DNA of 64,000 nt from positions 4,154,001-4,218,000 of the forward strand of contig NZ_CP111121.1 of NCBI RefSeq assembly GCF_026314945.1. The letters run 5' to 3'. A model generated the notes under the pieces. That model was not told where the DNA came from. It did not search any database and saw only the letters and a program-made list of their open reading frames with translations. Position numbers and translations under genes: made by a program. This DNA comes from Chryseobacterium fluminis. GTDB taxonomy: Bacteria > Bacteroidota > Bacteroidia > Flavobacteriales > Weeksellaceae. This document shows, one piece after another, positions 1 to 64,000 of the stretch (position 1 is the first letter of the stretch; the number at the start of each line of letters is the position of its first letter).

Positions 1-1
1 A

Positions 2-148
2 GAGAAAAACGTAAAATATAATTTCCAACTCTTCTATTGTATAGATAAAAAAATGTATGAGTATTTAACGAGAGAACAAAAAGAAAAATTATCAGGCTAT
101 CAGCTTTTTTCGGGTAATTTGAGAAGTAATGTATTGCGGTGGGACTAG
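2..148 (+). CDS. C-terminal end of an exported-protein paralog (cut by window start)
   Basis: An open frame runs from the window edge to TAG at 146-148. Its last ~48 residues align well with the C-terminal part of the next gene: both have a K-Y-N-F-x-L-x-Y block, then D-K-x-x-Y-x-x-L-T-x-E-Q-K-E. The two are therefore tandem paralogs. The function is unknown; the start lies outside the window. Confidence 0.6.
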   Translation, partial: EKNVKYNFQLFYCIDKKMYEYLTREQKEKLSGYQLFSGNLRSNVLRWD

Positions 149-206
149 ATTATAGGATATGGTACTTTCATATTTTCAATTCTTTTCACTCACAAATAGT
201 CATGAC

Positions 207-953
207 ATGGAAATCAAATCCAAAAGGAGAAGCCAAATTAAAATACTAATAATTACTATGTTGTTCTCAACGGCATTGCTGAAATCTCAAATTACTATAA
301 ACTATGATATAAAAAAAATTCCAGAGACACGTAATTATAGGATATATATCAGTATTAAAAATAATACTGATAAAAAGTATGTAATTCCCATTGATACTAC
401 GGGTTTTCGTGTATACTATCCTGATGAACCCGTTTCTGAATTCTATTATGAACAAGCTGACAGAGGCTTAGGTCTAATTTTGTTATTTAAGGATGTCGAT
501 AAATATGTTACCGGAGAGTCAAGATCACATGCATTCAGAGAAACGGATATTGATGACCACATGTCGAAAGAATACAAACAAAAACAAAATACTTATAAGA
601 AAGAAATAGATCGTTGGAGAAAAAAATATAAGATCAAAGACGAGGATGCTGCCAAAAAGAATAAATATCTGTATAATAGTTTAAAAATCTTAAATCCAGG
701 AGAAATTCTTTCTTTTTATAAAACGTTTGATTTCTTAGATTTTAATGATAATAAGGACTATTATAATCTATATCCACTTGAATATGATAAAAAATATAAC
801 TTCTCATTAGAATATTCTGTTGATAAGGAAATATATTCTAATTTGACTTCTGAACAAAAAGAAATTTTTAAGGATTATATTTTTCTTTATGGAAGGCAAA
901 CCAGTGATATATCGCAATTTGAAGTTAGTGAAGAAGAATATAAAAGAAATTGA
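207..953 (+). CDS. hypothetical exported protein, tandem paralog of the upstream gene
   Basis: I do not recognise the family. The frame is open from 159, but I prefer the ATG at 207 because it puts a basic stretch (KSKRRSQIK) directly before a hydrophobic signal segment (IKILIITMLFSTALL) ending near KSQ, so the mature protein of about 225 residues is probably periplasmic or outer-membrane associated. No lipobox cysteine is seen. The middle is highly charged and lysine-rich, with possible helical character around residues 130-160. The C-terminal ~50 residues resemble the partial gene ending at 148, so this is a tandem duplication. Such small AT-rich tandem paralogs often lie downstream of polymorphic toxins as immunity genes, but nothing here proves that role. 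Confidence 0.7.
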   Translation: MEIKSKRRSQIKILIITMLFSTALLKSQITINYDIKKIPETRNYRIYISIKNNTDKKYVIPIDTTGFRVYYPDEPVSEFYYEQADRGLGLILLFKDVDKYVTGESRSHAFRETDIDDHMSKEYKQKQNTYKKEIDRWRKKYKIKDEDAAKKNKYLYNSLKILNPGEILSFYKTFDFLDFNDNKDYYNLYPLEYDKKYNFSLEYSVDKEIYSNLTSEQKEIFKDYIFLYGRQTSDISQFEVSEEEYKRN

Positions 954-1259
954 TTGGATAATACTGATCGTAATAGCGATTCTATAGCTTATGTGTTTCT
1001 GAAAATGATCTTACAAATTCATAATCGGTGAGACTTGAAATAAAATCCTGGCAAAATTGCTGGGGTTTTATTTTAAAAAATATGAAATCAATTGATTATC
1101 CATTTTTTTTGTACCAAAATATTACCGAATTGTATGACATTGAGTGACAAGTCGTATGAAGAAATTAAACAGCATTTCAATAAATAGAGAAGTTTTAACA
1201 GGGTGTGAAAATGTATATAAAAATCCAAAAATGCATCTGGATTATAAAATTTATTTTAC

Positions 1260-1492
1260 ATGGCTTCATTGATCGGATATGAAGGAGCACATTGGGGAAG
1301 TCCTATTCATGGGAAGGCAGGATAGGGGATCCTGATATTAAAATTCTTGGAATATACATATAGCAGACATGGAGCAAGTACAGTTCCAGAATTATTCGCT
1401 ATCCTGCTACTGTTATTGATAAAGTTCAAAATTATTGGTCAAGATTAGACCGGGCCTCGTCTATCTATTGGAACAGTTTATCAAAAAAATAA
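1260..1492 (+). pseudogene. degraded toxin-tip-like coding remnant (repeat copy 1)
   Basis: Two short frames can be joined. One reads YEGAHWGSPIHGKAG up to a stop at about 1321. After a frame change a second reads GDPDIKILGIYI, a TAG, then a coherent tail RYPATVIDKVQNYWSRLDR and on to TAA at 1490-1492. One indel and one nonsense codon would restore a plausible C-terminus. The position, between immunity-like genes and beside an Rhs tip, suggests a dead toxin tip; the family is not recognised. Confidence 0.45.
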
Positions 1493-1498
1493 AATATT

Positions 1499-1579
1499 AT
1501 GAGAAACATATTATTGATTTTTAGGTTAATTTTTAGCATCAGTTTATATTCACAAATCAAAATGAAATTTGAATTTTGA
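1499..1579 (+). pseudogene. 26-codon signal-peptide remnant (repeat copy 1)
   Basis: ATG at 1499 opens a 26-residue frame, MRNILLIFRLIFSISLYSQ then KMKFEF and stop. This is a typical flavobacterial signal peptide with almost no mature protein. It directly follows the toxin-like remnant, as an exported immunity gene would, and looks truncated. The same 26 codons occur at 3296-3376. Confidence 0.4.
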
Positions 1580-1592
1580 CAAGTATACTAAT

Positions 1593-1628
1593 CCGTCTCA
1601 CAAGTTATTCAGTGAGGCGGACTTTTAT
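1593..1628 (+). terminator. rho-independent terminator (repeat copy 1)
   Basis: Stem CCGTCTCAC (1593-1601) pairs with GTGAGGCGG (1612-1620) through one G-T wobble, followed by a T-rich run. Confidence 0.7.
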
Positions 1629-1683
1629 TTTTATCTTTACAAAAACTAAACCCAATCCCCATGAAAAAAATTCTCTTCCTCAT

Positions 1684-2438
1684 TTTATTCAAAACAACGG
1701 AAATTTAGATTATGGCTGGAGATAGTATCTTCCGGATCTTGGAAAATGGAGCGGGATAGATCTGTTATCGGAGCAGTATATCCCAACCAGTCCTTATGCT
1801 TATGTCGCGATTAATCCTGTTTCGAGGGTGGATTTTGACGGAAGACGGTTTAATGATGATGGCACTATTGATGTTTCCGGACATACACCCGGTTTTGTTA
1901 CAGGTAAACAGTATCAGCAGTCTTTTCTGGGAAGAACTCCTGATGAAGGCGGCGGTGGCGGATATACCTTTTCAGGAAAGGATGCCATGTCTATGTTGAT
2001 TATTTTGCAAACGGAAAGTATGGGAGCACTTTCTTTTAGTAACGGCGAGGCCATATGGTGGACAGGAATTAAGAAACAAACTACTTATAATATTGCAGGT
2101 GACATTTACAGTGAGGGTGAGATTGGAGAAATGCATAGATCGACAATGAGTAGCAATGATGAACCTAGCTTTTTTTGGTGATTTCATTGAAGGTGTAATA
2201 TATGCAGATAGAAGTAATTTCGTATCAACTTCAGCTTTCATTGGATGTAGTGGTCTTCATTTGAATGAGTATTAGGGTCTTTTAAAACTAGGAGCGAAAG
2301 GAGGATCAATAAGTACTTTAAGACAAGTATCAAAAAATTTAAAAATTGTACACAACAATACCAGATAGAATTGCTTCAGGTATAGATAATAGTAGATTGG
2401 GAACAGGTTTTAATATTTTTAGTGAACTAAACGATTAA
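1684..2438 (+). pseudogene. Rhs-repeat C-terminal tip with toxin remnant
   Basis: The frame beginning at 1684 encodes the end of an Rhs core: DYGWR, then a TAG at 1723-1725 where homologs usually carry Q, then YLPDLGKWSGIDLLSEQY, then TSPYAYVAINPVSRVDFDG, the hallmark boundary between core and variable toxin tip. The tip runs to a stop at 2179-2181. Coding-like sequence continues in other frames (FFGDFIEGVIYADRSN; GAKGGSISTLRQVSKN; TTIPDRIASGIDNSRLGTG) to TAA at 2436-2438, so at least two frameshifts and several stops have accumulated. There is no 5' Rhs core in the window, so this is an orphan tip. I do not recognise the toxin domain. The small membrane gene at 2442 follows after 3 bp, the spacing expected of a cognate immunity gene. 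Confidence 0.8.
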
Positions 2439-2441
2439 TTT

Positions 2442-2828
2442 ATGAACATTAATAATTTTTTTGATTATCATTATTATAGAATAGCAAAATTTTATTATAA
2501 TAGAGATGGAGCTGATGCGACAACAGCTTTAATAAGTGTATCAGCAGTCCAAGGATGGATTATTGTGAATATATTACTTTTCTTTAAAGAATTATTTTTT
2601 CAAGGCGAAAAAATAAAATATGGATGGATTTTTTTTCTAATAATTATGGTAGGAACTATTGTTTACAATAAAAAAAAATACAGAAAAAAATATTTTCTTT
2701 TGAGAGATCAATGGATCAATGAAAGCAAAGGCGATAAAATTAAAAAAGGTATACTGATTATTTTTACTATTATAATTTCTTGGTCACTAATATTTTTTAA
2801 TGTATTTATTTTTAATAAGATTAAATAA
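2442..2828 (+). CDS. small membrane protein, candidate Rhs-tip immunity protein
   Basis: 128 residues with three hydrophobic segments at roughly residues 35-52 (WIIVNILLFF), 62-76 (WIFFLIIMVGTIVY) and 105-125 (ILIIFTIIISWSLIFF), joined by lysine-rich loops, so probably an inner-membrane protein. It starts 3 bp after the last stop of the toxin remnant and is followed by a terminator, which fits translational coupling of a toxin-immunity pair. The immunity role is inferred from position only. The frame is intact although the toxin is dead, as is common for orphan immunity genes. Confidence 0.65.
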   Translation: MNINNFFDYHYYRIAKFYYNRDGADATTALISVSAVQGWIIVNILLFFKELFFQGEKIKYGWIFFLIIMVGTIVYNKKKYRKKYFLLRDQWINESKGDKIKKGILIIFTIIISWSLIFFNVFIFNKIK

Positions 2829-2843
2829 TTAATTCATGAAAGT

Positions 2844-2875
2844 ACCCTAGCGAAATTGCTAGGGTTTTAATTTTA
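2844..2875 (+). terminator. terminator after the candidate immunity gene
   Basis: Perfect 7-bp stem CCCTAGC (2845-2851) and GCTAGGG (2858-2864), then TTTTAATTTT. A related, more degenerate hairpin lies at the left end of repeat copy 1 near 1045-1066. Confidence 0.75.
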
Positions 2876-3057
2876 AAAATTCTGAAAATCAATTGACTAT
2901 TCATGTTTTGAACCAAATATTACCGAATTGTATGACATTGAGTGACAAGTCGTATGAAGAAATTAAACAGCATTTCAATAAATAGAGAAGTTTTAACAGG
3001 GTGTGAAAATGTATATAAAAATCCAAAAATGCATCTGGATTATAAAATTTATTTTAC

Positions 3058-3289
3058 ATGGCTTCATTGATCGGATATGAAGGAGCACATTGGGGAAGTC
3101 CTATTCATGGGAAGGCAGGATAGGGATCCTGATATTAAAATTCTTGGAATATACATATAGCAGACATGGAGCAAGTACAGTTCCAGAATTATTCGCTATC
3201 CTGCTACTGTTATTGATAAAGTTCAAAATTATTGGTCAAGATTAGACCGGGCCTCGTCTATCTATTGGAACAGTTTATCAAAAAAATAA
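3058..3289 (+). pseudogene. degraded toxin-tip-like coding remnant (repeat copy 2)
   Basis: Same remnant as at 1260-1492, one G shorter, carrying the same in-frame TAG. The shared lesion means the gene was already dead before the duplication. The 26-codon signal-peptide remnant follows at 3296-3376. Confidence 0.45.
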
Positions 3290-3389
3290 AATATTATGAG
3301 AAACATATTATTGATTTTTAGGTTAATTTTTAGCATCAGTTTATATTCACAAATCAAAATGAAATTTGAATTTTGACAAGTATACTAAT

Positions 3390-3425
3390 CCGTCTCACAA
3401 GTTATTCAGTGAGACGGATTTTTAT
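3390..3425 (+). terminator. rho-independent terminator (repeat copy 2)
   Basis: Perfect 9-bp stem CCGTCTCAC (3390-3398) and GTGAGACGG (3409-3417), followed by ATTTTTATTTT. Confidence 0.75.
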
Positions 3426-3457
3426 TTTATCTTTACAAAAAACTAAATCCAATCTCC

Positions 3458-4989
3458 ATGAAAAAAATCCTCTTCCTTACTATCTGTGCCTTTATCATCC
3501 TTATTGGCATAGTTTTAATCAGGACCTTCACCTATCCTTTTAAAAAAATAGCTTCAGGAGAGGCCGAAGGCTGGAAACCGGTGAAAAATGATTCTGCGGT
3601 GCACCGGCTTTCCGGAGGCATTAAAATTCCTACGGTTTCTGCCGGGGAATTGGGTAATTTTGATTATTCAACGTTTGAGATATTTAAAGCATATTTAAAA
3701 AAATCGTATCCCGAAATTTATCAGAAGACAGAGCATTACGAGATCAATACCTACGGACTGGTTTTTAAATGGAAAGGTAGCGATCCTGCGCTGGATCCCA
3801 TTTTATTTCTTTCTCACATGGATGTTGTGCCTCCCGGGGATGCGGATGTTAAGTCAAGAGAGGAAAATGTTTTCAGACCTGATGATCAGGCTTTGCCTCC
3901 CGTTTCCAAAGTCGCGGAAGGCTGGGATTATGCTCCCTTTTCCGGCGCCGTTGCCCATGGCAGAATTTATGGAAGAGGAACGATCGATATGAAAGGAATG
4001 CTTTTTTCTTTAATGGAATCCCTTTCAAACCTGATTAAAAATAAGCATACTCCGCAACGTGATATCTATATGGCCTTCGGTTTTGATGAAGAGGTGGGCG
4101 GACAGAAAGGAGCGGCACAGATTGCTGCGGATTTTAAGAAAAAGGAATACACTTCGATGCCGTGTATGATGAAGGCGGACTGATTTTAAGAAAGGGGAGT
4201 ATAGCAGGAATACATTCTGATATAGCCGTAATCGGCTGTGCTGAAAAAGGTTTTCTTTCTGTAAAAATTAAGGTTAAAGGGCTGGGCGGTCATTCATCGA
4301 TGCCTCCCTCAGAAAGCGCGATCGGAAAGGCGGCCATCATTATGCAGCGGCTGGAAGATCAACAAATGAAACCGGTAATCACCCCATTGATTAAAAATTT
4401 CTTTGATAATATCGGAGGATCCATGCCGTTTGCCAGCAGGCTTGCGATTTCCAATCAGTGGTTACTGAAACCTTTGCTTTTATCTCAGCTGACTAAAAAT
4501 AATTCTACCAATGCGCTGGTACGGACCACCACTGCACTTACAATGATGAAGGGAAGCGACGGACCGAATGTGCTTTCTCCGGAAGTCGAATTTGTAGTTA
4601 ATTTCAGATTACTGCCCGGAAATACAATAAAAGATGTAAAAGAACATATTGCCAGGGCTACAAAAGGTTTTGACGTAGAAATTCAGGAAATTGATAATAC
4701 CAAAGAAGCGTCAATGGTCTCATCTGCCCATACCAGATCCTTTAAACTGATAGAAGAAGGAATCAGGCAAATTTATCCTGATGCAGTTGCCACTCCTTAC
4801 CTTACCATTGCCGCAACAGATGCCTTCAAGTATCAGATCGTAAGCAAAAATATCTACAGGTTTATGCCGCTCAAGATCAATGAAGCGGAAAAACAGAGCA
4901 TCCACGGTACCAACGAATATATCAGCATCGAAAACTATTTAAAAATGATTCATTATTTTGAATATGTGATGATGAATTATGATAAGTAA
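3458..4989 (+). pseudogene. M20 family (carboxypeptidase S-like) metallopeptidase, one-base frameshift
   Basis: Two overlapping frames (3458-4183 and the continuation to 4989) make one ~510-residue protein. Residues 1-25 form an N-terminal membrane anchor or signal (KKILFLTICAFIILIGIVLI). Zinc and catalytic motifs are in order: LSHMDVVP, GRGTIDMKG, DEEVGGQKGAAQ in the first part; YDEGG, then the dimerisation lid GLGGHSSMPPSESA and the C-terminal SIHGTNEY histidine in the second. This is the architecture of yeast CPS1 or PM20D1-like peptidases. Reading AAG AAA AAA GGA ATA CAC would restore the frame, so one A is missing from the run at 4139-4143. All catalytic motifs are conserved, so the break is either very recent or a sequencing error. 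Confidence 0.85.
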
Positions 4990-5066
4990 AAAGTAAAAAG
5001 TAAAAAGTAAAAAGTAAAAAGTAAAAAGTAAAAAGTAAAAAGTAAAAAGTAAAAAGTAAAAAGTAA
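4984..5066 (+). repeat. heptanucleotide tandem repeat (AAAAAGT)n
   Basis: About 11.5 perfect copies of a 7-bp unit begin at the last sense codon of the M20 gene and contain its stop. Because 7 is not a multiple of 3, TAA falls in all three forward frames, so the array stops any readthrough. Confidence 0.95.
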
Positions 5067-5170
5067 TTTTTCTTAAAGTTCTGAATTGAATCCTGAAAAT
5101 GAGTCTCTGGAAAAATTCCCCCGTTTTTATTTTAAAAATAATTTTACAATCTTTGAAATAATTTTTTAAA

Positions 5171-5205
5171 GCGTCAAGTTTTGACGCATTACGCTCCTAG
5201 ATTTG
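5171..5205 (+). promoter_or_regulatory. palindromic operator plus -7 box
   Basis: Perfect palindrome GCGTCAA-GTT-TTGACGC at 5171-5187, then TAGATTTG (TAnnTTTG type) at 5198-5205. The same arrangement, 11 bp between the 16-bp core GCGTCAAGTTYTGACG and the -7 box, occurs on the minus strand at 7028-7062. Confidence 0.6.
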
Positions 5206-5226
5206 TCGTATCAAAATGACAAAGCT

Positions 5227-5928
5227 ATGGAACTGCCGTTTTATTTAAGTTTTAAAGAATTCGAGAATGCCTATTATAATGATCTTGAAAAATGGTTTGA
5301 AGAATATCATAATGCCAGCGAGATCGATTATCTGAAGGCTCTTGCCAATCTTTACAGCCCTTATGTGTATTATAATTTTACGAATGACAGGCTTATGGCA
5401 GATGCTACCCTCGAGATCAAAGACTGTTTTTTTCCCTATTACGATAAGCTCGGGATTGCATTCTGCACATCCTGTGAAGATGAAGACAGAAAACGTTTCA
5501 AAAATACGAAAAATATGAACCATATATTCGAATGGAAAACCATTACGATGATGGAATATGCACAACATATTTTAGACAAGATTAACAGACATTATTCCAG
5601 GAATAAAACCGATCAGCATAAAAGTATTTTAGATTCCCTTAATGATCATCAGATCATCACCTACAGAGAAGGCGCCGGATATTGTGTCAACTACCGTCAG
5701 CATCAGTCAACCATTCCTTTTTTGAAAGCGTACCTTCCGGTATGCGGACTGAACGTTGATATGGCAGTGTACAGGGATTTTATTTTCTCAATCGTTCATA
5801 TTGCAGAATATATCGATTACAAACTGAAAGAGATAAATGCCTCCGAGTACAGTATTTATTCAAAACTTAAATCCCATGCCAAATTTAAAGTCCAGATGAG
5901 CCACCAGTTTCTGACCATTTGTAATTAA
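5227..5928 (+). CDS. hypothetical protein, 233 residues
   Basis: Not recognised. The frame is open from a TTG at 5203, but that codon overlaps the likely -7 box (5198-5205), so I start at ATG 5227 (MELPFYLSF). It has no signal peptide or membrane segment and is probably a soluble, mostly helical cytoplasmic protein. It has five cysteines, among them CTSC at about residues 87-90, which could bind a metal, though no second pair is obvious. Its promoter shares a palindrome with that of the tailspike-like pseudogene, so one regulator may have controlled both. Two terminator-like hairpins follow. Confidence 0.7.
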   Translation: MELPFYLSFKEFENAYYNDLEKWFEEYHNASEIDYLKALANLYSPYVYYNFTNDRLMADATLEIKDCFFPYYDKLGIAFCTSCEDEDRKRFKNTKNMNHIFEWKTITMMEYAQHILDKINRHYSRNKTDQHKSILDSLNDHQIITYREGAGYCVNYRQHQSTIPFLKAYLPVCGLNVDMAVYRDFIFSIVHIAEYIDYKLKEINASEYSIYSKLKSHAKFKVQMSHQFLTICN

Positions 5929-5960
5929 TTACGCACCAACATTCATAACTAGATTATATC

Positions 5961-5991
5961 GTCTGAAAATATTTAGATAAAATTTTCAGAC
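5961..5991 (+). terminator. inverted repeat after hypothetical gene
   Basis: Perfect 10-bp arms GTCTGAAAAT (5961-5970) and ATTTTCAGAC (5982-5991). There is no clear T-run, so it may be a protective 3' hairpin before the terminator at 5994. Confidence 0.4.
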
Positions 5992-5993
5992 AA

Positions 5994-6027
5994 AACCACC
6001 TGATCAGGACTGTTCAGGTGGTTTTCT
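5994..6027 (+). terminator. rho-independent terminator
   Basis: Perfect 10-bp stem AACCACCTGA (5994-6003) and TCAGGTGGTT (6014-6023), followed by TTCTGTT. Confidence 0.75.
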
Positions 6028-6049
6028 GTTAAATTGAATATTTATAAAA

Positions 6050-6082
6050 TAAAAGCTCCCGGATGTTTTTGCCCGGGAGTTT
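6050..6082 (-). terminator. terminator of the tailspike-like remnant
   Basis: Stem CTCCCGG (6056-6062) and CCGGGAG (6073-6079). Reading the minus strand, the hairpin is followed by CTTTTATTTTA. Confidence 0.65.
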
Positions 6083-6099
6083 GGGTATTATATAATGAC

Positions 6100-6960
6100 T
6101 TAGCTCAGCATGACCTCTGACGTCTTAAGTTTTAAGAGTAAATTACTAAAATCATTGCGCAAAACCGCGATGTCTGTAGCTGAAGAATCCGTTTGGCTTT
6201 GTGATTTTGTAATGGGAGTATTGATAATCATGCCCCGGCTGTTTGTGTCATCGTAACCTGAAATGTTGACAGGAAAACCGTCTGTATATTTTCCGAGCAC
6301 TTCCACAACAATATCCAAGTCCCAGAGACTATTCGTAAGCATATCATCATCACTCTGCCTGAAGGAAATGCTTGATTTGTTATTCTTAATATATCCCCCT
6401 GTAGAAACAGGGAGTTTTCTGAAATCATTCAAAGTCCCGGTATAGCTCAGCGGATTGACACTGGAAACTGAAATGATTTCCTCTTTTATATTGGTGAAAT
6501 CACTGTCATACTAATATCCTTTTGTGGTTACCTTAAGATAAAGATCCCCCGCTGCAAAATCTGATGTGAGATCATCAAAAGTAAGATCGATATATTTTCC
6601 GGACGGAATCCTTTGTACAGTAAAACTTTTTCAAATACAACGCTAAAGTCACTTGAGGGAAGAAAACTGATCATTCTTCGAATCGCAGGAGCATCGTTGG
6701 TTACTCCGTCTCCGACAGCCCCGAACCTTTTAACATAAACGGTCCTGTTGGAAAGCCACTCAACATCTGCGTAATATTCGCTTCCCTTTTGTCTGTAAAT
6801 AATACCATCTGATCTTATTGGGCGTCATGAAAGACCCATCATGCCAGAAATCAACTTTTTAAAATTAACATTTTTCATGGGTATAGCTATCGACTAATTG
6901 TACCAGATCATCGTTTGGATAAGTACTTCCTGTTGAGAAAAAAGCTTCTGTGTAAATCAT
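6100..6960 (-). pseudogene. pectin-lyase-like / tailspike-type protein remnant
   Basis: On the minus strand, ATG at 6960 opens MIYTEAFFSTGSTYPNDDLV and soon hits frameshifts. Further on the sequence reads WLSNRTVYVKRFGAVGDGV, then TNDAPAI, which is the N-terminal signature of pectate_lyase_3 / right-handed beta-helix tailspike proteins. The last 110 residues (6432-6100) are one open frame. At least two indels and a stop (about 6510) separate the pieces. Family members are phage tail spikes or secreted polysaccharide-degrading enzymes. The promoter region looks intact. Confidence 0.65.
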
Positions 6961-7027
6961 TTTGTAATGGGTTTAATTGATAATTGTCGTTAAGAATTCT
7001 TGTACGGGGAGGGTTAATTAACTGGGA

Positions 7028-7062
7028 CAAAAGTAAGGTCACACAACGTCAGAACTTGACGC
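7028..7062 (-). promoter_or_regulatory. palindromic operator plus -7 box of the tailspike-like remnant
   Basis: Minus-strand order: GCGTCAAGTTCTGACG (7062-7047), 11 bp, TACTTTTG (7035-7028). Core and spacing match 5171-5205. Confidence 0.55.
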
Positions 7063-7234
7063 AACAATTTTCAAAATACTAAAACTTATACACTTTTATT
7101 CGGAACAATACGGTTAATCAAGTATCATATGACTTAATGCAGCAAGGTATCAGATAGCTCAATTATATGTATATATTACTTGATTCGGATAAACAATATT
7201 CAGTTTATCAAGTAAATGAATAAAATTTAATTAA

Positions 7235-7261
7235 TTGGATTAAATAAAAATGGTATATTTG
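7235..7261 (+). promoter_or_regulatory. putative promoter of the secreted-protein gene
   Basis: TATATTTG at 7254-7261 fits the -7 consensus, with TTG at 7235-7237 as a possible -33 element. The leader would be about 90 nt. Copies of TATCAAGTA or its complement recur at about 7110, 7178 and 7206. I see no gene in the rest of 6961-7354. Confidence 0.45.
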
Positions 7262-7354
7262 TGAATAATATACGGTATGATCTATTTTTTTAGTCATATT
7301 ATATTTTTTAAAGAAAAATTTTACATAAAACACTATTAATCCTAAATAATTAAA

Positions 7355-7579
7355 ATGAAAAAAAGTATTACATTCTTTTGTATGATTGCATTTAGCTTCA
7401 GCTATGCACAGGTCGGTATTAATACGACAAACCCTCAGGGAGTATTCCATGTTGACGGAGCTAGGGATAACCCATCCACAGGTGCTCCTACAACTGCTCA
7501 AATTAACGATTTCATTGTGACCTCCACAGGAAATGTAGGAATTGGAATTGTAGCCCCACAAAAAAAACTTGACATTAAC
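7355..7579 (+). pseudogene. N-terminal part of a secreted 'VGINTTNPQG' protein, interrupted by an IS
   Basis: The first 20 residues are a signal peptide (KKSITFFCMIAFSFSYAQ). Then comes VGINTTNPQGVFHVDGARD, a repeat-rich start typical of surface or tail-fibre-like proteins of Chryseobacterium and relatives. The frame runs on into the left end of the IS and stops at 7642. A plausible C-terminus lies on the far side of the IS (8983-9068), so the gene was split. The function of the family is not established; these proteins are usually abundant exported proteins. Confidence 0.75.
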
Positions 7580-7631
7580 GGGATCAGTATAAAAAGTTGG
7601 GGAGAAAAATTAATAAATGTAATTTTACCAG

Positions 7632-7985
7632 ATGTCATCTGAGAAAGAATTATTAAAATTACTGTTACCGGAATATCTGGTTGAATACTTTGATATTACC
7701 CATTTTGAAGAAAAAGAAGGATTGCTTCATCTTTATTTTGAGGAAAAAAATACTGTTCCCAAAGAGCTTTCCTCTTTGCATCTACAATCCAAAGGCTTTC
7801 ATGAAGAAATCACGGTTAATGACTTTCCTCTCCGTGGAAAACCTGTAAAACTTCACATCAGACGAAGAAGATGGACCGATATAAAATCTGGTAAGATCCT
7901 GCAGAGAGACTGGAATCTCATTGCCGTTGGAACCCGCATGACAAAGGACTTTGCGGAGTTCTTAAAAAAAATCAGCCGATACTAA
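7632..7985 (+). CDS. ISAon1-type transposase, N-terminal region protein
   Basis: 117 residues, the N-terminal DNA-binding part of an ISL3-like transposase, with the basic motif KPVKLHIRRRRWTD and ending TKDFAEFLKKISRY. In the final codons the message reads TTA AAA AAA ATC, an A8 run at 7964-7971. Moving to the other frame here gives a continuous fusion with the DDE domain downstream. From memory, related elements are commonly annotated as two proteins like this, so the shift may be programmed. The product is needed only for transposition of this element. Confidence 0.85.
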   Translation: MSSEKELLKLLLPEYLVEYFDITHFEEKEGLLHLYFEEKNTVPKELSSLHLQSKGFHEEITVNDFPLRGKPVKLHIRRRRWTDIKSGKILQRDWNLIAVGTRMTKDFAEFLKKISRY

Positions 7986-8013
7986 AGCCCTTCCCTTAGA
8001 AACCATCGGTGAG

Positions 8014-8958
8014 ATGTATGGGGTACAGGGAAAGACATTCCGCAGGCAATACAAAAAATCATTAAGCGGGTTCAAAGACTGGCTCCAAAAGCCCCATGCG
8101 GAAGATTGGATTCTTTATCCGGAAAATTGCTCCTCTTCTCTGTCTCTGGATGAAGTTGCTCTTTCCCAGGGAGAATTATACACGGTTCTTACTTCCAAAA
8201 AAGCAAAAGGCAGGAAAGGCAGTATTGTTGCCATTATCAAAGGTACACAGAGTGAAGAGGTCATTGAGCAGCTTCTGAAAATAAACAGGAAGCTTCGCAA
8301 AAATGTAAAGGAAATTACCCTTGATATGGCCGGGTCTATGAAGCTTATTGCCAAACGCTGTTTCCCTGATGCTATTAAGGTCATAGACCGGTTCCATGTT
8401 CAGAAGCTCGCCACTGAAGCCCTTCAGGAATTAAGGATCAACTACCGTTGGGAAGCTATAGAATGGGAAAATAGCCTGCTCGATGAAGCAAAGAAAAACA
8501 GGGAGCCTATTGAGATAGAAACGTTTGAAAACGGTGATACCCGCAAACAGCTTCTGGCAAGAAGCAGGTATTTACTCTACAAAAGCAGGGAAAAGTGGAC
8601 GCCTTCTCAAATGCAGAGAGCTGAAATTTTATTTACAGAATATCCTGATTTAAAGAAGGCATATGGGTTATCGGATGGATTAAGAAAGATTTACAATCAG
8701 AATATTCCCAAATCTATTGCCATGACAAAGTTAGCGCATTGGTTCAGGGATGTTGAAACATCAGGTTTTAAATCATTCTCAGTTTTAAGAAAAACAATAA
8801 TGAATCATTACAGCGGCATCTTAAACTTTTTCGACAGAAGAAGTACCAACGCTTCGGCAGAATCTTTTAATGCTAAAATTAAAAACTTCAGATTACAGCT
8901 TCGGGGAGTAAAAGACAAAGCATTTTTCCTGTTCAGACTCTCTCAACTTTTTGCATAG
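8014..8958 (+). CDS. ISAon1-type transposase, DDE domain
   Basis: Catalytic part of an ISL3-family transposase. The acidic residues fit the DDE pattern: SLDEVALSQGELYTVL, then ITLDMAGSMKLIAKRCFPD followed by VIDRFHVQKLA, and late NASAESFNAKIKNF. The frame is open from 7966 and continues the N-terminal protein without loss if the ribosome or polymerase slips on the A8 run; ATG 8014 is only the first methionine. The end is complete and close to the right inverted repeat, so the element may still be active. Confidence 0.85.
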   Translation: MYGVQGKTFRRQYKKSLSGFKDWLQKPHAEDWILYPENCSSSLSLDEVALSQGELYTVLTSKKAKGRKGSIVAIIKGTQSEEVIEQLLKINRKLRKNVKEITLDMAGSMKLIAKRCFPDAIKVIDRFHVQKLATEALQELRINYRWEAIEWENSLLDEAKKNREPIEIETFENGDTRKQLLARSRYLLYKSREKWTPSQMQRAEILFTEYPDLKKAYGLSDGLRKIYNQNIPKSIAMTKLAHWFRDVETSGFKSFSVLRKTIMNHYSGILNFFDRRSTNASAESFNAKIKNFRLQLRGVKDKAFFLFRLSQLFA

Positions 8959-8982
8959 TCCCCAACTTTTGTTCATGATCCC

Positions 8983-9068
8983 TTACTAAGACCGCAGCAA
9001 ATGTGTATACCATTACCAATAACGGAAATGTGGCAAGAACCTATACATTGACTATTTTCAGGTTGTAA
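8983..9068 (+). pseudogene. C-terminal fragment of the IS-interrupted secreted protein
   Basis: Directly after the IS the sequence reads KTAANVYTITNNGNVARTYT and ends LTIFRL-stop at 9066-9068. The style matches surface proteins whose N-terminus is at 7355. The missing middle cannot be seen, so the join is inference. Confidence 0.45.
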
Positions 9069-9174
9069 TACGTAATATAATTGAGCATTGCCATGATCAA
9101 ATTTTAATTTTGATAAGTCTGAAAAGACTGAACCCGGCATGAAACAATAAATATAAGAAACCCATAAAATGACA

Positions 9175-9208
9175 AACCTGTAATTCCGGAAATTACAGGT
9201 TTTATTTC
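9175..9208 (+). terminator. rho-independent terminator
   Basis: Perfect 11-bp stem AACCTGTAATT (9175-9185) and AATTACAGGTT (9191-9201), then TTATTTC. It probably ended the message of the IS-interrupted gene. Confidence 0.75.
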
Positions 9209-9275
9209 AGGCAAAAAGCAATTTAATAAATTGTTTTAATTCCTGTTCAGTAGTATGTTCAGTCTTTATAATTAA

Positions 9276-9446
9276 TACGATATACAATATAAAGTGGTGT
9301 GGAATAACAGAAGTACCAAAATTGTCATTAGAGAATTAATCTGCACGACGACTGAGTACACATGTGAACAATGTAAAAAGCCGGCAGGAAAAGTTCTGCC
9401 GTTTGAAATTCCTATATTACCGTATGATAAAAATAAAAAGTCTTAA
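9276..9446 (+). pseudogene. short open fragment with a CxxC motif
   Basis: A stop-to-stop frame of 56 codons without a start reads, near its end, TTTEYTCEQCKKPAGKVLPF. The composition is protein-like and the CEQC pair could be half of a zinc knuckle, but no homolog comes to mind. Probably a remnant or chance. Nothing else is seen in 9069-9474 apart from the terminators. Confidence 0.25.
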
Positions 9447-9463
9447 GCATAAAACCTAAGACT
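9431..9463 (-). terminator. terminator of tRNA-Ser
   Basis: Minus strand: AGTCTTA, 11-nt loop, TAAGACT, then TTTTTATTTTT. Confidence 0.7.
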
Positions 9464-9474
9464 CTGATTTTCAG

Positions 9475-9561
9475 CAGAAAGGAAGGGATTCGAACCCTCG
9501 ATACAGTTACCCGTATACTACCTTTCCAGGGTAGCTCCTTCAACCACTCGGACACCTTTCT
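9475..9561 (-). tRNA. tRNA-Ser (GGA)
   Basis: 87 nt on the minus strand. The acceptor arm AGAAAGG pairs with CCTTTCT, with discriminator G and no encoded CCA. Anticodon stem CTACC/GGTAG with loop CTGGAAA gives anticodon GGA. The long variable arm expected of serine tRNAs is present, and the T arm contains GGGTTCGAATCCC. It separates the accessory region on its left from core genes on its right. Confidence 0.95.
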
Positions 9562-9619
9562 AATTGAGATTGCAAAAATACAGTAATTTCTTGAATAAGC
9601 AAATTATTATGGCAAAAAA

Positions 9620-10636
9620 TTACTCAGATATTTCTCCACATAAGCTTCTGGAGAAGTTATCGGCAAAACTTCCCCTGTAGTCTGGGTTGTCAATTAAATG
9701 CATGGCCTTGGTAATAGCACATTCAGCCGTCATGTCCTTTCCGCTGATAGCACCGATTTTTGAAAAGATATTGCTGTTTTCATATTTTCCGAAGGATATT
9801 CCGCCTGAAATACACTGACTCACCACCACGATTTCAGTTCCGTTGTTTCTGATCTGCTGTAGGATTTCTATCGTCTTTTCGCTGCTGAAAATGGTTCCTG
9901 AACCGAAAACCTGAAGAATAAGAACTTTCATTCTGGGAATTTCTTTAAAATGATTCAGTTTCATTCCCGGAAAGATCCTCCAGAACAGAACATTGTCACA
10001 AATATGTTCATCTACATGGAATCCTATTCGCGGATCGCAACGGTAAAGATTGTCTTTAATAATATTCAAGTGTACTCCCGATTGCCCAAGAATAGGGTAG
10101 TTGGGACTTGAATAGGCATCAAAATACTCTGCAGAATATTTCAGCGTTCTGTTGCCTCTCAGTAATTTATATTCAAAATAAATCGCCACCTCCTGAATCA
10201 CGGCTTCATTTTGCTCGTATAAACTCGCATAATACAGGCTGGTCAGAAGATTTTCCTTCGCGTCCGTTCTTAAATCACCGATCGGGAGCTGCGAACCGGT
10301 TAAAATAACGGGTTTTGTAAGACCTTTTAACATAAAGCTTAGTGCCGAAGCGGTGTAAGACATCGTATCTGTGCCGTGAAGGATTAAAAACCCATCATAC
10401 TGATTATAGTTTTTGTGGATGTAATTAGCAATGATTTTCCATTCTTCCGGCCCCATATCCGAAGAGTCAAGGGGTTTTGCGAAGGGATGCACGAAAACTT
10501 CACACTCCATCAGTTTCATTTCGGGCATTTTTTCGAAGATATTTCCAAAATCAAAAGCCCGGAGACTTCCGGTTTCATAATCCTTTTCCATACCAATGGT
10601 GCCTCCAGTGTAGATGAGCAGTACTTTTCGTTTCAT
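9620..10636 (-). CDS. ansA: type I L-asparaginase
   Basis: 338 residues, cytoplasmic, hydrolyses L-asparagine to aspartate and ammonia. The N-terminal loop YTGGTIG carries the nucleophilic threonine (Thr13); LHGTDTM supplies the second Thr-Asp pair; DAKENLLTS follows with the conserved lysine. There is no signal peptide, which fits the type I (AnsA) class, and length matches. It is transcribed alone, divergently from trmH. The interval 10637-10807 contains AT-rich DNA and probably both promoters. Confidence 0.93.
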   Translation of the reverse strand: MKRKVLLIYTGGTIGMEKDYETGSLRAFDFGNIFEKMPEMKLMECEVFVHPFAKPLDSSDMGPEEWKIIANYIHKNYNQYDGFLILHGTDTMSYTASALSFMLKGLTKPVILTGSQLPIGDLRTDAKENLLTSLYYASLYEQNEAVIQEVAIYFEYKLLRGNRTLKYSAEYFDAYSSPNYPILGQSGVHLNIIKDNLYRCDPRIGFHVDEHICDNVLFWRIFPGMKLNHFKEIPRMKVLILQVFGSGTIFSSEKTIEILQQIRNNGTEIVVVSQCISGGISFGKYENSNIFSKIGAISGKDMTAECAITKAMHLIDNPDYRGSFADNFSRSLCGEISE

Positions 10637-10807
10637 GTAGCTGTTTGTATTAAAGTAAAATGAACCTCAGTTCAGGTTCATTCCTCAAAATTACGTTAAT
10701 TTGCAAAGATTTGAAAATGAATGAAACGTTTATGACAGAATTTTACAGCACTAAGGCTGTCATGATGCGCGTTACCACGGTATACTGAAAAAATATATGA
10801 TTATCAG

Positions 10808-11482
10808 ATGAAAGATTTAGCACAGACTTTTGAATATTTAAAACAGTTTTTAACCGAAGAACGGTTGGCAAAAATTCATCATTTCTCCCGGGAAAGTTCT
10901 GATTTTATCCTTCCCGTTGTAGAAGATGTCTATCAGTTCAGAAATGCAGCAGCAATTGTACGTTCTGTGGAAGCATGCGGTTTTCATAAAGTGGTGGCTT
11001 TGCAGGAAGAATACAGCTTTGAGCCCAATCTCCGGGTCACAAAAGGAGCAGATACCTGGGTTGAGGTTGAAAAGCTGCCCCGGAACATGGAATCTTTTCA
11101 GAAAATTAAAGACAGAGGATATAAGATCGTGGCCGTTTCCCTGGAAAAAAATGCGAAAATGCTTCCGGAATATGAAATTACCGAGCCCATTGCTTTGGTT
11201 TTCGGAACTGAAATGGAAGGGGTTTCTCAGGAAATTCTTGATTTTGCGGACGAAACACTGGCCATTCCCATGTACGGTTTTACCAGGAGCTTTAATGTGT
11301 CAGTGGCGGCTTCCATTTGTATGTATGAATTGAAACAGAAACTTCTAAAATCTGATCTGGATTATAAGTTAAATGAAGAAAAACTTTTGAGAATGAAGAT
11401 CATCTGGGCGGTAAATTCTATGAGAAGCGGACCACAAATCTTCGAAAAATACCTGAGAGAAAATAATATCGACTGGAAATAA
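10808..11482 (+). CDS. TrmH-family RNA 2'-O-methyltransferase
   Basis: 224 residues. SPOUT/SpoU motifs occur in order: motif 1 FRNAAAIVRSVEACGF (about residues 46-61), motif 2 LVFGTEMEGVS, motif 3 IPMYGFTRSFNVSVAAS, which together build the AdoMet-binding trefoil knot. The C-terminal helix resembles tRNA (Gm18) methyltransferase TrmH more than rRNA-specific RlmB, as there is no extra N-terminal domain. It is monocistronic and ends before a bidirectional terminator shared with rsmE. Confidence 0.88.
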   Translation: MKDLAQTFEYLKQFLTEERLAKIHHFSRESSDFILPVVEDVYQFRNAAAIVRSVEACGFHKVVALQEEYSFEPNLRVTKGADTWVEVEKLPRNMESFQKIKDRGYKIVAVSLEKNAKMLPEYEITEPIALVFGTEMEGVSQEILDFADETLAIPMYGFTRSFNVSVAASICMYELKQKLLKSDLDYKLNEEKLLRMKIIWAVNSMRSGPQIFEKYLRENNIDWK

Positions 11483-11498
11483 TCAGTCGGAAAGAAAA

Positions 11499-11526
11499 AA
11501 GAGAAGGCCTGCAAACCTTCTCTTTG
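11499..11526. terminator. bidirectional terminator between trmH and rsmE
   Basis: Perfect 9-bp stem AAGAGAAGG (11499-11507) and CCTTCTCTT (11516-11524), with A-rich and T-rich flanks, between convergent genes. Confidence 0.8.
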
Positions 11527-11532
11527 TGTTAT

Positions 11533-12228
11533 TTATATCATCTGATAATAATTCCATGCTGCGACAAAAACACCTGCAGTCTCCGTTCTCAGTCTCTGAT
11601 TTCCGAGTGATACTGCTTTGATCTGATTTTCTGCCAGAAATGCAATTTCCCTTTCGGAAAAATCACCTTCGGGGCCTATTAAAAAAGTAAATTGTTCACA
11701 TGAAGGAATGCTCTTAAGATCAATTCTTTCTAAATTTTCATGGCAATGGGCAACAAACGTATGTTCGGGATCGGTATTCTTCAGAAAATCGGTGAGTTTT
11801 ACAGCGTCGTTGATTAACGGAAAATGAAATCTCAGGCTTTGCTTTGATGCGGCCACAGCCTGTTTTCTGATTTTGTCAATATTAATATTTTTACGCTCCG
11901 TTTTTTCAGTTATGATAATACTGATCTCAGAAATTCCCATCTCTACGGCCTTTTCTACAAAGAACTCAATTCTGTCGATGTTTTTGGTAGGGGCAATAGC
12001 AATGTGAAGTCTTGGGTTAAAATCAAGTGAACCCATCTTTATTTCGGAAACTTCGATATTTGCTTTTTTACCTTCAACAATAAGTTTTCCTGAAGCCACA
12101 TTTCCTTTGCCATCGGTCACATGAATTTCCTCTCCATTCTTCATACGGAGAACTTTTAAAATATGCTGTTGCTCCTCTTCATTAATAATTACTTGGTTAT
12201 CAAATATTTCCCCGTAAAAAAGTTTCAT
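11533..12228 (-). CDS. rsmE: 16S rRNA (uracil1498-N3)-methyltransferase
   Basis: 231 residues. The N-terminal PUA-like domain (residues 1-70: NEEEQQHILKVLRMKNGEEI) is followed by a SPOUT domain with LIGPEGDFSEREI and LGNQRLRTETA, the AdoMet-binding knot typical of RsmE. It modifies U1498 of 16S rRNA. It is the last gene of a three-gene minus-strand operon tsaD - unknown - rsmE, 14 bp after the previous stop. Confidence 0.93.
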   Translation of the reverse strand: MKLFYGEIFDNQVIINEEEQQHILKVLRMKNGEEIHVTDGKGNVASGKLIVEGKKANIEVSEIKMGSLDFNPRLHIAIAPTKNIDRIEFFVEKAVEMGISEISIIITEKTERKNINIDKIRKQAVAASKQSLRFHFPLINDAVKLTDFLKNTDPEHTFVAHCHENLERIDLKSIPSCEQFTFLIGPEGDFSEREIAFLAENQIKAVSLGNQRLRTETAGVFVAAWNYYQMI

Positions 12229-12242
12229 AAAGTCAATTGTTT

Positions 12243-12647
12243 TTAAAACGTAATTTCGTTCTCGCTTAAAAATGCTACTCCGGTTTTTATTGTGGTGTAA
12301 ACATCACCTTCGCAGTCACGGTAAGAACATAGATAAATTTCTTCCACCCAGACATTATTCATGAAAATCATATTCAGATATTCATTTTTTCTCAGATTGT
12401 TTTTAATAGAAAGATAATCTCCTTCTTTAGGCTCATATGCGAAACTGAAAACGTTCTCCGAATTTATTTTTTCAATAATTTCTTCTTTTATATTCTGAAT
12501 ATATCCGGTTTCTGAGCTTGCGGGAAAATAATCCGTTGAAAGCCCTGAGGTATCATTTTTCCCGGTGATGGTTTCTAATATCCAATAATACTTAGAGTTC
12601 TTTTTAGAATGCTTTCCGAGTACTTTTTCTTCTAAGAGTATTTTCAT
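12243..12647 (-). CDS. hypothetical protein in the tsaD-rsmE operon
   Basis: 134 residues, not recognised with confidence; size and style resemble small DUF4288-like proteins. No signal peptide or membrane segment. The start codon overlaps the tsaD stop (ATGA at 12647-12644), so translation is coupled to tsaD, and rsmE follows closely. Likely a small cytoplasmic housekeeping accessory protein. Confidence 0.8.
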   Translation of the reverse strand: MKILLEEKVLGKHSKKNSKYYWILETITGKNDTSGLSTDYFPASSETGYIQNIKEEIIEKINSENVFSFAYEPKEGDYLSIKNNLRKNEYLNMIFMNNVWVEEIYLCSYRDCEGDVYTTIKTGVAFLSENEITF

Positions 12648-13660
12648 AAATCGTATTTAGCTGTTGCAGAAGTCCTCAAATCCGTAAATTCACCTCTTTC
12701 ATATTTCAACTGCGCCACCATGGCGATCATCGCTGCATTATCGGTTGTATATTCAAATTTCGGAATATAAATATTCCAGCCGAGTCTTTTATGATTTTTC
12801 TGCATCGCTTTTCTTAACGCGGAATTGGCAGAAACACCACCGGCAATCGCCACTTCCCTGATTCCTAAATCTTTTGCCGCTTTTTCCAGTTTATTCATCA
12901 GTATTTCAACGATGGTCTTCTGAACCGAAGCACAGAGATCAATTAAGTTACTTTTAATAAAATCAGGATCTCTTTTTACCTCTTTCTGGATGAAATATAA
13001 TACAGAAGTCTTTACTCCACTGAATGAATAATCGTAATTTTCAAGTTTGGGTTTATTAAACTTAAAAGCGTCAGGATTTCCATTTCCAGCCAGTTTATCG
13101 ATAATAGGGCCGGCCGGGTAATCCAGGTCAAAGATCTTTCCGATCTTGTCAAACGCTTCGCCCGCCGCATCATCGGTAGTTTTTCCAATGATTTCCATAT
13201 CAAAATAATCCTTTACCAATACGATCATGGTATGACCGCCACTTACGGTAAGGCACAGAAAAGGGAATTTAGGCGGCATAGGATTTGCATCCTCAATGAA
13301 ATGCGCTAAAATATGCGCCTGGAGGTGGTTTACTTCAATTAAAGGGACATCCAGACTCATTGCCAAAGACTTAGCAAATGATGTTCCCACAAGCAGTGAT
13401 CCTAAAAGTCCGGGGCCGCGTGTAAATCCTATAGCAGAAATTACATTTTGTTGTATATTTGCTTTAGTTAAAGATTTTTCAACAACGGGGATGATATTTT
13501 GCTGATGTGCACGCGAAGCCAACTCGGGAACAACGCCTCCATATTCTTGATGGATCGCCTGATTCGCTGCAATATTAGACAGAATAGAATTTCCCTTGAT
13601 GATAGCTGCTGATGTATCGTCGCAGGACGATTCAATACCTAAAATTATAGAGTCGCTCAT
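12644..13660 (-). CDS. tsaD: tRNA N6-adenosine threonylcarbamoyltransferase
   Basis: 338 residues from ATG 13660 (MSDSIILGIESSCDDTSAA); the open frame reaches 14 codons further but those codons fall in the promoter and the divergent gene. ASKHA fold with GIESSCDDT, the metal-binding NHLQAHILAHF, and PFLCLTVSGGHTMIV. With TsaB, TsaC and TsaE it makes t6A37 in ANN-decoding tRNAs. Its start is only 4 bp from that of the divergent TamB gene; a -7 box TAACTTTG lies within the TamB codons (13676-13669), giving a very short leader. Confidence 0.95.
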   Translation of the reverse strand: MSDSIILGIESSCDDTSAAIIKGNSILSNIAANQAIHQEYGGVVPELASRAHQQNIIPVVEKSLTKANIQQNVISAIGFTRGPGLLGSLLVGTSFAKSLAMSLDVPLIEVNHLQAHILAHFIEDANPMPPKFPFLCLTVSGGHTMIVLVKDYFDMEIIGKTTDDAAGEAFDKIGKIFDLDYPAGPIIDKLAGNGNPDAFKFNKPKLENYDYSFSGVKTSVLYFIQKEVKRDPDFIKSNLIDLCASVQKTIVEILMNKLEKAAKDLGIREVAIAGGVSANSALRKAMQKNHKRLGWNIYIPKFEYTTDNAAMIAMVAQLKYERGEFTDLRTSATAKYDL

Positions 13661-13664
13661 AATA

Positions 13665-16600
13665 ATGGCAAAGTTAGAGAATAATAACGAGAATGAGAAC
13701 AAAAAATCAGTAGCTGGAAACCTGGGTGACCAGGTACAGAAAGCTGTTGAAAATGCTGAAGGAGTAGTAAAGGATACCGTAAAGGGAGCATCTGAACTGG
13801 CTTCAGATGCTATTCATCATCCGGTAGAAACGGCTGAAGAATTCGGGAAACAGGCCGTGAAAGATGTGACAAGCTATTCGTGGTGGGCTAAATTGTTGCT
13901 GATTATCTTCTGGCTTGCCGTTTTTATTGTTACTGCCATTGTCATCATCATTAATCTTCCGGCTACCAAACAGTGGGCTGCCAATCAGGCTCTGCAAATC
14001 GTTAACAGGGATTTCAAAGCAAAAATGTCTACGGAAAGTGTAGAGGTTAATTTCTTTGGGAATGTGAAAATTAAAGGTCTTAAAATTAAAGATTACAAAG
14101 GACTCGATTTTATCACCGCAAAGGAATTTATTGCCAATTCCGATTGGTTTTCTCTGGCGACCAATATCGGGAAGAACAACTCTTTAAGTTTTAATTCTCT
14201 TACCCTTAAAAATGCAGATGTAAAAGTCATTACTTATAAAGGAGACAGTATTTCGAATTTTATCCGTTTTACCCAATTATTCGACAGCGGAAAGAAAAGA
14301 GATCCGAGTAAGCCGCCTTTTCAGTTAAATTCCAGACTTCAGATTCTTGATTCCAAAGTTTCCATTGTCAACCTTAATTCACCAGGAGAGGCCGGAAAAT
14401 GGCTGACGGCAACCCATTTCAATTTAAAAGCTCCGAATGTAAAGGTGAACGGAGCCAATATTTCTGCGCTGATCAATAATATGTCCTTCGTCACCAAAAG
14501 ATGGGGGAAATCTCATACGGTAGATACATTTTCAACCGAGCTTTCGATGACCCAGGATTTTCTGGCTCTGAAAGATCTGACCTTAAATACGGATCATACC
14601 CTGTTACAGGGAAATATTAAATTCAATCTCAATAACGGATCGTGGGCAGACTTTGCAGACCGGGTACGCTGGGATATGGATCTTAAGCAGGGAAGTCAGC
14701 TCAGCGGATATGATATCAGTTATTTTGTTACCAACTGGGATAACAGTAAGCCTTTCAATGTTTCCGGAAAAATGACAGGTCCACTTAATAAATTTCACCT
14801 TGATAACTTTCTTATCCGGAATCCGGACGTGAATATTGCCACCAGGACCATGAGGGTAGACAATTTGCTGAAGGGGAATTTCCTGATTGAGACCAACAGC
14901 CTTTCGACAGACTTCACCTATAAGGATCTTAAAGCCATGATGCCTTCATTTATTTCGGTAAAAATGAAGAATTTTGCTGATGATTTCGGAAAATTAAAAT
15001 ATAATGGTGCCGCAAGGGTGACTCCTCAACAGGTTGATGTGCCAAGCGGTAGCCTGATGACCGGAATAGGGCAGGCAAAAATTACCAGATTTTCTCTTAG
15101 AGATTACAGTACAGCGCTTCCTAAATACAGCGGTTATGTAGAAGTGAGAGACCTGAATACTTCTGTGATTACAAAAAATAAATCGGTAGGCCTGATTTCC
15201 GGAAATTTTGATCTCAATGGCCAGAGTTTCGATGCTGAATACCATGCGGATAACGACAAAATCCCAGATTTCAAGTATCGAGATTATGAATAAGGAAATC
15301 AATAACCTTAATCTGGATGGTTTACTGGATCATAAAAAATATAATGGTCTTATTACCGTAAATGATGAACAGGCAAAAGCCACGGTGAAGGGGCTGATCG
15401 ATTTCAGCACGCCAAGGATTTCAATGAATGTGGATGCTGATGTAAGCTATTTAAATATGAATTATTTTACCGACAAATCCGGAAACCAGATCGTAAGTGG
15501 TCAGGTAGTTGGTAAAATGTCCATGTCTTCTCTTAATGATCTCGTTTTGGATGTCGAAGCCAATCATGTCAATTTTGCAACAGCTGATCAAAAATACAGT
15601 ATTCCCAGTGCTAAGCTTAAAACTTTTATTGAAGCAGGGAAGCGGGTGATCGATGTGGATGCTCCCGGAGCCGTTAACGGTACAATTTCAGGGAGATACA
15701 ACCTGGCAGACTTATCCGGGATGGTTCAGAACGGATTAGGTAAGATACTGGTAGGACCGCCACCGAGAAAACTGTACCGAGGACAGGAGTTTGATATGAA
15801 TTTCGAGGTTCAGCAGGGACTGGTAAGTTATTTTCTGCCGGATCTGAAGATTCCGCAGGGAGCCAAAGTAGAAGGAAGATATGACGGGAACTCAAATAAT
15901 TTAATACTGAACCTGGATGCAGCTGCTTTAAAATATATGATGACCCAAAAGGAGGAAATCACAGAAGCAGACAAGGCTCTCGCTGCAGCAAATCCTGAGT
16001 ATAAAATTAATGACAGGGGAAATATCTCCCGGGACAGTGCAATGGTCGACAGTGTTATGGTGAGAATAAATACTGCGAACCTCGATGAACAGATTTATGC
16101 AAAAATAAACAGGATACAGTACAATCAGAACATTCTAAAAGATATCACCCTGAGTGGCAGAAACGAAAATAATTCCGTCCTTCACCTGGCTGCAAAATTT
16201 AAGCATGGCAATCCGGAAGATGAGACGAGTGGTAATCTGAAAGAATACGCCATCAATGTGAATCAGTCTACTGATCCTGTCGGGGATTACGTATTCAGAT
16301 TTGAACCTACGGAGGTAAAATTTAATAATGTAACCTGGGCCATTGATACCAGTACGGAATTAGATCATTCTATTACTTACCGGAAGAAGACCGCAGATTT
16401 TGACATTCATAACCTGCGCATTTACTCGGATAACAGTGCGCTATTAATAAAAGATGCGCAGTTTAAATCAGCAAAAGATTTTTACGTAGATGCCGATATT
16501 GATAATTTTTCAGTTGAAAAAATTCTGGAAATGCAGCCTGGCGGAAATTCCATGAATATCAAAGGGCTGGCAAACGGTAGTGTGAAAATTAAAATGGACA

Positions 16601-18459
16601 AAAGTACACTTCAGCCTTTGGTGGATATGACCATTGATGATATTGAAATGAATGGAAATGACATGGGGAATATCACCATTTCTGCAACGAATGGTTTTTC
16701 CTTAAATGTTTATGATATCGATATCAAAGTGACGTCGGCAGGCGTTATCGGAAATAATAACCTGAGTGTTATCGGAACGATCAATAACAATACAGCTTCT
16801 CCTACCATCGATCTGACGGCTGAAATGAGAGACTTTGATGTTGCTTTTGCCCAGCAGTTTGTACATACTGTTTTTGGTAATTTAAGAGGTAAGGCTACAG
16901 GCGACCTTAAAGTGACGGGCAAGTTCAGTGATCTCGATTACAGTGGTGATATCGCTCTGAAAGGTTTCGGTCTGAAACTGTTATTTACAGGGGTAGATTA
17001 TACCTTTGATGATACCGTGATTCCTTTAACGAAAGGTCTGGCCATCCTTAACAATATTGAAGTGCATGACGGACGCACAAATTCCAAAGGAAATATTTCC
17101 GGAGCCATCCAGTTTGAAACCATTTCTTCCTTGGGGGTCAACCTGGTGATGAGAGCAGACAATTTACTGATGCTGAATACGGCTCAGAAGGATTATGATC
17201 TTTTCTGGGGTAGGGTCTACGGCCAGGGCGACCTTTATGTGGACGGACCTGTTTCGGGCTTAAGTATAACGACGCCTAATATGAAAGCCCTGAATGGAAG
17301 TACCTTTACCTTTAATTCCGGTTCCACGTCAAATGTGGAAGAATTTAAGATGCTGAGGTTCCTGAAAGAAGGAAAAGACGGATTAATTACTCTTGAAGAA
17401 AAGAAAAAAACGGGAGCGAATATGAATCTCGACTTCAACCTTGATGTTGATAAAGGGACAACCGTAAATGTTCTGGTAGGAGACGATGTTGGGAATATTA
17501 TGGTAAAAGGAGTGGCAGATGACCTGAGATTCCAGATGAGCAGACAGGGAAATATAGCCATGGGCGGTACCTATAAAGTCGATAACGGGACATTCGTCTC
17601 AAAGGCTATTCTGAATAAAACATTTCAGATCGAGAAAGGGAGCAGTATCCGCTGGGACGGCGATGCGATGAAGCCTGCCCTGGATATCAGCGCCAATTAT
17701 GTGAGAATGGTCTCCAATGCAGGGGAATACCTTAATATGGGAAGCCTGCAGCCGATCAGTATTCTGCTTCAGGCCAATATTACCCAATCATTAACCGATC
17801 CGAAGGTGGATCTTAACGTTTCTGCCCTGGATGTTTCCAGTCAGGTAAAAGAAACACTTGCGGCAAAAATGAGTCAGGATGGGGAAAAGGTGCTGCAGTT
17901 CGGCTCTATTCTTTTGCTGAACAGTTTCAACGTTTCCAATACCGGGGGAGTAGAGGTGGATGTGGCCGGTGTCGCTGAATCTTCAGGGTATAATATGCTG
18001 CTGAAGCAGCTGGGTTCTGTTCTTAATACGATGAGTAATGAATTTCAGATTGACCTTAATTACGTAAAAGGTGATCAGTACTCCAATATAGGAGACCGGG
18101 CCAATGCAGGAGTAAGTTTTGCCCTTTCACCACGTATCAAAGTAAAAACCGGTTTAGGGATTCCTCTAACAAAAACAGAAAATACAGAAACCAATTACCT
18201 CTCCGGAGAAGGATCCATCGAGTACGACATCTCTAAAAAGAACGACGGAGGTTTGATCTTAAGAGGGTATTCCAAGCCTTCCAATATCGGTATGGTGAAT
18301 GGTGCGGGGTCAAACGGAACTGCTAATCAGGCCTATGGTGGAGGTATCGTATGGACCAAGAGCTTTAATTCTTTGTTTAAAAAGAAGAGAAAAGATAAAA
18401 AACAGGCAGATGCCAAAACTGAAATAAAAACAGATTCTACAAAATCAGGGGGTAAATAA
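13665..18459 (+). pseudogene. TamB-like translocation/assembly protein (DUF490), one-base frameshift
   Basis: Two frames (13665-15293 and up to 18459) form one ~1,600-residue protein. After an N-terminal lysine/asparagine-rich stretch there is one membrane anchor near residues 73-97 (LLLIIFWLAVFIVTAIVIII), then a long AsmA/TamB-type beta-rich repeat region, and the C-terminal DUF490 domain with GNIAMGGTYKVDNGTF and DISANYVRM. TamB-like proteins span the periplasm and move lipids or outer-membrane proteins. At 15263-15265 a CCC run should be CC: reading GAC AAA ATC CAG ATT TCA continues directly into ISSIEIMNKEINNLNLDG. The gene is intact elsewhere and the family is normally essential or strongly conserved, so a sequence error is likely. 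An ATG-rich restart inside 15208-15292 might otherwise allow a separate C-terminal product. Confidence 0.88.
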
Positions 18460-18541
18460 TCTGAATATTTTAATGATTTTTATCATCTGTGTTAATTATT
18501 GTTAATATTTGATATAATTTTTTTAGTTAAATAATTTTTTA

Positions 18542-18549
18542 TAAATTTG
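18542..18549 (+). promoter_or_regulatory. -7 box of the Lrp-family gene
   Basis: TAAATTTG matches TAnnTTTG; the leader is about 40 nt, AT-rich, without Shine-Dalgarno sequence. Confidence 0.55.
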
Positions 18550-18593
18550 CAAAAAATACTTATATTTTTTAAGGAAATTGTAATTTAACTAAT

Positions 18594-19064
18594 ATGAACT
18601 ATCAACTGGACGAAATAGACAAGAAAATTCTTGATTTCTTAGTAGAGAACACAAGAATGCCTTTTACAGAGATTGCTAAGCAGATGGATGTTTCTGCTGG
18701 AACAATTCACGTAAGAGTGAAAAAGATGGAAGATGCAGGTATTATTTTGGGATCATCTCTTAATATCGATTATGGTAAATTAGACTACCATTTTACAGCA
18801 TTCATTGGTATACTTTTAACAAAATCCAACCGTACTCAGGAAGTACTGAAGGAGTTAACCAGTATTCCTAATGTAATTGAAGCAAGTGTAATTTCAGGAA
18901 AATACAATATTTTCTGTAAAGTAAGAGCTAAAAATACAGAAGATGCGAAAAGAATTATTTATCAAATAGATGATATTCAGGATGTCATGAGAACTGAAAG
19001 TATGATTTCTATGGAAGAGTACCTAAGTGACAAGAATAGATTGATCAACGCTATTTCTATTTAA
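18594..19064 (+). CDS. Lrp/AsnC family transcriptional regulator
   Basis: 156 residues. N-terminal winged HTH (residues 5-60: LDEIDKKILDFLVENTRMP, then TEIAKQMDVSAGTIHVRVKK) followed by an AsnC-type RAM ligand-binding domain (residues 66-145). It binds DNA as an octamer or similar ring in response to amino acids in known members. Length and domain order are normal. It is monocistronic, ending at a perfect hairpin. The ligand cannot be told from the sequence; flavobacterial genomes usually carry several paralogs. Confidence 0.92.
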   Translation: MNYQLDEIDKKILDFLVENTRMPFTEIAKQMDVSAGTIHVRVKKMEDAGIILGSSLNIDYGKLDYHFTAFIGILLTKSNRTQEVLKELTSIPNVIEASVISGKYNIFCKVRAKNTEDAKRIIYQIDDIQDVMRTESMISMEEYLSDKNRLINAISI

Positions 19065-19088
19065 TTCAAATTTTAAACGAATTATATA

Positions 19089-19126
19089 AAAGAACTTATG
19101 AAATCTCTCATAAGTTCTTTATTTTT
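19089..19126 (+). terminator. rho-independent terminator after the Lrp-family gene
   Basis: Perfect 13-bp stem AAAGAACTTATGA (19089-19101) and TCATAAGTTCTTT (19108-19120), followed by ATTTTTG. The T-run is also the -7 box of the next gene. Confidence 0.85.
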
Positions 19127-19127
19127 G
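19120..19127 (+). promoter_or_regulatory. -7 box 5 bp before a start codon
   Basis: TATTTTTG at 19120-19127 followed by TACCT and ATG at 19133. The start of transcription would fall on or next to the ATG. recR has the same layout. Confidence 0.55.
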
Positions 19128-19132
19128 TACCT

Positions 19133-19510
19133 ATGGAAGAATACAGTTATTTTGACGAAGATCCTAAGAAAGGATGGGGCTTTATTTTGGCATTTGCTTC
19201 TTTAATGCTGTTTACGATTATGGGCCTGGGAATCGATTTCGATGAATATTTACAGCATGAATTTCTTAATATTCCCAGATGGTATTTCTATATCATTTTT
19301 TCAATAGATTTCCTGATGATGGTAAGCCTGGTACTGATGTTCTTTTACAGAAAAATAGGCATCTTCACATTTCCGGCTTTACTCGTGCTGCACTTTTTTA
19401 TGCATAACTATTACTTATCCACGTTTCTGTATACGGATGTTACCAATCTTTTCCTGTTTACAGGATTCGGGATGCTGGCGATTATTCCAAAATGGAAGTT
19501 TTTTAAGTAA
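19133..19510 (+). CDS. small integral membrane protein, unknown function
   Basis: 125 residues with four hydrophobic helices (about residues 16-35, 48-70, 75-95 and 100-120) and an acidic N-terminus (EEYSYFDEDPKKGW). Probably an inner-membrane protein; no family recognised. The mRNA appears nearly leaderless because the -7 box ends 5 bp before ATG. It is convergent with the C39 exporter gene, 24 bp away. Confidence 0.75.
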   Translation: MEEYSYFDEDPKKGWGFILAFASLMLFTIMGLGIDFDEYLQHEFLNIPRWYFYIIFSIDFLMMVSLVLMFFYRKIGIFTFPALLVLHFFMHNYYLSTFLYTDVTNLFLFTGFGMLAIIPKWKFFK

Positions 19511-19534
19511 ATTCCAACTGCAAATGATATTTGA

Positions 19535-21634
19535 TTATTCTTCAGAAATCCGGGCATTCTCTAATAATAAAACTTTATCACACAGTTCTCTCACTTCTTC
19601 AGGGTTATGACTGATAACAAAAATGATTTTTTCTGATTTGAGTTTTTGTATTAAGCCGTAAATAAATACCTTATTTTCTTTGTCTAACGAAGAGGTAGGT
19701 TCATCTAAGATTAAAAACTGCGGATCATGGTATAAGGCCCTCATCCATCCCAGCAGTTGTTTCTGCCCCCCGGACAGGTTAATTCCTTCTTCCCCTACAA
19801 GCGTTGAAAATCCCTGTGGTAAGATGTGGATCAACTTATCAAAACCCAGTGAAGTTAATTCCCGTAATTTTGATTCATCTGCCTGTCTGTCAATAATAAT
19901 ATTTTCAAGAACATTTCCGTTGAATACCTGTATGTTCTGCGGAACAATGCCGGTTAAGCGGCGCCAGCTGTTCAGTGAAACATCTTCCAGACGGATAACT
20001 CTATTGATAATAAGTTCCCCTTTTTCCGGAAGATAATTTTTTTGTAATATTTCAGTTAAGGTGGTTTTACCGCTTCCGCTTTCTCCCAGAAGACAGGTGA
20101 GGCTTCCTTTCTGCAATGAGAAAGAAACGCGATTGAGCAGTCTGCTTCTTCCATTGAACCGGAAATCCATATTTCTGATATCAATAGAAATAAGGTCTTC
20201 TATTTCCACGCCGCCTGATTTTTCCTTTTCTAACGAAGAATATTCAAACATTCTGTCAAAAGCCACTTTAGCTTCCTGTATCGGAATACTGGTTAAAGCC
20301 AGATTAGCCACTGAGGAGAGCAGTGAACCTGAAATTCCTATAATGGCCATCAATTCACCGATTTTAATCTCATTATTTAAGACATGATAGGAGGAAAAAC
20401 CGATAATGAGCAGCAGAAAAATAACCAGTGCTGTTCCGGAATACAATGAAATAAAAAGATTAATTTTCCCCAATTCAAAAATTTTCGTCTGAAAAAAGCT
20501 GAAAACAGTTTCGTTTTTCTGTATGAACAGTTCCTGTTTCGAAAATCCTTTAACCACCTCTATTCCCCTGATGCTGTCTATATAATTCGCTTCATTCGAA
20601 CTGTAGGACTGCATAACGTTTCTCTGAGCCTCTATAATTTTCTTATTAAAACTGAAAATAATATAAAAAATTACCGGTGAAACAGCAATACAGATGAATG
20701 CCAATTTCCATGAGTAAAAGAAAAGAAATCCTATGGATATAAACAGGCTCAGAAAATCTACTACAGTGCCGGTGATCAGTTGTTTTATAACCGTCTGAAT
20801 TCTCTGGGTATCATTCAGTCTTGCTGCAAAGTCCCCGATTCTCCTGCTGTCGAAAAACATTTTGGGAAGATAAAGAAGAGAAGTATAAAACTTTTTATTG
20901 ATTCTTTCGTTAAAAGCTTTGCTCTGTTTAATAATATATAATTCCCTTAATGCCTGTATGATGACTTTCGAAAAGAGCACGAATCCCAGAAAGCAAATAC
21001 TTAAAATAAGAAGAGCTGTTTTTCTACCGGGTAAAATGTCGTCTATAAGCTTTTGAGAAAAAACGGACATGGACAAGCTCAGTATACTTAAAATGATCCC
21101 CAGGAAAATAATACTGTACAACGCTTCCTGATCTTCCCGGATAAGGCTTTTAAGCCATTTTCTCTTTTCTGTGTTTACCTGATCTCTTCTCCGGAACGTG
21201 GCATTAGGCTTTAAAGTGAGGCAGGTCTTAGACTGCCAGACTTCTTCCAGATATTCTTGTGTCCAGTACTTCAGGCCGCTGGCAGGATCTCCGATAAGAA
21301 ACTGATGAGTTCCATTAAAAGGGCAAGAATAGCATATAACATAATGTTCAAATTTTTGGTCTATGATAACGTGTAAAATCACAGGCTCCCCATGTTTTTT
21401 AAGCGCCTCTATATCCGCTTCGCAGCCTTCAGCATCAAAGCCTATAGCCAGGGCGCACTGGTATAAACCGAGAAGGGTGGTCCCTGTTTTGCCTGTTCCG
21501 CTTTTTTCGCGGAGCATCTCCAGTGAAATATCTCCGCCGTAGTACCGCACCAAAGACTGCAGACATCCTGCGCCACAATCTGTCAGATCTTTTTGAAGAG
21601 CAAATGTTTTTTGTACCCGCTTAGTTATTTTCAT
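19535..21634 (-). CDS. C39 peptidase-containing ABC exporter (bacteriocin processing and secretion)
   Basis: 699 residues in three parts. Residues 1-140 are a C39 cysteine protease with KDLTDCGAGCLQSLVRYYGG (catalytic Cys), FEHYVICY (His) and IGDPASG (Asp). Residues 160-440 are the ABC transmembrane domain with about six helices. The last 230 residues are the ATPase with Walker A GESGSGKTT, signature NLSGGQKQLLG and Walker B FLILDEPTSSLD. Such PCAT proteins cut double-glycine-type leaders and export the core peptide. It overlaps the TlpA-like gene by 14 bp, so both are one operon; the precursor is probably the peptide at 23604-23777. No HlyD-type partner is in the window. Confidence 0.93.
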   Translation of the reverse strand: MKITKRVQKTFALQKDLTDCGAGCLQSLVRYYGGDISLEMLREKSGTGKTGTTLLGLYQCALAIGFDAEGCEADIEALKKHGEPVILHVIIDQKFEHYVICYSCPFNGTHQFLIGDPASGLKYWTQEYLEEVWQSKTCLTLKPNATFRRRDQVNTEKRKWLKSLIREDQEALYSIIFLGIILSILSLSMSVFSQKLIDDILPGRKTALLILSICFLGFVLFSKVIIQALRELYIIKQSKAFNERINKKFYTSLLYLPKMFFDSRRIGDFAARLNDTQRIQTVIKQLITGTVVDFLSLFISIGFLFFYSWKLAFICIAVSPVIFYIIFSFNKKIIEAQRNVMQSYSSNEANYIDSIRGIEVVKGFSKQELFIQKNETVFSFFQTKIFELGKINLFISLYSGTALVIFLLLIIGFSSYHVLNNEIKIGELMAIIGISGSLLSSVANLALTSIPIQEAKVAFDRMFEYSSLEKEKSGGVEIEDLISIDIRNMDFRFNGRSRLLNRVSFSLQKGSLTCLLGESGSGKTTLTEILQKNYLPEKGELIINRVIRLEDVSLNSWRRLTGIVPQNIQVFNGNVLENIIIDRQADESKLRELTSLGFDKLIHILPQGFSTLVGEEGINLSGGQKQLLGWMRALYHDPQFLILDEPTSSLDKENKVFIYGLIQKLKSEKIIFVISHNPEEVRELCDKVLLLENARISEE

Positions 21635-22151
21635 CAGTGATGCTCATTAATTTTTCAAGTTTTACGACGCCTGGATTTCTTTTGATCAGGCGGTTGTTTC
21701 TGTCATAAATCAGGAAATAAGGAATACTGCTGATGCCCAGTTTTCGGTAGAGCACTGCCTGCTCATCGTGACACCAGAAGATGTGATCTTTTTTCTCCAG
21801 CTGATAGTGCCGGGAAAATTGCCTGATTTCATCCAAAGGCTCGCTGGCCACCCAGATCCACCGGACATTTTTATAGTTTTGATATTTTTTGGATAACTCC
21901 TCCGCCTCTGCCTGACAGAAATGGCAGCCCGGGCTGAAGTACAGCAGTACTTTAATTCCGGCGCCATCCATCATATCATCAGAAGAGAAAGAAGTTCCGG
22001 AAATGGTGGTGAGATGAAATGCAGGAGCATTTTTCAAAGCTTCTGTTTTTTCCTTCTTTTCCCGGAAGCTGAAATATAGATAAACCATAATCCCAATCAG
22101 TAAAATCGGGATAACAGCAGCCGATATTTTTAAAAGTTTCCTCTTTTTCAT
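21621..22151 (-). CDS. membrane-anchored TlpA/thioredoxin-like protein
   Basis: 176 residues. An N-terminal anchor (ISAAVIPILLIGIMVYLYF, residues 9-27) is followed by a periplasmic thioredoxin fold whose active site is PGCHFCQAEAEEL, with the cis-proline loop SSIPYFLIYDR. CxxC proteins of this kind form or reduce disulfides outside the cytoplasm. In a bacteriocin operon whose precursor has exactly two core cysteines, a role in oxidising or guarding the peptide is a reasonable inference. Confidence 0.85.
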   Translation of the reverse strand: MKKRKLLKISAAVIPILLIGIMVYLYFSFREKKEKTEALKNAPAFHLTTISGTSFSSDDMMDGAGIKVLLYFSPGCHFCQAEAEELSKKYQNYKNVRWIWVASEPLDEIRQFSRHYQLEKKDHIFWCHDEQAVLYRKLGISSIPYFLIYDRNNRLIKRNPGVVKLEKLMSITDENN

Positions 22152-22185
22152 TTTTCTTAAGTTTTTTAAAGGTTATCCGGGACCT

Positions 22186-22350
22186 TTATTTTTTATCCTG
22201 ATGATATTTTACCACCTGCATGACAGCGAGGATCAGAAAACCACCCGCACCTATGTAAGACCATAGGCCCGCCATTCCATACCCCTGTACCATTACATTA
22301 AGAATGGCTATAAAGAGAAACGTATACGCTCTATATTTAGGATTCAGCAT
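22186..22350 (-). CDS. small two-helix membrane protein of the exporter operon
   Basis: 54 residues from ATG 22350 (MLNPKYRAYTFLF), with two hydrophobic segments around a glycine-rich turn and a basic C-terminus (KYHQDKK). ATG 22365 is an alternative start that would overlap the upstream stop; starting at 22350 leaves a 1-bp gap. Function unknown; possibly an accessory or immunity component of the peptide system. Confidence 0.6.
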   Translation of the reverse strand: MLNPKYRAYTFLFIAILNVMVQGYGMAGLWSYIGAGGFLILAVMQVVKYHQDKK

Positions 22351-22351
22351 G

Positions 22352-22999
22352 TCAGTACTGGGCATTAAGGATAAAAAATGAAACCAGGCCGACCCAGAAT
22401 AGAAGTCCGACTCCATAGGTAAGAGCGACCAGGCCAAAGGATTTAAAATAGCTTATCTTATTATCGGAAAGCTCCCGGATTCCCCAGGCAAGAATTCCCC
22501 AGTAGAAAAGCTCAAACAGGTTCACCAGTTGTAAAGGATATGCCAGCCATTTTTCAGTGGAAATGGAATTCCGCAAGTTAAGCAGGGAAATAGGATAATA
22601 GGTCTGTAAAGTTTCCATGGAATAATCCGTATCGATCCAATAGAAATTGGCGAACTTATAAAATCCTGCGATGATAAATACAGATTCTCCTATTAATGCG
22701 AGAAGAACAAGATCTGAGAACTTGATATTATCTAAACCCGGCAAATCTAAAAGCTTAATAAAATTGAGACAAAAAGCGACCAATAAAACCTTTAATCCAA
22801 TGAGTAAAGGTGTAGCTGCGTAGCTAACCCATCCCCATTTCTTCTGGCTCTGCAAATAATTTTGCACCACTTCGCTTGGATAATCTTTAGCTAGAAAATC
22901 TGTGATTTTGGAATAGGTGGTAATATATGTTTTGTCTAAATAAGTCAGTAAAAAATAGCATAAAACAATGCTTATGTAAAATGTAAGGTTTTTCATCAA
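22352..22999 (-). CDS. multi-pass membrane protein of the exporter operon
   Basis: 215 residues with five likely helices (about residues 5-22, 60-82, 92-112, 155-175 and 190-212). The family is not recognised. It is the first gene of the minus-strand set 22999 to 19535 and overlaps or abuts the next small membrane gene. By context it may belong to peptide export, maturation or immunity. No enzymatic motif is visible. Confidence 0.7.
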   Translation of the reverse strand: MMKNLTFYISIVLCYFLLTYLDKTYITTYSKITDFLAKDYPSEVVQNYLQSQKKWGWVSYAATPLLIGLKVLLVAFCLNFIKLLDLPGLDNIKFSDLVLLALIGESVFIIAGFYKFANFYWIDTDYSMETLQTYYPISLLNLRNSISTEKWLAYPLQLVNLFELFYWGILAWGIRELSDNKISYFKSFGLVALTYGVGLLFWVGLVSFFILNAQY

Positions 23000-23211
23000 A
23001 ATATGTTTTTAAAATAAATACTAATTGCTTATCCAGTTATTGTTCAATATATGAAAGCTGTAAAAACAAAAAATCAGGAACATTAAAAAGTAATTAATAG
23101 AATTCTTTCATTCGCAGAAAAATAGAGAAACATTTTTTCAAAAACGGTTTTTTGGTTTTTGTTTCTTATTTTGATCCTTTCTATAAAATGCATCTTGGCT
23201 ATTCAAAAACC
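23000..23211. other. gene-free interval before the exporter operon
   Basis: AT-rich, with poly-A and poly-T tracts; no open frame of note. It should hold the promoter of the exporter operon, but no box is clear. Between the terminator at 23212 and the small gene at 23382 the sequence GTTGCA/TGCAAC is repeated, without a clear role. Confidence 0.4.
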
Positions 23212-23230
23212 AGAGGGGGGCCGCCCCTCT
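23200..23230 (-). terminator. terminator of the bacteriocin unit
   Basis: Stem AGAGGGG (23212-23218) and CCCCTCT (23224-23230); on the minus strand followed by GGTTTTTGAAT. This is a GC-rich hairpin in an AT-rich region. Confidence 0.7.
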
Positions 23231-23381
23231 AGTTAATTAGTATTAATCTATTTATAGATATCTTACACATGTATAAAATACTGTTGCACCAATATCTACT
23301 AATGCAACATTCCTCGTTGCAACACCTGCAACTACCATCCAGGAAGAGAGAAAGCAATTTCCACCATGGATATTTTCAAGT

Positions 23382-23588
23382 CTATTTTTTGATATTTTTT
23401 TCATTACATTGTTCTTTAGAATTAATATATACTACATTTGCCAGAACACATAAAGCGGGTATCAAGAATAAATAATAATAAACATCATTCTTAATTTTTA
23501 AAATATTACTTGGAGATAAAATTAAATATAACGTGATCAATGTAATACTTATATAGAGTCCATTTCGAATTTTTACCTTTGTGTTCAT
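23382..23588 (-). CDS. small membrane protein, candidate bacteriocin immunity protein
   Basis: 68 residues with two hydrophobic helices (residues 10-28 and 38-55: YYLFLIPALCVLANVVYI) and charged ends. It starts 15 bp after the stop of the bacteriocin precursor, on the same strand, and a strong terminator follows. Small two-helix proteins just downstream of class II precursors are often immunity proteins; this is inference from position and shape. Confidence 0.6.
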   Translation of the reverse strand: MNTKVKIRNGLYISITLITLYLILSPSNILKIKNDVYYYLFLIPALCVLANVVYINSKEQCNEKNIKK

Positions 23589-23603
23589 CTTTTTATTTTT
23601 TAA

Positions 23604-23777
23604 TTAAGGAAAACAGTCGCCAGCAGTAGAAGCCAGACCAATCATACCTGCAAGTACTGCTGGGTAAAAGGCAGCAACGGCACCCATACCAAGAATAGCA
23701 GCTCCTTTTAAAGCGCAATCCCTTCCGTGGCCACTACCTTGCAAATTTTCCATTTGCGAAACATTTAATTTTTTCAT
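23604..23777 (-). CDS. class II bacteriocin-type precursor peptide
   Basis: 57 residues. The leader KKLNVSQMENLQGS matches the double-glycine bacteriocin signal pattern, with GS in place of GG. Cleavage after GS would release a ~42-residue core GHGRDCALKGAAIL... ending STAGDCFP. The core is hydrophobic and glycine/alanine-rich, with only two cysteines near its ends, so one disulfide could link them. The likely processing protease and exporter (C39 ABC protein) and a thioredoxin-like protein are encoded nearby. It is divergent from the AraC-type regulator gene. Activity and spectrum cannot be inferred. Confidence 0.75.
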   Translation of the reverse strand: MKKLNVSQMENLQGSGHGRDCALKGAAILGMGAVAAFYPAVLAGMIGLASTAGDCFP

Positions 23778-23910
23778 TTTGTCAAGATTTTAAATTTAGT
23801 ATTTTTTTTTGCCATATAATCCCTGGCATGGGTATTTGCTGATCAGCTTTATATCTATATTTTTTGTACTGTACACATACAAGAAATAAAATATTTGTTT
23901 TTCCTGATAA

Positions 23911-23942
23911 CAAAGATGCGAGGGAATAATAACTATAACAAA
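23911..23942 (-). promoter_or_regulatory. promoter of the bacteriocin gene
   Basis: Minus strand: TTTG (23942-23939), a 20-bp spacer, CATCTTTG (23918-23911), one mismatch from TAnnTTTG. The leader would be about 130 nt. Confidence 0.5.
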
Positions 23943-23956
23943 TAAAACACTCCAAA

Positions 23957-23966
23957 ATTGACCAAT
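23957..23966. promoter_or_regulatory. ATTGACCAAT element 1
   Basis: ATTG-AC-CAAT, a palindromic pair of half-sites, about 50 bp upstream of the bacteriocin -7 box and within the divergent region shared with the AraC-type gene. Confidence 0.5.
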
Positions 23967-23987
23967 CTTAGTTTAATTGAAATCAAC

Positions 23988-23997
23988 ATTGACCAAT
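23988..23997. promoter_or_regulatory. ATTGACCAAT element 2
   Basis: Exact copy of element 1, 31 bp away (about three helical turns). The pair is flanked by CCAAAATTG and CAATTTTGG, giving a larger inverted repeat. Confidence 0.5.
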
Positions 23998-24096
23998 TTT
24001 GGAATTAAACAGTATTCAAATTATTAATTTTCAACACTATAAACTATTTGGTAAAAATAATAAAAATGTGGTATTATTGCATTTCAAAAAACACTT

Positions 24097-25836
24097 ATGC
24101 CTAAAATTTTGTTACTTTATTTTCTTTTTAGCAGTTGTATACACTTTTCTCAAAGTATAAGCAATTTTCATATTCCTGACTCTTTAAAAAATAAAACTTT
24201 TGAACAGCTAGAGAATTATTATAGTAAAGAATTTCGGAATGATGACAAAGCAATATTATACGCAAATACTTTTTTAAAGAAAGCTAAAAATGAAAAGAAT
24301 ACCAAAAAACAGTTTGACGGATACTTTTTTCTCTTCACAAAATTTAAAAAGAATTTGAAGTATACTGACAGTATACAAAATGTCATTAATAAAAACAATA
24401 GTATAGATGTATTATCATATGGAAATTATAAAATTGGAGATATCTACTTCAATTGTCATAAATATAATCAGGCATTAAGTAATTATCTAAAAGCACTTTC
24501 CTATGCAAAAAAGAATAACAATATTAAAGAAATAATCCTTATAAAGCATGCAATTGGAAAAATAAAATATTTAACATATGATTACGAAGAAGCTTTAGAA
24601 ATTTTTAAAGAAAATTATAACTATATTAAAAACGAGGAAAAAAAAGACCCCAATAATTATTTATCGATTTTACATAGTTTGGCAATTACATATAACGCTA
24701 TTGGAAAATATGATTCGGCTTATAATTGTGCAGAAATGGGTAGGTCAAAATGCCTTATTTATAATAAAAAATATTATTTCAGAGTATATGATCTCAGTTG
24801 CTATATTATTAAGTTTTATCTCAAAGAATACTCTAATTCAATTAATGGATTAAAACTAAATATTGATTATTTTAAAAAATATGATTCTACCAATCTTGGG
24901 ATATCATACATGTACCTATCCATGAATTTCCAGCAATTGAATAATAGACGCGAATATTTTTATTATTTTAATAAAATGGATTCTGTACAGAAAAAAATAA
25001 AATTTATTCGTCCTGAATTGATAGGTTTATACAAAAAATCTTTACAATATTATGAAGAGGAAGGAAATAAAGATAAACAAGTTTATTTGATTGATAGGCT
25101 TATAAACCTTAATGATACTATTTATAAATCAAATTATGAATTTTCCAAAGAGATTCACCAAAAGTTTGACACTCCTGAACTGTTAAATCAAAAACAGAAA
25201 CTGATTTCAAATTTAGACAAAAAAAATACAATATTGTACTGGTTTCTCGGTGGAGGTTTGGTGCTGTTGCTTATATTCGTTTATTTATACAGTATAAATC
25301 AGAGCAAATTGGAAATATATCAAATTAGGGCTCAAAAATTAATTGATATACAAAATAAAAATTTGGCGATTGATCAATCTGATAGTTTTAAAAAACTTGA
25401 TGGAGAGATTGAAAAAATACAGGTTCCTGAGATATCAGGAGATCAGAAAAATAAAATTAGAAGTCAAATCCCTGAAAATATAAGACAGGCACTTATATTA
25501 AAATTGAATGATTTTGAACAGCAGAGAATATTTTTAACTAAAAGTATTACCTTGTATTCTTTATCTAAAGACTTTGAAACTAATAGAGACTATCTGTCTA
25601 AAATAATTAATGAAACAAAAGGTAAAAGCTTTTCAAATTATATAAATGAATTGCGAATTAATTATGTCATTACCGAATTAAAAGAAAACAAAAAATTAAG
25701 ATTAAAAACTATAGCTGCTATTGCAGAAGATGTTGGGTTTAATAATGTCGAATCCTTTACGAAAGCATTTAAAAATATTACTGGTACGCTGCCGTCATAT
25801 TACATAAGAATTTTACGAGAAGACGACAATCAATAA
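24097..25836 (+). CDS. transmembrane TPR-AraC family regulator
   Basis: 579 residues. Signal peptide (1-20), a periplasmic region with TPR-like helical repeats (about 90-350: YGNYKIGDIYFNCHKYNQAL, DYEEALEIFKENYNYI), one membrane helix near 386-405 (WFLGGGLVLLLIFVYLY), then a cytoplasmic C-terminal AraC HTH domain (NYINELRINYVITELKENK ... IAEDVGFNNVESFTKAFK). Such one-component sensors read a periplasmic signal and bind DNA directly. Two ATTGACCAAT elements lie before it and a related palindrome lies after it, before a second peptide gene, so it probably controls both peptide units and itself. TATTATTG at 24072-24079 may be its -7 box. Confidence 0.88.
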   Translation: MPKILLLYFLFSSCIHFSQSISNFHIPDSLKNKTFEQLENYYSKEFRNDDKAILYANTFLKKAKNEKNTKKQFDGYFFLFTKFKKNLKYTDSIQNVINKNNSIDVLSYGNYKIGDIYFNCHKYNQALSNYLKALSYAKKNNNIKEIILIKHAIGKIKYLTYDYEEALEIFKENYNYIKNEEKKDPNNYLSILHSLAITYNAIGKYDSAYNCAEMGRSKCLIYNKKYYFRVYDLSCYIIKFYLKEYSNSINGLKLNIDYFKKYDSTNLGISYMYLSMNFQQLNNRREYFYYFNKMDSVQKKIKFIRPELIGLYKKSLQYYEEEGNKDKQVYLIDRLINLNDTIYKSNYEFSKEIHQKFDTPELLNQKQKLISNLDKKNTILYWFLGGGLVLLLIFVYLYSINQSKLEIYQIRAQKLIDIQNKNLAIDQSDSFKKLDGEIEKIQVPEISGDQKNKIRSQIPENIRQALILKLNDFEQQRIFLTKSITLYSLSKDFETNRDYLSKIINETKGKSFSNYINELRINYVITELKENKKLRLKTIAAIAEDVGFNNVESFTKAFKNITGTLPSYYIRILREDDNQ

Positions 25837-25865
25837 TTATTAACCTTTTTATGACTTAACAATAC

Positions 25866-25881
25866 GATATTGATCAATATC
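25866..25881. promoter_or_regulatory. palindrome GATATTGATCAATATC
   Basis: Perfect 16-bp palindrome containing ATTGATCAAT, the same ATTG-N2-CAAT pattern as the two elements before the regulator. Its centre is about 52 bp upstream of TTATTTTG (25918-25925), a possible -7 box of the peptide gene; the spacing at the bacteriocin promoter is about 50 bp. Confidence 0.5.
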
Positions 25882-25956
25882 GGTAACATTCTCTAAACAT
25901 ATTTCGAAAAAAAGCACTTATTTTGAATGGTAATCTAATCTTAAAAATCAAATAGA

Positions 25957-26133
25957 ATGAAAAAACAAAATGAAAAAACGCAAAGGAAATTATCTTTAAA
26001 AAAAATTCGAATTATTAATGTTACTAGTTTGAGAAAAATTAAAGGAGGTGATGGAAGTGACGGAGGAAATAATACAGGGGATCTAGGGCAAAATACATCA
26101 ATCCAAAGTTTGAATATTATAAATAATTTTTAA
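25957..26133 (+). CDS. GG-leader peptide precursor (RiPP-like), cysteine-free core
   Basis: 58 residues. A basic leader (KTQRKLSLKKIRIINVTSL then RKIKGG) resembles Bacteroidota natural-product precursors ('LSLKK...I..L...KGG'). The core after GG, DGSDGGNNTGDLGQNTSIQS followed by LNIINNF, has no cysteine but many Ser, Thr, Asn and Asp, so it is neither a normal lanthipeptide nor a disulfide bacteriocin. It lies between the AraC-type regulator and a secreted prolyl oligopeptidase, and no dehydratase, cyclase or radical-SAM gene is near. It could be an unmodified peptide, a signal, or a substrate of the peptidase. Confidence 0.6.
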   Translation: MKKQNEKTQRKLSLKKIRIINVTSLRKIKGGDGSDGGNNTGDLGQNTSIQSLNIINNF

Positions 26134-26212
26134 ATAGAATTCTAGATCAGCATTTTTAAGATGTGAGGTACTACTTTAAGTTCCTTGCATCTTTATTTTA
26201 AATTATAATAAT

Positions 26213-28387
26213 ATGAAATATATAATTTTGATTTTTTGTAATCACCTTCTATTTTCCCAAACACCGGTTTTGCTTAAGCAAATACCTTCAACAGATCAAT
26301 ATTTCGGAAAAAAGATAATTGATGAATATCGTCATCTTGAGCATGTAAAAGATTCATCTGTTTTGGACTGGATGAAAAGTCAAAATCGTTATGCTGACAC
26401 TATTTTAAAGTCGATTTCAAACCGTCAATATTTGATTGACAAACTTAGTGAAATGGACAGCGAAAGCGAATATTCAATATCCCATCTGCAAATTACAGAT
26501 AACGACAAATATTTCTATTTAAAGAGAGAGGTTAAAGAAAATAGTCAAAAACTTTATCTCCGAAATGGGCATGATGGAAAAGAAGAATTATTATTTTCTT
26601 CTGCTGAATACAAAAAAAATAATAAGGAGTATGTTATAAATTATATAAAACCTAATGGTGATGGATCCAAAATTGTTGTTGCTCTAACCGAAGGAGGAAA
26701 AGAAATTGGAGAAATGATCATTATTGATGTTGAAAAAAAAATCATATTGCCTTATCTGATTACGCATTGTTGGCCATCTGACGGGGGTGGAGTTTCCTGG
26801 TTACCTGATAATAACGGCTTCATTTATCTCCATTATCCTATAACGGATAATAAATCAGATTTGTTTTTAAAAAACATGGCTGCCGTAGTATATAAAATAG
26901 GTAATGATCCTGAAAAAATTAATCCCATATTGTCAAAAACAGAATATATAGAGCTAAACTTAAAAGAAGAAGATTTTCCTATTGTTTCAATTGACAAAAA
27001 TAACAAGAACTACCTGATAGGAAAGATTGGAGGGGTTGCAAATTTTTCAGACACTTACTTTGCTTATTCTTCAGAATTGAACAGTGGATATATTAATTGG
27101 AAATCCCTGTATAAAAAAGAGGATAAAGTTGTAGATTATACATTGGTAAATGATGATTTATATTATGTGAGTGCAAAAGATTCAAAAAACAATTTTGTTG
27201 CACACACCTCTTTAAAAAAACCTGATTTCCTATACCCAGAAATTATTATAAACGAGATGAATGATGAGGTGATTGGATCTTTATATTCTACAAAAGACGG
27301 CTTATTTATTACAACAACAAAGAATGGAGTCGAATCTAAATTATACCTTTATAATTCGCGAAAAGAACTTCATGAAATTATTTTACCGATTTCGGCCGGT
27401 AATCTAAACTTAACAACAAAATCAAACAACTATACTGATCTTTGGGTAACTTGTTCAGGATGGAACAATCCGGACAGACGATATAAATACAATGTCTCCG
27501 AAAACAAATTTATTCCTGAAAATATAAATCCTGTAATAGAATTTTCTGATTTTAAGAATGTTAAGGTTTTAGAAACAACGGTAAAATCCTTCGATGGGAA
27601 AGACATTCCCTTATCCGTCATTTATAATAAAGAACTCAATCCGAAAGATAAATTACCATTATTGGTCTTGGGCTATGGAGCATACGGAACTTCCTACAGC
27701 CCATTTTATGCTAAGATTGCTTTGTTATGGGCTGTAAAAGGAGGGATCGTGGCATATGCACATGTAAGAGGTGGCGGAGAAAAAGGAGATGAGTGGCACT
27801 TAGGAGGATTTAAAAAGACAAAACCTAATTCATGGAGAGACTTTATTTCCTGTATCGAATTTATGCATCAAAAAGGATATTCAAACCCAGGTAAGACGGC
27901 AATTTGGGGAAGTAGTGCAGGAGGAATAGTAATGGGTAGGACAATGACAGAAAGACCGGATTTAATAAAAGCGGTAATTATAGCAGCCGGATCTCTGAAC
28001 ACGGTAAGAATGGAAACATCTCCGAATGGTCCTAATAATATAAAAGAGTTCGGCACAGTCAATAATAAAGAGGAGTTTGATTATTTATATGAGATGGATT
28101 CTTATCACCACATTAAGAAAGGAATAAAGTATCCTGCAACCCTTATAACAGGGGGATATAATGATCCAAGAGTCCCAGTATGGGCACCTGCAAAATTCGC
28201 AGCGAAACTAATGGCTGATAATGCTTCTGAGAATCCCATCTTACTGAAGGTCGATTTTGACGGTGGTCATGGAATTGATAGCACTAAGAAAAAGGCATAT
28301 GAAAATATAGCTGACATTTTCGCATTCGCCTTCTGGCAGTTAGGACATCCGGATTACCAGCCTAAGAAAAATACAAAAAATAAATAA
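26213..28387 (+). CDS. secreted prolyl oligopeptidase (S9A)
   Basis: 724 residues. A short signal peptide (MKYIILIFCNHLLFSQ) places it in the periplasm or outside. An N-terminal seven-bladed propeller (about 90-430) precedes an alpha/beta-hydrolase domain with the triad Ser568 (WGSSAGG), Asp651 (GGYNDPRV) and His686 (GGHGID). The family cuts after proline in short peptides. It follows the GG-leader peptide by 79 bp on the same strand with no clear terminator between, so the two may be co-transcribed. In some RiPP pathways (orbitides, amatoxins) prolyl oligopeptidases mature or cyclise the precursor; here the core has no proline, so such a role is uncertain. Confidence 0.93.
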   Translation: MKYIILIFCNHLLFSQTPVLLKQIPSTDQYFGKKIIDEYRHLEHVKDSSVLDWMKSQNRYADTILKSISNRQYLIDKLSEMDSESEYSISHLQITDNDKYFYLKREVKENSQKLYLRNGHDGKEELLFSSAEYKKNNKEYVINYIKPNGDGSKIVVALTEGGKEIGEMIIIDVEKKIILPYLITHCWPSDGGGVSWLPDNNGFIYLHYPITDNKSDLFLKNMAAVVYKIGNDPEKINPILSKTEYIELNLKEEDFPIVSIDKNNKNYLIGKIGGVANFSDTYFAYSSELNSGYINWKSLYKKEDKVVDYTLVNDDLYYVSAKDSKNNFVAHTSLKKPDFLYPEIIINEMNDEVIGSLYSTKDGLFITTTKNGVESKLYLYNSRKELHEIILPISAGNLNLTTKSNNYTDLWVTCSGWNNPDRRYKYNVSENKFIPENINPVIEFSDFKNVKVLETTVKSFDGKDIPLSVIYNKELNPKDKLPLLVLGYGAYGTSYSPFYAKIALLWAVKGGIVAYAHVRGGGEKGDEWHLGGFKKTKPNSWRDFISCIEFMHQKGYSNPGKTAIWGSSAGGIVMGRTMTERPDLIKAVIIAAGSLNTVRMETSPNGPNNIKEFGTVNNKEEFDYLYEMDSYHHIKKGIKYPATLITGGYNDPRVPVWAPAKFAAKLMADNASENPILLKVDFDGGHGIDSTKKKAYENIADIFAFAFWQLGHPDYQPKKNTKNK

Positions 28388-28437
28388 CCTGTTGTGCAGA
28401 TAAATTTTAACGAACCTATTATGCTGTAAGAATCAGA

Positions 28438-28468
28438 AACTCCCCACAAAAAATGTGAGGAGTTTTAT
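28438..28468 (+). terminator. terminator after the prolyl oligopeptidase
   Basis: AACTCCCCACA (28438-28448) pairs with TGTGAGGAGTT (28454-28464) with one mismatch, then TTATTATT. Confidence 0.7.
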
Positions 28469-28488
28469 TATTAATAGTCTTAAATTAT

Positions 28489-28651
28489 TTCTGCACTGTT
28501 GAGTCCGCACTCCAGATTCGGCACTGTACTTCCATATCTTTCGGTATGTAGAATACAAGAGGAAGTTTGCTGTTATAGGGTGCGATTTCCCAGATTCATA
28601 TTCTTTCAGAATATTGATAATCTGATGTTCTGAAAGTTTGCTCTTTTTCAT
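28489..28651 (-). pseudogene. IS3-type OrfA transposase remnant
   Basis: ATG at 28651 begins [20 protein letters not shown], matching the start of IS3-family OrfA (KSKFSEHQI..ILKE.E.G). After about 23 residues the expected HTH continuation is lost to frameshift; degenerate traces continue to about 28489. No OrfB is present. It is a dead fragment beside the peptide island. Confidence 0.6.
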
Positions 28652-28844
28652 AATGTCTTACAAACTAAATTTAATATTTTTTTAATTCGTCTGAGAGACA
28701 GGAAAGTTTATCGTCCGCGTAAGTGGCTTTCATATATTTTGTTTTTCTCAAAAATATGAAAAAAAATAAATTTACATTGATAATCAGGGTTTTGTGCTTT
28801 TTTTATAGAATTGTAGTAAAATATTTATCTGCCATTTAAAATAA

Positions 28845-28876
28845 CAAAAAAAGCATCCATTTTTGGATGCTTTTAC
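28845..28876 (-). terminator. terminator of the transketolase operon
   Basis: Perfect 11-bp stem AAAAGCATCCA (28849-28859) and TGGATGCTTTT (28864-28874), loop TTTT; the minus strand continues with TTTTTGTT. Confidence 0.8.
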
Positions 28877-28899
28877 TTTATATCAGATAAAAGAATACT

Positions 28900-29847
28900 T
28901 TATTTTTCTAAAATTCTCTTCACTGTTTCTTTCACGGCAGTAGCGTCGATTTTATATTTTTTCATCAGTTCAGCAGGGGTTGCAGATTCCCCGAAAGAAT
29001 CATTTACCGCTACGAATTCCTGTCTTGTCGGTCTCTTTCTTGCAAGCATACCTGCAACAGACTCACCCAAACCACCAAGATAGTTGTGTTCTTCAGCCGT
29101 TACAATTTTGCCCGTTTTTTCAACCGATTTTAAGATGATTTCTTCGTCAAGAGGCTTAATCGTGTGGATATTGATTACCTCGCAGGAAATTCCTTCTTTT
29201 TCAAGTTCGTCAGCAGCAACCAAAGATTCCCAAACCAGGTGACCCGTTGCAACGATCGTTACATCCGTACCTTCCTGTAAAAGAATTCCCTTACCGATTT
29301 CGAAAGGCATATCTTCAGGAATGAAAACCGGAACCGTAGGTCTTCCGAATCTTAAATATACAGGACCTTCGTGATCAGCAATCGCGATGGTAGCAGCTTT
29401 TGTCTGGTTATAATCACAAGGGTTAATAACGGTCATCCCGGGAAGCATTTTCATCATACCGATGTCTTCCAGTACCTGGTGTGTTGCTCCGTCTTCCCCT
29501 AAGGTAAGTCCTGCGTGAGAGGCACAGATCTTTACATTTTTACCGGAGTAGGCAACAGACTGACGGATCTGGTCATATACTCTTGAAGTAGAGAAGTTGG
29601 CGAACGTTCCCGTAAATGGAATTTTTCCCGTAATGCTGAGACCTGCGGCAAGTCCGATCATATTCGCTTCTGCGATACCTACCTGGAAAAATCTTTCCGG
29701 AGCTTTTTCAATGAATTTCTCCATTTTCAGAGAACCGATAAGGTCTGCACAAAGAGCTACAACATTGGGATTTTTATCAGCAAGCTCAGCTAATCCGGCT
29801 CCGAATCCTGAACGTGTGTCCTTTTTTTCTGTATATGTATATTTCAT
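28900..29847 (-). CDS. transketolase, C-terminal subunit
   Basis: 315 residues covering the Pyr (TPP pyrimidine-binding) and C-terminal domains: [20 protein letters not shown], then [19 protein letters not shown] with the catalytic Glu, [18 protein letters not shown], and [20 protein letters not shown]. Together with the N-terminal subunit at 31053-31904 it makes the split transketolase of the pentose phosphate pathway. Unusually, a gene for an exported protein of unknown function separates the halves, all on the minus strand. Confidence 0.92.
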
Positions 29848-29857
29848 TTTTTAATTT

Positions 29858-31024
29858 TTAATCGAGATTTTTTAAATAAGTGTTTAATTTCTTTTTATCA
29901 GATTGATCTAGTTTCCCCTGAATTTCATTAAGATAGAGAACTTCCCTCCGTATTTCATCCAATGTGATTTTGATTCCTACCGAATGGTTATCTGCCTGGG
30001 TGAGATACAGGTCACATATCTGACCGACATAATTTTTCAGATGACCGCCCAGCTCCTTATTACTGAAAGAAGGCAGCTCGGTTTCGAAATTCTTACAGTG
30101 TTTCGGGATGCCTTTCAAAAGATTTTTATTGATCACATTATGAATGGCCAGGTCAGAAGGTCCGCTCTGAACATTTTTGTACTCAGAAACATAATCCGGA
30201 ATGTAAGAATCAACTTGAGTATCAGGTACAGGATCTGCAAAAGCCGCCGCAGTATCTACATCTACAAATGCAGAATCTGCATACACTACCGAATCTGTTT
30301 TCATATTACTATATTCCTCTTCCTGTCTCTGCTGAGCCAGCATGATAGAATCCTGTTTTCTCTGTTGGCTCATCATCGTTTTCAGATGATCAAAATACAC
30401 AAAGTCTTTGGAATCTTTTATCGAAGTAGCTACAAAATATTCTGTATCATAGGTCTTTTCAGGACCGCCTTTTAAAATGAGTCCTTTTACCCCTGAACTT
30501 TTTAGTTTTATACTCTTATCAAAAAAACTGATGAGTCCGCTAAGAACAGGAATATTGTTATATGCCGAATGATCATCAATACAGACTTTAAAAGATTCCT
30601 TTCCTTCGTCACGGTCTTTCCGTTTAAGAGTAAGCAAATAATGAGAACAGGAAATGCCCAATAGCGTTTCTCGGGTATCTAATTTCTTACTTTCAAGATC
30701 ATAGTCTTTCTTATCTCGTGAATACCCGCTGAACCCGTAATACAAAGATGAAATTAAAAGGTCTGAACTTTCGAGACGGTTATTCATGACCAGATCTACC
30801 GCAGACGTTCCGATCCTGTCTGTAAAGAAATAGACAGGCAGGTTTTTAAGCGCCATCTTAGTCAGAAATTCTCCGTTTTTGCCGGTATAGGTCTTCAGGA
30901 AACCATCAGCCTTGTTTTTATCAATGACTTTATAATCAATTTCTTTGTCGAAATAAATTTTCTTTTCCTGGGAAATCCCGGAAAAAAAACTGAAAAATAA
31001 AAAGATCAATAAAAACTTTTTCAT
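29858..31024 (-). CDS. hypothetical exported protein between the transketolase halves
   Basis: 388 residues. A signal peptide (KKFLLIFLFFSFFSGISQ) is clear. The mature part has a glutamine/serine-rich linker (about 225-260: MSQQRKQDSIMLAQQRQEEE) followed by a low-complexity Asp/Ala/Val stretch and a helical C-terminus. I recognise no family. It lies 10 bp upstream of the transketolase C-terminal gene and 28 bp downstream of the N-terminal gene, so it is within the operon. Confidence 0.75.
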   Translation of the reverse strand: MKKFLLIFLFFSFFSGISQEKKIYFDKEIDYKVIDKNKADGFLKTYTGKNGEFLTKMALKNLPVYFFTDRIGTSAVDLVMNNRLESSDLLISSLYYGFSGYSRDKKDYDLESKKLDTRETLLGISCSHYLLTLKRKDRDEGKESFKVCIDDHSAYNNIPVLSGLISFFDKSIKLKSSGVKGLILKGGPEKTYDTEYFVATSIKDSKDFVYFDHLKTMMSQQRKQDSIMLAQQRQEEEYSNMKTDSVVYADSAFVDVDTAAAFADPVPDTQVDSYIPDYVSEYKNVQSGPSDLAIHNVINKNLLKGIPKHCKNFETELPSFSNKELGGHLKNYVGQICDLYLTQADNHSVGIKITLDEIRREVLYLNEIQGKLDQSDKKKLNTYLKNLD

Positions 31025-31052
31025 GGTAACTGAATAAATCTGATATAAGATA

Positions 31053-31904
31053 TTAGTAATCAGCCGGAGCTTCTAAGTATAATTGTTTGAATGCAGTATC
31101 TAATTGCTCATCATTCGGCGCTTTTCCGTGCCATGCATGGCTTCCCATCATATAATCTATTCCGAAGCCCATTTCTGTATGCAGGATGATAACGACAGGT
31201 TTTTCTTTGCCCGTTTCTGTTTTTGCTTTTTCCAGAATAGCAATCACCGCTTCAAGATCATTACCGTTTTTCTCTTCAAGAACAGTCCATCCGAAGGCTT
31301 CCAGTTTTGCATGAAGATTTCCTAAACTCAATACATCATCGGTATCTCCGTCGATCTGACGACCATTGTAGTCGATGGTTGAAATGATATTATCCACTTT
31401 TTTAGCAGCCGCATACATAAAGGCTTCCCAAACCTGACCTTCCTGCAGCTCACCGTCTCCGTGAAGGGTGTACACCAAAGAATCGTCACCGTCTAATTTT
31501 TTGCCCTGTGCAACACCTAATGCTACAGAAAGACCCTGTCCAAGAGATCCTGAAGCAATTCTGATTCCCTCAAGCCCTTCGTGAGTAGTAGGGTGACCCT
31601 GCAATCTTGAATCTAATTTTCTGAAAGTTCGCAACTCATCTACCGGAAAAAAGTTGAATCTCGCTAAAGTAGAATAGTAAACCGGAGAAATGTGTCCGTT
31701 CGAAAGATAGAAATGATCCTCATTTTTACCCTCCATGGTGAAAGGAAGATTATAGTTCATGACCTTTCCGTAAAGGGCTGTGAAGTATTCCGTACAACCT
31801 AAACTTCCACCCGGGTGACCGGAATTTACAGCATGAACCATTCTTAAAATGTCTCTTCTGATTTGCGTAGTAAGAGATTTTAACTCTTCGATACTTTTAC
31901 TCAT
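31053..31904 (-). CDS. transketolase, N-terminal subunit
   Basis: 283 residues forming the TPP diphosphate-binding domain. Motifs: VNSGHPGGSLGCTEYFTALY, SNGHISPVYYSTLA, and the thiamine-binding GDGELQEGQVWEAFMYAA followed by the conserved Asn within TIDYNGRQIDG. It pairs with the C-terminal subunit (28900-29847). First gene of the three-gene minus-strand operon. Confidence 0.93.
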   Translation of the reverse strand: MSKSIEELKSLTTQIRRDILRMVHAVNSGHPGGSLGCTEYFTALYGKVMNYNLPFTMEGKNEDHFYLSNGHISPVYYSTLARFNFFPVDELRTFRKLDSRLQGHPTTHEGLEGIRIASGSLGQGLSVALGVAQGKKLDGDDSLVYTLHGDGELQEGQVWEAFMYAAAKKVDNIISTIDYNGRQIDGDTDDVLSLGNLHAKLEAFGWTVLEEKNGNDLEAVIAILEKAKTETGKEKPVVIILHTEMGFGIDYMMGSHAWHGKAPNDEQLDTAFKQLYLEAPADY

Positions 31905-31961
31905 TTTATAAGATTTATTTGCATGCGAATTTACAATTTTTTGCCGGCTTACGGAAATGCA

Positions 31962-31987
31962 AAAATCCGGATTGAAACCCGGATTTT
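31962..31987 (-). terminator. terminator of the symporter gene
   Basis: Stem AAAATCCGG (31962-31970) and CCGGATTTT (31979-31987), a perfect 9 bp. Confidence 0.75.
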
Positions 31988-32037
31988 GAGTTGGTATGAT
32001 TAATATGATACTAATTTATTTCAGATAAAATGTAAAA

Positions 32038-33477
32038 TTATCTTTTTCTGATCAGCCAGAGTCCTATAAATGTCAGGAATCCGTTGATGATTAAAAGTTC
32101 TAAACCGATTTTAAATTCTCCGAAAATAATTTCCTGATATTTATCGATAAAATAAGAAGCGATAGGAGAGGCGATGCAGACGAAAGGCACCAGTTTATCC
32201 TCCACTTTGTATTTCGTAAAAATCCCGAAGGCAAAAAGTCCTAACAGAGGTCCGTATGTAAAACCTGCCAGTTTCAGGATCAGCCCGATCATGGAATTAT
32301 CGTTGATGAGTTTAAAAATAACCACCATAATCAGGAAAGAAAATGCTACGATCAGATGCACATTTTTTCTGAATCTTTCCTTTTTCTTCTCATCCCATTC
32401 TTTTCTTTCCTTCATTCCGAAAACATCGATACATAAAGAAGAGGTAAGAGCAGTCATGGCACCGTCTGCGCTGGGAAACAGAGCCGAAATTAAAGCAATG
32501 ATAAAGATAATGGAAATAAACGGCGGCATATGATTGAGTGCAATATCAGGGAACAGCTGATCTCCAGCACTTGTTACCTGTTCTTCAGCACCGTAAAGAT
32601 GCAGAAGACCACCCATATAAAGGAACAGGGAAATTACGCCAAGCAGGATAAATCCCAGGGTTACCATATTTTTTTGCGAATCTTTTAACCTGGTAACCGA
32701 TAAGCTTTTCTGCATCATTTCCTGATCTATTCCGGTCATGGTAATCGTAATAAAAGCTCCGGCCAATATCTGTTTGAGAAAGAAACTTTTTTGATGTGGA
32801 TCAAAATCAAAGATTTTAGTGTATCCTTTTTCATTCATGGCGGTTAAGCTTTCTCCAACATTCAACCCTAGATGATTCAGCATATAAACAGTACAGATAA
32901 TCAATCCCAAAAGCATACAGGAAGTCTGCAGGGTGTCGGTCCAGACAATGGTCTTTACACCGCCTTCGTAAGTGTAAAGGATGATCATTGCTAAAATAAT
33001 GAGTGTGGTCACGATAAACGGAACTCCCAGACTGTCTAAAATGGTAATCTGTAAAATATTCACGACAAGGTATAATCTCGCTGTGGCACCTACCAGTCTT
33101 GAAACAATAAAAATCCAGGCTCCCGACTTATAGGAGAGCTGTCCCATTCTCTGCTGAAGATAGCCGTAAATGGATGTCAGCTTTAACCGGTAATACAGGG
33201 GAAGGAGCACATAAGCAATAATGATATACCCGATGAGATAGCCTAAAGTTATCTGAAGATAGCCAAACTTATCATTTCCCACCGCTCCCGGGACACTTAC
33301 GAAAGTAACTCCTGACAGGGAGGTTCCGATCATTCCGAAGGCAACAAGCATCCAATTGCTTTTACGGTTTCCGATAAAGAAACTTTCATTATCACTTCCC
33401 TTTCCGGTTCTGTAAGCCACCCAGAGCAGCAATGCGAAATAGATGATAATAATGGATAATAATACAATTGGAGACAT
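32038..33477 (-). CDS. sodium:solute symporter (SSS family)
   Basis: 479 residues, about 13 transmembrane helices starting PIVLLSIIIIYFALLLWVAY. The family motif region FGMIGTSLSGVTFVSVPGAV matches the Na+-binding TM1-TM2 area, and GAFITITMTGIDQEMMQKSL and ALFPSADGAMTALTSS follow. Substrate not predictable; family members carry sugars, amino acids, sialic acid or pantothenate. It is monocistronic. Confidence 0.88.
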   Translation of the reverse strand: MSPIVLLSIIIIYFALLLWVAYRTGKGSDNESFFIGNRKSNWMLVAFGMIGTSLSGVTFVSVPGAVGNDKFGYLQITLGYLIGYIIIAYVLLPLYYRLKLTSIYGYLQQRMGQLSYKSGAWIFIVSRLVGATARLYLVVNILQITILDSLGVPFIVTTLIILAMIILYTYEGGVKTIVWTDTLQTSCMLLGLIICTVYMLNHLGLNVGESLTAMNEKGYTKIFDFDPHQKSFFLKQILAGAFITITMTGIDQEMMQKSLSVTRLKDSQKNMVTLGFILLGVISLFLYMGGLLHLYGAEEQVTSAGDQLFPDIALNHMPPFISIIFIIALISALFPSADGAMTALTSSLCIDVFGMKERKEWDEKKKERFRKNVHLIVAFSFLIMVVIFKLINDNSMIGLILKLAGFTYGPLLGLFAFGIFTKYKVEDKLVPFVCIASPIASYFIDKYQEIIFGEFKIGLELLIINGFLTFIGLWLIRKR

Positions 33478-33535
33478 ATTTATTCGATTAAAATTTTACA
33501 AATATAGTTTTTTTCTGTTCTGTTCAAAAAAGAAA

Positions 33536-33566
33536 AAACCTTCCGGATCTGTATTCCGAAAGGTTT
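33536..33566 (-). terminator. terminator downstream of the OsmC/GNAT genes
   Basis: AAACCTTCCGG (33536-33546) and CCGAAAGGTTT (33556-33566) pair with one mismatch; T-rich on the minus strand. A weaker GATGTTA/TAACATC inverted repeat lies at 33650-33705. Confidence 0.6.
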
Positions 33567-33722
33567 GTATTTTGTGTCTGAAATGCTTAAGTAAGGCAGA
33601 CAGGACCACGGTATAAATTTTGTTTTAATAAAAAGCAGCGTGTATTAAAGATGTTATGCTGAACCTGTTGAACTCAATATAAAATTCAGAGTAAGCTTTA
33701 ACATCCTTTATCTTCTGTAAAT

Positions 33723-34022
33723 CTAAGCCTGAGTCTGATTCACTAAGACATCCTGGAGCTCCTCATGCTTCTGGAAGGTGGCTTTCGCGAAAGGACAAAG
33801 CGGAATAATCGTTTTCCCGTTTTTTCTTGCAAAATCCACAGCCGCTAAAAGCATTTCTTTGCCCACGCCTTTCCCGTTATATTCTTCACCTACCTCCGTA
33901 TGGTCTATAATAAATCGCTCCTCTCCGGCCCAGGTATAAGTCATTAATCCTGCACGGGTTCCGTCTATGAAAGCTTCAAAACTTCCGTGTTTCTCGTCAT
34001 TGTTTTGTTTTACTTCTGTCAT
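33723..34022 (-). CDS. small GNAT acetyltransferase (YjdJ-like)
   Basis: 99 residues, a minimal GNAT fold as in the YjdJ/COG2388 group: RAGLMTYTWAGEERFIIDH, then VGEEYNGKGVGKEMLLAAV (acetyl-CoA loop), and IIPLCPFAKATFQKHEE. The substrate is unknown. The ATG follows the OsmC gene stop by 1 bp, so the two are translated together. A shorter relative is encoded at 35977-36291. Confidence 0.85.
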   Translation of the reverse strand: MTEVKQNNDEKHGSFEAFIDGTRAGLMTYTWAGEERFIIDHTEVGEEYNGKGVGKEMLLAAVDFARKNGKTIIPLCPFAKATFQKHEELQDVLVNQTQA

Positions 34023-34023
34023 A

Positions 34024-34422
34024 TTATGAAAATTTGGTTTGAATTTCTATTTCGTTTGTTAAGATTTTATGGATCGGGCATGCATCCGCAATCGTACGAA
34101 GCCTCTTCATCTTTTCCTCATCAAGATTCGTTCCTTCAAAGCTAATGTTTCTTTTGAAAACAGCAAGTTTTGTTAACGGAAAATTTTCAAGTTCCACTTC
34201 CACATCTATTTTTTCCACGTCCCATTCTTTCCGGTCGATATACATTCTTAATGTCGCTGCAGTGCAGCTTGCCAGCGAGGTTGCCAGGATCTCAAACGGG
34301 TTGAATCCTTTATTCTGTCCACCTTTGTCGACGGGCTCGTCGGTTATCAGGGTATTTTCACCTGCGATCACTTGTGTATAGTACTTTTCTTTTCCTAAAC
34401 TTGCTTTTACGGTTACTGCCAT
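34024..34422 (-). CDS. OsmC family peroxiredoxin-like protein
   Basis: 132 residues. OsmC/Ohr fold with the two redox cysteines in LATSLASCTAATLRMY (Cys ~53) and ADACPIHKIL (Cys ~115). Reduces organic hydroperoxides in studied relatives. Coupled with the GNAT gene downstream; upstream is a flavin reductase and a pirin, suggesting a redox-stress set. Confidence 0.9.
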   Translation of the reverse strand: MAVTVKASLGKEKYYTQVIAGENTLITDEPVDKGGQNKGFNPFEILATSLASCTAATLRMYIDRKEWDVEKIDVEVELENFPLTKLAVFKRNISFEGTNLDEEKMKRLRTIADACPIHKILTNEIEIQTKFS

Positions 34423-34436
34423 TGTAGTCGATATAA

Positions 34437-34975
34437 TTATTTTTCGGTTTTAATCTGATTTTTAAAGTTCCCGATCTTATCTTTCAGTTCCTTCAGCAGG
34501 TCAGGATTGATGACACCGCTTTCAAAATCAAAATTTTCATAAAATTTAGGCAGGGAAAAAGTGTCTTTGATATCGGCGCCGAACTGGGGAAAAATGTTTT
34601 TGCGGTATTCATTACATTTCCGCCGCCATAGCCTCCCGGTGAGGTAGATAATAGAAGCATCGGTTTATTTTGGAAAACCTTAACGTCAATTCTTGATGCC
34701 CAGTCGAACACATTTTTAAATGCCGCACTGTAAGACCTGTTGTGCTCGGCCAGGGAGCATATGATCACATCGCATTCCCCGATCACTCTAAGGAAATCAT
34801 GAGCTTCATCCGGAAAACCTTTCTTTTCGCGGTCTACAGAAAAAACAGGCATGTCGAAATCATTCAGATCGATTAAATTAATTTCATCATCCTGAAAATC
34901 TTTTAAAACAAATTTTACCAGTTCCCTGTTAATAGAGGTAGAAGAGGTGCTTCCTGCAAATGCTAATATTTTCAT
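34437..34975 (-). pseudogene. NAD(P)H-dependent FMN reductase, one-base frameshift
   Basis: Flavodoxin-like reductase. FMN loop FAGSTSSTSINRELVKF at the start, CSLAEHNRSYSAAFKNVFDW in the middle and LLLSTSPGGYGGGNVM near residue 115. After KTFFP the frame fails; in the next frame QFGADIKDTFSLPKFYENF continues to a stop at 34437-34439, giving the expected ~180 residues. A C5 run read as C4 (34586-34589) explains this. All functional motifs lie before the break. Confidence 0.85.
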
Positions 34976-34995
34976 CTTTTTTATATTTGTAATGC

Positions 34996-35898
34996 CTAAG
35001 GTTTTCTGTTTAAAATGGCTTTCGGTAGCGGAACATAGTCCTCTTCGTCTCCCGGAACAAGAGGGAAAGCATCGTGATTCTGGTCATTCCAGTTTACTTT
35101 TGCCTGCTGGATCATTGCTCTGTCTGAATTTACAAAATTCCAGAAAATAAAACGTTCTTCATCGAAAGGTTCACCGCCGAAAAGATAAACGGTCCCGTTT
35201 TCGCTCATATCAAATTCACACAGTTTGGTGTCTTTGGCGATCATTAATTGTTTGGAGCCATACGTATTTCCTTCCGTAGTAACAGTTCCGTCTAAAACAT
35301 ACATGGCCGCTTCGCCATACAGGTCTTTTCCGATGCTGATTTTTTTAGCGTCTTTTGTTTTAATCTCAATAAAAAACAACGGACTGTGAACAGGGACCGG
35401 AGATTTTTTTCCGAATGCTTCGCCTGCAATTAATTTATAGTGTATCCCATCTTCTTCCCAAACCGGGATGTCGTGGGCTTCGATATGGTGAAAAGTCGGC
35501 TCAGACTGTTCCAGATGTTTCGGAAGTCCTACCCAGATCTGAAATCCGTGAAGCCTTTTTTCAGAATGTCTCAGGTATTCAGGAGTTCTCTCCGAATGGA
35601 CAACCCCTTTTCCGGCTGTCATCCAGTTGACAGCTCCCGGCTTGATTTCAAGAGCACTGCCGATGCTGTCTCTGTGAAATATCGATCCTTCCAGGAGATA
35701 GGTTAATGTTGAAAGTCCGATATGAGGATGCGGAGGAACATCAAGATTCTGATAATCTTTCAGTTCTGACGGACCCATATGGTCGATGAAGACGAAGGGC
35801 CCCACGGCTCTTTTTTCACGGAAAGGCAATAACCTGCCCACCAGAAAGTTTCCTATATCTGCTGATTTCTCCTCAATAATAAGTCCTATATTTGACAT
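34996..35898 (-). CDS. pirin family protein
   Basis: 300 residues, bicupin. N-terminal cupin with the metal ligands in VPPHPHIGLSTLTYLLEG (His-x-His, Glu) and GAVNWMTAGKGVVHSERTP. Family members are iron-binding quercetinase or redox-sensing proteins. It sits 20 bp upstream of the FMN reductase gene in a minus-strand run. A second pirin is encoded at 36434-37309 with modest similarity. Confidence 0.9.
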   Translation of the reverse strand: MSNIGLIIEEKSADIGNFLVGRLLPFREKRAVGPFVFIDHMGPSELKDYQNLDVPPHPHIGLSTLTYLLEGSIFHRDSIGSALEIKPGAVNWMTAGKGVVHSERTPEYLRHSEKRLHGFQIWVGLPKHLEQSEPTFHHIEAHDIPVWEEDGIHYKLIAGEAFGKKSPVPVHSPLFFIEIKTKDAKKISIGKDLYGEAAMYVLDGTVTTEGNTYGSKQLMIAKDTKLCEFDMSENGTVYLFGGEPFDEERFIFWNFVNSDRAMIQQAKVNWNDQNHDAFPLVPGDEEDYVPLPKAILNRKP

Positions 35899-35976
35899 GA
35901 TCTATAATATGGTTTTAAAATTTTGTCTAAGCTAATGTAATTAAATTTTCTGCGATGTATCACACTTTAATGAAAT

Positions 35977-36291
35977 TTAAAGTTGATCGTATCCGTGAAA
36001 CCTTTCATCGACAACACGTTTCCATTCGGGATTTTTTTTAATGAATGAGACAATGTACGGACAGAAAGGAAGTGCCTTCCTGTGATGATCTCCGATATAC
36101 TGGAGGGTTTTTTCCACCACTGCAGCAGCGGCACCTGTTCCTGAGATCAGTAGATCTGCCTCAGTATGATTTAAAGCGATCTGACTTCCTATTTCACGGT
36201 AATCGATGAAGGCAGAATGTCCGTTGAACTCGATTTCAAATCGGTTTTCTGTCTGTGTTAAAGGAATATTCTCAAATTCAGGTTTCATCAT
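35977..36291 (-). CDS. small GNAT acetyltransferase
   Basis: 104 residues of the YjdJ-like type, with HSAFIDYREIGSQIALNHTE and HHRKALPFCPYIVSFIKKNP. The acetyl-CoA loop is degenerate (SGTGAAAAVVEKTL in place of the usual G-x-G-x-G), so activity is uncertain. It is related to the gene at 33723-34022. First gene of the run that includes pirin, flavin reductase and OsmC. Confidence 0.8.
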   Translation of the reverse strand: MMKPEFENIPLTQTENRFEIEFNGHSAFIDYREIGSQIALNHTEADLLISGTGAAAAVVEKTLQYIGDHHRKALPFCPYIVSFIKKNPEWKRVVDERFHGYDQL

Positions 36292-36433
36292 TATATTTTT
36301 TGTTATGCTTTGTCTTCTTCAGGAAGGTCATTTCAGTCCTGATCATAGTGGTGATACTAACATCCGGCCTTTGCAGAAATTACCCGAAGAACATCATATA
36401 AAATTAAGAAAAAGAAATAAGTGAAATTTGATC

Positions 36434-37309
36434 TTATTCTGCCAGATATCCGAATCTTCCCAGATTGTAATCTTCAAAGGCCTGCATGATCTCCTCTCTG
36501 GAATTCATGACAAATGGACCATGTGGATAAATAGGTTCTTCCAATGGCATTCCGCTGATGATTAAGATCACCGAATCTTCTGTAGCTTCAATGGTAAACA
36601 GCTCTCCTTCATTTCTAAATAAAACGAAATTATTCACAGGAGCCTTCTCTTCTCCGTTGATGATAACATTCCCCTCTATGATCAGGGCACCTGTATTGAA
36701 ACTTCCGGGAAAACTAAAATCTGCTTTTCCTCCCTTTTTCAGTTTTGCATTCATCATATGAACCGGGCTGAAAGTAAAGGCCGGACCTTTTTGATCCCGA
36801 TACTGACCGGAAATTAATTCGATAAAGCCATTTTCGCTAAGATCAATTTTTCTCATATCCGAATTTTTGATAGCCTGGTATTTCGGACAGCTCATCTTAT
36901 ACACGGAAGGCAGGTTGACCCAAAGCTGAACCATCTGAAAGATTCCGCCTGTTTTAGCCCACTCCGTCTCGTGATATTCCTTGTGAAGAACGCCTTTCGC
37001 AGCAGTCATCCACTGAACATCGCCTTCACCGATAATTCCGCCGCCGCCCGCACTGTCATGATGCTGAACACGACCCTGATAAGCTATGGTTACGGTTTCA
37101 AAACCACGGTGAGGATGGACGCCGACCCCCCGTGGCTGATCTGTTCCGTTAAAATGAAATTTTGAATTATAATCAAGCATGATGAAAGGATCCATTCTTT
37201 TCATATCCAATCCATGCACCCCCGGAATAAAATTATGAACTCTAAAACCGTCACCCACAAAATGAGCGGGTTTTGGAGATATTATCTTTTCTACTTTTTT
37301 CGTTGTCAT
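36434..37309 (-). CDS. pirin family protein
   Basis: 291 residues. N-terminal cupin with GVGVHPHRGFETVTIAYQG (metal ligands) and DVQWMTAAKGVLHKEYH; C-terminal cupin ends GPFVMNSREEIMQAFEDY. Typical YhhW/pirin length. Transcribed alone from a promoter with a strong palindrome (37340-37358) beside its -7 box. Confidence 0.92.
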   Translation of the reverse strand: MTTKKVEKIISPKPAHFVGDGFRVHNFIPGVHGLDMKRMDPFIMLDYNSKFHFNGTDQPRGVGVHPHRGFETVTIAYQGRVQHHDSAGGGGIIGEGDVQWMTAAKGVLHKEYHETEWAKTGGIFQMVQLWVNLPSVYKMSCPKYQAIKNSDMRKIDLSENGFIELISGQYRDQKGPAFTFSPVHMMNAKLKKGGKADFSFPGSFNTGALIIEGNVIINGEEKAPVNNFVLFRNEGELFTIEATEDSVILIISGMPLEEPIYPHGPFVMNSREEIMQAFEDYNLGRFGYLAE

Positions 37310-37329
37310 AATAGTGTGTATTTATGAAA

Positions 37330-37358
37330 CAAACTTACGGCACCTGAAAATCAGGTGC
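37330..37358 (-). promoter_or_regulatory. pirin promoter with operator-like palindrome
   Basis: The palindrome GCACCTGA-AAA-TCAGGTGC (37340-37358) ends 2 bp upstream of TAAGTTTG (minus strand, 37337-37330). A protein bound here would cover the promoter, so repression is the natural reading. Confidence 0.5.
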
Positions 37359-37492
37359 ATTGACCTGTGATAATTAAGGAATGAACCAATAACTTGTATT
37401 GGCCTGAAACCCATTTCTGGCGTTCCATATACAAGGAAGTATGATCAGAAATTTTTGTGATCAATGCTACCCAGACTTATCATTCATCGCTC

Positions 37493-38896
37493 TTATTCCT
37501 CCTTAGACTGCATATTCTTACCATCAGAAATATGAAGTCTTCTGAATACAAACCCGGAAAGAATCGTTAAAATGCCCACAGTAAGGAATGTGCCTCTGAA
37601 CGCGTTATGAACTTCCCCGTTGACAAGATCTGAATTTTCGAATATTTTCAGAACAATGAGCCCGAAAGCAATTCCGAAACCGATGGCAAGCTGTTGATTT
37701 ACGGCTAAAAGTGAGTTTCCGCTGCTGGTCTGGAAGTTTCTCAGGTCAGCGATCGAAATGGTATTCATGGAAGTAAACTGAATCGAGTTGAAAAAGCCTA
37801 AAACAGCAATAATCGGGATAAACCAGTACAACGAAGTATGGATATCAGGAATGGCAAGAAGACAGATCAAAGTCCCGATGATGAAAGTATTGGTCATTAA
37901 GGTTTGCCGGTATCCGAATTTATCCAGGATTTTAATGACGTAAGATTTTCCGAACATTGCGGTGATGGCCATCGGGGCAATAATCCATCCCGAAGTTACC
38001 GCCGACTGTTTATACGCAATCTGAATCATCAGCGGCAGCAATAAAGGAACTGCACTGATTCCTAATCTGGTGGCCAGATTTCCTACGATCCCTACCCGGA
38101 AGGTTCTCACCTGGAATAAGTTCAGGGGGAAGATAGGACTTTTATCTCTTTTGGCGTGCCGGTAATAATAATACATAAAAAGAAAGCCTAAAATGAAGAT
38201 CACCAAAACAGGTGTGGTATTCTGAAGATCGCCGAAAAGCTCCAGCGAAACAGAAAGCAGGAGGGAGGCAGCAGCAAAGATCAGAAAACCTTTTAAGTCG
38301 AAATCTACATTTTCGGATTTATAGTCAGGCATGAATTTTAATCCTAAAACAATTCCGAGAATCCCAATGGGGATGTTAATTAAAAAAATCCAGTGCCATG
38401 AAAGATAATCTACCATATAACCTCCTACCAAAGGACCTAAAACAGGGCCTATCAGTGCAGGAATAATAGCGTAATTCATGGCTTTCAGCAATTCATTTTT
38501 ATCAAAAGTTTTTATTAATGCCAATTTGCCCACAGGGGTCATCAAGCTTCCTCCCACACCCTGAATGACCCGGGAAATAACAAGATGGGTAAGGTTTTGG
38601 GACATGGCACAAAACAGCGACCCCAGACTGAAAAGAATTAAAGAAAAAATAAAGACCTTTTTTGTTCCGAACCGGTCTGCCAGAAATCCGCTTGCCGGCA
38701 TAAATACCGCTAATGTCAATACATAGCTGATAATAGCATTCTGCATATTAAGCGGAGATTCGTTCAGTTCTCTCGCGATAGAAGGCAGGGAAGTGTTGAG
38801 GATCGTCGAATCCAGCATCTGCATAAAGATGGCAGTGGCCAGAATCAGCGGGAGAATTTTTTTAATTGAAGGGGGTTGTGAGATTACTTCTGACAT
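37493..38896 (-). CDS. MFS multidrug exporter, DHA2 (EmrB/QacA) type
   Basis: 467 residues, about 14 helices. Motif D1 region ATAIFMQMLDSTILNTSLPS, motif A SGFLADRFGTKKVF, and motif C GGYMVDYL preceded by ALIGPVLGPLVGG, as in drug:H+ antiporters. No EmrA partner is adjacent. It faces the pirin gene in the same direction; the interval has no terminator. Confidence 0.9.
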   Translation of the reverse strand: MSEVISQPPSIKKILPLILATAIFMQMLDSTILNTSLPSIARELNESPLNMQNAIISYVLTLAVFMPASGFLADRFGTKKVFIFSLILFSLGSLFCAMSQNLTHLVISRVIQGVGGSLMTPVGKLALIKTFDKNELLKAMNYAIIPALIGPVLGPLVGGYMVDYLSWHWIFLINIPIGILGIVLGLKFMPDYKSENVDFDLKGFLIFAAASLLLSVSLELFGDLQNTTPVLVIFILGFLFMYYYYRHAKRDKSPIFPLNLFQVRTFRVGIVGNLATRLGISAVPLLLPLMIQIAYKQSAVTSGWIIAPMAITAMFGKSYVIKILDKFGYRQTLMTNTFIIGTLICLLAIPDIHTSLYWFIPIIAVLGFFNSIQFTSMNTISIADLRNFQTSSGNSLLAVNQQLAIGFGIAFGLIVLKIFENSDLVNGEVHNAFRGTFLTVGILTILSGFVFRRLHISDGKNMQSKEE

Positions 38897-39000
38897 TTTT
38901 CATTTACTGGAACCGTAAAGACTCCAGATTTTTTTAGTTCAAAGACTACTGTTCAAAAAACAGTCCATTCTTTTAGATAAAGAAGTCTCTATAAAATTAA

Positions 39001-39030
39001 AAAAGTCCTGTGAAATTTCACAGGACTTTT
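39001..39030. terminator. 30-bp perfect palindrome, terminator
   Basis: AAAAGTCCTGTGAAA and its exact complement, 5 bp after the stop of the minus-strand gene at 39036; works in either direction. Confidence 0.8.
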
Positions 39031-39035
39031 AAGTT

Positions 39036-39848
39036 TTATTTTCTGGATTTTTCCACTCCTTTCCATTCATCACCGGCTTTTCTGTACTGGCTCAGATAGA
39101 ACGTTTTGAAGTCTTCTGTTTTGTATTCTATATTGTCTGTATTCTGTTCAAACGGCATGATGTAATAAAAATTAACGTCTGTCTTATCCGTTTTATTCCC
39201 TTTTTTTACCGAAGGTACATACTTGGAAAATTTATAGTTCGGAAGATATTGCTTTACCCTGGCGTAGAAATCTTTATTGTCTTTCTCATTAGGAATAATA
39301 TCTACAATATGAAAACCGTCTTTTTTCTTGTCGATCCAAAGGTAATAGGTTTTATCTTCACCGGAGTTCCTGTTATTCGAGTTAAAAGCAAACAGTTCTT
39401 TAGGAACCAGCTCTTTTATTTTTTCAGCGTCCACTTTTGTGTAATACTGGCCTTTAGAAGGATCTACATAGGTTTCAAGATTATACATCAGGACAGAATT
39501 ATTCTCAAAATTTTTATTTTTAAAATATTGGTCTAAAGATAATTCTGCTGTCTTTCTGAGTTCTTTTCCACGTTCATCCAATGTTTTAGTCGGATTCTGA
39601 GGATTTACCTTCTTTACAAATTCGTATAAAACCACAGGTTTTATATCCTTCAGGTGAGGATAGGTTTTTAACTGCTCTGCTTTTACCAGCCAGTAGTACT
39701 GCTGATAATAATCATCTTTATCGGCATCCTTCACACTTTTATAGGATAAAGCAAGCTTTCTTGAATTAAGATATTTGCCGTACTTTCCCTGTCCGAAAGC
39801 AAAGGATATAGATAATAAGGCAAATAAAATAGTAAGGTTTCTTCTCAT
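39036..39848 (-). CDS. hypothetical exported protein
   Basis: 270 residues from ATG 39848, which begins a clean signal peptide (RRNLTILFALLSISFAFGQ); the frame is open for 10 more codons but these only add charged residues before it. The mature protein is tyrosine- and lysine-rich (YYQQYYWLVKAEQLKTYP). The family is not recognised. Monocistronic, probably periplasmic. Confidence 0.75.
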   Translation of the reverse strand: MRRNLTILFALLSISFAFGQGKYGKYLNSRKLALSYKSVKDADKDDYYQQYYWLVKAEQLKTYPHLKDIKPVVLYEFVKKVNPQNPTKTLDERGKELRKTAELSLDQYFKNKNFENNSVLMYNLETYVDPSKGQYYTKVDAEKIKELVPKELFAFNSNNRNSGEDKTYYLWIDKKKDGFHIVDIIPNEKDNKDFYARVKQYLPNYKFSKYVPSVKKGNKTDKTDVNFYYIMPFEQNTDNIEYKTEDFKTFYLSQYRKAGDEWKGVEKSRK

Positions 39849-39947
39849 TTTCTTATAGTTGATATTTTCGTTTTCCAAATATAATTATTTATTAGATATT
39901 ATTTTTGATTAACGGTTAAATTCTGACAATATTGTTATCGTTAATTC

Positions 39948-39976
39948 AAAAGAAAATCCTGTATCACTACAGGATT
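39948..39976 (-). terminator. terminator of asnB
   Basis: Perfect stem AATCCTGTA (39955-39963) and TACAGGATT (39968-39976), followed on the minus strand by TTCTTTTG. Between it and asnB lies the low-complexity motif CATCACTCATCACTTATAAC; a similar CTCATCA stretch recurs at 45299-45330. Confidence 0.65.
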
Positions 39977-40047
39977 AATAAATTTTGACTAAGAGGTCAG
40001 AAGTTCAATACAAAAACTCATCACTCATCACTTATAACTCGTCACTA

Positions 40048-41718
40048 CTATTCATAAGAAGTCTCATGCACTTTCACCGCTCTTCCGCTTGGATCATTCA
40101 TTTTTTTGAAAGCTTCATCCCATTCCAGGGCAATAGGAGTGGAACAGGCTACGGATGGTACGGAAGGTACCGTTGCAGCAGAAGTTTCACTCGGGAAGTG
40201 TTCTTCAAAAATTGTACGGTAACGGTATTCTTCTTTATTCTGAGGAGTATTTACCGGGAATCTGAATTTCGCATGAGCCATCACCTCATCAGAAACTTCT
40301 TTTTCAGCCACCTCTTTTAAAGTGTCGATCCATGAATACCCTACGCCATCAGAAAACTGTTCTTTCTGTCTCCATACGATAGAATCGGGAAGTACATCCT
40401 CAAACGCTTTTCTTAAGACCCATTTTTCAATTTTTCCTTCAGAAGCACTGATCATTTTGTCCTTAGGGTTCACCGTCATGGCAATATCCATAAATTCCTT
40501 ATCCAGGAAAGGAACACGGCCTTCAATGCCCCAGCTCATTAAAGCTTTGTTGGCTCTCAGGCAGTCATAAAGATGAAGTTTTCCCAGTTTTCTTACGGTT
40601 TCATCGTGAAATTCCTTGGCGTTCGGTGCTTTATGGAAATAAAGATATCCGCCGAAAAGCTCATCGGATCCTTCGCCGGAAAGAACCATTTTGATCCCCA
40701 TGGATTTGATCACTCTTGCTAAAAGATACATTGGGGTAGATGCCCTGATCGTCGTCACATCATATGTTTCCAGATGGTAAATAACATCACGGATCGCATC
40801 CAGGCCTTCCTGAACAGTAAAGTTAACTTCATGGTGAACAGAACCGATATGTTCAGCTGCTTTCTGAGCGGCGGCCAGATCCGGGGAACCTTCCAGTCCT
40901 ACCGCAAAACTGTGTAATCTTGGATACCAGGCTTCCTGTGTGTCTCCACTTTCAATTCTCTGCCTTGCGAACTTGGCTGTGATGGCAGAAATAACCGAAG
41001 AATCCAACCCTCCGGAAAGCAGGACACCGTAAGGGACGTCACTCATCAACTGTCTGTGTACAGCATCTTCCAGTCCTTTTCTTATTTTTGAGATATCAGT
41101 TTCATTATCTTTTACATGGTCAAAGCGCTCCCAGTCTCTGGTGTACCACTGCTGAAGCTGGCTGCCATCTTCACTGTATACAAGATGTCCCGGTAAAAAT
41201 GTTTCGATCGTTTTGCAGATTCCTTCCAGTGCTTTCAGTTCGGAAGCGACATAGTAATTTCCGTTTTTGTCCCAGCCATGATAAAGAGGGCAGATTCCCA
41301 TATGGTCACGGGCAATTAAATAGGTGTCATTTTTAATGTCATAAAGTGAGAAGGCAAAAATGCCGTTGAGTTTCTCTACAAAATCTTTTCCGTATTTCCC
41401 GTAAAGTGCCAGGATAACTTCACAGTCCGACTGTGTCTGAAATTCATAATCCGGAAATTCCTCTTTTAATTCCCTGTGGTTATATATTTCTCCGTTTACC
41501 GCTAAAACAATGGTACCGTCTTTCGAAAATAACGGCTGTTTTCCAGAGGTAGGATCTACAATGGCGAGTCTTTCGTGGGAGAAAATTACCTTTTCATTTT
41601 GAAAGACACCGCTCCAGTCAGGCCCTCTGTGGCGAATTCTCTTTGACATTTCCAAAACCTGAGGTCTCAATATTTCTGTTTTTTGTTTGGCATCAAACAA
41701 GCATACAATTCCGCACAT
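40048..41718 (-). CDS. asnB: glutamine-dependent asparagine synthetase
   Basis: 556 residues from ATG 41718, so that Cys2 (MCGIVCLFDAKQ) is the N-terminal nucleophile; the frame extends 7 codons upstream but that would bury the cysteine. Glutaminase domain (residues 2-200) then synthetase domain with the PP-loop GVLLSGGLDSSVISA and SGEGSDELFGGYLYF. Makes asparagine from aspartate, glutamine and ATP. A -7 box TATTTTTG lies about 20 bp upstream on the minus strand. Confidence 0.96.
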   Translation of the reverse strand: MCGIVCLFDAKQKTEILRPQVLEMSKRIRHRGPDWSGVFQNEKVIFSHERLAIVDPTSGKQPLFSKDGTIVLAVNGEIYNHRELKEEFPDYEFQTQSDCEVILALYGKYGKDFVEKLNGIFAFSLYDIKNDTYLIARDHMGICPLYHGWDKNGNYYVASELKALEGICKTIETFLPGHLVYSEDGSQLQQWYTRDWERFDHVKDNETDISKIRKGLEDAVHRQLMSDVPYGVLLSGGLDSSVISAITAKFARQRIESGDTQEAWYPRLHSFAVGLEGSPDLAAAQKAAEHIGSVHHEVNFTVQEGLDAIRDVIYHLETYDVTTIRASTPMYLLARVIKSMGIKMVLSGEGSDELFGGYLYFHKAPNAKEFHDETVRKLGKLHLYDCLRANKALMSWGIEGRVPFLDKEFMDIAMTVNPKDKMISASEGKIEKWVLRKAFEDVLPDSIVWRQKEQFSDGVGYSWIDTLKEVAEKEVSDEVMAHAKFRFPVNTPQNKEEYRYRTIFEEHFPSETSAATVPSVPSVACSTPIALEWDEAFKKMNDPSGRAVKVHETSYE

Positions 41719-41897
41719 ATTATCATTTATTTTAAACAAAAATATACATGTGGTTTAAAATTAACAACAGAAATTTTAATTTAGTTTAAAAAATTAACCA
41801 AATTAATTATTTAGTAGTATAATTTTAATTATTCTTTGTTAAAAATGGGTTTTTAGTTAATTTTTTTCACTCTGCAATCGAAATTATCAGCTGTATA

Positions 41898-41943
41898 CGA
41901 AATAAAAATCAAATATTTATTAATCTATGATAATTAATATTTG
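41898..41943 (-). terminator. AT-rich hairpin, possible minus-strand terminator
   Basis: Minus strand: CAAATATTAAT, 8-nt loop, ATTAATAAATATTTG (with a bulge), then ATTTTTATTT. It could end a 3' extension of the PNGase F-like mRNA. Confidence 0.35.
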
Positions 41944-41963
41944 AAATTTTTAGCTTTACTTTG

Positions 41964-42038
41964 TGGTTCGAAATAATTTTTTTTCATCATTTGTGTTTTT
42001 ACCTTCTTGCAATTCAGTTTGCGAGAAGGTTTTGTTTT
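41964..42038 (+). ncRNA. candidate small RNA carrying the complement of the CACAAATGATG motif
   Basis: The forward strand has CATCATTTGTG at 41985-41995, flanked by T-runs, followed by a terminator hairpin: ACCTTCTTGC (42001-42010) with GCGAGAAGGT (42021-42030) and TTTGTTTT. A weak promoter TTACTTTG is at 41956-41963. Twenty nucleotides are exactly complementary to candidate RNA 2 at 51662. Alternatively the minus strand is what matters, as a 3' UTR of the PNGase F-like gene containing the seed motif itself. Confidence 0.4.
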
Positions 42039-43701
42039 ATTCGGACCCTAAGAGTACTCCCGAAACATTCCAGGAACTGAAGCTTGTTCCTTCCGGCAGA
42101 CCCTGAGGAATTTTAATCTGAATGCGGTGTTTGCCTGCTTTGAGGTCTCCGAGAGGGATGAAATTGGGGTTGGTAACCGTTCCGGGACACCAGTTGGATC
42201 TGCTGAGGTCTGATGATGAAAGCCCGTCCGGGAAATTTCCTGAAGCTGGATTATAAAGACGGTAAGAGCCACAGTCTGTCCTCCAGGGAACAAAAGAATA
42301 AGCCATTTTTCCATCGAGAAAAACAGAATTGGTTTTAGGAATGAATTCGTCTCCGTTTTCCCAGCCGCCATGACCTGTTGTGATATATCTCAGCTGTGCG
42401 CTTTTCAGATCTTTTTTTAACGTGAATTCTACCGATAAACCATTATCGTTATTGAACATAGTGGAATAGTCCTGTCCCGCCATTTCCATAATATTTAAGC
42501 TGTTGAATAAAGGGATCACCGTATTGTTTCTGCTGACGGTCTGATCACTTTTATGGATCGTGATTTCCAGACTTACCTGATGGCCGCCTTTATCGTAATT
42601 TCCTATAAATACGCCTACCCAGAGTTCTTTTTCAGAAAGTGACGGTTTCAGCTCTGTGATATCCTGACGGTACGGGCTCACACTTTGCCAGTTTTTATCT
42701 TTCAGCTGAATATGATTAAACTTATTAATGCCAAAAGCCGTAAAGAAGCGCATCATTTCAATGGCGGGACTGTAGTTTTCTGTAGCGGTTATTCCATAAT
42801 ACTGTTTTCCGTTTCCATTATCGTATACCGGAAGTGTCTTAGCTCCTTTTTCAAGTCCGTCAAAAAAAGACTGTGATGTATTTTCCGGAACAATAAAAAC
42901 GGTTCCTGTCCGGTCATAAGCATCTCCATTAGATTGTTGTCTGAGTTCGGTAAAGATAAGCTCACCCTCAGAGATCTTCGGAAATTTGATTTTTTTGAGA
43001 ATGATGGTTCCGTTGGCAAATCTTTTTATGTTCCCATCGGATTTTGACTGGTCCGAGAAGTTAACCGTTTCATGGTCGAAAATATTTAATGTTGTAAACC
43101 TGCTTTTCCATAGCAGGTCTTTATAACCTAACTGATCAGTGGGACTGATGGATCCTTTCAATACATTTTCTATACCCGTTTTTTTTACTTTTCTGATCGA
43201 AGTGGCAGTAATCATTGAATTTTTATTTCTTTCAATTTCAAGGACGAAGCCCAGGTTCTGTCCAAGAGCAGAAGGTCCGCCTTTTATTTTCAGATCCTTG
43301 GTATACCAGACTTCGATGGTGTTGGAATTAATTTTAGTTACCGCCTTTTTGCAGGTATAGCCCAGGATTTTCTTTGTTTCGTCTGTCAGTTCGAAAGTCT
43401 GTTTTCCTACCGATTCTGTATCTGATGCCGAGATGATCTCATTCGGTTTTAAAAATGCAAAAGAGATAACAGTATTGGCTGGTTTCTCGACTTTTGTTAT
43501 TTCAAACGGATACTCCGCCTTCCGTTCCCTGATTTTATTAGTAAGGATGTAATTTTCTCTTTCGTTGGCCCACACCAGGGTAGGCGTTTGTCCGGTCACC
43601 TCTTTTCCGTTGTATGAACTGGTGTACTGAACTTCATAAGTCTGCGCAGAACTCAGATAGAACAATAGAATAAAGAAACTTATTAAAATTCTTTGATGCA
43701 T
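42037..43701 (-). CDS. PNGase F-like glycosidase with a GLPGLI-like N-terminal domain
   Basis: 554 residues. Signal peptide (residues 1-19), then a domain (about 20-170) resembling GLPGLI-type proteins (ILGYTCKKAVTKINSNTIEV, WYTKDLKI), then the two jelly-roll halves of peptide:N-glycosidase F. In the latter, DAYDRTGTVFIV carries the candidate catalytic Asp, HGGWENGDEFIP the Glu, and LSSSDLSRSNWCPG is a hallmark of the C-terminal half. PNGase F cuts N-glycans from asparagine. The extra N-terminal domain recalls type II PNGases, whose N-terminal 'bowl' domain limits or guides substrates. Secreted or surface bound. Confidence 0.82.
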   Translation of the reverse strand: MHQRILISFFILLFYLSSAQTYEVQYTSSYNGKEVTGQTPTLVWANERENYILTNKIRERKAEYPFEITKVEKPANTVISFAFLKPNEIISASDTESVGKQTFELTDETKKILGYTCKKAVTKINSNTIEVWYTKDLKIKGGPSALGQNLGFVLEIERNKNSMITATSIRKVKKTGIENVLKGSISPTDQLGYKDLLWKSRFTTLNIFDHETVNFSDQSKSDGNIKRFANGTIILKKIKFPKISEGELIFTELRQQSNGDAYDRTGTVFIVPENTSQSFFDGLEKGAKTLPVYDNGNGKQYYGITATENYSPAIEMMRFFTAFGINKFNHIQLKDKNWQSVSPYRQDITELKPSLSEKELWVGVFIGNYDKGGHQVSLEITIHKSDQTVSRNNTVIPLFNSLNIMEMAGQDYSTMFNNDNGLSVEFTLKKDLKSAQLRYITTGHGGWENGDEFIPKTNSVFLDGKMAYSFVPWRTDCGSYRLYNPASGNFPDGLSSSDLSRSNWCPGTVTNPNFIPLGDLKAGKHRIQIKIPQGLPEGTSFSSWNVSGVLLGSE

Positions 43702-43884
43702 AATAGAAAATCGTTTTTACAAAGATAAATTTTTAGTTTACAGACAGTCAAACTTTGTCAGTTTTAAATAATTTGATAGGATAAGGGTGCGGTTTTTTTG
43801 TAAGAAGCTACGCTGCAGAATTAAACTGCCGTTTACAGACCTCGCATTCTCACCCCCAGAATAAATCTTTTAAACTGTAAGAAA

Positions 43885-43915
43885 ATAAAAGACTACCCCG
43901 AAAGCAGAGTAGTCT
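43885..43915 (-). terminator. terminator of the RsmB-like gene
   Basis: AGACTAC (43890-43896) pairs with GTAGTCT (43909-43915); the minus strand continues with TTTATTTTC. Confidence 0.65.
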
Positions 43916-43942
43916 GTAATATTGTTAATAAAAATGGTTATA

Positions 43943-45147
43943 CTAAGAAACTCTTTCAATTAAAGCCATATAGAATCCATCGTAGCCCTGGCTCGGCATT
44001 ACCTTTTCCTCTTTGATCATTCTGAAATCAGGATTGTTCTTAATAAACTCTTCAACCTGTCCGTTATTTTCCGATGGAAGAATGGAGCACGTTGCATAAA
44101 CCATTTGTCCGCCTTTTTTAAGCATTTTCGAGTAATCCTGAAGAATCTGCTGCTGCTCTTTTTTGATTCTGTCGATAAAATCCTGATCGATCTTCCATTT
44201 GCTGTCCGGGTTTCTTTTCAAAACTCCCAGGCCTGAACATGGCGCATCGATCAGCAGTCGGTCTGCTTTCTCATGAAGTCTTTTAATCACTTTGTTATCA
44301 GAGATCATGCGCGTTTCAATGTTGTGAGCTCCGGCTCTTTTGGCACGGCGTTTCAGCTCTGCCAGTTTCCATTCAAAAATATCTAAGGCGATGATCTGCC
44401 CTTTATTTCCCATTAAAGCTGCCAAATGAAGTGTTTTGCCACCCGCTCCCGCACAGGCATCCACAACCCGCTGTCCTTCTTTTACATCAAGGAAATACCC
44501 GATTTTTTGTGACGAAGCATCCTGAACTTCAAATAATCCTTCTTTAAATGCAGTGGTCAGAAAAACATTCTTTTTTTCTTCCAGCTGAACGGCATCAGGA
44601 TAGTTTTTAATAGGATGAGCGACAATATTTTCATCGGAAAGATCAGAAATAAGCTCTCTTGTGGTCGTTTTTAGAGAATTGGCTCTTAAGACGGTAGGTG
44701 CCTGCTCATTCAGAGCATACATCTCTTTTCCCATTGGTCTCCCAATTCCTTTTGCAGCGTTTCGGCAAGCCACTCCGGAATAGAGTGTTCGATTGCTTTG
44801 GTAGGAACGGTATTTTTTTTAAGTTTTGTAAGGATATCGGCGATCTTTATTCCGTCGAATTCTTCAAACTTTTTATAATTAGTTTTACTCCAAAGCAGAT
44901 AGGCAATGATTAATTTATAGATATTGTTAGGCTTTACGCCTTCTCCCATATAATATTCAAGACGTTTTTTCCAACGGATGATATTGTAGAAAATTTCAGA
45001 AACAACCGCTCTGTCTTGGCTTCCCCATTTTCTGTGTGCCTTTAAAAGTCTTTCAATTACTTTATCGGCGTATTTATTTTTCTCGAAAAATGTTTCTTGT
45101 AAAGCATCGTGAATTCCGATGGCTAAATTTCTGTGAATAAGTTCCAT
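43943..45147 (-). pseudogene. RsmB/NOP-family RNA (cytosine-C5) methyltransferase, one-base frameshift
   Basis: Frames 45147-44710 and 44773-43943 form one ~400-residue protein. The N-terminal helical part (residues 1-140) ends PEWLAETLQKELGDQWEK and joins EMYALNEQAPTVLRANSLKT. The AdoMet domain has DACAGAGGKTLHLAA, DAPCSGLGVLKRNPDSKW (the release cysteine motif) and YATCSILPSENNGQ (the catalytic cysteine). Adding one A to the AAAA run (T-run 44726-44729 on the plus strand) restores the frame exactly. It likely methylates rRNA. Both halves look under selection, so sequencing error is possible. Confidence 0.88.
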
Positions 45148-45336
45148 AAAATTGGGTTCTGCTGTTTTGAATCTGCAAAAGTACGAAAATTTAAATGTTT
45201 TTTTAAGTAAAGATTGTAAGTTCTGTTTCAGGAATAAAAGATCCGCTCGGCGTTCAGTATGGTATAATGATTACTTTACGGTATACTGGTAAGAGAAACT
45301 CATCACCTATAATTTTCAACTCATCATCCAAAAAGC

Positions 45337-45344
45337 TACCTTTG
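45337..45344 (+). promoter_or_regulatory. -7 box of the YjdM-like gene
   Basis: TACCTTTG matches TAnnTTTG and lies 14 bp before ATG 45359. Confidence 0.5.
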
Positions 45345-45358
45345 CAAAAAAATAAAAT

Positions 45359-45703
45359 ATGAGTGATACTGTACTTTGCCCGAAATGTGGTTCCGAATTT
45401 ACCTATCCAAGTGATAACATGACCGTTTGTTCCCAGTGTTTCTATGAGTGGAATGCTGACGAAACAGCTGCTGAATCTTCAAACGAAGGAAAAATTCTTG
45501 ATTCGAACGGAAATGAATTGCAGGACGGAGATTCTGTTGTAGTTATTAAAGATTTACCTGTTAAAGGTGCTCCAAAACCGGTAAAAGCTGGTACTAAAGT
45601 TAAAAATATCCGGTTAAGACCCGACAGCGATCATAATATTGACTGTAAAATTGACGGTTTCGGTTCTATGGCTCTGAAGTCAGAATTCGTGAAAAAAGCA
45701 TAA
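45359..45703 (+). CDS. yjdM: zinc-ribbon protein of the YjdM/PhnA family
   Basis: 114 residues. N-terminal zinc ribbon with CPKCGSEF and VCSQCFYEW (two CxxC pairs), then the PhnA domain with [20 protein letters not shown] and ending [15 protein letters not shown]. Despite the historical phn name it is not tied to phosphonate use in this context. Length and domain order are standard. Stands alone with a short leader. Confidence 0.92.
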
Positions 45704-46035
45704 AAAAAGGAAAAAATTGGACAGTGTAATCTTTCAAAAACTTGATTGTCCCGTTATTGAACAGGACTAATGTCCGTCTTTAAGGCAGAAAGAGAATTAA
45801 CCAATAATTTCCTTATGCTGTGGAAATACAAATGTAAGAAAAAGTTTTAAACACAAGTCTTATGTTTGTATTTTTTTTATTCATAAATTTCTAATAAGTA
45901 TAAGTTAATGTGCAGGTTATCTTGTATTCCGGGTAGTTTCTGGTATCCTGCATTCTGAAACATATGCGTATTCTATAATGTTGAAATAACCGGCAGGAGT
46001 ATTGTTAAACTTTATCTACTGTTCAGATGACACGA
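45704..46035. other. 332-bp interval between yjdM and the ABC ATPase
   Basis: AT-rich, no convincing frame on either strand. A weak inverted pair GTCC/GGAC occurs near 45745-45764, but I see no clear terminator, repeat or RNA. Confidence 0.3.
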
Positions 46036-46974
46036 TTACTCAAAGGAAATGGTTACCTGATGTTCTGCCTTTTCGTCCGTATACATAATCAGCTCTTTCC
46101 CCTTTGCTCTTATTTTGTTCCAATAATGGCTTCCTGCAAATCTGCTTTCTATAACTTCTGCTTTACAGCCGGTTTCAGAGATTTTTATCTGGTGTGGATA
46201 GTAACAGAACCTGGAGAGATTAAAATCTGCCATTTCTTCATCACTGAAAATATTCACCTCACCAAAAAGCCTTGCTACATAAGGTTGGTAGGGGCTTCTA
46301 TATGTTTCCTCGGGATTTTCGTTCTGGATAAGTCTACCGTCCTGTAAAATAACAATCTGGTCCAGCCAGGGGATCACATCCTGTAATTCGTGGGTCGAAA
46401 TAAGCAGAGAAATATGATTCTGCTTCACGTACCGGAACAGCTTTTCGCGCAATTCTATTTTTCTTGAAAAATCAAGGTTACTGAAAGGCTCGTCAAGGAT
46501 CAGAAGTTTCGGAAGTACAGAAAGGGCCCGGGCAATAGCTACTCTCTGTTGCTGCCCGCCGCTCAGATATTTAGGAAGAACATCGGCATATTCGGATAAT
46601 CCTACCACTTCAAGAAGTTCGGCAACGGTTTCTTTTTTCTGAGTGAGGTTAATATTTGAAATAAATTTCCCGACATTTTCTGCGACAGTAGCATAGGGCA
46701 TCAGATCAAAATTCTGAGCAACAAATTTCATGTCTGCTTCTCCGGGAACAAGATTTCCTTTTGGTCCCAAAAGAGGCTTTCCCCTGAAAATAATATCTCC
46801 GCTTTCCCAGTCCAGAAGACCATAAATTAAGTTCAGTAAAGTCGATTTTCCGCATCCGCTTTCACCGGCCAATGCAATGATCTTACCTTCTTCGAACCTT
46901 AGATTCAGGTTCTGGAACAGAGGTTTTTCCTTGGTATGAGAGAAGTATAAATTGTTTATTTCTAACAGCATCAT
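46036..46974 (-). CDS. ABC transporter ATP-binding protein (FbpC/PotA-like)
   Basis: 312 residues. Walker A GESGCGKSTLLN, Q-loop FVAQNFDLMP, signature LSGGQQQRVAIARAL, Walker B LLILDEPFSNLD and the H-loop STHELQDV. The ~80-residue C-terminus resembles a TOBE-like regulatory domain of ferric-iron or polyamine importers. No permease or binding protein gene is adjacent. Starts at the first of two ATGs; the second is equally possible. The promoter region is shared with the divergent YceI gene. Confidence 0.85.
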   Translation of the reverse strand: MMLLEINNLYFSHTKEKPLFQNLNLRFEEGKIIALAGESGCGKSTLLNLIYGLLDWESGDIIFRGKPLLGPKGNLVPGEADMKFVAQNFDLMPYATVAENVGKFISNINLTQKKETVAELLEVVGLSEYADVLPKYLSGGQQQRVAIARALSVLPKLLILDEPFSNLDFSRKIELREKLFRYVKQNHISLLISTHELQDVIPWLDQIVILQDGRLIQNENPEETYRSPYQPYVARLFGEVNIFSDEEMADFNLSRFCYYPHQIKISETGCKAEVIESRFAGSHYWNKIRAKGKELIMYTDEKAEHQVTISFE

Positions 46975-47049
46975 ACAAATGTACTGAAATGTTACGTTTT
47001 TAGGAAAAAATAGAATTTTTTATTATATTAGCACTAGTAATAAAAATGA

Positions 47050-47718
47050 ATGAAAAATATGAAAAAAGGACTGTTTTCGATAGCCGTTCCGGCTTTTTTT
47101 GCTGCTGCCGTATTGATTTCGTGTACAAAAGAAAAACCTCTGACCAGTGAGAGCAATGAAGTGGTGACTACAAAAGACGGAAACCAGTACGTGCTGGATA
47201 CTTTAAACAGTAGAGTAGAATGGAAAGGCTATAAAATATTTAAATCTGAAAACACAGGTCATTTTGGAACAATAAAGTTTGAAAGTGGAGATGTGACCGT
47301 AAAGGACGGTAAACTTAAAAGCGGAAAATTTGTTGCTGATATGAATTCTTTAACTTCTGAAGATCTTAAGAATGATGCTGAACAGTTGGATAAATTAAAC
47401 GGTCATCTTAAAAGCGGAGATTTTTTTGAGGTAGAAAAATTCCCAACCGCTTCTTACGAGATAACAAAAGTTGCGCCCTCTGCCGAAGGTGATTACAATA
47501 CGACTTTAGATGGGAACTTAACGGTAAAAGGGATCACAAAACCAGTACAGTTTAAGGCCAATGTCGCGGTGAAAAACGGAGAAGTAAGCATTAAAACCGA
47601 ACCCAAAGATATTAAAAGAGAGGACTTCGGAGTGAAATTTCAGGCTCCTGCTGAAAATGGCGTCATTAAAGATGAGGTAACGCTCCAGATCAACGTGAAA
47701 GCTTTAGAGAAAAAATAA
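47050..47718 (+). CDS. YceI-family lipoprotein
   Basis: 222 residues. The signal sequence ends with the lipobox AVLISC (Cys at about residue 25), so it is a lipoprotein. The mature part is a YceI lipocalin-like barrel: LDTLNSRVEWKGYKIFKSE, GHFGTIKFESGDV, LDGNLTVKGITKPVQFKANV. YceI proteins bind isoprenoid or other lipids in the periplasm. ATG 47059 is an alternative start. Followed by a terminator hairpin. Confidence 0.92.
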   Translation: MKNMKKGLFSIAVPAFFAAAVLISCTKEKPLTSESNEVVTTKDGNQYVLDTLNSRVEWKGYKIFKSENTGHFGTIKFESGDVTVKDGKLKSGKFVADMNSLTSEDLKNDAEQLDKLNGHLKSGDFFEVEKFPTASYEITKVAPSAEGDYNTTLDGNLTVKGITKPVQFKANVAVKNGEVSIKTEPKDIKREDFGVKFQAPAENGVIKDEVTLQINVKALEKK

Positions 47719-47750
47719 TTTTTTTATTTAAGTGAAATAAGTGATTGAAG

Positions 47751-47782
47751 TCTGCTTCCCAAGAGGAGGCAGATTTTTTTTA
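47751..47782 (+). terminator. terminator of the YceI gene
   Basis: TCTGCTTCC (47751-47759) and GGAGGCAGA (47765-47773) with one G-T pair, then a run of eight Ts. Confidence 0.7.
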
Positions 47783-47816
47783 ACATATTAAGGAAATTTA
47801 TTTCGCTGAAAAACCG

Positions 47817-47824
47817 TATTTTTG
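47817..47824 (+). promoter_or_regulatory. -7 box of pheS
   Basis: TATTTTTG at 47817-47824, 25 bp before the ATG at 47850. Confidence 0.55.
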
Positions 47825-47849
47825 CAAAACATTTTGAAAGGGTAAAACA

Positions 47850-48860
47850 ATGATAGAAAAGATAGAAGAACTACTGGTTGAGGTAAACAGCTTCAGTACT
47901 ACATCTAGGGAAGAGATCGAAAACTTCCGCATCAAGTATAATGGTAAGAAAGGAATTCTGAACGATTTTTTCGAAAAATTTAAAGAAGTTCCTAACGATC
48001 AGAAGAAAGAATTCGGTCTGAAAATCAATACCTTAAAGAACGCTGTCAACGTAAAGCTGGAGGATTTAAAAAATTCTTCCGAATCTTCTGTGGTCTCAGA
48101 GAAAGAGGACCTTACGAGACCTGCTTTTCCTTTAGATTTAGGGTCAAGACATCCTATTAATTTAGTCAAAAACAGAATCATTGAAATTTTCAAATCCATC
48201 GGCTTTGCAGTAGCAGATGGTCCTGAGATTGAAGATGACTGGCATAATTTTACCGCCCTGAATCTTCCCGAATATCATCCGGCAAGAGATATGCAGGATA
48301 CTTTCTTTATTGAACAAAACCCGGATATCCTTTTGAGAACCCATACTTCTTCTGTCCAGATCCGATATATGGAAGAAAATAAACCGCCCATCAGGATTTT
48401 ATCTCCGGGACGGGTATTCAGAAATGAGGCGGTATCTTCGCGTTCTCACTGTATCTTCCATCAGATCGAAGGATTGTATATTGATGAAAATGTAAGTTTT
48501 GCAGATCTGAAACAAACCATTCAGTTTTTTACGACCGAGCTTTTCGGAAAGTCGAAAATAAGAATGAGACCTTCTTATTTTCCTTTCACAGAACCAAGTG
48601 CCGAAATTGATGTATATTGGGGACTAAATTCGGAAACGGATTACAGGATTACGAAAGGTACAGGCTGGCTTGAAATCATGGGTTGTGGAATGGTAGATCC
48701 TGCTGTTCTGAAAAATGTGAATATCGATGCCGAAAAATATTCCGGATATGCTTTCGGAATGGGAATTGAAAGAATTGTAATGCTTCTTTACCAAATGAGC
48801 GACATCAGAATGTTCTTTGAAAATGATATCAGAACATTGGAACAGTTTAAAACCCTGTAG
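47850..48860 (+). CDS. pheS: phenylalanine-tRNA ligase alpha subunit
   Basis: 336 residues. The N-terminal coiled coil (residues 1-90) binds tRNA; the class II catalytic core has motif 2 [20 protein letters not shown] and motif 3 [18 protein letters not shown]. It acts as alpha2-beta2 with PheT, whose gene is not in the window. Terminates at a strong hairpin, so it is monocistronic. Confidence 0.97.
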
Positions 48861-48880
48861 AAACCGACCTAAATAAATTC

Positions 48881-48917
48881 AAATCCTGTAAAATTTAATT
48901 TACAGGATTTTTTTATT
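48881..48917 (+). terminator. terminator of pheS
   Basis: Perfect 12-bp stem AAATCCTGTAAA (48881-48892) and TTTACAGGATTT (48899-48910), then TTTTTATT. Confidence 0.85.
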
Positions 48918-48942
48918 AATTTTATCATAAATCAGAGGAAAA

Positions 48943-50670
48943 ATGTTTGAAAAACTGTTGAATTTTAAATTAAGAAAAATTGTTCATTATTCTCTCATTG
49001 TCTGTATTTTATTAATACAAATCATCATAGCCGCATTTTTTTATAATGAATTTATCAATAGGAAAAATTTAGCTTTTATTGAACAACAATTAAAGGGCAT
49101 TCACTCGTTGGAAAACCTGACGGATAATTCCAGAAAAGAACTGATCAATGCACAGACCTATCTTCAGAAATATGTCATCAGCGAGGATGATCGGTATCTG
49201 AGCTCTTACTTTCAGTCATTAAACAAACTTGGGAGTAATTTGGACAGCATCAGCCATTACAAAAATAAATATCCAAAACTTAAAACTTCTTTAACGTCTC
49301 ATAAAAAAGATTCGTTAGAAATAAAAAAATTAAAATTACTGATTGATTCTACACACCAGTTTTCAACAAAACCTAATTTCAGAATACGGAATGATCTTCC
49401 TAAACTTGAAAAATATGATTTCGGAAACAGCTTAGACCTATTTAACTTTAATGTTGAGACAAAGACCTATTCTGATACGATCAAGAAAAAAGGATTGTTC
49501 GGACGCATAGGGGACGCCATATCCGGAAAAGAAAATGTACGTAAAGAGAGTACGGTGATTACCCTGAAACATAAAAAAGCGCCTGATGCTTCCGTGATGC
49601 GCAAGGATCTGGACAGTATTTTTCAGTTGGTTAATAATTATTATACGGGGGAAGTTAAAAAAATACAGGTGAATGCCACCGACAAGCAGAATAATACCAG
49701 CGAAGTGTATAAGATGTTCAGTAATCTGCTGATCTACAGCGATGGTCTGATGAACATTTATGAATCTGCCATTAAAGGATCGAAAGCTGATCTTGAAAAA
49801 GAATATAATAAGCAGAATTCCAGAAATAACAGGATCAGAACCAATCTTATATTCGGATCGATGATTCTGATGTTTATTGTATCCATACTGATTATGCTGT
49901 TAACCAGAATAGCATTTGTTTATGAAAAAAAACTGAACATTGCCAATGCCCAGATTAAAGAAAATCTGAATTTTAAAAACAGGATATTGGGAATGCTGAG
50001 TCATGAACTGCGCTCACCTCTGAAAATTATAGGGTTGTTTATCAACCGGATCAATAAAAAGACAGATGATGCTAAAATTAAAGAATATCTTACCTTTATC
50101 AGTTTTACGAATGATACGCTGCTCATGCAGGCCAATCAGATCCTTGAATATACGAGAAATCAGGCGGTTGAAAATAAGCTGATTCCTGTTGTCTTTAATC
50201 TGAAACAGGAAATCCAGTCCATCTTACATTCGATTGAACCTTATATAGAAACAAGGAATAACAGGTTTATCATTATAGAAAATATAAATCCTGAAGTGGT
50301 CGTGTTTTCAGACAACAAAAAAATAAATCAGGTTTTTATGAACATTCTCGGAAATGCCAATAAGTTTACAGAAAATGGAGAAATCAGCGTTCATATAAGC
50401 ACGGAAATGATTAATGAAAATGTCATTTCCTTTACTGCAAAAATAAGCGATACCGGAATCGGAATTTCAAAATCCGATTTAGAAAAAATATTTGAGCCTT
50501 ATTACCAGGGAGTTTTATCCGAAGATGTAGATAACCTGGGTGCCGGCCTGGGATTAAGTTTATGCAAAGAGATCGTCGAGCTGTACGATGGAAGCATTAC
50601 GGTATCCAGCGAAATGAAAAAAGGAACGACTGTGATTTTTTCGATAAATTTAAATTGTAATAATGAATGA
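48943..50670 (+). CDS. sensor histidine kinase (hybrid-free, membrane bound)
   Basis: 575 residues. First membrane helix about 16-36 (SLIVCILLIQIIIAAFFY), a ~270-residue periplasmic helical sensor, a second helix about 303-325 (FGSMILMFIVSILIMLL), then HisKA with MLSHELRSPLKIIGLF (His354) and HATPase_c with NILGNANKFTENG, DTGIGIS and GAGLGLSL. It overlaps the response-regulator gene by 8 bp, so the two are co-translated. The signal is unknown; the periplasmic part has no recognised domain. The three sRNA-like units directly downstream are its likely targets via the regulator. Confidence 0.92.
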   Translation: MFEKLLNFKLRKIVHYSLIVCILLIQIIIAAFFYNEFINRKNLAFIEQQLKGIHSLENLTDNSRKELINAQTYLQKYVISEDDRYLSSYFQSLNKLGSNLDSISHYKNKYPKLKTSLTSHKKDSLEIKKLKLLIDSTHQFSTKPNFRIRNDLPKLEKYDFGNSLDLFNFNVETKTYSDTIKKKGLFGRIGDAISGKENVRKESTVITLKHKKAPDASVMRKDLDSIFQLVNNYYTGEVKKIQVNATDKQNNTSEVYKMFSNLLIYSDGLMNIYESAIKGSKADLEKEYNKQNSRNNRIRTNLIFGSMILMFIVSILIMLLTRIAFVYEKKLNIANAQIKENLNFKNRILGMLSHELRSPLKIIGLFINRINKKTDDAKIKEYLTFISFTNDTLLMQANQILEYTRNQAVENKLIPVVFNLKQEIQSILHSIEPYIETRNNRFIIIENINPEVVVFSDNKKINQVFMNILGNANKFTENGEISVHISTEMINENVISFTAKISDTGIGISKSDLEKIFEPYYQGVLSEDVDNLGAGLGLSLCKEIVELYDGSITVSSEMKKGTTVIFSINLNCNNE

Positions 50671-51304
50671 GATAAATAAAAAAACGATACATTTTCTGCT
50701 TGCTGATGACCACAGTCTTATAAGACAGGGAATCATGTTTCTGTTGGAAGATATGGAACTGGAATATAAAGTTTTCCAGGCCTCTAATCTGCAGCGGGCA
50801 TTGGAAAAGATAAGAAACAGGTCTATAGATATCGCCATAATAGATGCTCATTTTCCCGACGGGAACAGTATGACCATTCTGCCGGAAATAAAAAAAATAA
50901 GTCCAGATACTAAAATTCTGATTTTTACGGGAATCGAAGAAGATAAGTATGCCCTTAAATTTCTCAGTGCCGGAGCCCACGGTTTTATAAGCAAGATGAG
51001 TGAGGAGGAAGAAATAAAACAGGCCATTTTTAAAATGCTGCAGAATGGGGAATATATCTCGCCGGCTACACAGACTTTACTCATGGAGTCGGTAAAAAAT
51101 CCCGGTTTTATTAATCCGCTGTCCCGTCTCACAGAGCGGGAATTACAGATTGCAGAAATGTATGCGGCCGGATATGGAAATCTCGAAATTGCAAATCAGC
51201 TGGACGTTAAACAAAATACAGTAAGTACGATTAAAAGAAGAATATTCGACAAACTTCAGATAGACAATATCGTAGCGCTGATCGAACTGATCAAAAGTAC
51301 ATAA
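50663..51304 (+). CDS. NarL/LuxR-type response regulator
   Basis: 213 residues. Receiver domain with acidic pair Asp15-Asp16 (LLADDHSLI), phosphoacceptor Asp61 (IAIIDAHFPDG), Thr about 90 (ILIFTG) and Lys about 110 (GFISKMS). C-terminal LuxR HTH at about 153-198: LTERELQIAEMYAAGYGNLE and DVKQNTVSTIKRRIFDKL. NarL-type domains bind inverted repeats of 7-8-bp half-sites as dimers. The first candidate site, TGTAGATA-AA-TATCTACA, begins 7 bp after this gene's stop. Confidence 0.94.
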   Translation: MNEINKKTIHFLLADDHSLIRQGIMFLLEDMELEYKVFQASNLQRALEKIRNRSIDIAIIDAHFPDGNSMTILPEIKKISPDTKILIFTGIEEDKYALKFLSAGAHGFISKMSEEEEIKQAIFKMLQNGEYISPATQTLLMESVKNPGFINPLSRLTERELQIAEMYAAGYGNLEIANQLDVKQNTVSTIKRRIFDKLQIDNIVALIELIKST

Positions 51305-51310
51305 TAAAAT

Positions 51311-51390
51311 TGTAGATAAATATCTACAGGTCTTTCGATATATATCTACAGGGTTTGTCATAATGCTTCATCTATATCTTAGTACCTTTG
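51311..51390 (+). promoter_or_regulatory. regulator sites and promoter of candidate sRNA 1
   Basis: Site A: perfect palindrome TGTAGATA-AA-TATCTACA (51311-51328). Site B: half-site TATCTACA ends at 51350, exactly 22 bp downstream. The -7 box TACCTTTG starts at 51383, 33 bp after the end of site B. Confidence 0.65.
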
Positions 51391-51395
51391 TGAAG

Positions 51396-51525
51396 CAAAT
51401 AAGAAAATTATTAAAAAAAATTTGGTTCTGCTTACAACACAAATGATGAGAAAGAATCAAAGCTGACACAACACAAATGATCGAAAAATCCAAAACCTCC
51501 GAATTATCGGAGATTTTGGATTTTA
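51396..51525 (+). ncRNA. candidate sRNA 1 of the two-component-linked family
   Basis: Predicted ~130-nt RNA. It contains ACAACACAAATGAT twice (motif CACAAATGAT at 51438 and 51472, 34 nt apart) and ends in a long hairpin (about 51485-51525) with core CCTCCGA-ATTA-TCGGAG. No convincing coding frame, although a 34-codon frame starts at the second motif. Start inferred from the -7 box. Confidence 0.6.
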
Positions 51526-51576
51526 CCTTCAGAAATGATATTGAATTTTTGTGTGCAATTATGGCTCATCGCTTTT

Positions 51577-51656
51577 TGTAGAAAAATATCTATAATGCCG
51601 ACGATATATATCTACACTTATTAAGAGGATTGATTGATGAGATGTTGGTAAATTTG
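51577..51656 (+). promoter_or_regulatory. regulator sites and promoter of candidate sRNA 2
   Basis: Site A TGTAGAAA-AA-TATCTATA (51577-51594). Site B with half-site TATCTACA ending 51616, again 22 bp further. The -7 box TAAATTTG starts at 51649, 33 bp after site B. Confidence 0.65.
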
Positions 51657-51661
51657 TAATC

Positions 51662-51796
51662 GAAAAAAGAACGAGATATTTTTAATTAACCTTTTGATTT
51701 CTATAAAACACAAATGATGAAAAAGAATTGAAATTTCTCACAAACACAAACACAAATGGTTAATGAACCTCCGAGGCTACTTGGAGGTTTTTTGGT
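51662..51796 (+). ncRNA. candidate sRNA 2 of the two-component-linked family
   Basis: Predicted ~135-nt RNA. Contains CACAAATGATG (51709-51719) and CACAAATGGT (51751-51760), then the hairpin AACCTCCGAG-GCTA-CTTGGAGGTT (51766-51789) and a T-run. TTAATTAACC near the 5' part may pair with GGTTAAT after the hairpin. Confidence 0.6.
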
Positions 51797-51898
51797 TAAT
51801 ATTTTTAAATGCAGGAATTGAATAGAGATGCTTCGTGTAATAATAAACCGCAGAGCATGAAAAGTAACTAATTGATATTTAGTTATAAAATAAGATAA

Positions 51899-51978
51899 TT
51901 ATAGAAAACATCGATCGTTTGAAAGATATATATCTATAGAATTAATGATGTATAATTATTTCTATATTGATATTTTTG
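51899..51978 (+). promoter_or_regulatory. regulator site and promoter of candidate sRNA 3
   Basis: Site B half-site TATCTATA ends at 51938; -7 box TATTTTTG starts at 51971, the same 33-bp step. Site A at 51899-51917 is degenerate (TATAGAAAACATCGATC). Confidence 0.6.
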
Positions 51979-51983
51979 TACCA

Positions 51984-52098
51984 CAAAGCAACAAATGAAA
52001 CTGATCTTGGTTTTGACAGACATTAAGATGAGTAGAAGTAATGATCAAAGCACAAATGATGGAAAAATCGAAGCTCCGAAATTTTTCGGAGCTTTTGG
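51984..52098 (+). ncRNA. candidate sRNA 3 of the two-component-linked family
   Basis: Predicted ~115-nt RNA. Contains AACAAATGA (51990-51998) and CACAAATGATG (52051-52061), followed by GGAAAAATCG and the hairpin AAGCTCCGAA-ATTT-TTCGGAGCTT (52071-52094) with TT. The block CACAAATGAT-x-GAAAAATC before the hairpin matches sRNA 1. Confidence 0.6.
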
Positions 52099-52345
52099 TT
52101 TAATTAGTGACCTTAGAAACAAAACGTAATTAAACCTCTGTATCATTATAAAAATATAGCACCGTATCCATAAAAAGATGCCGGCTTCTTTTTTTTAAAT
52201 CTGCTTTAAAAGATAAAATAGCGTAGTATGTTTATATGACTGTATCTGATGATTGTTACTATATATAATCGTGATATGAAAAATATTACATCACATAAAA
52301 AATGCCCGCAAAATACTGCAGACATCTTTTCCTTAACTAAGTTAT
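52099..52345. other. gene-free interval after the sRNA-like units
   Basis: No frame, no further copy of the site or seed motif. An imperfect hairpin at about 52298-52330 probably terminates the minus-strand DUF3108 gene. Confidence 0.4.
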
Positions 52346-53116
52346 TTATTTTGTGAATTTTAGTGGATATTTCACATTTTTATAATCATCAATACTGGCT
52401 TTCAGGGATCCGACAGCCAGTTCGGCTTTCAGCAGCATCGGAACATGATTGGCGTCATTAGAGACCCACATGGTCACGCCTTCTTTTTCCTTGAAAACCC
52501 TTCCGCTTTTTACAGACGGAATAATCTTTAAACAATTAATCGTTCCGAATTTGGTTTTTAAATTTTCTGTGCCTACTACTTTCAGCTGAAAAGGAAACAT
52601 TTCATCATCAATCCATATATTCATATTGATGACAGTTCCTACTTTCAATTCAGCAGGGCTTTTGCTTCTCAGATAATAAAAGCACGAAAGCATATCCTGA
52701 ACACCTTTGACAGATTTGATCACCTTAGAACCGTTGGCAGGAGTTTTTTTATCTGTTAAAATCAAAGTATTGTTATTATGATTGAAAACCGTTTCAAAAT
52801 GCTGACGGTAGCTGCCTTCTTTGACATTTCTCACATAAAAGCTGGGAAGTTCCGTCTGGATATTGATAAAACTTTCATATAAGTCCTCTACTTTAAAGAA
52901 AGCTTTAACAGCGCCTGTCGTAGATCCGGTACCTTTTACATAGAGGTGTGGAGCGCCGAGATAGGTTGTTGTTTTTGTGGTTAAATTAGCAGTACCGGCA
53001 TTTAGAAATCCATAATGAATCCGGAGGGTTATCGATTCGCCGTTGGCTATATTATCAATCTGAGCTGTTCCCAGACCAAACATCAGTAAAGTTAAAAAAA
53101 TGAATACTTTCTTCAT
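52346..53116 (-). CDS. DUF3108 domain protein, exported
   Basis: 256 residues from ATG 53116, which gives a clean signal peptide (KKVFIFLTLLMFGLGTAQ); the frame is open 14 codons further without a signal-like start. The DUF3108 domain spans the rest: ESITLRIHYGFLNAGTANLT, VQDMLSCFYYLRS, GVTMWVSNDANHVPMLLKAE. Probably a periplasmic beta-rich protein of unknown function. Monocistronic, divergent from the ferredoxin reductase gene. Confidence 0.87.
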   Translation of the reverse strand: MKKVFIFLTLLMFGLGTAQIDNIANGESITLRIHYGFLNAGTANLTTKTTTYLGAPHLYVKGTGSTTGAVKAFFKVEDLYESFINIQTELPSFYVRNVKEGSYRQHFETVFNHNNNTLILTDKKTPANGSKVIKSVKGVQDMLSCFYYLRSKSPAELKVGTVINMNIWIDDEMFPFQLKVVGTENLKTKFGTINCLKIIPSVKSGRVFKEKEGVTMWVSNDANHVPMLLKAELAVGSLKASIDDYKNVKYPLKFTK

Positions 53117-53221
53117 ATCAAGTGGTTTACAAAAAGGTTGCCAATAATAAGCGTTCATGGTATTTGATAAATCTCAGTTTTTTATTTAGACTGAATTAAA
53201 TAGGCTTCGCATTAAAATTAG

Positions 53222-53229
53222 TAAATTTG
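53222..53229 (+). promoter_or_regulatory. -7 box of the ferredoxin reductase gene
   Basis: TAAATTTG, 34 bp upstream of ATG 53264. Confidence 0.55.
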
Positions 53230-53263
53230 CGGCTATATATATAATTAAATTATCTTTAAAATT

Positions 53264-54319
53264 ATGATAACGACAGACATATTGATTATAGGAGCAGGAC
53301 CAACGGGGCTTTTTGCTGTATTTGAAGCGGGTTTGCTTAAGATGAAATGCCATATCATTGATGCACTTCCTCAGCCTGGGGGGCAGCTGGCAGAATTATA
53401 TCCTAAAAAGCCTATTTTCGATATTCCGGGTTATCCTTCTGTAAATGCAGGAGAATTGGTAGATAACTTAATGGAGCAGATCAAGCAGTTTCAGCCTGGG
53501 TTTACCTTAGGAGAAACAGCTGTTTCTTATACAAAAGTAGATGATGAATGGTTCGAAGTGGTTACCAATAAAGGAACTGTTCACAGAGCTAAAGCTATCG
53601 CTATTGCAGGTGGGTTGGGAACTTTTGAGCCCCGGAAACCTGCCATGGATAATATTGCCGATTATGAGGAAAAAGGTCTGGAATATTTCGTAAAAGAGCC
53701 TGAACATTTCAGAAATAAAAAAGTGGTTATCGCAGGAGGAGGCGACTCTGCGCTTGACTGGAGTGTATTTTTATCCAATGTGGCCAGTGAAGTCACGCTG
53801 ATTCACAGAAGAAATGAGTTCAGAGGAGCGCTGGATTCTGTAGAAAAAGTTCAGGATCTGAAAAACCAGGGTAAGATCAAGCTGATTACCCCTGCTGAAG
53901 TTACGGCTATTAAAGGGGAGGGAAAAGTAGAAGCGATTACCGTACAGGTAGATGGCCAGGAAGCTTATGATATCGAAACGGATTATTTTATCCCGTTATT
54001 CGGTCTGACACCAAAATTAGGTGAAATCGGGAATTGGGGATTAAATATCGAAAAAAATGCGATCGTAGTAAATAATGCTTTAGATTATCAGACGAATATC
54101 GACGGAATTTATGCCATCGGAGATATCAATACTTATCCGGGAAAACTGAAACTGATTCTTTGTGGTTTCCACGAGGCTACGTTGATGTGCCAGAGTGTCT
54201 ATAACCGATTAAATCCGGGTAAAAAATTCGTATTGAAATATACTACCGTTAGTGGGGTAGATGGTTTTGACGGAAGCAGAAAAGAAGCGGAGAAAGCAGT
54301 TGTGAAAAAAATTGACTAA
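53264..54319 (+). CDS. ferredoxin-NADP reductase (thioredoxin-reductase-like)
   Basis: 351 residues. FAD loop IIGAGPTGLFAVFEAG at the N-terminus, NAD(P) loop VIAGGGDSALDWSVFLSN in the middle, and the C-terminal FAD motif GIYAIGDINTYPGKL. It lacks the CxxC of true thioredoxin reductases and matches the YumC/FNR2 type. The ferredoxin gene follows after 71 bp, which supports electron transfer between NADPH and that ferredoxin. Confidence 0.92.
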   Translation: MITTDILIIGAGPTGLFAVFEAGLLKMKCHIIDALPQPGGQLAELYPKKPIFDIPGYPSVNAGELVDNLMEQIKQFQPGFTLGETAVSYTKVDDEWFEVVTNKGTVHRAKAIAIAGGLGTFEPRKPAMDNIADYEEKGLEYFVKEPEHFRNKKVVIAGGGDSALDWSVFLSNVASEVTLIHRRNEFRGALDSVEKVQDLKNQGKIKLITPAEVTAIKGEGKVEAITVQVDGQEAYDIETDYFIPLFGLTPKLGEIGNWGLNIEKNAIVVNNALDYQTNIDGIYAIGDINTYPGKLKLILCGFHEATLMCQSVYNRLNPGKKFVLKYTTVSGVDGFDGSRKEAEKAVVKKID

Positions 54320-54390
54320 ATTTGTAGTCAGTAACGGTTATCAGTTGAACGTAAAACCATCAGCTGTAAACGATCAGCGATTCAATTAAA

Positions 54391-54720
54391 ATGAGCGATA
54401 TAAATATAAAAATCACCGATAGAGAAGGTATAACTCACGATGTTGTTGCCCCAACAGATATGTCCATGAATTTAATGGAAATTATCCGTTCGTACGAATT
54501 GGCAGAGGAAGGAACAATCGGAGTTTGTGGAGGAATGGCGATGTGCGCTTCATGCCAGGTATATGTAACCCATGATCCCGGACTTGAGCCGATGGGAGAT
54601 GAGGAAGATGCTATGCTTGCTGAAGCATTCCATGTAAAAGATAACAGCAGACTGGGCTGCCAGCTGCATATGGCCTTGGAAATGGAAGGGCTTGAAGTGG
54701 AAATTGCTCCTTATCCTTAG
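54391..54720 (+). CDS. 2Fe-2S ferredoxin (adrenodoxin type)
   Basis: 109 residues. Cluster ligands in CGGMAMCASCQVYV (C-x5-C-x2-C) and the fourth in SRLGCQLHM. This spacing is that of adrenodoxin/Isc-type ferredoxins rather than plant-type. Highly acidic, cytoplasmic. Partner of the upstream reductase. Confidence 0.93.
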   Translation: MSDINIKITDREGITHDVVAPTDMSMNLMEIIRSYELAEEGTIGVCGGMAMCASCQVYVTHDPGLEPMGDEEDAMLAEAFHVKDNSRLGCQLHMALEMEGLEVEIAPYP

Positions 54721-54740
54721 AAAATCCTATTTTAAAAATA

Positions 54741-54774
54741 CAGAGCTCCCGAAGATTTTTCTTTGGGAGCTCTG
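54741..54774. terminator. bidirectional terminator after the ferredoxin gene
   Basis: Perfect 10-bp stem CAGAGCTCCC (54741-54750) and GGGAGCTCTG (54765-54774), between convergent genes. Confidence 0.7.
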
Positions 54775-54779
54775 GTGTA

Positions 54780-55319
54780 TTATAATCCGAATATTTCAGA
54801 GATCTGCTCGTATAGATAGTATAAATATTCATTTCCGGGTGAGCAGTTTCCGTTGCTCATGGTTATTAAATAATCTTTTTTAAGAGCGTAAACCAGAATA
54901 CCACTCCCATCATTGCAAAGAGACTTTACATGATAATCGTTTTTTTCCCAAAAGCCATGCTTATATAACAAGTGTTTAAATTCACCAAATTCAGAATTAG
55001 TAAGTCTTCTTTGCTTTAGAATTTCAAATCTTTGGGGTTGGTAATTACCCGTCTCCTGATCATATGAGCTTTTGAAAATTTTTTTTACTACTAGAGTTTT
55101 CAGATCTCTTTTTCTTTCAACGCGGATAAAATAGTCCTGTCTGAATGATGACCATTTGAAAAACTGATAAATCTCTTCATTATTTTGAAGCTTTGATTTG
55201 TCTATACATTCCAAAGGTTTTTCTTTTAAATACTGAGAAATATAATCACAGGCATTGTCTTTATTTTGAGAAAATGAGACACAGGGAATTAATAATAAAA
55301 AAATAATTAAATTTTTCAT
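54780..55319 (-). CDS. hypothetical exported protein
   Basis: 179 residues with signal peptide (KNLIIFLLLIPCVSFSQ) and no recognised domain. It has cysteines at the mature N-terminus (NACDYISQYL, ECIDKS) and near the end (LCNDGSG, NCSPG), which might form disulfides. It is 9 bp downstream of the LOG-family gene, likely in one unit. Confidence 0.72.
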   Translation of the reverse strand: MKNLIIFLLLIPCVSFSQNKDNACDYISQYLKEKPLECIDKSKLQNNEEIYQFFKWSSFRQDYFIRVERKRDLKTLVVKKIFKSSYDQETGNYQPQRFEILKQRRLTNSEFGEFKHLLYKHGFWEKNDYHVKSLCNDGSGILVYALKKDYLITMSNGNCSPGNEYLYYLYEQISEIFGL

Positions 55320-55328
55320 ACTTTTATT

Positions 55329-55910
55329 CTAAACTTCCTCCTTTGAAATCCATTTTCCAACCGTTGGAGCCTCATAATTTTTCATCATATTCAGCAGTTC
55401 GTCAATGTTGTCACTTATCAACAGCATATCACGGTTAACCTGCTTTAAAAATCCTTTATCGGCCATCGTTTGAACAAGCTTGATCAGGTCATTATAAAAT
55501 CCGTCAATATTTAAGACCGCAATCGGTTTTTGGTGAAGTCCGAGCTGTGCCCAGGTGATCATCTCGAAAAACTCCTCCAGCGTACCATAGCCTCCTGGGA
55601 GAACGATTACACCATCGCAGAGATCATTCATCCTGGTTTTTCTTTCGTGCATGGTTTCAACCAAAATCAATTCGGTTAATTGTTTATGGGCAATTTCTTT
55701 AGATTGTAAGAAATGGGGAAGTACCCCTATTACTTTTCCTCCTGAATTTAATGCTCCATCAGCAACAGCGCCCATTAAGCCAACGTTTGCGCCGCCATAA
55801 ATCAATTGGATATTATGCTTTGCCAGGGTTTGTCCAAGCAAAGTTGCCTGTCTTTTATATTTTTCATCCGAACCGAAACTTGATCCGCAGAATACGGTGA
55901 TGCTTTTCAT
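55329..55910 (-). CDS. LOG-family protein (TIGR00730), nucleoside 5'-monophosphate phosphoribohydrolase-like
   Basis: 193 residues. Rossmann fold with VFCGSSFG at the start, IYGGANVGLMGAVADGAL, and the hallmark LPGGYGTLEEFFEMITW (PGGxGTxxE). Known members split cytokinin riboside monophosphates or purine nucleoside monophosphates. Length is typical. Confidence 0.92.
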   Translation of the reverse strand: MKSITVFCGSSFGSDEKYKRQATLLGQTLAKHNIQLIYGGANVGLMGAVADGALNSGGKVIGVLPHFLQSKEIAHKQLTELILVETMHERKTRMNDLCDGVIVLPGGYGTLEEFFEMITWAQLGLHQKPIAVLNIDGFYNDLIKLVQTMADKGFLKQVNRDMLLISDNIDELLNMMKNYEAPTVGKWISKEEV

Positions 55911-56068
55911 TATTTAATTATAAAATGTTTTAAATCTTTCTCTTATCCGGAAAATATCTGTTAGAGAAAAACGATAAAATTTCTACATTCCCGATTCGTA
56001 TACGGTAATACATCGTATTGAATTTAAGAATGACTGCTTTGTGAATATGGTAAAGATTAATAATAAAA

Positions 56069-56098
56069 AATATCCAAAATCAAGTGACTCTGGATATT
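56069..56098 (-). terminator. terminator of pepD
   Basis: AATATCCA (56069-56076) and TGGATATT (56091-56098); T-rich beyond on the minus strand (TTTTTTATTA). Confidence 0.65.
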
Positions 56099-56116
56099 CA
56101 AATATAAATTTTACTG

Positions 56117-57562
56117 TTATTTGTGAGGGATATTCGCCAGAATATCCTTAGTGAAGTTCCAGAATTTCTGTGTTGAAGTAATATTTGCCTTTTCATCCGG
56201 TGAATGCGCTCCTCTGATGGTAGGCCCGAAACTTACCATTTCCATTTCAGGATAATTGGCGCCGATAATTCCGCATTCTAATCCTGCATGACAAGCGACA
56301 ACATGAGGCTTATCTGTGAATTTTTCAATATAGATTTTCTCCATCAGCTGAACAATTTCAGACCCCGGTTTCGGTTTCCAGCCAGGGTAAGAACCGCTGA
56401 ATTCCACATTCATTCCCGCTAATTCGGCTACAGATTTTAACTGCTCTGCTACAGAATCTTTTGATGATTCTACAGATGATCTTGAAAGGTTTAAGATCTT
56501 AAGCGCTCCTTCTTTTAATTCAACTCTTGCCACGTTATTGGAAGATTCCACAAGATCTTTTACATCCGGGCTCATTCTGTAAACGCCATTGTGAAGAGAT
56601 TTTAACACTAAAATAATTTTCTTTGAGTCTGCTTCTGAAATGGCTTGTTCGGATGAAGTTGCATTCTCAATATTGATTTGAAGATTAGGCTCAACAGTTG
56701 CAAATTCTTCAAGAATTTCTTTTTTAAGTCCGTTGGATAATTCTTCAATAAATTCCTGAACATTTCTCACGGAAGCAATAGCAACACCTTCTCTCGGAAT
56801 CGCATTTCTCAATCCGCCGCCGTCAATGGAAATCAGCTGAATATTTTCTTTTTCAAGACCTTTGTATAGCAATCTTCCCAAAATAACATTGGCGTTTCCG
56901 AAACCTTTGTGGATATCCATCCCGGAGTGGCCCCCTTGTAATCCTTTTACTTCAAATCTTACAATTTGTCCCTGAACCTCAGCTTTTTCATACGTTTGAG
57001 CAATCGTTACATCAATTCCGCCTGCACATCCGATATCGATTTCATCGTCTTCTTCCGTATCAAGGTTTAGTAAAATCTGCCCGGTTAACTGTCCGGGTTT
57101 TAATCCTAAAGCGCCTGTCATCCCTGTTTCTTCATCAATCGTAAAAAGTGCTTCCAAAGCTGGGTGCGGAATATCTGAGCTTTCAAGAATAGACATTATC
57201 GTAGCTACACCCAGGCCGTTGTCGGCTCCCAGCGTAGTTCCTTTAGCTTTTACCCAGTCGCCGTCCACTTCCATCTTGATTCCTTCAGTCTCAAAATCAA
57301 AAGTAACATCATTGTTTTTTTGGCAAACCATGTCTAAATGAGACTGCAGAACAACGGATTTTCGGTTTTCCATACCTGCCGTGGCGGGCTTTCTGATGAT
57401 CACGTTTCCTACTTCATCCACTGTGGTTTCCAATCCTAAATTTTCACCAAATTCTTTGATGAAAGCAATTACTTTTTCCTCTTTTTTTGATGGTCTCGGA
57501 ACAGCATTCAATCTGGAGAAATTTTTCCATATGATCTGCGGTTCTATATTAGATAATTCCAT
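56117..57562 (-). CDS. pepD: aminoacyl-histidine dipeptidase (M20C)
   Basis: 481 residues from ATG 57562 (MELSNIEPQIIWKNF); a further 6 codons upstream are open. Di-zinc motifs: LQSHLDMVCQKN, LGADNGLGVATIM, TIDEETGMTGALGL, and the C-terminal GAHSPDEKANITSTQ. It hydrolyses Xaa-His and other dipeptides in the cytosol. Length matches PepD. Unrelated in lineage to the frameshifted M20 at 3458. Confidence 0.94.
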   Translation of the reverse strand: MELSNIEPQIIWKNFSRLNAVPRPSKKEEKVIAFIKEFGENLGLETTVDEVGNVIIRKPATAGMENRKSVVLQSHLDMVCQKNNDVTFDFETEGIKMEVDGDWVKAKGTTLGADNGLGVATIMSILESSDIPHPALEALFTIDEETGMTGALGLKPGQLTGQILLNLDTEEDDEIDIGCAGGIDVTIAQTYEKAEVQGQIVRFEVKGLQGGHSGMDIHKGFGNANVILGRLLYKGLEKENIQLISIDGGGLRNAIPREGVAIASVRNVQEFIEELSNGLKKEILEEFATVEPNLQINIENATSSEQAISEADSKKIILVLKSLHNGVYRMSPDVKDLVESSNNVARVELKEGALKILNLSRSSVESSKDSVAEQLKSVAELAGMNVEFSGSYPGWKPKPGSEIVQLMEKIYIEKFTDKPHVVACHAGLECGIIGANYPEMEMVSFGPTIRGAHSPDEKANITSTQKFWNFTKDILANIPHK

Positions 57563-57589
57563 GAAATTTATTTTTCTCAAAATTACGAA

Positions 57590-57621
57590 ATAAAAAATGC
57601 TCCTGTAAATTCAGGAGCATT
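57590..57621 (-). terminator. terminator of the lipoprotein unit
   Basis: Perfect 10-bp stem AATGCTCCTG (57596-57605) and CAGGAGCATT (57612-57621), then TTTTATTTCG on the minus strand. Confidence 0.75.
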
Positions 57622-57639
57622 ATTTTTACTGGAAGGAGA

Positions 57640-58131
57640 TTAACATCCGCACTCTCCGTAGATAGGCATTGTTTCTACAGTTCCGTCAGGTTTTTCAACC
57701 GTTAAGGTTCCCTCGAACAACAACGCCTCTTCATGCTTTATTTTCTTACCCTTCACCGAAATTTTATAGTGATCACTTTCAATCTCTTTGGTTAATTCTT
57801 CATCCACTTCCATATCGCTGGATGAGATCAGCTTCATGGCCAGTCTTTTACCGTCCAGTTTCATATACGCTGTTTTCCCGGCATCATCGGCATAAATATA
57901 TTTTTCAGCTTCAAAATCAGCCTTGCTTTTAGCAAAATAGCATGAGCATTCTTTAATTTCAGCAGGAAACGGAAAAGTTTCCACTAAGATTTTTCCTGAA
58001 GTAGGCTCTGTTTTTGCAGAGTCCTGAACAACGGTAAGAGAATCTGCTGCTGCTTTATCAGAAACGGTTGGCTTATCTTTTTTACAGGCGACCAGGGCAA
58101 AGGCCGAAAACAGAATAATCAGATATTTCAT
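57640..58131 (-). CDS. hypothetical lipoprotein
   Basis: 163 residues with lipobox FALVACKK (Cys16). After a Lys/Ala/Ser linker comes a domain with CSCYFAKSKADFEAEKYIYA and the ending YGECGC; the paired cysteines suggest disulfides or metal binding. Family not recognised. It lies 21 bp downstream of the LURP-one-like gene. Confidence 0.78.
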   Translation of the reverse strand: MKYLIILFSAFALVACKKDKPTVSDKAAADSLTVVQDSAKTEPTSGKILVETFPFPAEIKECSCYFAKSKADFEAEKYIYADDAGKTAYMKLDGKRLAMKLISSSDMEVDEELTKEIESDHYKISVKGKKIKHEEALLFEGTLTVEKPDGTVETMPIYGECGC

Positions 58132-58152
58132 TGTTTGTGGTTTTGTATTGTT

Positions 58153-58758
58153 TTATCCTCTTGATCTTTCGAGAAGGGTCATCATTAACAATGAAAGGAT
58201 TACCAGGCTTTCTTCCTCATCATCAATATCGATCAGTCTGTCCAGCTGGAATCTTCTTCCGAAGAAAGACGGCATTTTTTTAAGTTTGAAATAAACTTTT
58301 CCGTCAATTCCTGTTACCGTGTAAGTAGGATTAAGGAAGTAACCTGTAAACATTCCGATAATAGGAATTTCACCTACAAAATTATCCCAGAATCTTACCC
58401 AGGCACTGTTTTCCTGAACTTTGAATTTCGGCTGATCCTGAGCATCCAGAATATCATAGCTGGCCTTCCACAGCGAGCGCATGCCTTTTCTGGCCAGTCG
58501 TCCGAAGTTTTTTCCGGTATTTACCTCCGTGAGTGCATATGAAGCATTAAAATCAATCCATTTGTTCGCACGGATTCTGAAAAGCTCTTTTGATTTGCTT
58601 TCATCATTGAAAACGATAACATCTTCTTTGAGTTTAAACATTTTCTGACGTACATAAGCCACATAATTCCCGTTTTTGTCCGTAATGTTGAAATCACTGG
58701 CAAGCGTCGTGATTTTGAATTTAAAATCCAGCGGATAATTTAAATTGTTAAGTACCAT
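58153..58758 (-). CDS. LURP-one/tubby-C-like protein
   Basis: 201 residues. The pattern FNITDKNGNYVAYVRQKMFK, LKEDVIVFNDE, GVTGIDGKVYFKLKK-like turns (here TYTVTGIDGKVYFKLK) and beta-rich spacing match LURP-one-related proteins, which fold like tubby and phospholipid scramblases. No signal peptide. Function in bacteria unknown. Confidence 0.7.
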   Translation of the reverse strand: MVLNNLNYPLDFKFKITTLASDFNITDKNGNYVAYVRQKMFKLKEDVIVFNDESKSKELFRIRANKWIDFNASYALTEVNTGKNFGRLARKGMRSLWKASYDILDAQDQPKFKVQENSAWVRFWDNFVGEIPIIGMFTGYFLNPTYTVTGIDGKVYFKLKKMPSFFGRRFQLDRLIDIDDEEESLVILSLLMMTLLERSRG

Positions 58759-58955
58759 TCTAGTTAAATTTTCAATTAATATTAAGGATGTGCAAAGATA
58801 GAAGTTTTTTTAAAGATACCACAATAAGTTATGCTGATGAATACTTATATTACGGGTAATAGTAAGAGAATTTCAACAGCACATGTATTGATAAATCAAT
58901 AAGGAATTGTCGCATAATTGTATAGTGACAATTCATACTTTACAACTATTATCAC

Positions 58956-58963
58956 TATTTTTG
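58956..58963 (+). promoter_or_regulatory. -7 box 5 bp before the recR start
   Basis: TATTTTTG (58956-58963), then CAGCT and ATG at 58969, the same geometry as at 19120-19133. recR mRNA is probably leaderless or nearly so. Confidence 0.55.
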
Positions 58964-58968
58964 CAGCT

Positions 58969-59583
58969 ATGGACTATCCTAGTAAAGTTTTAGCAAAAGC
59001 AGTAGATGAAATATCGGGACTTCCCGGAATTGGCAGGAAAACAGCTTTGCGTCTGGCATTACATTTATTAAAACAACCTAACACCAGAGCGGTCACTTTG
59101 GGAAATTCCCTTATTAATCTTGTTAATGAGATAAAATACTGTAAGGAATGTCATAATTTTTCGGATTTTGAGATTTGCGAAATCTGCAGTAATGAAAAAA
59201 GAAACGACCAGGTAATCTGTATTGTTGAAGATGTTAGGGATGTCATTGCCATAGAAAACACAGGGAAATATACAGGAAAATACCTGATTCTCGGAGGCAA
59301 AATTTCTCCAATGGAAGGAATGGGGCCAAATCAATTGAATATCTCAAGTATTGAAAAGAAGCTTAATGAAGGTAATGTAAAAGAATTTATCTTTGCCTTA
59401 AGTGCTACAATGGAAGGGGATACGACAGCGTATTATATCTATAAGAAATTTAAAGGTTTTCAGGTGAATTTTTCCAGTATTGCCAGAGGAATTTCTGTGG
59501 GTGATGAACTGGAATATGCTGATGAAATCTCGCTCGGAAGATCCATTTTGAACAGGTTGCCCTATAACGAAAGCAATTCCTAA
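58969..59583 (+). CDS. recR: recombination mediator RecR
   Basis: 204 residues from ATG 58969 (MDYPSKVLAKAVDE); the frame is open for 17 more codons, but those lie in the promoter. HhH motif GLPGIGRKTALRLALHLL, zinc finger CKECHNFSDFEICEIC, Toprim domain CIVEDVRDVIAIENT. With RecO it loads RecA onto gapped DNA. A glycosyltransferase gene follows after 28 bp. Confidence 0.96.
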   Translation: MDYPSKVLAKAVDEISGLPGIGRKTALRLALHLLKQPNTRAVTLGNSLINLVNEIKYCKECHNFSDFEICEICSNEKRNDQVICIVEDVRDVIAIENTGKYTGKYLILGGKISPMEGMGPNQLNISSIEKKLNEGNVKEFIFALSATMEGDTTAYYIYKKFKGFQVNFSSIARGISVGDELEYADEISLGRSILNRLPYNESNS

Positions 59584-59611
59584 TTCTTTTTAACTCTTTT
59601 AAAACTAAATC

Positions 59612-60403
59612 ATGATCTCCGTAATAATTCCGATGTATAATGCTGAAAAGACAATTGTCAAAGCTTTAGATTCTGTTTTTCAACAGAATTATAATCGGGA
59701 GGAATTCGAAGTTATTGTGATCAACGATGGCTCTGAAGATCAAAGCAAAAAGGTTGCTGAACAATATAAAGCCGCTCACCCTGAGATCCATATCATCATA
59801 ATTGATCAGCCAAACGGTGGTGTTTCAAAAGCCAGAAATAAAGGATTACATACTGCAAAAGGAGACTATATTGCTTTCCTGGATGCTGATGATGAATGGC
59901 TACCCGATAAAACAGAAAAGCAGATGAAGTTTCTGACTGATAAAAACCGTTCCGTAGATTTTATTACAAGCCTTCGGAATGGAGAAAAAATCTGGGTTCC
60001 CTATGCCGCAGATAAGAATAATCTGGCGCGTATTACCCTGAAGAAATTGCTGATAAGAGTGGACGGACAAACATCAACGGCTCTTTTTAAAAGAAAGATC
60101 ATTGATAATACAGGCTTGTTTGATGAAAATCAAAGGTACTCCGAAGATGCCAATTACTGGATGAAGATTTCTGCGAACAATGCTATGTATATTTTAGGGG
60201 AAGAACTGGTGCGCACGGGCGGAGGGAAGAGATCCTTCGGCGTTTCCGGACTTTCTGCCAATATTCCGGAAATGGAAAAAGGAATTCAGAAAAATATATT
60301 GGAAATGTATACCATGAACAGAATTAATTATTTTGAGTATATTCTGTTTTTTTTGTTTTCGAAAGTAAAATATTATGTTCGCATTTTAAAAATGAAACGA
60401 TGA
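59612..60403 (+). CDS. family 2 glycosyltransferase
   Basis: 263 residues, GT-A fold: SVIIPMYNAEKTIVKALDS, VIVINDGSEDQS, GGVSKARNKGLHTAKGDYI and the metal-binding FLDADDEW. No membrane helices except perhaps at the end. First of four overlapping glycan genes (glycosyltransferase, acyltransferase, epimerase, glycosyltransferase) that probably build a surface polysaccharide or LPS part. Confidence 0.9.
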   Translation: MISVIIPMYNAEKTIVKALDSVFQQNYNREEFEVIVINDGSEDQSKKVAEQYKAAHPEIHIIIIDQPNGGVSKARNKGLHTAKGDYIAFLDADDEWLPDKTEKQMKFLTDKNRSVDFITSLRNGEKIWVPYAADKNNLARITLKKLLIRVDGQTSTALFKRKIIDNTGLFDENQRYSEDANYWMKISANNAMYILGEELVRTGGGKRSFGVSGLSANIPEMEKGIQKNILEMYTMNRINYFEYILFFLFSKVKYYVRILKMKR

Positions 60404-60954
60404 TCTATAAAATATTTTGGGCATTGAGAGCAGTTTTGTATGCACCTTTTTTCGGGAAATTCGGTTTTCCCTCGTATTTGGGCAGGCCATTGTTTTTAAT
60501 GGGGACCCGGAAAGTTTTTATAGGAAAAAAAGTAAGGATTTTTCCTCATCTGAGGATGGAAGTCCATCGCTCGGGCAGTATTCATATTCATGATGACGTG
60601 GTGATTTCACAGAATGTGCACATCACATCGGCCGGAAATCTGGTCATCGGTAAAAGTTCCCTGATACTGGCAAATGTCTTTATTACCAATATTGATCATG
60701 ATTATGAAGAAATTAATAAACATGTGGTGAAACAGGAGTACCTGATCAGAGATACGGTCATCGGAGAAAACTGCTACATAGGCATGGGATCGGCGATCAT
60801 GGCCGGAACCCGACTTGGTAAGCAATGTGTGGTAGGAGCCAACTCCGTAGTACGGGGTGAGTTTCCGGACTATTGTGTCATCGTGGGGGCACCTGCAAAA
60901 ATTGTAAAAACATATAATTTTGAGACTCAGAAATGGGAAAAAATACACGAATGA
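60400..60954 (+). CDS. hexapeptide-repeat acyltransferase
   Basis: 184 residues with a left-handed beta-helix (about 45-165: GSIHIHDDVVISQNVHITSA, VIGENCYIGMGSAIMAG, VVGANSVVRGEFPDYCVIVG). The ending VIVGAPAKIVKTY is typical of WbbJ/LacA-like O-acetyltransferases. The start overlaps the preceding stop (ATGA), so translation is coupled. It likely acetylates a sugar of the surface glycan. Confidence 0.9.
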   Translation: MIYKIFWALRAVLYAPFFGKFGFPSYLGRPLFLMGTRKVFIGKKVRIFPHLRMEVHRSGSIHIHDDVVISQNVHITSAGNLVIGKSSLILANVFITNIDHDYEEINKHVVKQEYLIRDTVIGENCYIGMGSAIMAGTRLGKQCVVGANSVVRGEFPDYCVIVGAPAKIVKTYNFETQKWEKIHE

Positions 60955-60955
60955 T

Positions 60956-62089
60956 ATGAAGAAGATTCTGATAACCGGAGGAGCCGGATTTATAGGCAGC
61001 AAACTTTCTCTGGAATTGCAACAGAAAGGGTACGAAGTAACGATATTAGACAATCTCTCTTCACAGATTCACGGGGAAAATCCTGAGTCGGATTCGCCCC
61101 TATACAGAAGTATTCTCGGGAAAGTAAACTTTATCAAAGGGGATGTTGCTAATTTTGAAGATTGGGAACGCGCACTTGAGAATCAGAATGTCGTTGTGCA
61201 TTTTGCTGCAGAAACCGGAACCGGCCAATCGATGTACCAGATTGAAAAATATACGGAAGTAAATGTTTCCGGAACCGCCATCATGCTGGATATCCTGGTC
61301 AATCAGCCGCATAAAGTCACAAAAGTTATTATCGCTTCTTCCAGAGCAGTCTATGGAGAAGGCAAATATCTGCATCCGGAATTGGGATTAATCTATCCCA
61401 AACCCCGAAATGTAGAAACCATGCGGAACGGGAAATTTGAGATTATTTATCCCGACGGGCAGATGCTGACGGCACTTCCGACAGACGAAGAATCGAAAAT
61501 TCATCCCACTTCCATCTACGGAATTACCAAATATACCCAGGAACAGATGGTCATGACGGCCTGTTCATCAATGGGGGTGGCCCCGGTAGCCCTTCGCTTT
61601 CAGAATGTCTACGGAGAAGGGCAGTCGCTGCTTAATCCATATACCGGAATTTTATCTATTTTTTCATCACAGATCCTTAACGGAAACAATATCAATGTTT
61701 TTGAAGACGGTAAAGAATCAAGGGATTTTATTCACGTGGATGACGCCGTTGAAGCCACAATAAAATGTATCGAAAATGACGCTGCAAACGGCGAAGTATT
61801 CAATGTCGGAACCGGTGTTTCAACCTCGGTAACCACCGTTGCGGAAAGTCTCAGGAAGTTTTATAACATCGATTTTAAAATCCATGTTTCAGGACAGTTC
61901 CGTTTAGGAGATATCAGGCATAATTTTGCGGATATCAGCAAGATCAGGACAAAGCTGAATTTTCAGCCACGGATATCTTTTGAAGAAGGCATGTGTAAAT
62001 TCACCAGTTGGGTATTACAGCAGAATATTCAGGATGTGAAGTTTAAAGAATCACTGGAAGAAATGAAAATTAAAGGTCTTTTAAAATAA
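60956..62089 (+). CDS. NAD-dependent sugar epimerase/dehydratase (extended SDR)
   Basis: 377 residues from ATG 60956 (MKKILITGGAGFIGSKLSLE); the frame is open 12 codons further, overlapping the acyltransferase. Nucleotide loop GGAGFIGS, catalytic YGITK and the substrate-side RFQNVYGEGQSLLNPYTG. An insertion around residues 145-180 (YPKPRNVETMRNGKFEIIYP) recalls dTDP-L-rhamnose 4-epimerase-like enzymes. Provides an activated sugar for the neighbouring transferases. Confidence 0.88.
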   Translation: MKKILITGGAGFIGSKLSLELQQKGYEVTILDNLSSQIHGENPESDSPLYRSILGKVNFIKGDVANFEDWERALENQNVVVHFAAETGTGQSMYQIEKYTEVNVSGTAIMLDILVNQPHKVTKVIIASSRAVYGEGKYLHPELGLIYPKPRNVETMRNGKFEIIYPDGQMLTALPTDEESKIHPTSIYGITKYTQEQMVMTACSSMGVAPVALRFQNVYGEGQSLLNPYTGILSIFSSQILNGNNINVFEDGKESRDFIHVDDAVEATIKCIENDAANGEVFNVGTGVSTSVTTVAESLRKFYNIDFKIHVSGQFRLGDIRHNFADISKIRTKLNFQPRISFEEGMCKFTSWVLQQNIQDVKFKESLEEMKIKGLLK

Positions 62090-63126
62090 TGGGTCTGAAA
62101 GGTAAGAAAATACTTTTTCTGTCAGTAAGCTTTTTTAAATATGAAAGAGCGATCGCCAACAGGCTTTGTGAAATGGGGGCTGAGGTTGATTTTTATGATG
62201 AAAGACCGTCTAATTCCAATTTTTCGAAAGGAATCATCCGTTTTAATAAAAAGCTGTACCATGCGAAGATCAGTTCATATTATAGAACAATTTTAAAAGA
62301 AATAGAGAATAAGGAATATGATTATTTTCTGCTTATTAAAGGAGAAGCTACACCTTCTTTCTTTCTTGAAAAGATAAAACACGATCGTCCGGGAATGGAG
62401 ATGATCTATTATAACTTCGATCCTCTGGGAGAATATCCTACACTGATTTCCCATTTGGAGTATTTTGATAAGAAATTTACCTTTGAGTACCACGATTCCG
62501 TTGCGTATAACCTCAGCTTCCGGCCTTTGTTTTACGTTGATGAATATAAAAATCTGAATAATCATATTGATTCATTCGATTATGATATCATTTTTATAGG
62601 AAGCGCACATACGGATCGGTATATTGTAGGAGAGAAGGTAAAATCTATGGCAGATAAGCTGGGGTTGAAGGCCTTCTTTTACTATTATGCGATGGGAAAA
62701 ATTGCTTTCAGATTAAAAAAACTGGTAGATAACAGTCTGGAGCAGTTTGACCTTAAAAAATTAAGCTTTGAAAAACTGAACCATCAGCAGATCATTTCAT
62801 TCTATCAGAAAACAAAAACGGTCCTGGATATTAATAAGCCCTTTCAGAATGGTCTGACGATACGAACCTTTGAAGTTCTGGCCGCTGGCAGAAAACTCAT
62901 TACCACCAATGCCGATATCAGAAATTATCCTTTTTACAGTCCGGATAATATTTTAATTATAGATCGGGAAGACATAAAGCTGAACTCTGATTTTTTTAAA
63001 AGCGATTTTCAGGAACTCGATGATCACGTTCTGCATATGATGTCTTTGGATTCCTTTATCAGTGCTTTGTTTTCTGAGGATCAGCATTCGTACTGGACTT
63101 CCTTTAGAAAGAATGAGTTAAAATAA
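62089..63126 (+). CDS. CgeB-like glycosyltransferase
   Basis: 345 residues. Starts KGKKILFLSVSFFKYERAIA; the C-terminal half has DYDIIFIGSAHTDRY and LTIRTFEVLAAGRKLITTN, which match the CgeB/Glyco_trans_1_2 group of GT-B transferases. The ATG shares one base with the epimerase stop (TAATG), so translation is coupled. Last gene of the glycan cluster; a hairpin follows. Confidence 0.85.
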   Translation: MGLKGKKILFLSVSFFKYERAIANRLCEMGAEVDFYDERPSNSNFSKGIIRFNKKLYHAKISSYYRTILKEIENKEYDYFLLIKGEATPSFFLEKIKHDRPGMEMIYYNFDPLGEYPTLISHLEYFDKKFTFEYHDSVAYNLSFRPLFYVDEYKNLNNHIDSFDYDIIFIGSAHTDRYIVGEKVKSMADKLGLKAFFYYYAMGKIAFRLKKLVDNSLEQFDLKKLSFEKLNHQQIISFYQKTKTVLDINKPFQNGLTIRTFEVLAAGRKLITTNADIRNYPFYSPDNILIIDREDIKLNSDFFKSDFQELDDHVLHMMSLDSFISALFSEDQHSYWTSFRKNELK

Positions 63127-63128
63127 AA

Positions 63129-63153
63129 AAGCAACCCGGACAGGTTGCTTTTC
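63129..63153. terminator. bidirectional terminator between the glycan cluster and secG
   Basis: AAGCAACC (63129-63136) and GGTTGCTT (63143-63150), then TTCTTAT; A-run on the other side. Confidence 0.75.
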
Positions 63154-63174
63154 TTATATATAAATAGTTTATGC

Positions 63175-63522
63175 TTATTGAGCCGGTGTTACCGGAGCCT
63201 GAGCCGGAGTACTTGTAGAAACCGGAGCAGATGACTGTTTTGCCGGAGCTTCCTGCTTCGCCGGAAGTTTCGGGGCCGCCACTGAAGGTTTACCTGTAAT
63301 AACAACACTTATAAGAATAAGAACAATAATGACTGCACCCAGGCTCCATGTTGCTTTTTCCATAAAGTCATTGGTTCTCTGTACGCCAAACTGTGCAGAA
63401 GATGCACCTCCGAATGTACTTGAAAGACCTCCACCTTTAGGGTTTTGAGCCATAACAACGATTACCAGTAAAACGCTAGCAATCATAATAAGAACCATCA
63501 ATAATATAAATATTGTATCCAT
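63175..63522 (-). CDS. secG: preprotein translocase subunit SecG
   Basis: 115 residues from ATG 63522 (MDTIFILLMVLIMIASVLLV); the frame extends 18 codons upstream but adds only a charged stretch before the first helix. Two helices with the conserved linker QNPKGGGLSSTFGGASSAQF and GVQRTNDFMEKATW. The Pro/Ala-rich C-terminal tail is common in Bacteroidota. Assists SecYEG translocation. Confidence 0.95.
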   Translation of the reverse strand: MDTIFILLMVLIMIASVLLVIVVMAQNPKGGGLSSTFGGASSAQFGVQRTNDFMEKATWSLGAVIIVLILISVVITGKPSVAAPKLPAKQEAPAKQSSAPVSTSTPAQAPVTPAQ

Positions 63523-63603
63523 TAATTTGATATCTTTTTGAATGGGCAAATTTAATCTTTTTTTACCGAATAGCAAAGAAAGATGTCCGCAAATGTTAAT
63601 AAA

Positions 63604-63633
63604 AATAAAAACGGCAACAATGGTTGCCGTTTT
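63604..63633 (-). terminator. terminator of the M16-like gene
   Basis: Perfect 11-bp stem AAAACGGCAAC (63608-63618) and GTTGCCGTTTT (63623-63633), loop AATG; the minus strand continues with TATTTTTATT. Confidence 0.8.
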
Positions 63634-63654
63634 TTATATGAAACAGGGCGATTC

Positions 63655-64000
63655 TTATTTGAAATCTGAATCTTTAGCCTGATTTACCAGATAGGATTTT
63701 ACAGTCAGGTTGATGTCCATCCCACCCATGTTCTGGATGATCGTGAATGGTAACTTCACTCCTGAAACCTCTTTGTAATCGGCATAGCTTGTTGGGATAG
63801 AACCACCTTCCCCGGTTTTTACTTCTCCGGTTTTCAGACCGGTTTTTACACTGTAGTAATACGTTTCTTTTGCCCCTTTTATAACGTAAGAATCTTCATT
63901 ATTATACTTTTCGATTCCTGCCAGTTTATATTCAGCAGATTTTGCAAACGTTAATTCCGGGAAAAGCTCGGTGTCTTTAGACATTTCTGCTTTCTGCTTG
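63655..64000 (-). CDS. C-terminal end of an M16 (insulinase-like) peptidase-type protein (cut by window end)
   Basis: The frame is open to the window edge (KQKAE precedes the ATG at 63984). The visible 115 residues, with IEKYNNEDSYVIKGAKETYY, YSVKTGLKTGEVKTGEG and PTSYADYKEVSGVKLPFTII, match the LolA-like C-terminal extension of large flavobacterial M16 family proteins. The catalytic domain is not in the window, so the name rests on this tail only. Confidence 0.6.
   Translation of the reverse strand, partial: KQKAEMSKDTELFPELTFAKSAEYKLAGIEKYNNEDSYVIKGAKETYYYSVKTGLKTGEVKTGEGGSIPTSYADYKEVSGVKLPFTIIQNMGGMDINLTVKSYLVNQAKDSDFK

Follow-up and report, generated by a model that had tools for sequence, protein, structure and literature searches.

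Three probable sponge RNA units beside a two-component system in Chryseobacterium fluminis and their candidate partner, a dispersed sRNA-like family

Three short RNA units located directly behind the genes of a sensor histidine kinase and a NarL-type response regulator (RR) in Chryseobacterium fluminis are probably sponge (decoy) RNAs, activated by the RR, that titrate a multicopy family of small RNAs (sRNAs). According to this model, a signal would act on the histidine kinase, leading to a phosphorylated RR that would bind TGTAGATAAATATCTACA-type sites 5′ of each -7 box and switch on short terminated RNAs. Each of these would expose at least one AACACAAAUGAUGAAA-like motif, and in one clade the first motif lies within the loop of a hairpin; the motifs would pair over 21-25 bp with AAUUUUUUUUCAUCAUUUGUGUUUUU, the U-rich core of at least eight dispersed and separately transcribed short sRNAs. 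With both RNAs made and paired in cells, the decoy would draw the sRNAs off the mRNAs that they regulate and so release these; the most likely targets carry a ACACAAAUGA-like sequence at their start codon. The sequence itself shows the complementarity between motif and core, the conservation of both partners, the promoter geometry and, in one clade, a stem around the first motif.

The locus and its three RNA units

The window analyzed here, a stretch of 64,000 nucleotides, is part of contig C2 of a 5.07-Mb genome. The RR encoded in it, whose best-matching named relative is found in Chryseobacterium sp. JUb7 (82% identity), is followed by approximately 1 kb without long ORFs that extends to a DUF3108 gene:

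48943-50670, + strand: sensor histidine kinase gene (575 aa); ORF with Pfam HATPase_c (E 8.2e-25) and a HisKA match slightly under its Pfam cut-off
50663-51304, + strand: NarL/GerE-type RR gene (213 aa); Pfam Response_reg and GerE
51311-51350, no strand: unit 1 operator, from sequence; TGTAGATAAATATCTACA at 51311-51328 and TCGATATATATCTACA at 51335-51350, sites 22 bp apart
51383-51390, + strand: unit 1 -7 box TACCTTTG, from sequence
51397-51526, + strand: unit 1 RNA (predicted ends); motif copies at 51437-51449 and 51471-51483
51485-51525, + strand: unit 1 intrinsic terminator, from the fold
51577-51616, no strand: unit 2 operator, from sequence; 51577-51594 and 51602-51616, sites 22 bp apart
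51649-51656, + strand: unit 2 -7 box TAAATTTG, from sequence
51663-51798, + strand: unit 2 RNA (predicted ends); motif copies at 51708-51720 and 51750-51762, terminator at 51766-51796
51925-51938, no strand: unit 3 operator, single site; score 13 of 16, under the threshold used
51971-51978, + strand: unit 3 -7 box TATTTTTG, from sequence
51985-52100, + strand: unit 3 RNA (predicted ends); motif at 52050-52062, weak motif near 51990, terminator at 52071-52096
52346-53158, - strand: DUF3108 gene, convergent with the RR gene; end of the gene-free stretch

The initial annotation of this DNA had placed three sibling modules behind the histidine kinase/NarL-type RR operon, and a re-reading of the sequence bears this out: a predicted promoter, RNA and terminator make up each of them between 51311 and 52100, at coordinates correct to within one or two bases. 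The TATCTA[CT]A element and the TAnnTTTG -7 box described for every module are likewise present at a fixed spacing, with the box exactly 40 bp behind the proximal TATCTA in each of the three units, and the operator sites of units 1 and 2 are dyad-like. An own -7 box, operator spacing and terminator would fit a separate transcription of each unit. The repeated motif was found within a base or two of the positions given for it (51438, 51472, 51709, 51751, 51990 and 52051), the one near 51990 in unit 3 being weak (AACAAATGAA). The motif is not a product of chance, since ACACAAATGATGA has 38 genome matches at <=1 mismatch versus seven for the reversed pattern, and exact motif sites number 40 versus 0.0 in shuffles across 81 regions (80 RR-downstream regions of named relatives plus the present one).

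A comparison with Rfam, proposed earlier with Flavo-1 as an example, yielded no family at the gathering cut-off in units or sRNA loci. In a search of the window with 4227 families (release 15), this cut-off was reached by tRNA only; between 51200 and 52400, the 23 matches at E<=10 were all under gathering (best E 0.038), and ten loci carrying sRNA copies or units gave no family match.

As the motif resembles a start region, it could be argued that the units encode small peptides from its ATGATG. This is hardly likely at all, as the frames are short (median 7.5 aa over 74 translated sites, <=1 mismatch), 40 of the 74 were compared and differ in sequence and length, and many copies of the second clade have GTG in place of the first ATG. 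Small peptides starting at the motif ATG were consequently rejected on account of short and dissimilar frames.

The regulator, its operator and the units in relatives

Uninterrupted relatives of the RR (E <= 1e-75, 55-71% identity) are found in 33 of 35 same-genus relatives; G028 has only distant RR paralogues. In G026, the RR relative is split into two pieces (G026:C11:458307-458929). The RR loci gathered from named genomes (n=80) include Chryseobacterium, Kaistella, Epilithonimonas, Halpernia, Soonwooa and Amniculibacterium. The initial annotation had named the absence of motif units beside orthologous kinase/regulator genes as evidence that would speak against it, and the units are present across Chryseobacterium and its kin: the 80 regions hold a mean of 3.26 motif sites versus 0.60 when shuffled and 0.63 on the other strand, and 68 of them hold at least two. 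On the other hand, three redundant RNAs do not represent the conserved state, as in many of the relatives that were read the motif recurs along a single longer RNA that also contains internal hairpins. Two tandem unit copies are seen in L020, L064 and L097, for example, a short single unit in Soonwooa (L119) and Halpernia (L091), and an extra unit copy distant from the RR in three genomes (L061-L063); no unit was seen downstream of the RR when the sequences of L096 and L132 were read. At E <= 1e-60, the RR is missing from 11 of 99 genus genomes. Multiplicity, together with dispensability, points to a putative decoy role.

An operator score of at least 14 of 16 was reached in 79 of 83 regions (the 80 loci and the three units of the present genome counted apart) versus 2 of 83 shuffled ones. 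The proximal site lies 40 bp from the -7 box in 61/83 and 39 bp in 17/83 (78/83 together), a count in which the box closest to 40 bp was chosen with a lenient pattern and for which the shuffled control covers the operator score, not the distance. The position and conservation of these sites suggest that they are bound by the RR. Operator-like sites with <=2 mismatches are not in excess genome-wide (14 versus 13 for the reversed pattern), and the units form their only cluster; since there is no other such cluster in the genome, the RR may serve mainly the three units.

A dispersed sRNA-like family carries the complement of the motif

The genome-wide motif search also matched sites located just behind hairpins, which on the other strand are short sRNA-like genes. 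The unit motif ACACAAATGATGAAA is the reverse complement of TTTCATCATTTGTGT, the core of this dispersed family, whose members consist of a variable 5′ part, TTTTTCATCATTTGTGTTTTT and a terminator hairpin, with a -7-like box in front. TTTTTCATCATTTGTGTTTTT (21 nt) has eight exact copies in the genome, one of them within the window:

41957-42038, + strand: partner family copy; box TACTTTG at 41957-41963, core TTTCATCATTTGTGTTTTT at 41982-42000, terminator from 42001

All eight have a -7-like box on the 5′ side (TAnnTTT[GA]- or TAnTTTG-like) and a hairpin with a T-rich stretch on the 3′ side. In predicted folds that include flanking bases, the core is less than 60% unpaired in four of the eight.

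The exact 19-nt core was found, by a count made by hand, in 99/99 genus genomes, the own one included, at 2-10 copies each, some of which may be the antisense strand of a unit. Within the family, it was found in 192 of 246 genomes (the 99 included) and 21 of 33 genera, where the reversed pattern gave 0. When one mismatch was allowed, each of 35 genus genomes had 4-16 matches (the own genome and the unit matches included), while in other families there was one match in 1 of 22 genomes; the reversed core pattern gave single matches in 3 of 57 genomes. Among 104 distinct gathered copies, a terminator lies within 8 nt of the core in 86 (versus 104 of 4000 random positions) and a -7-like box within 75 nt in 64 (versus 568 of 4000). 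The 18 copies without a terminator under this rule include apparent gene-internal matches, unit antisense strands and copies with imperfect hairpins.

One sRNA subfamily has a 5′ hairpin, CCTTGAATGAGGGAACAAGTCAAGG, and a AGAATCGTATCGCC...ATACGATTCT terminator that are nearly unchanged across species (examples are L148, L196, L203, L210, L214, L221, L227, L235 and L250). It may represent an old member, and copies of similar layout are found in other genera (L276, L278). By coordinates, an sRNA copy lies approximately 9 kb from the RR in the own genome and in G008, G010, G027 and G032, a linkage that may be ancestral.

It is quite unlikely that the dispersed elements are instead 3′ UTR/terminator or DNA repeats and that the units act on the transcripts carrying them. 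Some copies (L197, L206, L208, L226, L229, L274 and L275) seem, as judged by eye, to lie closely behind a stop codon and may derive from 3′ UTRs, and 40 of the 104 have no -7-like box within 75 nt. Nevertheless, both box and terminator accompany all the own copies, the 5′ part of the CCTTGAATGAGGGAACAAGTCAAGG subfamily is kept across species, and a 3′ UTR-derived member is described even for the FopS sRNAs of Bacteroides (PMC11697453).

Pairing between motif and core

The initial annotation had postulated that the units pair with, or sequester something from, targets through the repeated motif, and the sequence now offers a clear candidate for the RNA partner in the core of the sRNA family. 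When the core was scanned against 12,792 stretches of 40 nt on both strands of the window, the best partner, at -29.3 kcal/mol, was the strand opposite the family copy, followed by units 2, 1 and 3 at -28.8, -26.3 and -24.6 kcal/mol, with duplexes of 25, 22 and 21 bp, respectively. The stretch ranked next after these reached -18.9 kcal/mol, a gap of 5.7. The unit duplexes lie below all 300 shuffles of each (means -10.8 to -12.0, lowest -21.2). The extended complementarity to a shared region of an sRNA family that is expected of a sponge of the QrrX or CrfA kind is thus found, with 21-25 paired bases.

Pairing is also predicted in the relatives. Over the 80 loci, the strongest duplex on the 3′ side of the RR has a mean of -21.2 versus -12.3 in coding sequence, -10.7 on the other strand and -11.5 with a scrambled core, and 48 loci reach -20 or lower versus 0 in each of the three controls. 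The remaining 32 are weaker than -20, among them L091, where the scanned stretch cuts the site. Changes in the motif keep the pair in 69/156 cases versus 48/298 in chance sites. In 135 distinct motif sites (<=2 mismatches), A-to-G changes (57) exceed A-to-T (18) and A-to-C (11), an excess that fits G-U pairing and that transition bias may explain; pair-breaking G-to-A changes (17) are not rare. Compensatory changes between core and motif were sought in 18 named genomes and in 37 of 54 core-negative genomes and none was found, the core being invariant wherever it occurs.

The Epilithonimonas-type units (L084, L090, L092, L095, L098 and L102) have ACACACATAATGA-like or interrupted motifs that pair with the core at -13.1 to -14.1, about as weakly as the controls, and their genomes do hold the exact core. 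Two TTTCATTATGTGTGTTTTT matches would complement the Epilithonimonas motif; one of the two was examined, in G065, and no terminator was seen after it.

These weakly pairing units keep ACAC...ATGA-like motifs, a point in favor of RNAs that titrate a protein in the manner of CsrB or CrcZ, for which the likeness to the sRNA core would be secondary or the protein would also handle the sRNAs. The repetition of the motif in loops and single strands, the two-component system (TCS) directly upstream, as in cbrAB-crcZ, and the presence of a gene for an RRM_1 protein (G000:C2:277970-278176) would also fit. However, a protein site would not need to complement an sRNA core found throughout the family, and within the window the units stand out as extremes in their pairing with that core, which makes this alternative unlikely. 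The CbrAB-CrcZ and GacSA-RsmX/Y/Z systems are similar in that a TCS controls repeated-motif RNAs, but these titrate regulator proteins, while the best partner seen here is an RNA family. CsrA/RsmA is bound by repeated GGA in the hairpin loops of CsrB and RsmX/Y/Z; in the units, GGA is confined to the stems of terminators and a single place in unit 3 and does not recur in loops (folds, by eye). In CrcZ, a repeated A-rich AAYAAYAA motif binds Hfq/Crc. Qrr sRNAs depend on a sigma-54 promoter and the sigma-54-dependent RR LuxO, whereas the units have a TAnnTTTG box and a NarL/GerE RR. The RsmX/Y/Z and Qrr parallels drawn in the initial annotation are replaced: as the motif partner is a dispersed sRNA-like family, a regulated sponge RNA such as QrrX or CrfA comes closest in its mode of action.

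A stem around the first motif

It had been suggested that RNA structure is conserved in the hairpins of the three modules. The hairpins are present as ordinary intrinsic terminators, and the conserved structure is instead a stem that encloses motif 1 in its loop:

51421-51429 / 51453-51461, + strand: unit 1 stem, arms TTTGGTTCT/AGAATCAAA; two-sided changes keep the pairs in chosen relatives

Covariation and conservation of this stem are observed in one clade that includes the present genome. The alignment comprises 17 rows picked for showing the stem (8 of 25 were dropped), and as MAFFT misplaced the right arm in three of them, both the hand-shifted and the unshifted versions were scored. After the shift of the 3/17 rows, 151 of 153 cells pair; when right arms are re-dealt, 139.7 do so on average and 148 at most. 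In the unshifted alignment, 93.3% of stem cells pair, two-sided changes are found in five of nine stem pairs (shuffles: mean 1.8, 3/500 as high) and the covariation score is above all 500 shuffles; further pair types are not in excess (267/500 shuffles as high). Sliding the stem partner lowers pairing to 31-69%. Over all 67 first sites, the excess of enclosing stems is modest (16.4 versus 13.5 shuffled, p 0.025), with a score of at least 18 in 20 of them versus nine with swapped arms, so that the stem belongs to part of the unit family.

Possible mRNA targets of the sRNAs

Bacteroidota are without Shine-Dalgarno sequences, and an A at -3 is described as favoring initiation in Flavobacterium johnsoniae (PMC6847099), which makes an sRNA that blocks start codons plausible, as described for FopS in Bacteroides (PMC11697453). 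The sequence ACACAAATGA has 25 genome matches (versus seven reversed), of which eight are sRNA copies, three are unit sites and 14 are others. A few of these others lie at apparent starts of open frames: one of 57 aa that is lipoprotein-like and has another copy 23 nt upstream, two ORFs of 956 and 250 aa, and one short frame. In L362 (G000:C2:222359-223100), two neighboring minus-strand frames are seen, one lipoprotein-like with two ACACAAATGA in its start region and the other with ACACAAAT before its start; these frames are possible sRNA targets. Between approximately 760 and 1700 of L365 (G000:C2:97000-100500), some 900 nt without a long ORF hold a TACATTTG box, one exact ACACAAATGATGA and, before the next ORF, AAACACAAATA; this stretch is perhaps a long leader or another decoy.

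Pairing with the core is not enriched at the 46 gene starts of the window (mean -8.3 versus -7.9 internally, p 0.44), the best start region being that of an epimerase gene (assigned by Pfam) at 60956 (-18.3). A general mimicry of start codons was rejected for this lack of pairing excess. The same comparison bears on the proposal that the units are themselves trans-acting sRNAs on mRNAs, their match to the sRNA family being a by-product of start-like and anti-start sequence. The motif does look like an A-rich start region and a few genes carry ACACAAATGA at the start codon, but the window starts argue against a general start-region effect and the unit strand is start-like rather than complementary to starts; we regard this proposal as very unlikely.

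The broader partner and a second output of the regulator

In a count made by hand over 246 family genomes, 136 have the RR (E <= 1e-60), the exact core being present in 128 of these, and the core was also found in 64 of the 110 genomes without RR. In seven of the eight RR-positive core-negative genomes, the operator precedes a membrane GT2 glycosyltransferase gene and there is no RNA unit. The eighth, G105, is the only one with a unit; of its near-core matches two were read, one being the unit itself and the other probably the start of a gene. As the core is common without the RR and seven of these eight genomes are without a unit, the sRNAs look like the broader part of the system and the unit like a secondary one, a putative modulator.

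The GT2 arrangement was recognized, by eye on the DNA, in 16 of 20 examined stretches (L312-L316, L318-L323 and L325-L329); three others have an RNA unit (L317, L324 and L330) and one has neither (L331). Two of the 16 GT2-type genes were tested and match Pfam Glyco_tranf_2_3, and for one GT2 gene the NCBIfam models NodC and PgaC are nearest, far under cut-off. The core is present in the genomes of nine of the 16 GT2-type stretches, so a GT2 output is compatible with the sRNAs. G141 has two RRs, one GT2-type and one RNA-type. In a tree of 37 RRs, one branch (100/99) separates the GT2-type from the RNA-type, which indicates sister RR lineages with a shared operator style and two outputs; the tree omits L119, L315, L324, L325, L330 and L331, thus leaving both G141 RRs unplaced, and labels L132 as RNA-type although no unit was seen there.

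Relation to known systems and significance

In Vibrio cholerae, QrrX is described as an RNA with a gene of its own that base-pairs with the sibling sRNAs Qrr1-4 and inactivates them, the gene of its activator, qrrT, being immediately upstream (PMC9732341). The candidate system would resemble it in having a separate sponge gene for sibling sRNAs with the activator gene adjoining upstream. Unlike the histidine kinase and NarL-type RR of the present locus, QrrT is LysR-type, and QrrX is Hfq-associated and belongs to another phylum (PMC9732341); no sequence relation is claimed. CrfA of Caulobacter crescentus is similarly a regulated RNA that sponges an sRNA family, the four sRNAs SisA-D, but it is induced by carbon starvation in another phylum, and no adjacent TCS is mentioned in the available text of that report (PMC12559287). 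On the side of the partner, the FopS sRNAs of Bacteroides are paralogous, approximately 65-70 nt long, with canonical promoters and pairing near start codons, and number 14 in B. thetaiotaomicron and 12-15 per genome (PMC11697453). The candidate partner family is multicopy and predicted to be short; a box is seen on the 5′ side of 8/8 own copies and, within 75 nt, of 64/104 overall. Unlike FopS, which has a conserved R1′ seed sequence and pairs through its 5′ end, it has its core just before the terminator; the word 'sponge' is not mentioned in the main text of the FopS paper (PMC11697453). Among the matches listed from the open-licence literature, there is no such sponge in Bacteroidota and no such sRNA family in Chryseobacterium or Weeksellaceae.

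Most of what is known about sRNA regulation in Bacteroidota comes from Bacteroides, a genus without classical RNA chaperones (PMC11697453). Against this background, the sequence alone reveals an sRNA-like family in 99/99 genus genomes together with an antagonist that appears to be dedicated to it and under the control of a signal, and since both partners, the operator and the promoter are defined, the circuit is directly testable in laboratory strains. We propose tentatively, at somewhat less than even confidence, that a TCS-driven sponge, apparently the first in Bacteroidota in the literature searched, controls a family-wide multicopy sRNA network of Weeksellaceae, and that one RR/operator module has a GT2 or a sponge output in sister lineages. 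If this is true, the sponge would act post-transcriptionally, either in place of the direct control of surface polysaccharide or alongside it, and the module would offer a natural example of a single regulator system whose output is a protein in one lineage and a decoy RNA in the sister lineage.
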